A stretch of 35,268 nt of DNA from Candidatus Goldiibacteriota bacterium (GTDB lineage: Bacteria; Oederibacteriota; JAAXVQ01): positions 1 through 35,268 of the forward strand of contig JAGVPM010000155.1 of NCBI GenBank assembly GCA_020052235.1, written 5' to 3'. The translations under genes were made by a program, and so were the position numbers. Of the stretch, positions 1 to 35,268 are shown piece by piece (the stretch's first letter is position 1; every line of letters begins with the position of its first letter). The notes below the pieces were generated by a model. The model did not search any database, was not told where the DNA came from, and saw only the letters and a program-made list of their open reading frames with translations.

Positions 1-1
1 C

Positions 2-109
2 GAAGCGGAATTGATCACGCCGATTGCCATGGAAAAAGAACTGCGCTTCGCCATCCGCGAAGGCGGACACACAGTGGGTTCGGGCGTGGTTTCCGAGATT
101 ATCGAATAA
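2..109 (+). CDS. tuf: Elongation factor Tu, C-terminal fragment (5' truncated by window)
   Basis: Frame translates [35 protein letters not shown], the typical EF-Tu C-terminus; followed by rpmG, tRNA-Trp, secE and nusG. Confidence 0.95.
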
Positions 110-122
110 AGGAATATGTTTG

Positions 123-149
123 TAGGGAACGGTTTGAAACCGTTCCCTA
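123..149. repeat. Small palindrome TAGGGAACGGTTTGAAACCGTTCCCTA, copy 1
   Basis: Perfect inverted repeat; near-identical copies at 1811-1836 and 25594-25620. Confidence 0.85.
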
Positions 150-165
150 TTGGAACGCAACGAGA

Positions 166-206
166 CACTCGTCGGGGTGGAACGCGCATCCCGACGAGTG
201 ATTTTT
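166..206 (+). terminator. Rho-independent terminator after tuf
   Basis: CACTCGTCGGG / CCCGACGAGTG 11-bp stem followed by ATTTTT. Confidence 0.75.
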
Positions 207-230
207 AAGGCTTAAGGACGGACGAACATC

Positions 231-380
231 ATGCGAGAAATTATTTACTTGAGTTGTGGAGAGTGTAAACGGCGTAATTATGTAAGCCGCCGGAATAAGA
301 AACTACACACAGATAAATTACTGATCAGCAAATATTGCCGTTTCTGCAAGAAGCATACCGAGCATAAAGAAACGAAGTAA
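231..380 (+). CDS. rpmG: 50S ribosomal protein L33
   Basis: [49 protein letters not shown]; Zn-ribbon CxxC pairs. Confidence 0.95.
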
Positions 381-409
381 TATTCCAAATTTTCGCGCAG
401 CGAAAATTT

Positions 410-486
410 AGGCCAGTAGCTCTAACGGCTAGAGCACCGGTCTCCAAAACCGGGTGTTGCTGGTTCGAATCCAGCCTGGCCTGCCA
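410..486 (+). tRNA. tRNA-Trp (anticodon CCA)
   Basis: Cloverleaf: AGGCCAG/CTGGCCT acceptor, GCTC/GAGC D-stem, CCGGT-CTCCAAA-ACCGG anticodon arm, GCTGG-TTCGAAT-CCAGC T-arm, encoded CCA; the secE-proximal position is typical. Confidence 0.95.
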
Positions 487-602
487 GATTGTTATGAGCC
501 GATGGCTGCCTGATCAACAGCATCACGAAGGCTTTTGGAATACTAAAAGATCGGACGGGCGGGAGACCGCACGAGGTTATCAACCACGTTGAGGATGAAC
601 CT

Positions 603-788
603 ATGTTTGCAAAAATGACGGGCTTTTTAAGAGAATCGTACGCCGAACTCAAACGGGTGACCTGGCCGACGCGCAAGGAAATCGGCGGATCAACGTTGGT
701 GGTCGTGATTGTCGTGGGCATCATTATGCTTTGCATAGGATTCTTCGACTTTCTTTTGTCTATTCTGGTTCGTTTAATCGTGAGGTGA
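603..788 (+). CDS. secE: Preprotein translocase subunit SecE
   Basis: 61 aa, RESYAELKRVTWPTRKE motif plus a single TM segment; upstream of nusG. Confidence 0.95.
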   Translation: MFAKMTGFLRESYAELKRVTWPTRKEIGGSTLVVVIVVGIIMLCIGFFDFLLSILVRLIVR

Positions 789-792
789 AGCT

Positions 793-1326
793 GTGTCAGC
801 CAAGTGGTATGTTATCAATACCTATTCCGGGAATGAGGCTAAGGTAAAAGCCAATTTGGAAAGCCGCATCCGGGCCATGGGCATGGAAAATAAAATTTTC
901 CGCATTTTGGTCCCCTCGGAAGAGGTGGCGGAAGTCCGCGGTGGGAAAAAGAAAATCTCCACCAAGCTGTTCTTCCCGGGTTACATCCTCGTGGAAATGG
1001 ACATGGACGAAGAGTCCTGGTACGTGGTGCGCAATACCCCGAAAGTGACCGGTTTCGTGGGCACGGGCAACAAGCCGACGCCGTTGCAGAGTGAAGAAGT
1101 GGACGCCATTATGGGTCAGGTAACGACCGGCACCAAGTCCAAACCCAAACCCAAAGTGCTCTTTGAGCGCAGTGAGCGCGTCAAGATCATTGATGGCCCT
1201 TTCACGAACTTTAACGGATTGGTGGAAGAAGTTAATTTGGAACGCGGCAAGTTGAAGGTTATGGTGACTATTTTCGGGCGTCAAACCCCGGTTGAATTGG
1301 AATTTGTCCAAGTCGAGAAGGAATAA
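793..1326 (+). CDS. nusG: Transcription termination/antitermination protein NusG
   Basis: KWYVINTYSGNEAKVKANLE...FFPGYILVEM...GFVGTGNKPTPL...VKIIDGPFTNFNG (KOW). Confidence 0.97.
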   Translation: MSAKWYVINTYSGNEAKVKANLESRIRAMGMENKIFRILVPSEEVAEVRGGKKKISTKLFFPGYILVEMDMDEESWYVVRNTPKVTGFVGTGNKPTPLQSEEVDAIMGQVTTGTKSKPKPKVLFERSERVKIIDGPFTNFNGLVEEVNLERGKLKVMVTIFGRQTPVELEFVQVEKE

Positions 1327-1380
1327 ATAGGATTACGGCCGGCCGCATACGCGGCAGGCATTTGAAGGAGTGTATGCATC

Positions 1381-1806
1381 ATGGCAAAGCAGATTAAAAC
1401 GTTTGTGAAATTACAAGTGCCGGCAGGCAAAGCCAATCCGGCGCCCCCGGTGGGTCCGGCGTTGGGCCAAGCTGGGGTAAACATCATGGAGTTCTGCAAA
1501 GCGTTCAACGCGCAGACCCAAAATCAGGAAGGCATGATTATTCCTGTGGTGATTACGGTCTATACGGACCGGTCGTTCACCTTTATTTGCAAAACACCGC
1601 CTGCATCCATTCTGCTGAAGCGTGAAGCCAATTTGGCCAAGGCCAGCGCCACGCCGGGACGTCAAGTCATTGCCACGGTGAAGCGCTCTGCGGTCAAAAC
1701 AATTGCCCAGGCCAAAATGGTGGATTTGAATGCCGCCAGTGTGGAAGCAGGCATGCGCATGGTTGAAGGCACGGCGCGTTCAATGGGAATTAAGGTAGAG
1801 GATTAA
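1381..1806 (+). CDS. rplK: 50S ribosomal protein L11
   Basis: [37 protein letters not shown] signature. Confidence 0.98.
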
Positions 1807-1810
1807 TTGG

Positions 1811-1836
1811 TAGGGAACGGTTTGAAACCGTTCCTA
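1811..1836. repeat. Small palindrome TAGGGAACGGTTTGAAACCGTTCCTA, copy 2
   Basis: Same motif as 123-149 with one base missing in the 3' arm; lies 4 nt after the rplK stop. Confidence 0.85.
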
Positions 1837-1899
1837 CATTAAATACAGTGGGAGGGCATCCGGGATGAGCCGGACCCGTTCGCACCACAGGAGGCTTTT

Positions 1900-2598
1900 A
1901 TGGCAAAGTTAAGCAAACGCACAAAAACCAATGCGAAGTTGATCGACAGCGCCAAATTGTATTCCCTGACCGAGGCTGTTGACGTGATGTTGAAGGCCGC
2001 CAAACCGAAATTTGACGAGACCATTGAACTTTCGATCCGGTTGGGCGTGAATCCTAAAAAAGCCGACCAGCAGGTCCGCGGCACCATGGTGTTGCCGCAC
2101 GGAACGGGCAAAACCATCCGCATCCTGGTCATCACCAAAGGTGAAAAAATCAACGAAGCGTTGCAAGCTGGAGCGGATTTCGCGGGATTTGAAGATATTA
2201 TCGCCAAGGTGCAAGGCGGTTGGATGGAGTTTGATACAGTCGTGGCCACGCCGGATGTCATGCGTGAAGTCGGTAAGTTGGGCAAGGTATTGGGAACCAA
2301 GGGTTTGATGCCTAATCCCAAAGCCGGAACCGTTACCAATAACCTGGTTCAAGCCATGCAGGAACTCAGGGCGGGCCGCGTGGAATACCGCGTGAATAAT
2401 GAAGGCTTGGTGAATTTTGGCGCGGGTAAAATGTCTTTCGGCGCCGAGAAGATTCAGGCTAATTTAAAATTTGCCGTGGAAACGGTTTTGAAGGCCAAAC
2501 CCGCAGGGGCCAAAGGCCAATATATGAAGAGCGCGGCCGTGTCTTCAACCATGGGTCCCGGCATGAAATTGGATTTAGTGCAGTTCTCGACTAAGTAA
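1900..2598 (+). CDS. rplA: 50S ribosomal protein L1
   Basis: L1 family sequence ...PKFDETIELSIRLGVNPKKADQQVRGTMVLPHGTGK...GLMPNPKAGTVT. Confidence 0.98.
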   Translation: MAKLSKRTKTNAKLIDSAKLYSLTEAVDVMLKAAKPKFDETIELSIRLGVNPKKADQQVRGTMVLPHGTGKTIRILVITKGEKINEALQAGADFAGFEDIIAKVQGGWMEFDTVVATPDVMREVGKLGKVLGTKGLMPNPKAGTVTNNLVQAMQELRAGRVEYRVNNEGLVNFGAGKMSFGAEKIQANLKFAVETVLKAKPAGAKGQYMKSAAVSSTMGPGMKLDLVQFSTK

Positions 2599-2599
2599 A

Positions 2600-2800
2600 A
2601 AACGGTTTACGTTTTTATATAGCGCTTGAGTCATAAAAAACCGGTCGATGACCGTTGGTGCCGAAAAGGCCTAAATGTTCACTGAGAAGTGAACAGCCCA
2701 CCGAGATCGGGAATAGACGGCAAGCGGGAGTTACCGCAAGGTGATCCCCCCTATGCCAAACATTCCCGGCCCAAAGTGTGGCCGGTTTTTTTTTGCCCTC
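2600..2800 (+). promoter_or_regulatory. Ribosomal protein L10 leader with intrinsic-terminator-like element (putative attenuator)
   Basis: Long structured intergenic region between rplA and rplJ; hairpins include GTTCACTGAGAAGTGAAC, and a terminator CCGGCC-N8-GGCCGG-T9 (2766-2794) lies just before the rplJ start. Confidence 0.75.
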
Positions 2801-2827
2801 AAGCCCATGAAAGGTGGAACAAAGCGT

Positions 2828-3358
2828 ATGGCAACGAGTAAGGCTAAAAAAAGTGAAGTGTTGGAAAAAGTACGCGGTTATTTTCAGGAAAGCACCAATG
2901 TGGTGGTGACCGAATACCGCGGCATGAACGTGGAACAGATTACCAGCCTGCGCGCGACCCTGCGCAAAGCCGGCCTGAAGTACAAGGTCGTCAAAAACAC
3001 GCTGGTGAAAAAGCTGGCCAAGGAATTCGGCATTCAGGATTTGGATCAGCATTTGCAGGGCCCGGTCGGGGTGGTGTTTTTAGGCAAGGATGTCGCGGCC
3101 GGTTCGAAGGCGATTTTGGATTTTGCCAAGAAGAATGAATTGTTTGTGATCAAGGCAGGGTTTGTCGAAGGCAAGGCTTTGGGCCTGGTCGGCTTGAAGG
3201 CCATGGCGTCGCTGCCTTCGCGCGAAGTGATGCTGGCTATCCTGTTGGGCACATTGCAGGCGCCGGTCAAGGGCTTCATGACCGTGGCCCGCGGCAATAC
3301 GCAAAAATTGGTGTATGCGTTAAACGCCTTGAAAGATAAAAAGGCGAAAGCGGCTTAA
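2828..3358 (+). CDS. rplJ: 50S ribosomal protein L10
   Basis: ATG at 2828 with GAAAGGTGG upstream; MATSKAKKSEVLEKVRGYFQESTNVVVTEYRGMNVEQITSLRATLRKAG. The longer ORF from 2741 runs through the leader terminator and is unlikely. Confidence 0.95.
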   Translation: MATSKAKKSEVLEKVRGYFQESTNVVVTEYRGMNVEQITSLRATLRKAGLKYKVVKNTLVKKLAKEFGIQDLDQHLQGPVGVVFLGKDVAAGSKAILDFAKKNELFVIKAGFVEGKALGLVGLKAMASLPSREVMLAILLGTLQAPVKGFMTVARGNTQKLVYALNALKDKKAKAA

Positions 3359-3418
3359 AGTTTAAAATTAGTCCAATCTTATTCTCATTTGAGAACGTAA
3401 AAAGGAGGTGAACTAGAC

Positions 3419-3799
3419 ATGGCGATCACGAAGGATGAATTGATTGAAGCAATCGGCAACATGACCGTTTTGGAAATCTCCGAATTGGTCAAGGCAATGG
3501 AAGAGAAGTTCGGCGTCTCGGCGGCGGCTCCCATGATGATGGGTGCGGCTCCGGCAGCAGCGGAAGGCGGCGCGGCGGCGGAAGAGAAGTCCAGCTTTAC
3601 CGTTGTTTTGAGCAGCGCGGGTGACAAGAAAATTCAGGTCATCAAAGTGGTGCGCGAGTTGACCGGCTTGGGCTTGAAAGAGGCCAAGGACTTGGTTGAC
3701 GGAGCTCCCAAGAACGTGAAGGAAGGCGTTTCCAAGGAAGAAGCTGAAACCTTGAAGGCCAAGCTCGAGGAATCGGGCGCAGTCGTCGAGTTGAAGTAG
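3419..3799 (+). CDS. rplL: 50S ribosomal protein L7/L12
   Basis: Ala-rich hinge plus [35 protein letters not shown]-terminal domain; AGGAGG RBS. Confidence 0.98.
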
Positions 3800-3818
3800 T
3801 TTGCTCTTCGGCCTTTCA

Positions 3819-3857
3819 AAACCCCGGCCCTGGGCTTTCCAGGTGCCGGGGTTTTGT
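3819..3857 (+). terminator. Terminator-like hairpin after rplL
   Basis: AAACCCCGGC ... GCCGGGGTTTT inverted repeat followed by a T-rich tract. Confidence 0.7.
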
Positions 3858-3883
3858 ATTTCACGACCCGAGGATGGGACGCA

Positions 3884-5821
3884 ATGGGTTTAAACTTAAA
3901 CCGGTTTGTGGAAGATCCGCACGCCACGGGCGTTCTTTTAAAATTTACATCTTTGTCCAAATCACCGCAGCCGGGTTGGTTGTTTTCGCAGCCGGAGCGT
4001 GAGTGCGTCTGCCAAACTCCGGAAGACATTAAACCGTTCTTTAAACATATTGAAGCCGCCCTGCGGGCAGGGAAATATTTAGCCGGATATATGACCTACG
4101 AATTCGGCGTGGCCTTGGCCGGATTGCCCATGAAGCAAACACCGCCTCATCCTAGAACAGAGGCGGGGGCTTGGGGGCGAAGCACCCCAACAAAGATAGG
4201 AAGGAACAGCGGACGGTACGTCCGCGTCAGGGAAACCTGTGGTTTCCCTGAAAGTTCCGCTGGCCCCTTGGCCTGGTTCGGCGTTTTTTCGCGCCCGCTC
4301 CGGGTTCCCTGGAAAGTAAAATTACCGCAGGCATTTCCCGGGCCCGCGTATTGGCTGCGTCCCTGCCTGCCGGTCATCCCCTATTCCGCCTATCAAAAAT
4401 CGTTCCAACACATAAAGCAAAAAATTTCAGCCGGTGAAACGTATCAGGTTAATTACACCTTCCCCCTGCAGACCCGCTTGGACGGAGATGAAGTGTCTTT
4501 GTTCTACGATCTTTTTGCGCAACAACCGGCAAAATACACAGCCTGGGTGCGGGGCGGCGGCCGGACAGTGATGTCGTTTTCACCCGAGCTTTTTTTCTCT
4601 TGCCAAGACGGCCAGGTTATAACCCGCCCCATGAAAGGCACCTTGGCACGCCTGCAACCAGGACCGACCCACGCCAACTCGAAAGCCGCGTTGCGGAATT
4701 CGGAGAAAGACCGGGCGGAAAATATTATGATCGTCGATTTGCTGCGCAATGACCTGGGACGTTTATGCCGCACCGGGTCAGTGAAAACGTCCCGCTTATT
4801 TCAGGTGGAGTCCTTGCCGACGGTATATCAAATGACGTCCACAGTGGAAGGCCGGTTAGCGCCCGGCCTGGGCTGGGAAACTTTTTTTCGCAGTTTGTTT
4901 CCTTGCGGCTCCGTGACCGGCGCGCCTAAAATTCAAACCATGAAAATTATTAATCAAACAGAGAAAATGCCGCGGGGCGTGTATACAGGAGCCATCGGCT
5001 ATTTGGCGCCGAATGGCCGGGCCATGTTTAATTTGCCCATCCGCACCTTGGAATTGGATGCGCAGAGCCATCGGGCGCGTATGGGGGTTGGCAGCGGGGT
5101 GGTGGCGGATTCACAAGCGCAGGCCGAATGGGACGAGTGCTTGCTTAAGGGGACGTTTTTAACCCAGTCTGGAATTACCGCTGAGTACCAATTATTGGAA
5201 ACCATTTTATGGGAGCCGGAAAACGGGTTCAGGCATTTGGATTTGCACTTGGCGCGAATAGTCCAATCGGCCCAATATTTTGGGATTGCATGTTTAAAAC
5301 CCAAGCTGCTTGCTGCACTCTGGCAACATCTGGCCCAGCAGCCGGAAGCTTCTGCCCGCCGGATACGTTTATTGCTCACAACCAATGGAAGTACTCAGGT
5401 TGAAAGCACAGTCTGGAAACCAATCGCAACCGGGTCTGTGTTGCCGGTTGTGGCGTGGGCTAAACAACGCACGCATTCGCGGAATATTTTTCTTTACCAT
5501 AAAACTACTAATCGCGTTGGCTACGATCAGGCCTGGGCCCAAGCGCATGCGCGCGGATTAATGGATGTGCTGTTTTGCAATGAACGTAAAGCCGTGACCG
5601 AGGGTGCGATTACCAATGTGGTTATCCGTCGAGGCAAGGTGTTACTCACACCGCCAGTGAAAGACGGCCTGCTTCCCGGTGTGGAGCGCGCGTTTTTGCT
5701 GAAGCAAGGGAACCCCAAGATAGTTGAACGCAGTTTATACCGGCGTGATGTGCTGGCCGCAGATGAGATATTTTTAGCCAATTCCGTGCGGGGATTGTTT
5801 CCAGTGAGATTGGAATATTAA
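3884..5821 (+). CDS. pabB: Aminodeoxychorismate synthase component I fused to 4-amino-4-deoxychorismate lyase (PabB-PabC); carries an in-frame repeat insertion
   Basis: Chorismate-binding motifs (GETYQVNYTFPL, SFSPELFF, TRPMKGT, DLLRNDLGR, GSVTGAPKIQTM) plus a C-terminal class IV aminotransferase-like lyase (ETILWEPENGFRHLDLHLARI...VTEGAITNVVI...). Start placed at ATG 3884 because the ORF start at 3854 lies in the rplL terminator. Confidence 0.9.
   Translation: MGLNLNRFVEDPHATGVLLKFTSLSKSPQPGWLFSQPERECVCQTPEDIKPFFKHIEAALRAGKYLAGYMTYEFGVALAGLPMKQTPPHPRTEAGAWGRSTPTKIGRNSGRYVRVRETCGFPESSAGPLAWFGVFSRPLRVPWKVKLPQAFPGPAYWLRPCLPVIPYSAYQKSFQHIKQKISAGETYQVNYTFPLQTRLDGDEVSLFYDLFAQQPAKYTAWVRGGGRTVMSFSPELFFSCQDGQVITRPMKGTLARLQPGPTHANSKAALRNSEKDRAENIMIVDLLRNDLGRLCRTGSVKTSRLFQVESLPTVYQMTSTVEGRLAPGLGWETFFRSLFPCGSVTGAPKIQTMKIINQTEKMPRGVYTGAIGYLAPNGRAMFNLPIRTLELDAQSHRARMGVGSGVVADSQAQAEWDECLLKGTFLTQSGITAEYQLLETILWEPENGFRHLDLHLARIVQSAQYFGIACLKPKLLAALWQHLAQQPEASARRIRLLLTTNGSTQVESTVWKPIATGSVLPVVAWAKQRTHSRNIFLYHKTTNRVGYDQAWAQAHARGLMDVLFCNERKAVTEGAITNVVIRRGKVLLTPPVKDGLLPGVERAFLLKQGNPKIVERSLYRRDVLAADEIFLANSVRGLFPVRLEY
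4144..4258 (+). repeat. Structured palindromic element family 1, copy A (in frame inside pabB)
   Basis: GCCTCATCCTAGAACAGAGGCGGGGGCTTGGGGGCGAAGCACCCCAACAAAGATAGGAAGGAACAGCGGACGGTACGTCCGCGTCAGGGAAACCTGTGGTTTCCCTGAAAGTTCC; near-identical to 6962-7076 and 32699-32812. Confidence 0.95.
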
Positions 5822-5824
5822 TTG

Positions 5825-5848
5825 AGGGGCGTATTGCAATACGCCCCT
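5825..5848. repeat. 24-nt perfect palindrome AGGGGCGTATTGCAATACGCCCCT
   Basis: 12+12 self-complementary sequence, 3 nt after the pabB stop. Confidence 0.8.
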
Positions 5849-5917
5849 ACGGCCAATTTATATCTGCGGATGTGGTATACTAAACCGCAAGCCCAATTGC
5901 CCTCAGGGAGGCCGAAT

Positions 5918-6094
5918 ATGCGCGACAGCCGTGATTTGATTACTGCCGAGGATTTGCTGGTTATTTTTTCAGAAGTGACCCTGGAGTATCAAAAACGCGT
6001 TAAAAAAGAGGAACCGGGAAACACCAGCAATAAAATCGATTTGGAGGAATTACTGGAGATTTTTAAAAATGCCGCCAAGAAAATTAAAGAATGA
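5918..6094 (+). CDS. Small hypothetical protein (58 aa) overlapping the HxlR-family regulator start
   Basis: MRDSRDLITAEDLLVIFSEVTLEYQKRVKKEEPGNTSNKIDLEELLEIFKNAAKKIKE; CAGGGAGG RBS; ATGA overlap with the next ORF suggests translational coupling. Confidence 0.6.
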   Translation: MRDSRDLITAEDLLVIFSEVTLEYQKRVKKEEPGNTSNKIDLEELLEIFKNAAKKIKE

Positions 6095-6417
6095 AGATTA
6101 GAAAAATCATTACCTGCCCGCTGGAACTTACCCATGACATTATCAAGGGCAAATGGAAACCGATTATTATCTGGAACCTGAAAACAAAGCGCACACTGTC
6201 CAACCTGGAAAAATCCATTAACGGCATTACCCAAAAAATGCTCTTGGAACATTTAAAAGAGCTCGCGGCCTTTGAGATTGTGGGCAAAACCACGTTCCCC
6301 GGATATCCGCTAAGAGTGGAATATTATTTAACCAAACGCGGGCGTGATTTGCGGAAGGCCATTGGGATTCTACAGAAAACCGGTTCCGCCATCCAGGCGG
6401 AGTTGACAAAAAAATGA
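6091..6417 (+). CDS. HxlR-family winged-helix transcriptional regulator
   Basis: CPLELTHDIIKGKWKPIIIWNLKTKRTLSNLEKSINGITQKMLLEHLKELAAFEIV...YYLTKRGRDL, typical HxlR pattern. Confidence 0.85.
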   Translation: MKIRKIITCPLELTHDIIKGKWKPIIIWNLKTKRTLSNLEKSINGITQKMLLEHLKELAAFEIVGKTTFPGYPLRVEYYLTKRGRDLRKAIGILQKTGSAIQAELTKK

Positions 6418-6418
6418 A

Positions 6419-6438
6419 TACCCACAAAAAAGTGGGTA
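6419..6438. promoter_or_regulatory. Inverted repeat TACCCAC-A6-GTGGGTA between the HxlR gene and the PPOx gene
   Basis: Perfect 7-bp arms; could be an operator or a weak hairpin. Confidence 0.4.
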
Positions 6439-6499
6439 ATTTACATCCCAGCCCGTTCGGCGTATCCTCTCAATAAATACAGGACGAGAGGAGATCGTT

Positions 6500-6916
6500 A
6501 TGAGCATTTCAATTGCAGCTATTGAGAAATTGATCGCGGGATGCGGCTTTTCAATTATCAGTTCCGTTGATGATGACGGGTTTCCCAACACCAAAGCCAT
6601 GTTGTTGCCGCGTAAGCGGGAGGGCATTAAAACATTTTATTTTACCACCAATACTTCATCCCAACGGGTCGGTCAATACCGGAAAAACAGCAAGGCCTGC
6701 ATTTATTTTTTTGACAAGCAGACCTATCGGGGGATTATGCTGGTGGGGCATATGCAGGTATTGACCGATAAAAAAACCAAGACCATGATTTGGCAAGACG
6801 GCGATACCATGTATTATTCCCAAGGCGTGGACGATCCGGATTATTGTGTGTTGAAGTTTACTGCGGAAAAGATGAGGTTGTATCAAAATTTCAGCTCGGA
6901 GACTAAGCAGGTGTGA
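6500..6916 (+). CDS. Pyridoxamine 5'-phosphate oxidase (PPOx)-like FMN-binding family protein
   Basis: GFSIISSVDDDGFPNTKAMLLPRKREGIKTFYFTTNTSSQRVGQYRKNSKACIYFFD...YRGIMLVGHMQVLTDKKTK split-barrel flavin pattern. Confidence 0.8.
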   Translation: MSISIAAIEKLIAGCGFSIISSVDDDGFPNTKAMLLPRKREGIKTFYFTTNTSSQRVGQYRKNSKACIYFFDKQTYRGIMLVGHMQVLTDKKTKTMIWQDGDTMYYSQGVDDPDYCVLKFTAEKMRLYQNFSSETKQV

Positions 6917-6961
6917 GTAGGCATTAAATCAGTGACTATGGTGCCAGTGGCACAAAGCGCG

Positions 6962-7076
6962 GCCTCATCCTAGAACAGAGGCGGGGGTTTGGGGGCGAAG
7001 CACCCCAACAAAGATAGGAAGGAACAGCGGACGGTACGTCCGCGTCAGGGAAACCTGTGGTTTCCCTGAAAGCTCC
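6962..7076 (+). repeat. Structured palindromic element family 1, copy B (at the 5' end of rsgA-like gene)
   Basis: About 97% identical by eye to copy A; same four hairpins. Confidence 0.95.
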
Positions 7077-8040
7077 GCCAGATGGTGCGGGTCTCCTGGC
7101 AGCCGTAGTTACTGGGAAATCAATGCACGAGTCTGAAAATTATTCTGAGTTTCCGGTAGTAGGGGATTGGGTTTTGGCCAAACCGCCTGTCGGGGGCACG
7201 GCGGTTATTGTACGCCGCCTGGAACGCCGCTCGGAACTTTCACGCCGCCGGCCCATAGATCGAAACTCACTTCGGACTTCTACGGAACGTCAGGTTCTGG
7301 CCAGCAACTTGGACTATGTGTTTATTGTCATGAGCCTAAATCAGGATCTGAATTCTTCCCGCTTGGAACGGCTGCTAACTATTGTGTGGAACAGCGGCGC
7401 AACGCCGGTGGTGTTATTGAGCAAAGCGGATCTATGCCCTGACACGGACGCCAAAACCAATGAAATACAAACCTTAGCCAGCGGAGCCAATGTGCATGGC
7501 TTTAGCAGTTTGCAAGGACAAGGCATGCAAGCGATCCGGAATTATTTTAAGCCCGGAGTTACGGCTTGTTTGATCGGGTCATCCGGTACGGGTAAAACCA
7601 CACTGCTGAATGTTTTGTGCGGAACCCAGTATAAAACATTAACCATCCGGGAGGATGATGATAAAGGCCGCCATGCCACCACAGCGCGCGCTTTATTCTT
7701 CCTGCCTGAGGGCGGAATGATTATCGACACCCCGGGTATGCGTGAAATCGGCCTGATGGATGATAGCGATCTTACGGCTGCTTTTACGGATATTGTTGAA
7801 TTGGCTGGAAAATGCAAGTTTGCTGATTGTACTCACCGGGTTGAGCCGGATTGCGCAGTTTTGTCTGCTTTGGCTGAAGGCGGATTACAGCAGGAACATT
7901 ACACCAACTATCTGAAGTTGTGCCGGGAGTTGGAATTTCAAGCGAGTAAATCTTCAATAACTAAACAGCAAGAAACCAAAAAGAAACAAAAACAATTGGG
8001 GAAACTGATCAAGGATTATTACAAAATTAAACCCAAGTAA
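7057..8040 (+). CDS. rsgA: RsgA-like circularly permuted GTPase (YjeQ family), apparently N-terminally truncated
   Basis: ASNLDYVFIVMSLNQDLN...NSGATPVVLLSKADLC...GSSGTGKTTLLN...DTPGMREIG...CKFADCTHRVEPDC. The ORF starts (GTG) inside repeat copy B, and an in-frame TAG at 7015 blocks upstream extension. Confidence 0.85.
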   Translation: MVSLKAPPDGAGLLAAVVTGKSMHESENYSEFPVVGDWVLAKPPVGGTAVIVRRLERRSELSRRRPIDRNSLRTSTERQVLASNLDYVFIVMSLNQDLNSSRLERLLTIVWNSGATPVVLLSKADLCPDTDAKTNEIQTLASGANVHGFSSLQGQGMQAIRNYFKPGVTACLIGSSGTGKTTLLNVLCGTQYKTLTIREDDDKGRHATTARALFFLPEGGMIIDTPGMREIGLMDDSDLTAAFTDIVELAGKCKFADCTHRVEPDCAVLSALAEGGLQQEHYTNYLKLCRELEFQASKSSITKQQETKKKQKQLGKLIKDYYKIKPK

Positions 8041-8068
8041 AAAGGGCATTAGGCCGCAAGCCCCGTGT

Positions 8069-8335
8069 CTATTTTTTTCGTTTAGGTGAAACCTGTTTAC
8101 CTTTTTTCCCGCCCTTCAACTCCTTCAGCAACTGCGTCGGTTCCACATCAAACATTTCCGCCAACCGGAACAAAGTAGTCAGCGAATGCGGCCGCCCGGC
8201 TTCGAGTTGTTGATAATGGCGGACTGAAAAGTCATATTCAATGGCATCTTCCTGCACCATATTCCGTTCCGATCTTAAAATCCGGTATTTGGCGCCCAAT
8301 TCTTTGAAAAGTTTGGAGTAATCGTCTTTTTTCAT
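8069..8335 (-). CDS. XRE-family helix-turn-helix protein
   Basis: LGAKYRILRSERNMVQEDAIEYDFSVRHYQQLEAGRPHSLTTLFRLAEMFDVEPTQLLKEL. Confidence 0.8.
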   Translation of the reverse strand: MKKDDYSKLFKELGAKYRILRSERNMVQEDAIEYDFSVRHYQQLEAGRPHSLTTLFRLAEMFDVEPTQLLKELKGGKKGKQVSPKRKK

Positions 8336-8401
8336 GGTGTTACCTCGTTTAAGAACTTAATTGAATTCTTAGCGCCATAGTGGCGCAACATAAGATTTTT
8401 T

Positions 8402-8486
8402 TGTCATTTCGAACGAAGTGAGAAATCCGATGAATATTGTATAAATGAAAGCAATACAGATTTCTCGGCTTTGCCTCGAAATGACA
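8402..8486. repeat. Interrupted inverted repeat, TGTCATTTCGA...GAGAAATC / GATTTCTC...TCGAAATGACA
   Basis: Two nested perfect arms (8402-8412 with 8476-8486; 8420-8427 with 8459-8466). Confidence 0.75.
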
Positions 8487-8646
8487 GATAAAAAAGCCTT
8501 TGGAATTCAGTTGTGACACAGCCTTTGTATACCTCAGCATGGCGCTTTACGCGCAAGAATGCCACGAGCAGAAAAGCGTAAAATGAATTGCAAAAAATGC
8601 CTGGGTGTGTACAATGGGGGCGGTAATGATCTGGGGGAGGTTTGTG

Positions 8647-9000
8647 ATGCATCGTTTGCTGATTGTGGATGATCAAAGGGAAATGTTGACGGCATTGGAA
8701 ATGGCTTTAGGCTCAGATTTTGAGATCCGCACGGCACCCAGTGCTGAAGCGGCCATACTTGAAGCTTCGGCATTTCAACCGGATTTGGTTTTGACGGATT
8801 ACAAAATGTGCGGGTTGAATGGTTTGGAATTGGCGGCTGGATTAAACAGGATGATACGGCCACCCGTGGTGGTTTTATTTTCCTCGGTCATGAACCAGGA
8901 GTTGCGTGAACAAGCAGCGCGCGTTGGCGTGATTAGATGCTTTGAAAAACCGTTTGATTTGAATGTGTTGCGGGACGCGTTGTTGGAGTTGAAGGTTTAA
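8647..9000 (+). CDS. Response regulator receiver-domain protein (stand-alone)
   Basis: LLIVDDQREMLTAL...PDLVLTDYKMCGLNGLEL...VVVLFSSV...CFEKPFDLNVL; GGGGGAGG RBS before ATG 8647. Confidence 0.88.
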   Translation: MHRLLIVDDQREMLTALEMALGSDFEIRTAPSAEAAILEASAFQPDLVLTDYKMCGLNGLELAAGLNRMIRPPVVVLFSSVMNQELREQAARVGVIRCFEKPFDLNVLRDALLELKV

Positions 9001-9032
9001 CTGGGGCGGGGAATATATTTTTTTAAAAGCGT

Positions 9033-9773
9033 TTACATCACCATCCCGCCATCGACCACCAAAACATCCCCCTGAATATAACCAGCCTGTTCAGACAATA
9101 GGAAAGCGACCGCCGAGGCGACTTCATCCGGCTGACCGAAGCGCTGCATGGGAATTAACTTTAAGGCTTTTTGTTTGGCTGCTTCGGGTAAACGTGCAGT
9201 CATGTGCGACTCCACGTATCCCGGGGCCACCACATTGATGCGCACGCCCAAACGCCCGTACTCGCGCGCCAGGGAGCGGCTAAAGCCAATAATACCGGCT
9301 TTGGCAGCAGCGTAATTGCTTTGCCCAGCGGACCCGGTTAAGGCCGCGACCGAGGAGATATTCACCACGGCGCTGCCCGGGCGTTTGATGAGATCAAAAA
9401 TTAGCGCACGGGTAACGGCAAAGGTGGTTGTGAGATTGGCATCAATAACTTCCGCCCACTCAGATTCTTCCATGTTGGCAAAAGACCTGTCATGAATGGC
9501 TCCGGCATTATTAATAAGGTAATTAATGGCACCCCACTTGTCTTGAACGGTTTGCACCAGCGTGCGGGCTTCGGATAATTGCGAGGTGTGCAGGGGCAAG
9601 GCCCACGTATCCTCCGGGCCATGGGTTTGCACCAATTGTTCGGCCAAGGTTTGTTGTTGGTGATAGGTGAAGGCAACACGCAACCCGGCTGCACGCAGGC
9701 GTTTCAGTATTGCCTGTCCCAGATCGCCGGTTCCTCCGGTTAGCAATGCCACGCGTCCTGAAAAGGTCAACAT
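9033..9773 (-). CDS. 3-oxoacyl-ACP reductase (SDR, FabG-like ketoreductase)
   Basis: TGGTGDLG nucleotide-binding motif, NNAG, S-Y-K triad (VNISSVAALTGSAGQSNYAAAKAG). Confidence 0.9.
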   Translation of the reverse strand: MLTFSGRVALLTGGTGDLGQAILKRLRAAGLRVAFTYHQQQTLAEQLVQTHGPEDTWALPLHTSQLSEARTLVQTVQDKWGAINYLINNAGAIHDRSFANMEESEWAEVIDANLTTTFAVTRALIFDLIKRPGSAVVNISSVAALTGSAGQSNYAAAKAGIIGFSRSLAREYGRLGVRINVVAPGYVESHMTARLPEAAKQKALKLIPMQRFGQPDEVASAVAFLLSEQAGYIQGDVLVVDGGMVM

Positions 9774-10963
9774 GCCGGCCTCTTGCCCGAGGCTTCCAAA
9801 ATCAAAGCCGCGGCTTTTTGATCCCGATCCATGGCCATAATCAGCGCATAGCGGGCATTGATTTTTTGGATGGCTGAAGAAAGTCCCAAGCGTTTAACCT
9901 CAGGCTGTGCCAGATTGAGCGTAGGCGGCAAGCATTGTTGTTCCAAAGCCAGCACGGCCATGGCTGCGGCCATGGCTCCACCCGCGTGATAACATTCGCC
10001 CCAGGCGCCTTTTAAAGCTACGGACGGGGGCACTTGTGAAGAAAATACTGTTTCCAGTGCTTTGCCTTCAGCTGCATCCAAACAAGCATCCCCACTGGCA
10101 GCCAGAAAGACAGCGCCGATTTCAGCCGGAGTTAAGCCGGATTGATGCAATGCACCCTGGATAGCTTGTTGGGCAGCGGTGGGATCGCCTGGCTCTCCTG
10201 GGGCGGGATTAAATCCCTGCCCAAAACCTCGCAGCCAGGCCAGTACATTGCGGCTTTCAGGATTTTTTTCCAAAGCTAAAAGCGCGCAGCCTTCACCGGC
10301 AATGATGCCGCCGGTGGTTGGGGAGGTCAGGGTTTGCGGTGTATTGGTCCAACGTACTTGGTGGAAGCTTTCCGCCAGTTCTTCATTGATTTCCTGGACC
10401 GCACCGGCAAACATCCGCTCGGCATGTCCGCCGCGCAGCATCATTGCGGCAGTATCCAGGGCTTCCAAACCGGCGGTGAAGCCTGTTGTGTGGGTGAAAA
10501 TCGGGCCGTGAAATTTAAGCAATATGCTGATCTGCGATGCGGGGGCATTGGTGGATAAATTCAAAAAGAGCGGCGGGTTGATGAGGCGGAGGTCTTTTTC
10601 CATGAACGCGGAATAAAATGAGGGAATGAAAATATCGTGGCTGTATCCCAGGGAAATGCCGGTCAGCTCGTCAATCGGCGCGGAGGAAGTTGTTTCTACC
10701 CGGGCGAGCAGGTGGCGGCCGACCAGGCAAGCCATGAGTCCGGCGCGGGTAAAATGCCGCCATCCCTTGCCGCCGAGAAGTTCGGTCAAATTCAAGGTCA
10801 CGCGGCCGTAGTCGCACTGAGCCAGAGCGGGAAGATCCTCGGCTGGGAAACGGGACATGCCGCGTTGCCCTTGGAGCAATTGTTCGAAGATTTGCCGGGG
10901 GTCTGAGCCCAAGGAAGAGAGCAGGCTTATACCGGTTATGGCCACAGCTTGGGAGGTACTCAT
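9767..10963 (-). CDS. Beta-ketoacyl synthase-like protein lacking the catalytic Cys/His/His (chain-length-factor-like)
   Basis: Thiolase-fold KS pattern. The nucleophile-elbow region reads GPIFTHTTGFTAG, where canonical FabF has GPSISIATACTSG, so Cys is replaced by Phe. HGTGT and GHxxGA motifs are absent. Confidence 0.8.
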   Translation of the reverse strand: MSTSQAVAITGISLLSSLGSDPRQIFEQLLQGQRGMSRFPAEDLPALAQCDYGRVTLNLTELLGGKGWRHFTRAGLMACLVGRHLLARVETTSSAPIDELTGISLGYSHDIFIPSFYSAFMEKDLRLINPPLFLNLSTNAPASQISILLKFHGPIFTHTTGFTAGLEALDTAAMMLRGGHAERMFAGAVQEINEELAESFHQVRWTNTPQTLTSPTTGGIIAGEGCALLALEKNPESRNVLAWLRGFGQGFNPAPGEPGDPTAAQQAIQGALHQSGLTPAEIGAVFLAASGDACLDAAEGKALETVFSSQVPPSVALKGAWGECYHAGGAMAAAMAVLALEQQCLPPTLNLAQPEVKRLGLSSAIQKINARYALIMAMDRDQKAAALILEASGKRPAC

Positions 10964-10984
10964 CTATGACTCCTGAAAAAGCTG

Positions 10985-11102
10985 ACGCTTTCAGGGAAAC
11001 CACAGGTTTCCCTGACGCAGACGCCGATGCGTCTACGCTTTCCTTCCTAACTTAGTCGGGGGCTGTGCCCCCGAACCCCCGCCTCATTAGAAAGCATGAG
11101 GC
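10985..11102 (-). repeat. Structured palindromic element family 1, divergent copy C (between the two KS genes)
   Basis: Minus strand: GCCTCATGCTTTCTAATGAGGCGGGGGTTCGGGGGCACAGCCCCCGACTAAGTTAGGAAGGAAAGCGTAGACGCATCGGCGTCTGCGTCAGGGAAACCTGTGGTTTCCCTGAAAGCGTC; same layout with compensatory changes. Confidence 0.88.
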
Positions 11103-12328
11103 GACGGTTTCGTGAAAATTAAACTAACGTTGTTGCCGCCAAAACTGGAGGCATTGGTTTGACAAGCCCGGATGATTTTTTTTCGGACTTGGTTGGGAAC
11201 GCAGTCAATCGGGCACTCCGGATCCGGAGTTTCAAAATTTATGGTGGGTGGAATTAAATCGTTTTGGGTGATTAAAGCCGCCACCAGGGCTTCAACCGCG
11301 CTGGCCGCGCCAATGGAGTGCCCCAACATGGATTTGGGGGCCGTGACCGGAGGCGCGGCTTCGCCGAAAATAGTCCGGAATGCTTGCGCCTCCATGCGGT
11401 CGTTGCCAATAGTCCCGGTTCCGTGTGCCACCAGGCAATCTATGCGGCCGGGGGTCAAGCATGCGTTTTTCAAGGCGCGTTGCAAAGCCAGGATGGTGCC
11501 CTTGCCCTCGGGATGGGGCGCGGATAAATGATGCGCGTCGCAGGACATTCCCCACCCGGCCAAAGCTGCCAGGGGTTGGATACCGCGTGCCTGACAAGAG
11601 GCTTTGGATTCCAGGACCAGCATGGCGGCGGCTTCACCCAAGACCAAGCCTTGCCGATGAAGATCAAACGGCTGGCAGCGCTCCGGGGCCAAGGACCGGA
11701 GGCTGCTGAATCCGGCATAAATGGATTCGTTCAAAACATCCACGCCGCCGCAAAGCACCACGGAGGCTTGGCCTTGGCGAATTTGTTCCGCACCCAAGGC
11801 CAGCGTGTAAGCTCCGGCGGAACAAGCATTGGTAATCAAGTGTTGGGGTCCGGTGAGCCGCAGGTGTTCGGCGACTCTGGGCAGGACGCCGTAATAGGTA
11901 TTATCCGTGAGTAAAATTTGGGCAGTGATTTTTTTGGCGTGCGAGGGCAATAAGGACTGTTGGGTTCGCCACCGTTGTTGTTCAATATCCCACAAATCGC
12001 CTTTGTTGCTTCCGATCAGCAGCCCGGTGCTGGGAAGTGTACACACGCCTTCAGGGCTTAACAATCCGGCTTGGTTCAAGGCTTCGCGTGCGGCAGCCAG
12101 GGTCAGGCGGGCCGAGAGCCGCAGCGATGATTCCGCAGCCGGACAGTAAGGGGAGATGTTGGGGAAATTTTTAATTTCAGCCGCGATTTGCACGGGAAAC
12201 CATCCGGAGTCAAAACGCGTCACTGCGCCGACTCCGGAGTCACCACGGGTCAATGCCTGCCAAAAAGTCACGCAGCCATGGCCGATGGAAGTCAAAATTC
12301 CGGCTCCGGTTACATATACATCGTGCAT
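11087..12328 (-). CDS. Beta-ketoacyl-ACP synthase (KAS, catalytic)
   Basis: Intact NACSAG, HGTGT and GHSIGAAS motifs; family-typical PFDLHRQGLVLGEAAAMLVLE. The last residues and stop (PHAF*) come from repeat copy C. Confidence 0.92.
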   Translation of the reverse strand: MHDVYVTGAGILTSIGHGCVTFWQALTRGDSGVGAVTRFDSGWFPVQIAAEIKNFPNISPYCPAAESSLRLSARLTLAAAREALNQAGLLSPEGVCTLPSTGLLIGSNKGDLWDIEQQRWRTQQSLLPSHAKKITAQILLTDNTYYGVLPRVAEHLRLTGPQHLITNACSAGAYTLALGAEQIRQGQASVVLCGGVDVLNESIYAGFSSLRSLAPERCQPFDLHRQGLVLGEAAAMLVLESKASCQARGIQPLAALAGWGMSCDAHHLSAPHPEGKGTILALQRALKNACLTPGRIDCLVAHGTGTIGNDRMEAQAFRTIFGEAAPPVTAPKSMLGHSIGAASAVEALVAALITQNDLIPPTINFETPDPECPIDCVPNQVRKKIIRACQTNASSFGGNNVSLIFTKPSPHAF

Positions 12329-12371
12329 CTTGGTCCCCTTCGGCTTTCAATTCTTGGATCACTATGGTCTT

Positions 12372-12421
12372 ACCGCAGAGACGCGGAGTTCGCAGAGAAA
12401 GTCACTCCGCGCCTCTGCGGT
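12372..12421. repeat. CCGCAGAG-type palindromic repeat, copy 1
   Basis: ACCGCAGAGaCGCGGAG / CTCCGCGcCTCTGCGGT; related copy at 34084-34179. Confidence 0.8.
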
Positions 12422-12453
12422 GAAATTATTGGTTAATATAAATGCAAATGTCC

Positions 12454-13146
12454 TTAACTATTTAAATGCCATAATTTTTTGGTTTTGTCCACGAGTTCCT
12501 GTTGGACCCTCCGCACACGGGCATGAAAGGTTTCGGACGAAGTTGTTCCAACAGAAACAGGCGCGCCGAAAATTACGCGGATTGCAGCCCGGCGGGGCCA
12601 GAACCGGCCGGCAGGCAGCGCCTCGCGCGTGCCCCGAAGCATAACCGGAATCAGCGGTATATTTTGTTCAACGGCCAGCATGCTGACCAGCGGCTTGAAA
12701 GCCTGGAGTTGCCCGTCGCGCGAACGCGATCCTTCGGGAAAAATTAATAGGGAAAGCCCGGATTGCAGGAGTTGGCATAATTTGCGGTATTCCTGAGTTG
12801 AGCGCGCGTGACGATCGAACGGGAAATTGTGATAGGAAAATAAACGCGTTATCCCAAGACGGGCCCACGAAGCGTAAAAATAATCCCGCGCCGCAGCCAC
12901 ATACGTTTTATGCCGTAATGCTTGGGGCAGACTTTCCAATACGGCCCAAAAATCCAAATGGCTGGCATGCACCGGGGCCAGAATGCACTGGGGAATCCGG
13001 TTGAAAATATCCGCACCGGAAATTTCCAAAGAACCATAGGTGCGCAGCCAGCGTCCCATAACCGCCCGCGCTACGCTGCGTGTGGTTTCAAAAAGGCCGT
13101 TTTCTTTTATTAAAATAAATTTTTTTGAGTGCGTTGGCTTAAACAT
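12454..13146 (-). CDS. 1-acyl-sn-glycerol-3-phosphate acyltransferase-like (LPLAT/PlsC) protein
   Basis: HX4D motif (HASHLD), FPEGSRS motif, IPLIPVMLRG. Confidence 0.82.
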   Translation of the reverse strand: MFKPTHSKKFILIKENGLFETTRSVARAVMGRWLRTYGSLEISGADIFNRIPQCILAPVHASHLDFWAVLESLPQALRHKTYVAAARDYFYASWARLGITRLFSYHNFPFDRHARSTQEYRKLCQLLQSGLSLLIFPEGSRSRDGQLQAFKPLVSMLAVEQNIPLIPVMLRGTREALPAGRFWPRRAAIRVIFGAPVSVGTTSSETFHARVRRVQQELVDKTKKLWHLNS

Positions 13147-13574
13147 CAGAAATGGAAAAAGTACAATTCGGCTTTAGACACCCGAATTTTACTTACTAAT
13201 GCCTGGACACTGAAGGCGGCATGGCGTTCGATTTTTTTCACCAGATGTACATGAATATGCAATTGATCACCGGCAATGACGGGACGATAAAACCGAGCGC
13301 GTTTAATGCGCGTGAGAATGCGGTTTTGGTAGGGGGTGTCAGCTTGCAAAAATTTATCCAAGCAGCCAGCGGCTTGGGCCATGGTTTCCAAAATGGCCCA
13401 CATGGGGAAATAAGCACCGGCAAGCGTAGGCCATTCATTGCCCGTGACATTTTTCACCATGTGGATGGAGTTCGTGGTTTGCGCTTCGATGCGATCGATG
13501 AAAATATAGGGGTGGCTTTGAAACACCTCATGTTCGGCAAGGAGGTTTTCCAAAGTTTCAAAACGGAAAGGCAT
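13146..13574 (-). CDS. Hot-dog fold 3-hydroxyacyl-ACP dehydratase-like protein (FabZ-like, atypical active site)
   Basis: HPYIFIDRI...KNVTGNEWP...ETMAQAAG...ARFYRPVIAGDQLHIHV resemble FabZ; the GHFPxxP catalytic-His motif is not recognisable (LAGAYFPMWA). Confidence 0.7.
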   Translation of the reverse strand: MPFRFETLENLLAEHEVFQSHPYIFIDRIEAQTTNSIHMVKNVTGNEWPTLAGAYFPMWAILETMAQAAGCLDKFLQADTPYQNRILTRIKRARFYRPVIAGDQLHIHVHLVKKIERHAAFSVQALVSKIRVSKAELYFFHF

Positions 13575-13582
13575 ACCTCCTC

Positions 13583-15268
13583 CTAGGACGTTTTGAATTT
13601 TTTAGCCCAGCGTGTAAAAAGGCCAAAGCCGATGCCTAGGCAGAAAAAACCGCCAGCGAGTGCGACGCAGGTCCAGCCAAAAAGATCCCCAAAGCGGGTA
13701 TAAAATGTCTGATAGCTGATCAACGGAACTTTTTGAACCAAGACAGCGGGTTGTTCAAACGGAGAAATACTGCGCACGCAGCCCAGGGCATCGATGAAAA
13801 ATGCGGTTCCCAAACTGGCCGTGCGTCCGATCCAACGGCGTGTTTCCACGGCGCGGAAACACGTTGCGGAAAGATATTGCGCGTGGTAAATCTGCGTGCG
13901 GAACCATTCGCCCGAAGAGGGGGAAAAAAGCGCCTCGGCACCCAAGCGGGCGCCTTGGGCGGCATATTGCGGCAGAAGAATTTCATCGCAAATTTTGAGG
14001 AAATATTTTCTCCCGTTTTGGTTAAATAATTTTTCGGTTTTTCCGGGACTGACATCCCCCAGGGGATTGCTGATGGGTTCCAATTTCCAAAATTTATAAT
14101 TTTGAATTAAAAAAGCATTGGTGTGTTCGCGCAGAACGGCGATCGGAGCCCGCAAGGGAATATATTCCCCAAAGGGGATCAAATAACGTTTTTGATAGGT
14201 GTTAATAATTTCGCCGCGTTCATCGAGCTGGTACCAGGTGTTGTACAACCGGCCGTTTTCATGCGTCATCATGCCGGCCACGGTGGGGCATTTCATCTCG
14301 CGGACAATCGTGCGGAATCCTTGCCAAAAACCGGCTGCGTCAGGCAAACTTTCATCCCAAAGATCCTCGGGAAAAATAACCAGCTCAGCCTTTTGTTGCA
14401 TGGCTTCCTGGTACATGGAACGGTATTGTTTAAGTATGAATTTTTCTTTCATTGACTTTATCATTGAAGACTGTGCCAAATATAAATTGGGCTGGATCAG
14501 GGCCGTGGTGATAAAACGGTTGTTCATTTGAACTTTAGCAATATGTTGCGCTTCCAAATTACCGGCAAAAAATAAACCAATGAAAAACAGTAAAAGCGCA
14601 AGGGATAAACCGCCGGCCAGGATCAAGGAGCGCAAGGGCAAGGGAACAAACCCGGCATCTAATTTAAAAATTTGCCGGAGCCAGGCTAAACGCAAGGTGA
14701 GATCCCAGGTAAAAAACGCGGTTAACGCGGCGATGAAATAAACTAAAAAATCAACGCCGGTCATGCCTATAAAGGAGGCCATTTGGATCAGGGGCGGAAA
14801 ATACGTCAGCGGAAATGCCAGCATGGCAATGGGCGGCGGAATGATGCCCGAAACCGGAGCCAGTACGGTTCTTAAAAAATGGGTGGTTTCCACAACAGCC
14901 GGCAGGATCAGGACAAGGGCCCAGGGCAGCGGCCTTGCGGCCATGCGGCCGATGATGGAAAATAATCCGCCTAAAGTAAAAGTGAAAATCGAAACGGCCA
15001 AAACTACGATCCAGCCGGTGGAATTTGAAAGGCTTATTTGCGTCGTGTAAAGGATGGGCGGGGTAAGCAGCGCCAAAGCACTCAGCCCGCCGAGCCAAAA
15101 GGCGCGCACACCGCGTTGGCTTAATACAATCCAGAACATCGGGATGGGAGCCAAAAAAGCGGCGAGGATTGAGTACCCATCCGGCCTGGGAAATAAAATA
15201 GTCGGCCAAGCTTTAAAAGCTAGGAAAAATTGAACCACAATCGTACATAAAAGAAATCGAAGCAGCAT
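13583..15268 (-). CDS. lnt: Apolipoprotein N-acyltransferase-like membrane protein (Lnt/CN-hydrolase family)
   Basis: N-terminal multi-TM region followed by a nitrilase domain: LVIFPEDLWDES (Glu), YQKRYLIPFGEYIPL (Lys), LKICDEILLPQY (Cys). Confidence 0.8.
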   Translation of the reverse strand: MLLRFLLCTIVVQFFLAFKAWPTILFPRPDGYSILAAFLAPIPMFWIVLSQRGVRAFWLGGLSALALLTPPILYTTQISLSNSTGWIVVLAVSIFTFTLGGLFSIIGRMAARPLPWALVLILPAVVETTHFLRTVLAPVSGIIPPPIAMLAFPLTYFPPLIQMASFIGMTGVDFLVYFIAALTAFFTWDLTLRLAWLRQIFKLDAGFVPLPLRSLILAGGLSLALLLFFIGLFFAGNLEAQHIAKVQMNNRFITTALIQPNLYLAQSSMIKSMKEKFILKQYRSMYQEAMQQKAELVIFPEDLWDESLPDAAGFWQGFRTIVREMKCPTVAGMMTHENGRLYNTWYQLDERGEIINTYQKRYLIPFGEYIPLRAPIAVLREHTNAFLIQNYKFWKLEPISNPLGDVSPGKTEKLFNQNGRKYFLKICDEILLPQYAAQGARLGAEALFSPSSGEWFRTQIYHAQYLSATCFRAVETRRWIGRTASLGTAFFIDALGCVRSISPFEQPAVLVQKVPLISYQTFYTRFGDLFGWTCVALAGGFFCLGIGFGLFTRWAKKFKTS

Positions 15269-15287
15269 CCGTGATTCCTTTCCAAAA

Positions 15288-15536
15288 CTATTTTTCTGAA
15301 TTTTTTTGGCGTATAAGCTCGACCAGTTGCCGCCAATTGGTGATGGTTTTGATTTCGGTTTCTTTCACCGTGATTTGATATTTTCGTTCCAAAGTGACCA
15401 GTATTTCCAACATGGCTACCGAGTCTATTTGGGTAAGCATTTCGTTTAATTTGGATTCATCCGAAAGGGATGCGGGTTGGATTTCCAGAATTTCTGCTAC
15501 GATGGCGATAATGTCCTGCTCTAAATGGTCGGTCAT
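15288..15536 (-). CDS. Acyl carrier protein
   Basis: MTDHLEQDIIAIVAEILEIQPASLSDESKLNEMLTQIDSVAMLEILVTLERKYQITV; phosphopantetheine-site DS motif. Confidence 0.85.
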   Translation of the reverse strand: MTDHLEQDIIAIVAEILEIQPASLSDESKLNEMLTQIDSVAMLEILVTLERKYQITVKETEIKTITNWRQLVELIRQKNSEK

Positions 15537-15613
15537 TCTAGGCCCCCAAACTTGATTTGAATGAAATGATCTTTTCCAAAAATTTCGCCTACGAACCGTC
15601 GGGAGATTGAATT

Positions 15614-15654
15614 GGCTTTTATCGGAAAAATAAAGCGTTTTCCCGATAAAAGCC
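15614..15654. promoter_or_regulatory. Hairpin/inverted repeat upstream of the ACP operon
   Basis: GGCTTTTATCGG / CCGATAAAAGCC 12-bp perfect arms, extendable with one bulge. Confidence 0.5.
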
Positions 15655-15997
15655 GGATTTGAAACCCGCCTCACAAATTTTATTATACCGTCAATGTCAA
15701 GAGGTTGCAAGCGGCGAATATAGACTTAGGTGACTTAGGTGAGCGGTATGGGTGCCGGGCATGGTAGCCAGCGGAATAAAAAAGTGGATTTGCGGCTCGG
15801 GGTCTCCGAGTATCAGCAACTGATGAAACGCATCAATTGGCATGGCATTGCGGTTTTAGGTAGAGTGATTTATGGATGGGATGCGGACGCGCAGTTTTGT
15901 GGGGGCGTTTTGGGCCTATGACTCGGCCAAACAGGTGTATCCTTTTATGCATCGCACGGAAACAAAGCCCTTGGGGAAGAAAAATTAGAAAAAAATA

Positions 15998-16026
15998 TTG
16001 ACAGAAATAAGCATTTCCGTTACAGT
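15998..16026 (+). promoter_or_regulatory. Sigma70-type promoter upstream of rplM
   Basis: TTGACA-N17-TACAGT. Confidence 0.65.
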
Positions 16027-16061
16027 ATCGCCTTCTATTTGTATTTGAGGAGGAACGAAGT

Positions 16062-16493
16062 ATGTCAACACCATTTCCTAAGGCTGGAGAGACGAAACCT
16101 AAAAAATGGGTTTTAGTTAATCTTGAGGGTAAGACCCTGGGCCGCGCCGCTACAAAAGTGGCGAGTATTTTAAAAGGCAAGAATAACGTGCTGTACACAA
16201 CGCATTGCGATATGGGCGACTATGTTATTGCCATCAATGCCGGGAAAATCCATTTGACCGGTAAAAAACTGGATCAGAAAATGGATTTCCAACATTCAGG
16301 ATGGCCGGGTGGGGACAAACATACCTCTTACCGGATCATGCTGGAACAAAAACCGGAAAAAGTATTTGAATTGGCCGTTAGAGGCATGCTCCCCAAGAAT
16401 CCATTGGGACGTAAAATGATCAAGAAATTGATCGTTTACAAAGGGGCTGATCACAAACAGACAGCCCAAAAACCTGAACTTTTGGAGATCTAA
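16062..16493 (+). CDS. rplM: 50S ribosomal protein L13
   Basis: KKWVLVNLEGKTLGRAATKVASILKGKNNVLYT...GDYVIAINA...GMLPKNPLGRKMIKKL. Confidence 0.97.
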   Translation: MSTPFPKAGETKPKKWVLVNLEGKTLGRAATKVASILKGKNNVLYTTHCDMGDYVIAINAGKIHLTGKKLDQKMDFQHSGWPGGDKHTSYRIMLEQKPEKVFELAVRGMLPKNPLGRKMIKKLIVYKGADHKQTAQKPELLEI

Positions 16494-16496
16494 GTC

Positions 16497-16925
16497 ATGG
16501 AAGAAACGAACGCTCAAGCCGCCGCAAAATCAACGACCTTGGAATTTTGGGGAACCGGTCGCCGGAAATGTTCCGTTGCCCGCGTGCAGATCAAGCCGGG
16601 TCAGGGAATGATTATGGTTAATAACCGTACTCTGGAAGAGTACTTTGTTGCGAACAAACAATTCGTGCAAAAAGTGCGTCAGCCTTTGGAAACCACTGCC
16701 AACACCAATAAATTTGACATTAAGGCCAATGTCAAAGGCGGCGGAGTGACCGGTCAAGCCGGTGCTTTGCTGCACGGGCTTTCACGCGCGTTGGTGAAAG
16801 CGGATGCGGATTTGCGTTCCGCTTTGTCCAAAGCCGGGTTTTTAACCCGTGATTCGCGCATGGTTGAACGTAAAAAATACGGTCAATCAGGCGCCCGTAA
16901 GCGGTATCAGTTCTCCAAACGTTAA
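16497..16925 (+). CDS. rpsI: 30S ribosomal protein S9
   Basis: [19 protein letters not shown]...[19 protein letters not shown]...[25 protein letters not shown]. Confidence 0.98.
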
Positions 16926-16944
16926 TCAAGTTTCAGCGTTAATT

Positions 16945-16980
16945 AAAAAAGCCACCGCAAATTGCGGTGGCTTTTTTTTT
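16945..16980 (+). terminator. Rho-independent terminator after rpsI
   Basis: AAAAAAGCCACCGCAAATTGCGGTGGCTTTTTTTTT. Confidence 0.92.
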
Positions 16981-17047
16981 ATTCCGTATATAAAACCTGC
17001 CAAGAAAATTAACCGTACTTTTTTAGGGCTTAAAAACAAATTAATTA

Positions 17048-17076
17048 TTGACAAAATGGGGCGCTGGGGGTAAATT
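17048..17076 (+). promoter_or_regulatory. Sigma70-type promoter of the dcw cluster (Pmra)
   Basis: TTGACA-N17-TAAATT. Confidence 0.65.
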
Positions 17077-17086
17077 AACCCAACGA

Positions 17087-17116
17087 GTGGGGAAAAGTGG
17101 TGGAAAGTGGGGATAA
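17087..17116 (+). promoter_or_regulatory. Putative MraZ-binding direct repeats
   Basis: Three tandem 10-bp units GTGGGGAAAA-GTGGTGGAAA-GTGGGGATAA immediately upstream of mraZ; matches the known TGGG direct repeats with 10-bp periodicity. Confidence 0.8.
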
Positions 17117-17120
17117 CTCC

Positions 17121-17558
17121 ATGTTCATGGGAAGTTATGAACACACATTAGATGATAAGGGACGTTTGTCCATTCCTTCGCGCTTTCGGGAAATACTTGT
17201 AGAAAAACAAGTTCCCGAGCGTTTGATTATTACCCAGGGATTGGATTTATGTCTTTTTGGTTATCCTTTGGATGAGTGGAAAAAATTTGAAGAAAAAATA
17301 ATTTCGCGCCCTTTAAATAAAGGAGACGATCGGTACTTCGTGCGCCGTTTGTTGGCCGGTGCCATTGATTGTCCGTTTGACAAACAAGGCCGCGTTGGTT
17401 TGCCGCAAGCTTTGCGGCAATATGCCGGTATTCAGCGCGAGGCCGTGGTGGTGGGCGTATCCAACCGGATTGAAATTTGGTCGCCCGATCGTTGGCGCGA
17501 GTATTTGGAAAAAGGCAAAAGCTTGGAAGAAATCGCTGAACAAATCGAAGCACTGTAA
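17121..17558 (+). CDS. mraZ: Transcriptional regulator MraZ
   Basis: MFMGSYEHTLDDKGRLSIPSRFRE...DKQGRVGLPQALRQYAGI...VVVVGVSNRIEIWSPDRW. Confidence 0.96.
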   Translation: MFMGSYEHTLDDKGRLSIPSRFREILVEKQVPERLIITQGLDLCLFGYPLDEWKKFEEKIISRPLNKGDDRYFVRRLLAGAIDCPFDKQGRVGLPQALRQYAGIQREAVVVGVSNRIEIWSPDRWREYLEKGKSLEEIAEQIEAL

Positions 17559-17602
17559 ACGTGCTTAACACGGATTCTTGGGGGAAGGAGGTGAGATGTC
17601 CT

Positions 17603-17956
17603 GTGTCACTAAAACTTACTCAAAAGGATGGAGTGACCATCATCACGTTGTGCAGTGATATGGATATGGAAGAAGCAGTTGAAGTAAAAAATTGCATCGC
17701 ATCCGTAGTTGAAGGCGGCGGTTACCAGATCGTTTTGGATTTCAGCCGAGTTCAGCACATCAACTCCACCGGCATCGGCATTTTAGCCGAACGTCTTCAC
17801 TACCTCAGAACGTATGCAGGCGATTTACGGTTGGCAGGCCTGAATCCTTACTTACAACATATATTTGAATTGACTCATGTCCGGAGCGTATTTCGCATGT
17901 ATGCCACTCCGGCGGAAGCGGTTCAAAGCTATCATCCCTACATGGTTGCAGCCTAA
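17603..17956 (+). CDS. STAS-domain protein (anti-sigma factor antagonist-like)
   Basis: LKLTQKDGVTIITLCSDMDMEEAVEVKNCI...YQIVLDFSRVQHINSTGIGILAERLHYLRTYAGDLRLAGLNPYLQHIFELTHVRSVFRMYATPAEAVQSY; AGGAGG RBS then GTG at 17603. Confidence 0.88.
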   Translation: MSLKLTQKDGVTIITLCSDMDMEEAVEVKNCIASVVEGGGYQIVLDFSRVQHINSTGIGILAERLHYLRTYAGDLRLAGLNPYLQHIFELTHVRSVFRMYATPAEAVQSYHPYMVAA

Positions 17957-18822
17957 TGAGCGGACATCGCACGGTTTTATTAACTGAAACGCTGGAGTAC
18001 GTGAAACCGGAACCCGTGGGTTGGTGGGCCGATTTGACGGTGGGCGGCGGCGGGCATACCCGGGCTTTGCTGGAGGCCACGGCCCCAGGCGGACGTGTGC
18101 TGGGCTTGGACCGCGACGCGGAAACGCTGGAGCAAACCCGCCAACATTTGCAGGAGTTTGGCGAACGATTGGTGCTGGTGCACGCCAATTACTCGGATTT
18201 GGCCCAATGCGCGGCAGCGCAGGGGATTGAAGCTTTCAAGGGCGTGATTATGGATTTGGGCGTATCGTCGTTTCAGTTGGATCAGGCGGAACGCGGTTTT
18301 TCGTTTCAGCAGGATGCGCCCCTGGATATGCGCATGGACCGCAGCCGCGGGACGACGGCTGCGGAATTGGTGAACCACACCGATGAACGCGAATTGGCTG
18401 ATCTGTTTTATCTCTACGGGGGCGAGCGGCGTTCGCGCCAATTGGCGCATGCCATTGTCCGGAATCGTCCCATCACCACCACCGCGCAGTTGGCCGCCTT
18501 GGCCCGGCGCGCCGTGGGTCCGGCGGGGAAAATTCACCCGGCAACCCGCGCGTTTCAAGCGCTGCGCATTGTGGTCAATGACGAATTGGGCGGATTGGAG
18601 CAGGGGCTAAAGGCCGTTGCGGAACTGTTGGAGGAACAGGGGCGTTTGGTGGTTATCAGTTTTCATTCTTTGGAAGACCGGATCGTTAAACAATTTTTAA
18701 AGGCGGGCGGCTGGGACATCATGACCAAGCATGTGGTGCGCCCCGGCGATACCGAGGAGTCTGAAAATCCACGTTCGCGCAGCGCGCGGTTGCGCGCGGC
18801 GCGGCGTCAAAGGCAGGCATAA
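17956..18822 (+). CDS. rsmH: 16S rRNA (cytosine1402-N4)-methyltransferase RsmH (MraW)
   Basis: GHRTVLLTETLEYVKPEPVGWWADLTVGGGGHTRALLEA...DLGVSSFQLDQAERGFSF...ISFHSLEDRIVKQF. Confidence 0.97.
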   Translation: MSGHRTVLLTETLEYVKPEPVGWWADLTVGGGGHTRALLEATAPGGRVLGLDRDAETLEQTRQHLQEFGERLVLVHANYSDLAQCAAAQGIEAFKGVIMDLGVSSFQLDQAERGFSFQQDAPLDMRMDRSRGTTAAELVNHTDERELADLFYLYGGERRSRQLAHAIVRNRPITTTAQLAALARRAVGPAGKIHPATRAFQALRIVVNDELGGLEQGLKAVAELLEEQGRLVVISFHSLEDRIVKQFLKAGGWDIMTKHVVRPGDTEESENPRSRSARLRAARRQRQA

Positions 18823-18824
18823 CC

Positions 18825-19310
18825 ATGCAACGAAAAAACACCTCCGCCTTGGATCCGGAATTTTTAACCATCTATTTCATGCGGGGCGCGCAATTGGACC
18901 GCAAGGTGGCGTTTCGGCGGGTATGGTTGATTTTCGGCGGGTTATTGCTGATTTTCGGACTGCTGGGGTTGCGGGTGTGGCAGGAAATGCAGGTCGTGAA
19001 GGCGGGCTACCAACTGAATCAAATGAAAAAAGAACGGTTGCATTTGCTGGAAGAACAGCAGGTGCTGCAAACTCAGCGTAACGCGCTGGCGAGTCTGGAG
19101 CGTGTGGAACTGGTGGCGCGCAAGGACTTGGGCATGTGCCCGCCGGCCAAAGATCAGACCGTGTTTATGGTGGAATCTTCCGAGCCCCGGCAAGGGTTTA
19201 ACCGTGTGTGGACCGCTTCGCAATCCTGGCTGGAGCGGGTGGCGGACACGTGGAAAGCCATGACCGGATTCGGCGGCGACAAGGGCAAGGAGGGGCGCCT
19301 TGGCGGATAA
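18825..19310 (+). CDS. ftsL: FtsL-like cell division protein
   Basis: Single TM followed by a coiled-coil segment; located between rsmH and the PBP gene. Confidence 0.7.
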   Translation: MQRKNTSALDPEFLTIYFMRGAQLDRKVAFRRVWLIFGGLLLIFGLLGLRVWQEMQVVKAGYQLNQMKKERLHLLEEQQVLQTQRNALASLERVELVARKDLGMCPPAKDQTVFMVESSEPRQGFNRVWTASQSWLERVADTWKAMTGFGGDKGKEGRLGG

Positions 19311-21435
19311 CGGGATGGATCGGCGCGCGCGGATTTTGCTGGCCGGTTTTGGTGTGATGGTTGCGGCCTTGACCATGCGCTTATTTTTTCTGCAAATCAT
19401 CCAGCATCAAAAATTATCGCAAATGGCGTTGCGGCAACAGGAACGGACCATTGAGGTCCAGCCTGCGCGCGGCAATATCTATGACCGGTTCGGCCGCCCT
19501 TTGGCGTTTAACCGTGAATGTTTTTCCTATTTTGCGGTTCCTGCGGAAATTGGAAATCTTTCCCGAACGGCAAAATTACTGGCTCCGTGGGTGGGGATTC
19601 CCGCCGGAGTGTTGGAACAAAAATTGCGCACGTCACGCGATTTTGTATGGCTCAAACGCAAAGTGGGGGACGCAACCGCGGCTGCCATAGAAAAATTGGC
19701 GCTGCCTGGGGTCCACCATTTGTCTGAAAACCGGCGGGTGTATCCGGAGGGAAGCTTGGCCTGCCACGTCCTGGGATTTGTCGGAGTCGATAACCAGGGC
19801 TTGGACGGAGTGGAATTGCAATTTGAACGCACGGTACGCGGCGCGGCCGGGTGGATGCGGATCGCGCGCGATGCCCAAGGCCGGACGGTATTGACATCCA
19901 CGAAAACCCTGAAAGCGCCCGAACCCGGCCAAGACGTATATTTGACCATTGATAAAGTGGTTCAGCATATTGCCGAACGCGAGTTGGCGCGGGTCGTGGA
20001 AAAATATAAGGCCCAGGCCGGTTCGGTGCTGGTGATGGACCCGCAGACCGGTGAAATACTCGCCTTGGCCAATTGGCCCGAGTTTGATCCGAACCGTTAT
20101 TGGGAATATTCCTTGGAAGCCAGGCGGAACCGCGCTGTGCGCGATTTATACGAACCGGGGTCCACCTTTAAAGTGTTCACCGCCGCCGCGGCCCTGGAAG
20201 AAAACGTGGCCAGTGAAAATGACATCTTCGACTGCGAGCAAGGGTGTGCGGTGTTTAACGGCCGGATTGTGCGCGACCACATTCCTCACGGACGCATCCC
20301 CTTTCATGAGGTCATTAGTTTTTCAAGCAATATCGGCACTGTGAAAATTGGTATGCGTGTCGGCGCCGAGCGTTTGGTGCGCTACGCGCGGGGATTTGGG
20401 TTCGGGCATCCGACGGGAATTGAATTGCCGGGAGAACCAGCGGGGTTGCTTAAATCAGCGGAGCGCTGGAATTCGGCGACCATGGCGTCGGTACCGTATG
20501 GGCAGGAAGTGGCCGTAACCACGTTGCAGACCGCGGCCGGTTATGCGGCGGTGGCCAATGACGGGTGGTTGCCTAAACCGACATTGATCAAGGAAATCCG
20601 TCAAACCGGCGGCAAGGTAACGCAAGCGGAACGTCCCGAGGTTCGGCAGCAGGCGATTTCTCCCAATACGGCCAAACGGTTGCGCGCCTTGTTGGGCGAA
20701 GTGGTGGAACACGGCACGGGCACGGAAGCGCAAATGCCCGATTATGCGGTGGCCGGAAAAACAGGCACGGCACAAAAAGCGATCCACGGCGGACGCGGGT
20801 ATGACCCCTATAAATCCGTGGCCTCGTTTGTGGGATTTTTACCCGCCGACCGCCCGCGGCTGCTGATTGCGGTAATTGTGGATTCGCCGCACAACGTGCA
20901 ATGGGGCGGCGTGGTGGCCGGGCCGGTGTTTAAAGCCATTGGGCAAAATTTGGTGGCTTACTTGGGCATTCCTCCGCTCAATGGCAATGTGGCCGTGGCT
21001 GAAGTTAAAAATGAAAAAATGGACTATGTGCCCCAGGATATGCTGAGTGTCCCGGAAGTTATTGGTTTGGAGCGCCTGGCAGTGCAGGATCAATTGAAGC
21101 GCCAGGGCTTGGCGGCCATTTGTTTTGGCCAAGGTACGCAGGTGACGGCACAGCGTCCTCCGGCCGGTGCGCAGGTAAAACCGGGATCACCGGTGTTATT
21201 GTACCTTGAGCAGGCAGCAGTGACCGGGGCGGAAGGGCCGGGTGCGGATAGTGTGGTTCCCAATGTTTCAGGACAAAGCCTGCGGAACGCTTTGCAGCTG
21301 TTGCACGCCTACGGTATGCAGGCGCAGGTTTCCGGGAGCGGTGTGGTGCACTCGCAAACACCCTTGCCCAATACGGCGGCTAAACTGGGGACTGTTTGCA
21401 GCCTGATATGCCGGGATCCGGAAGGCCATCCATGA
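19300..21435 (+). CDS. ftsI: Class B penicillin-binding protein / FtsI with C-terminal PASTA-like domains
   Basis: ARGNIYDRFGRPLAFN, YEPGSTFK active site, FSSNIGT, KTGTAQ; C-terminal VPEVIGL...VPNVSGQSL PASTA-like repeats. Confidence 0.93.
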   Translation: MADNGMDRRARILLAGFGVMVAALTMRLFFLQIIQHQKLSQMALRQQERTIEVQPARGNIYDRFGRPLAFNRECFSYFAVPAEIGNLSRTAKLLAPWVGIPAGVLEQKLRTSRDFVWLKRKVGDATAAAIEKLALPGVHHLSENRRVYPEGSLACHVLGFVGVDNQGLDGVELQFERTVRGAAGWMRIARDAQGRTVLTSTKTLKAPEPGQDVYLTIDKVVQHIAERELARVVEKYKAQAGSVLVMDPQTGEILALANWPEFDPNRYWEYSLEARRNRAVRDLYEPGSTFKVFTAAAALEENVASENDIFDCEQGCAVFNGRIVRDHIPHGRIPFHEVISFSSNIGTVKIGMRVGAERLVRYARGFGFGHPTGIELPGEPAGLLKSAERWNSATMASVPYGQEVAVTTLQTAAGYAAVANDGWLPKPTLIKEIRQTGGKVTQAERPEVRQQAISPNTAKRLRALLGEVVEHGTGTEAQMPDYAVAGKTGTAQKAIHGGRGYDPYKSVASFVGFLPADRPRLLIAVIVDSPHNVQWGGVVAGPVFKAIGQNLVAYLGIPPLNGNVAVAEVKNEKMDYVPQDMLSVPEVIGLERLAVQDQLKRQGLAAICFGQGTQVTAQRPPAGAQVKPGSPVLLYLEQAAVTGAEGPGADSVVPNVSGQSLRNALQLLHAYGMQAQVSGSGVVHSQTPLPNTAAKLGTVCSLICRDPEGHP

Positions 21436-22970
21436 TGAAGATTCCGTTGAGTGTATTGAGCGCGGCTTTGCCGGGATCAAAATTGTCAGCGTGTCCGGAT
21501 AGTTGGGTGACCGGCTTGTGCGCGAATTCAAAGGATGTGCAGCCCGGTGATTTGTTTGCCTGCATTCGTGGTGCGCATTCGGATTCGCACGGTTTTATTC
21601 CCGAAGCCGTACAACGTGGCGCGGCTGCCGTGCTGGTGGATCGTGCCGTTGATACCGGGAAATATCCGGGGGTCGGGGTTGTTCGGGTTCCCAACGTGGT
21701 GCAAGCCCTAATGCAGTTGGCCCCGGCGTTTTACAATTTGCCCACGTTGCGCATGCGCATGGTGGGTGTAACCGGAACAAACGGCAAAACTACTATTACG
21801 CATTTGATCCGTTCCATTGTGGAGCATACCCCGGCGGAACGCGGTGCCGATAAACGGCGGGTGGGCGTGGTCGGCACCATCCGGCACGAAATCGCCGGGC
21901 GGGTTTTGGTTTCGCATAACACCACGCCCATGGCGTGGGATTTGCAAAAGCTTTTACGGGATATGGCGGACGCGCATTGCGATACGGCCGTGCTGGAAGT
22001 GTCTTCACATGCCTTGGATCAGAATCGGATTGCCGGGTGTGAATTTGACGTGGCGGTGTTCACGAATTTAACTCAGGACCACTTGGATTATCATAAGACC
22101 ATGGCCGCCTACGCGCGGGCCAAACAGCGTTTGTTTTCAGGTTTGGCGCAAGCGGGCTGGAAAAAAGGGCTGAAATTTGCCGTGGTGAACGGGGACGATC
22201 CGCAGGGTGTGCGCATGGCGCGCGCGGCCCGCGGCGCCAAGGTGCTGACTTACGGAGTGAAGGCATCGGCTCAGGTGCGCGCGTCGGACGTGCGCTCAAC
22301 CCCGGGGGGGAATGAATTCAAACTTATCACGCCTAAGGGAAGTATTGCAGTACGGCTGCCGTTGTTGGGCCAATACAATGTTTACAATGCCTTGGCCGCG
22401 GCCGGCGCGGGACTGGCGTTGGGCGCGTCGCTGCCGCAGATTAAACGCGGACTGGAAGCCGTAACTTCCGTGCCCGGGCGTTTGGAGAAAATTGCAGGCA
22501 ATCAACCGTTTGCCGTGGTGGTGGATTTTGCGCATACGCCGGATGCTTTGGAAAAGGCATTGCTGAATGTCCGCGAATGGACGAAAGGGCGTGTGCTGCT
22601 GGTATTCGGCTGCGGTGGAGACCGGGATGCCGGCAAACGCCCGATGATGGGAGCACTGGGCGCGCGGTTGGCCGACAGGGTGGTCATCACGTCGGACAAT
22701 CCCCGCAGCGAAGATCCGCTGGAGATTATGGCACAGATTCAAGCCGGATGTTTGCGCGTTGGGAAGAAAGCTCATGCAGAACCGGCGCGCGCGCGTGCCA
22801 TTCGCTGGGCATTGCAACAGGCAAGACCCGGCGATACGGTTTTGTTGGCGGGCAAAGGACACGAGACTTATCAAATTTTGAAGGACCGCGTGGTGGAGTT
22901 TGATGACCGTAAGGTGGCGCGGAAGGAATTAAGCAAACTGGGCTACACAATCAAAAGCGCAAGGAAGTAA
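21432..22970 (+). CDS. murE: UDP-N-acetylmuramoyl-L-alanyl-D-glutamate--2,6-diaminopimelate ligase
   Basis: VTGTNGKTTITHLIRSI, DHLDYHKTMAAYARAK, SDNPRSEDP (meso-DAP specificity motif DNPR). Confidence 0.96.
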   Translation: MMKIPLSVLSAALPGSKLSACPDSWVTGLCANSKDVQPGDLFACIRGAHSDSHGFIPEAVQRGAAAVLVDRAVDTGKYPGVGVVRVPNVVQALMQLAPAFYNLPTLRMRMVGVTGTNGKTTITHLIRSIVEHTPAERGADKRRVGVVGTIRHEIAGRVLVSHNTTPMAWDLQKLLRDMADAHCDTAVLEVSSHALDQNRIAGCEFDVAVFTNLTQDHLDYHKTMAAYARAKQRLFSGLAQAGWKKGLKFAVVNGDDPQGVRMARAARGAKVLTYGVKASAQVRASDVRSTPGGNEFKLITPKGSIAVRLPLLGQYNVYNALAAAGAGLALGASLPQIKRGLEAVTSVPGRLEKIAGNQPFAVVVDFAHTPDALEKALLNVREWTKGRVLLVFGCGGDRDAGKRPMMGALGARLADRVVITSDNPRSEDPLEIMAQIQAGCLRVGKKAHAEPARARAIRWALQQARPGDTVLLAGKGHETYQILKDRVVEFDDRKVARKELSKLGYTIKSARK

Positions 22971-22974
22971 TCGG

Positions 22975-24339
22975 ATGCAGCAGGTAACGCTCGGATGGAT
23001 GGCAGGCATATGCCGCGGCACGTTGGTGGGCGGATCTCCCCAACAGAAAGTCACGGGGGGACTGTGCATTGACTCGCGTAAAATTGCGGCCGGGGATTGT
23101 TTTGTGGCACTGGCCGGGCGGCAGGGAGACGGGCATGCGTTTATAGCCCAGGCGCATGCCGCCGGGGCCGCGGCCGCATTATGCCGCCGGGCGGTGGAAG
23201 GCGTGCCCTGCATTCGGGTTTCAAATCCGCGCCAAGCCATGGGCGCTGTGGCTGCCGCGTACCGCCGGAAGTTTAAATCTTTGAAAGTGGTCGGCATTAC
23301 CGGAAGTTCGGGCAAGACCACCACCAAGGAAATGGTATGTGCTGTATTGGGAACGCGGTACAAGGTGCATGCTAATCAGGGAAATTTCAATAATGATTTG
23401 GGCGTGCCCATGACTTTGACGCGCCTGGAACGCACCCATACGGCCGCGGTGATCGAAATGGGCATGAATCACGCGGGTGAGATCCGCACCCTGGCCCGGA
23501 TGGCGGCGCCGCAGGTAGGCGTGATTACCAACATCGGCGATGCGCATCGCGGCCATTTTCGTGACCGGAAAGCATTGACCAAGGCGAAAGCGGAGTTGTT
23601 GGCTGAACTGCCTGCGCAGGGCATGGCTGTGATTAATTTGGATGATCCGAATTTGGCAACCCGCGGCCGGGATCGCCGGATCACGTTTGGCATCAACGAA
23701 AGGGCCGATGTGCGCATTGAACACGCGAGCGTGCATCTAAAGGGCACGCATGTGGTTTTGGAATACGCGGGTAAAAAACAGGCAATGTGGCTTAAAACAT
23801 ACGGCGCGCATCAAGCCTTGAATGCGGCCGCAGCCGTGGCAACCGGGCTGGCTTTGAAGGTGCCGTTTGAGGCTGCATGCCGCGCCCTGGCCAAATACCG
23901 GCCGCAAGCCATGATGCGGTCGCAGCTGATTAAAATCGGACCGCATCATGTGATTCACGACGCGTACAACAGCAATCCGCAATCGGCGGCCGCGGCCGTG
24001 CGGCTTTTGGCGGAATTACCGGCAAACGGGCAGCGGATTTTTGTGGCAGGCAGCATGCTGGAGTTGGGCGATTATTCCCCGGAAGCTCACCGTCAATTAG
24101 GGGCCGAAGCGGCCATTTGCGGGTTGCAGGGATTGATTACGGTAGGGAGCGAAGCGCGGGTCATGCAGGAACGGGCGCAAGGCATTCGGCGCAAGGCCCA
24201 CGTCGCGGTTGCGGAAGACGTGGTGAAAAAATTATGGCCCTGGCTTAGCCCGGAAGGGGATCTGATTTTAGTAAAAGGGTCCCGCGGCCTGGGGCTGGAA
24301 AAGGCGGTGGAAGCGTTAAAACAACGGTTCAAAGTGTAA
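22975..24339 (+). CDS. murF: UDP-N-acetylmuramoyl-tripeptide--D-alanyl-D-alanine ligase
   Basis: VVGITGSSGKTTTKEMV, NFNNDLGVPMTLTRL, EMGMNHAGEI, HDAYNSNPQSAAAAV. Confidence 0.96.
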   Translation: MQQVTLGWMAGICRGTLVGGSPQQKVTGGLCIDSRKIAAGDCFVALAGRQGDGHAFIAQAHAAGAAAALCRRAVEGVPCIRVSNPRQAMGAVAAAYRRKFKSLKVVGITGSSGKTTTKEMVCAVLGTRYKVHANQGNFNNDLGVPMTLTRLERTHTAAVIEMGMNHAGEIRTLARMAAPQVGVITNIGDAHRGHFRDRKALTKAKAELLAELPAQGMAVINLDDPNLATRGRDRRITFGINERADVRIEHASVHLKGTHVVLEYAGKKQAMWLKTYGAHQALNAAAAVATGLALKVPFEAACRALAKYRPQAMMRSQLIKIGPHHVIHDAYNSNPQSAAAAVRLLAELPANGQRIFVAGSMLELGDYSPEAHRQLGAEAAICGLQGLITVGSEARVMQERAQGIRRKAHVAVAEDVVKKLWPWLSPEGDLILVKGSRGLGLEKAVEALKQRFKV

Positions 24340-24472
24340 GGTTCAAAGTTCAAAGCAAGTTAAACGCGACCAACGTAATCTACCGCGACTTTTAGGTAAC
24401 GACTGCATACGACATACTGACTTCACCCAACGCCGCTGCCGCTGCCGACGTTTGCTTTGAACTTTGAACCTT
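24338..24472. repeat. 135-bp noncoding cassette bounded by a perfect 21-bp inverted repeat
   Basis: AAGGTTCAAAGTTCAAAGCAA (24338-24358) / TTGCTTTGAACTTTGAACCTT (24452-24472); left arm overlaps the murF stop codon. Confidence 0.9.
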
Positions 24473-24510
24473 GAACTTGTACCTCGCGAATTTTTGAGAA
24501 GGAGAAACCA

Positions 24511-25596
24511 GTGCTTTATTATTTTCTGTTTCCTTTGGCCGATGCCTGGAAAGCGTTAAATGTTTTCCGGTACATAACGTTCCGTTCGATTTACGCGGCG
24601 ATTACTGCATTTTTGATTTGTTTGCTGCTGGGGCCCTGGATTATACGCACCTTGAAAAAGGGCGGGGTGGAGCAGGCCATCCGCCAGGATGGCCCCGGGG
24701 CGCATTTGAAAAAAGCCGGTACGCCTACCATGGGCGGGTTGATCATTTTACCGGCGATTTTCATCAGCGTTGGTTTGTGGGCCCGCTGGGAACAGTTTGC
24801 GGTATGGGTCACCATGGCTTCAATGCTTTGGTTCGGCGCCGTGGGTTTTTGGGATGACTTTATTAAATTTTCGGGAAAAAATCCCAAGGGCATGAGTTCG
24901 CGCCTCAAGCTGGCCTTGCAGGCAGTGGGCGGCGTGGCAATCATGGCCGCCGTGATGTTTCGGGGCGAAGGCGGGGCGCTGGCCATGTCGATCAATGTCC
25001 CGTTTTTCAAGTCCGCTCTGCACCTGCCCGTCTGGCTTTACTTCGTCCTGGGGTGGACGGTCATTGTTGGGGCGTGCAACGGAGTAAATTTCACCGACGG
25101 GTTGGATGGATTGGCCAGCGGGGCCTTGGCCCTGGTAGGGGTGACGTTTGCGATCATGAGTTACCTGGTCGCGCATGCCAAGTTTGCGAATTATCTCCTG
25201 GTTATTCACGTGCCAGGAGGCGGTGAGCTGACGGTTATTTGCAGCGCCATGGTGGGCGCCGTACTGGGGTTTCTTTGGTTCAATTCTCACCCGGCGGAAA
25301 TTTTTATGGGGGACACGGGATCATTGGCCTTGGGCGGAATGCTGGGCACGATTGCAGTGCTGATCAAACAGGAACTCCTGCTGTTTGTGGTGGGTGGTGT
25401 GTTTGTGGCCGAGACGCTGTCGGTTATTCTTCAAGTCGGCAGCTACAAACTGACCGGCAAGCGGATTTTCAAGATGGCGCCCCTGCACCATCATTTTGAG
25501 CTTTCCGGGTGGTCGGAAACCAAGGTGATTATCCGCTTTTGGATTGTGGCCATTTTGTTGGCCATTATCACCTTGAGTACATTGAAGTTAAGGTAG
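24511..25596 (+). CDS. mraY: Phospho-N-acetylmuramoyl-pentapeptide-transferase
   Basis: AGTPTMGGLIIL, NFTDGLDGLASG, HPAEIFMGDTGSLALGG, APLHHHFELSGWSETKVIIRFWI. Confidence 0.97.
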   Translation: MLYYFLFPLADAWKALNVFRYITFRSIYAAITAFLICLLLGPWIIRTLKKGGVEQAIRQDGPGAHLKKAGTPTMGGLIILPAIFISVGLWARWEQFAVWVTMASMLWFGAVGFWDDFIKFSGKNPKGMSSRLKLALQAVGGVAIMAAVMFRGEGGALAMSINVPFFKSALHLPVWLYFVLGWTVIVGACNGVNFTDGLDGLASGALALVGVTFAIMSYLVAHAKFANYLLVIHVPGGGELTVICSAMVGAVLGFLWFNSHPAEIFMGDTGSLALGGMLGTIAVLIKQELLLFVVGGVFVAETLSVILQVGSYKLTGKRIFKMAPLHHHFELSGWSETKVIIRFWIVAILLAIITLSTLKLR

Positions 25597-25620
25597 GGAA
25601 CGGTTTAAAACCGTTCCCCA
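25594..25620. repeat. Small palindrome TAGGGAACGGTTTAAAACCGTTCCCCA, copy 3
   Basis: Same motif as 123-149; its first three bases are the mraY TAG stop codon. Confidence 0.85.
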
Positions 25621-25637
25621 GAAGTTTGAGGTGGATT

Positions 25638-27020
25638 ATGGAATTGAAAGATAAACACATCGTGGTGGTGGGGCTGGCCCGTTCGGGCCGGGCTGCTGCT
25701 GCTTTATTGATGCGGCATGGCGCCGTGGTCACGGCCACGGATTTAAAATCCGCGGACGCCTTGACGGAGGCCATTAACGAATTGACGGCCTTGGGTGTGA
25801 TTGTTGAAGCCGACGGTCACGTGCGCACAACCTTCGAACGCGCAGACATGATTGTGATTTCTCCGGGAGTTAGTTTGGATGTTCCCGAATTGCGGGATGC
25901 CATGCAGCGCGGAGTTCCGATTTTGTCGGAATTGGAATTGGGTTATCGTTTTTGCCGCGGACGGGTGGCGGCTTTAACCGGCACCAATGGAAAAACCACC
26001 ACGGTCAATTTGCTGGCCAAGATAGTGCATGATGCGGGTGTGCCCGGTGTCATGGCGGGTAACGTGGGCGTGGCTTTTTCCGGTGTGGCGGAAAGCGTGC
26101 TGCCGGAAGGCATCGCCATGTTGGAAGTATCCAGCTTCCAATTGGAAACCATTCAGGAATTTCATCCGGAGGTGGCTGCGGTCTTAAACGTGACGCCGGA
26201 TCATTTGGACCGCTATTCGAATATGCAGGCGTATGTTGAAGCCAAAGCGAACATCATGCGGCAACAAACCGCCGGGGATGTGGTGGTGCTTAATGCCGTG
26301 GATAAATATACTCCCTTGTTGGCCGCGCAAGCCCGGGGCCGGGTCATACTGTTTTCTTCCCGCGGTCCGGTGGCCGGCGAAGGGGTATGGGTGGAAAATG
26401 GAAAAATGCGTTACCGTCTGGCCAAGGTTGGCGAGGGTGAGTTGATTGCACCGGAAGAATTATTAATCCCCGGTCCGCATAATGTGGAAAATGCCTTGGC
26501 GGCCGTTGCCATGGGGCTAAGCCTGGGGTTGCCGGCAACTGGGATGATGCAAAGCCTGCGGACATTTGCCGGGGTGCCGCACCGGTTGGAACCCGTCGGT
26601 GCCGTTGGCCAAATACGGTTCGTGAATGATTCCAAGGGGACCAATGTGGATGCGGTCATCAAAGCCTTGCAGAGCTATGTTGATCCCTTGATCTTGATTT
26701 TAGGCGGTCGTGACAAGCACGGCGATTTCACGGCCTTGCGCGACCTGCTGCGGGAACGGGTGCGCAGCGTCGTGGTGATGGGCGAGGCGGCGCAGATTAT
26801 CGCGGATCAAATTCAAAATACGGTTCCGATTCAACACGAGGAAACCTTGGAGCGCGCTTTGCGGACAGCCTACCAAGCCGCGCGCCCGGGGGATGTGGTT
26901 TTGCTCTCGCCGGGGTGCGCGAGTTTTGATCAGTTCAAGAATTTTGAAGAACGAGGGGAACGTTTTCGCGAGGAAGTCCGCCGCTTGGCAACCGAGTTGG
27001 GGCAGGAGGCGCCATGTTAG
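25638..27020 (+). CDS. murD: UDP-N-acetylmuramoylalanine--D-glutamate ligase
   Basis: MELKDKHIVVVGLARSGRAAA, LTGTNGKTTTVNLL, NVTPDHLDRYSNMQAY, FVNDSKGTNVDAV; start moved to ATG 25638. Confidence 0.96.
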   Translation: MELKDKHIVVVGLARSGRAAAALLMRHGAVVTATDLKSADALTEAINELTALGVIVEADGHVRTTFERADMIVISPGVSLDVPELRDAMQRGVPILSELELGYRFCRGRVAALTGTNGKTTTVNLLAKIVHDAGVPGVMAGNVGVAFSGVAESVLPEGIAMLEVSSFQLETIQEFHPEVAAVLNVTPDHLDRYSNMQAYVEAKANIMRQQTAGDVVVLNAVDKYTPLLAAQARGRVILFSSRGPVAGEGVWVENGKMRYRLAKVGEGELIAPEELLIPGPHNVENALAAVAMGLSLGLPATGMMQSLRTFAGVPHRLEPVGAVGQIRFVNDSKGTNVDAVIKALQSYVDPLILILGGRDKHGDFTALRDLLRERVRSVVVMGEAAQIIADQIQNTVPIQHEETLERALRTAYQAARPGDVVLLSPGCASFDQFKNFEERGERFREEVRRLATELGQEAPC

Positions 27021-28132
27021 CCGGAGAGCGCCGTCAAGGCCATGGGGATTTGATGCTTTTGATCTTAACCCTGGTGTTGGTGGGTTTTGGGCTGATCATG
27101 ATCTATTCATCCTCTTCCATTCTGGCCATGCGCACCTACGGCGACTCTTACTATTTTATTAAACGGCAATTGATTTGGGCCGGGCTGGGATTTGCCGGGC
27201 TGTGGTTTTTAGCCAAAACGCCCTATGAACGTTTCCGCAATATGGTATTGCCCCTGTTGTTTGGGTGTGTGATTTTGCTGCTGGCCGTTTTGCTGCTGCC
27301 GATAGGTAAAACCGTCGGCGGCGCCCGCCGCTGGCTGGTATTGGGCCCTTTGTCGTTTCAGCCCGCGGAAATGCTGAAGCTGGTTTTGGTCATTTATTTG
27401 GCCGATGCTTTGGCGCGCAAGCAGGAAATCATGCGCGATTTTTCCAAAGGGGTTTTGCCGAATTTGATGATCGCGGGCAGCTTGTCGGCTTTGCTGTTGC
27501 TGCAGCCGGATTTAGGCACAGCGGTGATTATCGTATTGGTGACCATCGCCATGTTGTTTATGGGCGGCGCCCGTTTGGCGCATTTGTTGAGTTTGGGGCT
27601 GGCCGCGTTGCCCGTGGTATTTTTGCTGATTTTTAAAGTGGCTTACCGGCGCCGGCGTTGGGACGCTTTTTTGGATCCCTGGCAAGACGCTTTGGGAAAA
27701 GGGTTTCAGATCGTCCAGTCATTTTTGGCCTTGGGCAGCGGCGGTTTATGGGGGCGCGGTTTGTGCGAGAGCCAGCAAAAGTTGTTTTATCTGCCCACGC
27801 CGCATACGGATTTTATTTACAGCATTGTCGGCGAGGAATTGGGGTTTATCGGAGCGTTTGCCGTATTGTTGGTTTTCGGTATGCTGATTTGGAAAGGTTT
27901 TTCCATTGCCCGCCATTGTCCGGACCAGTTTGGTAAAATGCTGGCCGTGGGGGTGACCATGCTGTTGGGGCTTCAGGCCATGATTAATATCGGCGTGGTC
28001 ACGGGGCTGGTTCCCACCAAGGGAACGACGTTGCCGTTTATCAGCGCCGGCGGTTCGTCGCTTTTGTTCTCGCTCCTGGCTGTGGGAATTCTGCTTTCAA
28101 TTTCCCGCAACGCCATTCCCGGGGAGGACTGA
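27014..28132 (+). CDS. ftsW: FtsW, lipid II polymerase (SEDS family)
   Basis: MIYSSSSILAM, GGARRWLVLGPLSFQPAEMLKL, LLLQPDLGTAVI, PTPHTDFIYSIVGEELGFIGAF, GTTLPFISAGGSSLLFSL. Confidence 0.96.
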   Translation: MLAGERRQGHGDLMLLILTLVLVGFGLIMIYSSSSILAMRTYGDSYYFIKRQLIWAGLGFAGLWFLAKTPYERFRNMVLPLLFGCVILLLAVLLLPIGKTVGGARRWLVLGPLSFQPAEMLKLVLVIYLADALARKQEIMRDFSKGVLPNLMIAGSLSALLLLQPDLGTAVIIVLVTIAMLFMGGARLAHLLSLGLAALPVVFLLIFKVAYRRRRWDAFLDPWQDALGKGFQIVQSFLALGSGGLWGRGLCESQQKLFYLPTPHTDFIYSIVGEELGFIGAFAVLLVFGMLIWKGFSIARHCPDQFGKMLAVGVTMLLGLQAMINIGVVTGLVPTKGTTLPFISAGGSSLLFSLLAVGILLSISRNAIPGED

Positions 28133-29244
28133 TGGAATCCGCGCAGGTATTCGTGGTTTCCGGCGGCGGGACCGGCGGGCATATTTTTCCGGCTTTGGCC
28201 GTGGCCAATGAATTGCGGCAACAAGCGCCCGGGGCGCGCGTGTTTTATTTGGGCAAGTCTGATGGTATGGAAAAAGAACTGGCGGAACGGGCGGGCTTGC
28301 CGTTTTTCGGCATTCCGGCTTCAGGGTTTGAACGCCGCCTGTCATTTAAAAATGCCGCGGCTATTTGGCAAGCTTTGTGCGGACTTGGCAGGGCGCGCCG
28401 CTGGTTGAAACAAAATCACGCTTGCGCGGTATTGGGAACCGGAGGGTTTATTTGCGGCCCGATTATTTTGGCGGCCCGTACCTTGGGCATTCCCACCATT
28501 ATTCATGAAAGCAATGTTGTCCCGGGACTGACCAACCGCTGGTTGGGACGCATTGCAACGCGCGTGGCAGTAGGACAACGGGAAAGCTTAACCCAGTTTC
28601 CGGCCAATAAAACCGTGGTCACGGGATTTCCCTTGCGGCCGGGGTTAAATGGTCCGGCCCGCGCCGCAGCCTGCGCTGTGTTCGGACTGGATCCCGCGCG
28701 GCGGGTGTTGTTCATTTTTCCAGGCAGTTTGGCGGCCCGGAGCATCAACCGGGCCGTGGCGGAAATGCTTCCGCATTGGGCGCGCCGTTTGCCGGAATGG
28801 CAGGTGCTGTGGATGACGGGCAAAGCGGATTTTGAATTCGCCCAGCGCGTGCAGAAACAATTGGGGCTGCCCGTAGTTATCCGGGAGTTTGTGTATGAAG
28901 TGCCGGAAGCGTATGCGGCCGCGGACATTGTCTTGGCCCGGGCCGGGGCCGGAACCTTGGCGGAATTATCGGCTGTGGGGAAACCTTCATTGTTGGTGCC
29001 GTATCCGTATGCCACCGGAAATCATCAGATGTTTAACGCGCAGTTGCTGGCGCGGGCCGGGGCCGCGGAAATTATAACCGACGACCGGATCAATGGGGAT
29101 GTGCTCTTGGAGACTCTGAAGAACATGATCGCGCGTTACGACGCTATGCGTCAAGCGGCGGAAGTCGTCCAAAGCGCGTATCCGAAACAGGCGGCGAAAG
29201 AAATAACGCGCATGCTGCTGGATATGGCGCAAAAAAACGGATGA
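28132..29244 (+). CDS. murG: UDP-GlcNAc--MurNAc-(pentapeptide) pyrophosphoryl-undecaprenol GlcNAc transferase
   Basis: SGGGTGGHIFPALAVANEL, GTGGFICGPIILAARTLGIPTIIHESNVVPGLTNRWL, RAGAGTLAELSAVGKPSLLVPYP. Confidence 0.96.
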   Translation: MESAQVFVVSGGGTGGHIFPALAVANELRQQAPGARVFYLGKSDGMEKELAERAGLPFFGIPASGFERRLSFKNAAAIWQALCGLGRARRWLKQNHACAVLGTGGFICGPIILAARTLGIPTIIHESNVVPGLTNRWLGRIATRVAVGQRESLTQFPANKTVVTGFPLRPGLNGPARAAACAVFGLDPARRVLFIFPGSLAARSINRAVAEMLPHWARRLPEWQVLWMTGKADFEFAQRVQKQLGLPVVIREFVYEVPEAYAAADIVLARAGAGTLAELSAVGKPSLLVPYPYATGNHQMFNAQLLARAGAAEIITDDRINGDVLLETLKNMIARYDAMRQAAEVVQSAYPKQAAKEITRMLLDMAQKNG

Positions 29245-29258
29245 ATGTATAAAAAATT

Positions 29259-29375
29259 AATTCCCCTCCCCAGGATTTGGTGGGAGGGGCTAGGGGAGGG
29301 GGCGTAAAGAGTATGCGGAAAAAGCTCATCACCCTCCCCCCGGCCCCCTCCCATCCGAGCAGGGAGGGGAATAAG
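29259..29375. repeat. CCCCTCCCC-type about 115-bp repeat, copy 1 (murG-murC intergenic)
   Basis: AATTCCCCTCCCCAGGATTTGGTGGGAGGGGCTAGGGGAGGGGGC...CATCACCCTCCCCC...CCCCTCCCATCCGAGCAGGGAGGGGAATAAG; paralogue at 30813-30930. Confidence 0.9.
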
Positions 29376-29393
29376 ATAGCTGAGGAACGCAGT

Positions 29394-30806
29394 ATGAAAA
29401 AAAATAAGCAAAGCATTCACTTCATAGGCATTGGCGGCTCGGGCATGAGCGGGATCGCCGAAGTGCTTTTGAATTTGGGATACAAAGTCACGGGTTCGGA
29501 TTTGAAAGCATCGGAGGTAACGCGCCGGTTGCAGCGCATGGGTGCCAAAGTATTTTCCGGGCACTTGGCGGAGAATTTACCCGAAGCCACGGATGTGGTG
29601 GTGGTTTCCAACGCGGTTCCGGACACCAATCCGGAGATCGTGGCTGCGCGTGAACGGGACATTCCCGTTATTCCCCGGGCGCAGATGTTGAATGATTTGA
29701 TGCGTTTAAAACAGGGCGTGGCCATTGCCGGAACCCACGGCAAAACCACCACCACCTCGATGCTGGCGTGGATTCTGGCGCAGGCTGGCATGGACCCAAC
29801 CATGGTGATCGGCGGGATTTTAAACAACATCAACCAGGGCGCGCGCATGGGCAAGGGTGATTATTTTGTAGTGGAAGCGTGCGAGGCGTACTCATCATTT
29901 CTGCACCTGACACCGGCCGTGGTGGCGGTAACGAATATTGACGACGATCATTTGGAAAATTACGGTTCGCGCGGTGCCTTGGAAGATGCGTTTGTCCAAT
30001 TCATCAACCGGGTTCCGTTTTGGGGTTTCGCGGTTTTAAATGCGGACGATCCGGGCATCCGTCAAGTGATGCCGCGGGTGGTGCCGCGCGTGATTACCGT
30101 GGGATTTGAAGTTGGAGCTGATTTGCGCGCCACCGCGCCGCTGGCGGATCAGTTAAGGCAGAGCGTGATGGTGACGCGCCGGGGCAAGTCCCTGGGCCGC
30201 CTGCAATTGCGTTTGCCCGGGAAATTTAATGTGTTGAACGCCCTGGCGGCCGCGGCCGTGGCTTTGGAATTGGGCGTTTCGTTTGAGAAAATCCAAAAAG
30301 CATTGGCCGGGTTCACGGGGGTGCGCCGCCGGTTTGAATACAAAGGCACGTACCGCGGGGCGACGGTCGTGGATGATTACGGGCATCATCCCACGGAAGT
30401 GGCTACCACGCTGACTGCCGCCCGCGGGTTGAATCCGCCGCGCGTGGTGGTGCTTTTTCAGCCGCATTTGTTTTCGCGCACGCAGCGGTTGTATAAAGAA
30501 TTTGCGCGCGCTCTCATGTTGGCTGATGAAATTTATGTGGCGGATATCTATCCGGCGCGGGAACGCGCGGTGCCGGGTGTGACGTCGCAATTGATCGTGG
30601 ATCAGCTGAACCTGGAAGGCCATGCCGCTGCCGGCGGCCCGCTGCCCTTGGATGCCTTGCTGGCCAAATTGAAAAAGGAACTCAAAGCCGGCGATCTGTT
30701 CATTACCATGGGCGCCGGGGATGTGTGGAAGCTGGGGGAACAATTGGCGGGCATCAAGGCAAAACCGAAAACCGCGGCAACCAAGAAAAAACGGAAGAAA
30801 GTATGA
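29394..30806 (+). CDS. murC: UDP-N-acetylmuramate--L-alanine ligase
   Basis: IHFIGIGGSGMSGIAEVLLNLGYKVTGSDL, AGTHGKTTTTSMLAW, NIDDDHLENYGS, VVDDYGHHPTEVATTL; start moved to ATG 29394, out of the repeat. Confidence 0.96.
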   Translation: MKKNKQSIHFIGIGGSGMSGIAEVLLNLGYKVTGSDLKASEVTRRLQRMGAKVFSGHLAENLPEATDVVVVSNAVPDTNPEIVAARERDIPVIPRAQMLNDLMRLKQGVAIAGTHGKTTTTSMLAWILAQAGMDPTMVIGGILNNINQGARMGKGDYFVVEACEAYSSFLHLTPAVVAVTNIDDDHLENYGSRGALEDAFVQFINRVPFWGFAVLNADDPGIRQVMPRVVPRVITVGFEVGADLRATAPLADQLRQSVMVTRRGKSLGRLQLRLPGKFNVLNALAAAAVALELGVSFEKIQKALAGFTGVRRRFEYKGTYRGATVVDDYGHHPTEVATTLTAARGLNPPRVVVLFQPHLFSRTQRLYKEFARALMLADEIYVADIYPARERAVPGVTSQLIVDQLNLEGHAAAGGPLPLDALLAKLKKELKAGDLFITMGAGDVWKLGEQLAGIKAKPKTAATKKKRKKV

Positions 30807-30812
30807 AAAAAT

Positions 30813-30930
30813 AATTCCCCTCCCCAGGTTGTGGTGGGAGGGGCCAGGGGAGGGGGCTTTAAGTGCTTGTAGAAAAAGTTCATCACCCTCCCCCTCACCC
30901 CCTCCCATCAAGTAGGGAGGGGAATATAAG
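30813..30930. repeat. CCCCTCCCC-type about 115-bp repeat, copy 2 (murC-ddl intergenic)
   Basis: AATTCCCCTCCCCAGGTTGTGGTGGGAGGGGCCAGGGGAGGGGGC...CATCACCCTCCCCCTCACCCCCTCCCATCAAGTAGGGAGGGGAATATAAG. Confidence 0.9.
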
Positions 30931-30949
30931 AAAAAAAGAGGGGAAAAGC

Positions 30950-31906
30950 ATGAGCAACGGAAAAAAAATCTCCACGGCCGTATGGCAGCGCCGTTTGGGC
31001 CAAAAAAAGATAGCGGTGTTAATGGGCGGGATTTCCGCGGAGCGTGAGATTTCTCTGCGCAGCGGAAAAATGGTTTGCGATGCCTTCAAGCGTTTGGGGC
31101 TGAAGGTTTGGGGCGTGGACATCCGCGGGTGGAAGGATTTGGTGGCCTTGGAGCGCCGCCGTCCGGATGTGGCCTTGTTGTGCCTGCATGGGACAGGCGG
31201 CGAAGACGGAGCCATTCAGGGCGTGTTGGAGTGGATGAGGGTTCCATATACCGGTTCGGACATATTGGCGTCGGCTTTGGCCATGGACAAAGCTCGTTCC
31301 AAGGAGATTTTAAAACGCGCCGGTTTGCCCACGGCGCCTTGGGTATTGCTGCAGGAAAAAAATGAGCGCGTGCCCGGATCGTTTACGATTCCCTGCGTGG
31401 TGAAACCCAACCGTCAGGGATCGACCGTGGGCATCACGATTGTGAAACAGCGTTCCCAATTGACGGCGGCTTTGCGGTTGGCGTGGAAACACGATTCGCA
31501 GGTCATGATTGAAAAATTTTGCCCCGGGAGGGAGATTACCGTAGGCATACTCAACGGCCGCGCGCTGCCGGTGGTGGAAATAATTCCCAGAAATGAGTTC
31601 TATGATTTTGCATCTAAGTATGTGCCGGGCATGTCCGAACACATCATTCCCGCGCGGATGCCGGCTTCGCATTTAAAGGAAGCGCAGCGTTTGGCCGAAG
31701 CGGCGCACCGCGCGTTGGGCTGCCGCGGCGTAAGCCGGGTGGATTTGATCGTGGGTCACGGCGGGCGCATGGATATTTTGGAAGTCAACACGCTCCCGGG
31801 GATGACGGCCACCAGTCTGCTGCCCGACGCCGCGCGGCACGCCGGTATTGGTTTTGAGGAATTGGTGGCGCGCATGGCCTATGAAGCTTTGGAGGACAAA
31901 GCGTGA
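30950..31906 (+). CDS. ddl: D-alanine--D-alanine ligase
   Basis: KIAVLMGGISAEREISLRSG, LHGTGGEDGAIQGVLEWMRVPYTGSD, CVVKPNRQGSTVGITIV, LEVNTLPGMTATSLLPDAA; start moved to ATG 30950. Confidence 0.96.
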   Translation: MSNGKKISTAVWQRRLGQKKIAVLMGGISAEREISLRSGKMVCDAFKRLGLKVWGVDIRGWKDLVALERRRPDVALLCLHGTGGEDGAIQGVLEWMRVPYTGSDILASALAMDKARSKEILKRAGLPTAPWVLLQEKNERVPGSFTIPCVVKPNRQGSTVGITIVKQRSQLTAALRLAWKHDSQVMIEKFCPGREITVGILNGRALPVVEIIPRNEFYDFASKYVPGMSEHIIPARMPASHLKEAQRLAEAAHRALGCRGVSRVDLIVGHGGRMDILEVNTLPGMTATSLLPDAARHAGIGFEELVARMAYEALEDKA

Positions 31907-32754
31907 AATTGAAACACCGCTTTACCTACGCAGGCACGGTGAGGACCGTGGGACGCCGGGTAAAAGCCCGGCGTGCGCCCGGCATGAAAATGCCTGCGGA
32001 TTGGAAAAGCCTGGCAGTGTCCGAGTCGCGCACGCATGGGCAGGCGCATTCACTGAACCTGCCCATGCGGATTTTAATTACCGCGGCGTTGGTGGGTATT
32101 TGCATTGCGGTGATCAGCAAGGAACCGGCATTGCATGATCAAATGGCCACTGCGTTGGGATCGGCGGGAGAAGAAATAAGCGGCTGGTTTGACAAGCCGT
32201 CGTCCGCAGCAACGCAGCCGGCTCCGGGAGAGAGAATCGGCACGGAAGCGAAACCCGTGGTGGTGGAAACCGGCCCGGCGGAGTTCAGGCCCGTGGCCTT
32301 GGTATCCGACGGGGGAATTTTCGCTTTGGGCGACCGCGGGGAAGTGAAAACCTGCGGTCCCGAATGCACGGCCGAACGTTTTCCGGTGGTGACAGGGTTG
32401 AAGGTTCAGGAAGTTCCGGGCACCATGGGCGTCATGCTGAAAACCAATGCGGATATGAGCTTGATTCACGCGGTACTGCGCACTGCGTGGGTGGATCAGT
32501 TGTCGGAAATCAATTTGGGCGAATTGCCCGTGTTGGTGTTGTATACGCGCGATGCGGTCAAAATTAAATTGAACGCCGATTCGCAACTGGATCAGAATTT
32601 AAAACGGTTGGCCGCGGTGCTGAAGGATTTGCGGGGCCGCGGGCAGGATGCGTTTACCGTGGATGTGCGGTACAAAGATCAAATTGTGGTGAAACCACGC
32701 CTCATCCTAGAACAGAGGCGGGGGTTTGGGGGCGAAGCACCCCAACGAAGATAG
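31903..32754 (+). CDS. ftsQ: FtsQ-like cell division protein (recognisable FtsQ beta-like domain; no clear POTRA)
   Basis: Cytoplasmic N-terminus, single TM (MRILITAALVGICIAVI), C-terminal domain LNADSQLDQNLKRLAAVLKDLRGRGQDAFTVDVRYKDQIVVKP; between ddl and ftsA. Confidence 0.8.
   Translation: MKLKHRFTYAGTVRTVGRRVKARRAPGMKMPADWKSLAVSESRTHGQAHSLNLPMRILITAALVGICIAVISKEPALHDQMATALGSAGEEISGWFDKPSSAATQPAPGERIGTEAKPVVVETGPAEFRPVALVSDGGIFALGDRGEVKTCGPECTAERFPVVTGLKVQEVPGTMGVMLKTNADMSLIHAVLRTAWVDQLSEINLGELPVLVLYTRDAVKIKLNADSQLDQNLKRLAAVLKDLRGRGQDAFTVDVRYKDQIVVKPRLILEQRRGFGGEAPQRR
31929..31998. repeat. Cloverleaf-like palindromic element embedded in frame in the ftsQ N-terminus
   Basis: Outer CGCAGGCA/TGCCTGCG; hairpins CACGGT-GAGG-ACCGTG, ACGCCGGG-TAAAAG-CCCGGCGT, GGCAT-GAAA-ATGCC. 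Confidence 0.7.
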
Positions 32755-32812
32755 GAAGGAACAGCGGACGTAAGTCCGCGTCAGGGAAACCTGTGGTTTC
32801 CCTGAAAGTTCC
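32699..32812 (+). repeat. Structured palindromic element family 1, copy D (3' end of ftsQ)
   Basis: Near-identical to copies A and B; the stem-III loop changed from GGTAC to GTAA. Confidence 0.95.
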
Positions 32813-32832
32813 ACGCAGCTGGAGGTGAAGGC

Positions 32833-34083
32833 ATGCCGAAAGATATGTACGATAATCTGGTGGTGGGGCTCGATCTGGGCACAACGAAGATTTGTGCCGT
32901 GATTGCCGAGATTCAACCCACGGGAGTGGCGAACATCATCGGCGTGGGCATCAAACCCTCCAAGGGACTGCGCAAGGGCGTAGTCGTTAACATTGAAAAC
33001 ACCATCGAGTCGGTCAAAGCCGCCGTGGCCGAGGCCGAGCGCATGGCCGGGGTGCGGGTCGGGTCCGTGTTTGCCGGCATCGCCGGCGGACACATCAAAG
33101 GCTTGAACTCCCATGGCGTGATTGCCGTATCGCACAAGGATAAGGAAATCACCCGCGAGGACGTGGAGCGCGTTATCGAAGCGGCCAAGGCCATTGCTTT
33201 GCCGCTGGACCGCGAGATTATTCACGTCCTGCCGCAGGAATTCATCATCGACAATCAAGACGGAATCCGGGAACCCGTGGGCATGTCCGGCGTGCGCTTG
33301 GAAGCCGAGGTGCATATTGTCACCGGGGCGGTGACCAGTGTTCAGAATATTATCAAGAGCGTGGAACGCGCCGGATACGGCGTGGAGGATATCATCCTGC
33401 AACCTTTGGCCAGTTCCGAAGCGGTGCTTTCACCCGATGAAAAGGAACTCGGCGTGGTGCTGGCCGATATTGGCGGCGGGACCACGGATGTGGCGATTTT
33501 TGTGGAAGGGGCGCTGTGGCATTCGGGTGTCATTGCCATTGGCGGAAATCAATTAACCGCGGACATTGCCATTGGCTTGCGCACTCCGAATCAGGAAGCT
33601 GAGGAGATCAAACATAAATACGGCTGCGCTTCGGTGTCCATGGTGGCCGAAGGCGAGGAAATTCAGGTTCCCGGAGTAGGCGGGCGGGCGCCGCGGACCT
33701 TGCCCCGCCGCCAGCTGGCGGAAATCATCCAGCCGCGCATGGAAGAAATTTTTGAATTGATTGACGCGGAAATCAAGAAAAACGGATTTGAAGAAAAAGC
33801 CGCGGCCGGAGTGGTCCTGACCGGCGGTTCTTCGTTGTTGGCCGGAACGGCTCAGTTGGCGGAAGAAATTTTACAAGTGCCGGTGCGCATTGGCGTGCCT
33901 AAAAATGTGGTGGGCATGGTGGATATCGTGAATTCCCCCAGTTATTCCACGGCCGTGGGGTTGGTGTGCTTTGGCGCCAAAAGCCGCACGCCGGGGTCCA
34001 CCGCGCGGTCGCGCGGGGGCCAGGGGAAAAAGATGGGTTCATTGATGCAACGCATGAAGACGTGGTTTACGGAATATTTTTAA
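32833..34083 (+). CDS. ftsA: Cell division protein FtsA
   Basis: NLVVGLDLGTTKICAVIAE, HVLPQEFIIDNQDGIREPVGMSGVRLE, LADIGGGTTDVAIF, GVVLTGGSSLLAG. Confidence 0.97.
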   Translation: MPKDMYDNLVVGLDLGTTKICAVIAEIQPTGVANIIGVGIKPSKGLRKGVVVNIENTIESVKAAVAEAERMAGVRVGSVFAGIAGGHIKGLNSHGVIAVSHKDKEITREDVERVIEAAKAIALPLDREIIHVLPQEFIIDNQDGIREPVGMSGVRLEAEVHIVTGAVTSVQNIIKSVERAGYGVEDIILQPLASSEAVLSPDEKELGVVLADIGGGTTDVAIFVEGALWHSGVIAIGGNQLTADIAIGLRTPNQEAEEIKHKYGCASVSMVAEGEEIQVPGVGGRAPRTLPRRQLAEIIQPRMEEIFELIDAEIKKNGFEEKAAAGVVLTGGSSLLAGTAQLAEEILQVPVRIGVPKNVVGMVDIVNSPSYSTAVGLVCFGAKSRTPGSTARSRGGQGKKMGSLMQRMKTWFTEYF

Positions 34084-34179
34084 AAAGCCTCACCGCAGAG
34101 GCGCAGAGTTCGCGGAGTATTCCATTAAATATTTTCCGGGCATTTCTCTGCGTTCTCTGCGTCTCTGCGGTGAGGCTTT
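34084..34179. repeat. CCGCAGAG-type palindromic repeat, copy 2 (ftsA-ftsZ intergenic)
   Basis: AAAGCCTCACCGCAGAGgCGCAGAG / CTCTGCGtCTCTGCGGTGAGGCTTT, 25-nt arms with one mismatch. Confidence 0.9.
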
Positions 34180-34204
34180 AAAAAAGATTGCGGAGGTGAA
34201 TTTC

Positions 34205-35268
34205 GTGAAATTTGAATACGCAGAGGATTTGGCAAAATTATCGGCCAACATTAAAGTGGTGGGCGTTGGGGGCGGCGGAAACAATGCGGTGAACCGCATG
34301 ATCGACATCGGCATCCGGGGCGTGGAATATTTAAGCGTTAATACCGATGCTCAGGATTTGCTTTCCGCGCTGTCGCCGGTGCGCATGCAGATCGGCGGCC
34401 AATTGACCCAAGGCTTGGGCGCCGGGGCGGATCCGGAGGTCGGGCGCAAGGCCGCGTTGGAAAGCCAGGAAGAACTCAGCGCGGCCATTGCCGGGGCCCA
34501 CATGGTGTTTATCACGGCAGGGCTGGGCGGCGGCACGGGCACTGGGGCAGCTCCGGTTATTGCGGAACTGGCGCGCAAGCAGGGCGCATTGACCGTGGCC
34601 GTGGTGACGTATCCGTTTGCCTTTGAAGGCCGCACGCGCCGGGCGCAGGCTGAAACCGGCTACCGGGCGCTTACCGAAGTGGTGGATACCGTGATCACCG
34701 TACCCAACGAGCATTTGCTCAAGGTGGTCAACAAACAGACCACCCTGATTGAAGCATTTAAAATGGCGGACGATGTGCTGCGCCAGGCAGTGCAAAGCAT
34801 TGCCGAATTGATTACGGTCCCGGGCATTATCAACCTTGATTTCGCGGATGTGAAAACCGTCATGGCACGCATGGGCGGAGCCATGATGGGCATTGGGACA
34901 GGCACCGGGGAACAGCGCGCTTTAAAGGCGGCCAAGCAGGCGATTTCCAGCCCGCTGCTGGCGGATGTCAACATCTCTGGGGCGCGCGGACTGCTGATCA
35001 ACATTACCGGCGGTAAAACTTTAACCTTGCACGAAGTCAGCGAGGCGACCAGCGCCATTTTCGAATGCGCCGGCAAGGAAGCCAATGTGATTTTCGGAAC
35101 CGTGGTGGATGAGAGCATGAACGACGAGGTTAAAGTGACGGTGATTGCCACCGGGTTTGAAGAAACCCAGCAGCAAAAGGAAAAGGAACAGCAGCGCAAA
35201 ACCGTCAAGCTGGTTGATTTGAACACCTATTTAAGTTCGCGGGAGTCCGTGCGGCGCAGCAACGGCAG
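34205..35268 (+). CDS. ftsZ: Cell division protein FtsZ (3' end beyond window)
   Basis: GTG start; IKVVGVGGGGNNAVNRMI, NTDAQDL, GLGGGTGTGAAPVIAELAR, FGTVVDESMNDEVKVTVIATGF. No stop before the window end, hence absent from the ORF track. Confidence 0.96.
   Translation, partial: MKFEYAEDLAKLSANIKVVGVGGGGNNAVNRMIDIGIRGVEYLSVNTDAQDLLSALSPVRMQIGGQLTQGLGAGADPEVGRKAALESQEELSAAIAGAHMVFITAGLGGGTGTGAAPVIAELARKQGALTVAVVTYPFAFEGRTRRAQAETGYRALTEVVDTVITVPNEHLLKVVNKQTTLIEAFKMADDVLRQAVQSIAELITVPGIINLDFADVKTVMARMGGAMMGIGTGTGEQRALKAAKQAISSPLLADVNISGARGLLINITGGKTLTLHEVSEATSAIFECAGKEANVIFGTVVDESMNDEVKVTVIATGFEETQQQKEKEQQRKTVKLVDLNTYLSSRESVRRSNG

Follow-up and report, generated by a model that had tools for sequence, protein, structure and literature searches.

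A hairpin-rich repeat inserted in frame, and probably translated, in a pabB gene of a Goldiibacteriota bacterium

Palindromic repeats inside genes and the present element

Rickettsia and Wolbachia are the best-known hosts of palindromic repeats that sit in frame within genes. Other hairpin repeats, the GTAG REPs and REPINs, are moved by RAYT transposases. Rickettsia palindromic elements (RPE-1 and others) are described as units of 105–146 bp that occupy intergenic sites and also, in frame, conserved genes (Ogata et al. 2000, 2002, as cited in PMC2229807 and PMC3733652). According to the passages on RPEs in PMC2229807 and PMC3733652, one peptide recurs across unrelated proteins and the hosts are presumed functional; the corresponding passages on REPs place these repeats, like the rickettsial elements, inside ORFs, and do so for many species. 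The CGTC-tagged REPs, which include rickettsial RPE-4 and RPE-6, measure 20–40 nt and have an 8–9 bp stem starting AT, a 4–5 nt loop and a CCA tail (PMC3733652).

The element described here was found in a 35,268-nt stretch of DNA from an uncultured Goldiibacteriota bacterium, hereafter the window. The window's genome is called G000; G001 is a sister species, and G004 and G006 represent two other genera of the order. Like RPEs, the element is short (117 nt) and occupies both intergenic sites and, in frame, conserved protein genes; in-frame insertion, an RPE trait, is seen in PabB, a PMT_2 protein, an exported protein and a Y1 transposase. Also as with RPEs, one peptide is shared by unrelated proteins, and the hosts are presumed functional. 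An analogy with RPEs had been drawn in the initial annotation, and in behavior it holds. In anatomy it does not: RPEs consist of one long stem-loop with terminal inverted repeats, whereas this element folds into four distinct hairpins and lacks a terminal inverted repeat, and RPE hosts belong to a different bacterial group (Rickettsia).

With CGTC-tagged REPs the element shares CGTC at the foot of hairpin H4, an occasional intragenic location and, apparently, the lack of a dedicated transposase. In almost every copy the AGGG stem of H4 is preceded by CGTC, L127 being an exception. However, the published tag is unpaired, while here the last two CGTC bases pair in the predicted fold, and the unit is 117 nt with an H4 stem (AGGGAAACC) starting AG, a 3-nt loop (TGT) and the tail GAA. 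Resemblance to GTAG REPs and REPINs lies in the hairpins, the intergenic preference, the Y1 genes in the genomes and the stop codons supplied to flanking ORFs, but GTAG is absent from the hairpin foot (that of H1 is CNNN) and, unlike in the GTAG REP/RAYT system, copies were not found flanking Y1 genes except for two in G006. MITEs with reading frames (ERIC, the Correia 107-bp element, YPAL; PMC2229807) are similar in having a length of 100–200 bp, folded transcripts and occasional in-frame fusions; unlike this element, for which neither was seen, they have terminal inverted repeats and, as a rule, target duplications. It behaves like RPEs and intragenic REPs and fully fits the definition of no family, and a limited literature search found no published description of it.

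The insert in pabB

The gene that carries the insert (Table 1) belongs to folate synthesis and encodes aminodeoxychorismate synthase component I together with an aminotransferase class IV/lyase domain, as judged from Pfam matches to Chorismate_bind (E = 4e-83) and Aminotran_4 (E = 1.8e-40). Its closest named PabB counterparts, at ~36–39%, come from Omnitrophota. An in-frame insertion of a palindromic element had been proposed at 4129–4270, adding about 40 residues; our analysis bears this out, with the boundaries refined to 4144–4260 and the insert to 39 residues.

Table 1. Coordinates of the pabB gene, the parts of its element copy, and further copies in the window
Feature	Position	Strand	Basis
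pabB-pabC type gene with in-frame interruption	3884..5821	+	Pfam PF00425, PF01063; 47–52% identical orthologues in same order
Mobile hairpin element in pabB, 117 nt, exactly 39 codons, peptide PHPRTEAGAWGRSTPTKIGRNSGRYVRVRETCGFPESSA	4144..4260	+	repeat matches; empty in 59 homologues
Conserved C four bases before H1, insertion signature	4140..4140	+	C at −4 in 48/56 copies, four genomes
Hairpin H1 (GCCTC...GAGGC); TAG in another frame ends several upstream ORFs	4144..4164	+	compensatory changes at 4/4 pairs
Hairpin H2 (TTGGGG..GCGAAGC..CCCCAA)	4171..4190	+	98.5% of cells paired
Unpaired conserved purine-rich linker CAAAGATAGGAAGGAACA	4191..4208	+	element alignment
Hairpin H3 (GCGGACG GTA CGTCCGC)	4209..4225	+	compensatory changes at 5/5 pairs
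Hairpin H4 (TCAGGGAAACC TGT GGTTTCCCTGA); first bases part of conserved CGTC	4227..4251	+	compensatory changes at 5/11 pairs
Element 3' end (AAGTTCCGC; consensus AAGCTCCGC)	4252..4260	+	flank comparison
Intergenic copy upstream of RsgA-type GTPase gene	6962..7080	+	
Older-type copy between two beta-ketoacyl synthase genes, supplying the upstream gene's stop codon	10980..11102	-	
Copy upstream of ftsA; same site holds an older-type copy in G001 (L163 748–874)	32699..32816	+	

The flanks had been said to be normally contiguous in PabB-type proteins, and an alignment with PabB homologues, the check that had been suggested, agrees: 32 of the insert columns are empty in 59 of 59 sequences. The distance from YE to PL(A/L)WFG is 17–22 residues in 57 of these homologues (the remaining two are partial or divergent in this region) and 56 in the window's protein, so that removal of the 39 insert codons (56 − 39 = 17) restores the usual spacing. 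A homologue with a related peptide of the same length but without the repeat had been named as the observation that would speak against insertion; no peptide comparable to the insert occurs among the 59 aligned homologues. Structural modeling, likewise suggested, gave a fold that matches the solved PabB structures of B. subtilis and E. coli (AlphaFold2, pTM 0.81, alignment of 60 sequences). In this model, residues 88–121 have pLDDT <50 and lie between a helix (72–78) and a strand (130–135), both modeled with high confidence. The insert is thus predicted to be a disordered loop within a confident fold.

Evidence for similar events comes from three other genes. A 913-aa membrane glycosyltransferase of G000 (PMT_2, PA14) has the insert in its N-terminal tail, a site that is empty in the G001 orthologue (L210). 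In a 313-aa exported protein of G000, the insert lies at codon 4, before the signal peptide; orthologues begin directly there, and the site is empty in L219–L221 and L223. A Y1 transposase of G006 contains a 40-residue insert (...IERN|...|PLKAG...) that is absent from 11 homologues, and here both the element sequence and the insert peptide differ from the others. Conservation therefore lies in the nucleic acid rather than in the peptide. Another copy (L203 2583–2703, G004) lies in a 998-aa ORF with PHP, Cache and DUF294 domains, where it may fuse two genes or be an in-frame insert; it was not accepted as a further case, as it lacks a full-length homologue that could show an empty site. Because every homologue has an empty site, the repeat family occurs at other places in the genome and three further genes show in-frame cases, we read the pabB interruption as an in-frame repeat insertion that is probably translated. 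PabB should therefore carry 39 extra, probably floppy, amino acids.

With its length of 39 codons and a frame without stops, this copy left pabB open. The initial annotation had remarked on the uninterrupted frame and on a TAG in another frame. Both are present, the TAG within H1, but the open frame calls for no selection, since one or more sense frames are free of stops in 74% of dinucleotide-shuffled versions of the element. Of the older-type copies in G000, most lack an open sense frame, and no intragenic copy was found among these. These observations led us to reject a selected reading frame; the open frame arises by chance and allows some insertions to survive.

Structure, distribution and placement of the family

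Although the element had been taken for one simple palindrome, alignment of copies from four genomes recovers four tandem hairpins, H1–H4, which RNAalifold returns as separate structures. Pairing holds in 98.2% of paired cells over 62 matches, double changes occur at 15 of the 28 hairpin pairs, and 0 of 500 shuffles reach this level of pairing and covariation; one caveat is that the alignment was fitted to the model, which biases the pair counts, but pairing in the sliding control drops to 38–63%. The compensatory changes support structure in single-stranded RNA or DNA, and some of them could come from template switching within palindromes. A known RNA family was rejected as an identity for the element: apart from a tRNA, nothing in the window matches Rfam at gathering threshold, and the one match around the element is at chance level (E = 0.71, far below its gathering score).

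Across 56 copies from four genomes, no other flank position is nearly as strong as the C at −4, which we regard as a target or cleavage signature. Terminal inverted repeats were not found, as the element's ends (GCCTC... and ...CTCCGC) are not inverted copies. Inspection by eye of the sequence around near-identical G001 copies and of the empty lpxB site showed no target-site duplication, and no pairing of NNN with the 3' flank was seen either.

In G000 there are 32 BLAST matches, most with E values of 3e-62 to 1e-13, a repetition far beyond chance. The covariance model R1 finds 31 copies in G000, 14 in G001, 9 in G006 and 7 in G004, these counts coming from a draft assembly in the case of the window's genome, with some copies at contig ends. 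The family is thereby present in 4 of the 45 genomes of the phylum that were searched; R1 found no copy in the other 41, nor in 14 genomes of other phyla. Near-identity is seen within G001 among eight intact copies and within G006 among most copies, which indicates that both have had amplification bursts of their own in recent times.

Four copies are in the window, starting at 4144, 6962, 10980 (minus strand) and 32699. Upstream of ftsA, two species carry different subtypes at the same site, which reflects either gene conversion or repeated insertion. The window also contains unrelated repeats. A second palindromic repeat (124 nt, 85% identical, CCCTCCCC/GGGGAGGGG arms) is found at 29232–29355 and 30786–30909, between consecutive co-directional genes; a third, with inverted arms (CTCTGCGTCTCTGCGGTGAG), lies at 34078–34185, just past the ftsA ORF, and at 12369–12400, near 12.4 kb; and a short palindrome (TAGGGAACGGTTTNAAACCGTTCCCTA) occurs twice (120–149 and 25594–25623).

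Most G000 copies lie between genes. Intergenic copies are mostly in the sense orientation, just past the end of the upstream ORF, whose stop codon they often provide. Upstream of lpxB, an insertion (L132 1291–1411) took the place of the final codons of the overlapping upstream gene, giving that gene element-encoded residues and a new stop. Most G000 copies with an assignable downstream gene end 10–20 nt before its start codon, and all 12 downstream G000 genes with Pfam assignments run in the element's direction. The same spacing is seen for three copies in G004 and four in G001 but not for those in G006. Orientation was taken from simple ORF calls, which makes its count outside G000 approximate; L194 (G006) may be an antisense copy.

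Such placement raises the question of whether the element is a functional cis-acting RNA upstream of ribosome-binding sites, with the pabB copy a stray insertion. Besides the spacing seen in many copies of G000, G001 and G004, this idea draws on its retention where room is ample (15–18 nt in L125, L126, L136 and L137), on near-identical G001 copies situated 17–18 nt from the start codon, and on the maintenance of the hairpins by compensatory changes. We nevertheless consider it unlikely. The downstream genes (ftsA, rsgA, lpxB, KDO transferase, SHMT, surE, dprA) have no common theme, for which reason a shared regulon was rejected; G006 copies are not near start codons; and template switching in palindromes can also yield compensatory change. 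Moreover, sites around lpxB and ahead of the SHMT gene are occupied in G000 and empty in G001 and other genera, which argues against an ancient regulon. A related idea, to which we give rather little weight, is that the family acts as a structured RNA module, itself mobile, and enters in the sense orientation directly upstream of ribosome-binding sites, its 3' end typically 13–20 nt before the start codon. Unrelated housekeeping genes would then come under one leader RNA, sense-only placement would reflect an RNA-linked insertion or selection step, and in-frame copies such as that in pabB would be by-products.

Fate of the pabB copy and mobilization of the family

By far the most probable reading, in our judgment, is that a non-autonomous, hairpin-rich mobile element has landed in a loop of PabB, and that the protein should then contain a disordered loop of 39 residues. 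The 117-nt element would have inserted cleanly, in sense, in a variable loop that links the YEFGVAL helix to the PLAWFGVF strand, its 39-codon length and stop-free frame keeping pabB open. The enzyme had been thought probably still made. Translation and tolerance of the insert by the enzyme are what we infer too, but the integrity of the gene is no proof of function, for the copy is young, so that the intact downstream domain says little about whether PabB is still used.

The opposite outcome is that the insert inactivates PabB, its hairpins stalling ribosomes or the loop spoiling folding, and that pabB is a pseudogene in the making. The pabB copy is up to 98% identical to other copies, too young for visible decay, and its RNA is predicted to fold stably (−64.9 kcal/mol, z −4.9), as this scenario would have it. 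Yet the insertion has kept length and frame, it sits in a loop whose length varies among homologues (17–22 residues), the residues invariant among PabB homologues are intact, and three other genes with comparable in-frame copies point to tolerance; inactivation strikes us as improbable. Splicing or bypass, intron-like or by the ribosome, would yield a protein without the 39 residues and could draw on the conserved four-hairpin structure, the strict sense orientation and the in-frame length, but is very improbable: the element matches no Rfam family, introns included, its 117 nt are far below the size of a self-splicing intron, it can be read in frame without removal, and most copies are intergenic, where removal would be pointless. 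Equally remote is an assembly artefact in which the repeat was wrongly joined into pabB, for although several copies at contig ends suggest that the repeat troubles the assembler, both flanks are halves of one PabB gene in frame, where a mis-join would pair different genes, and three other genes have the same pattern.

On the reading that we favor, the family spreads by copying within its order, presumably mobilized by an enzyme acting in trans. Surviving insertions are mostly intergenic; an intragenic one persists only when its length and reading frame allow it and it falls in a loop, in a tail or ahead of a signal peptide. Tentatively, the enzyme might be a single-strand (HUH/Y1 type) transposase. 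Two of the nine G006 copies touch Y1_Tnp (IS200-like) genes, one (L196, G006:C349) at the stop codon of a 340-aa gene and one (L201, G006:C199) in frame inside. Each of the eight genomes of the order that were searched has Y1 transposases, including those without the element, and R1 found no copy at 14 of 15 Y1 loci, the exception being the copy inside a Y1 gene (L244/L201). A dedicated Y1/RAYT transposase is thus not established, Y1 genes also being present where the element is absent, and a simple model of single-strand DNA transposition does not explain the strong sense-strand bias.

The family, for which we found no earlier description, comes from a poorly sampled phylum and has in-frame insertions in several proteins from two genera, where the peptides differ and nucleic-acid structure is conserved. 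This combination of differing peptides and conserved structure separates the mechanics of insertion from selection on the peptide. The family also offers young insertions with empty sites in a sister species, and its regular start-codon spacing and sense-only orientation make the mechanism testable.
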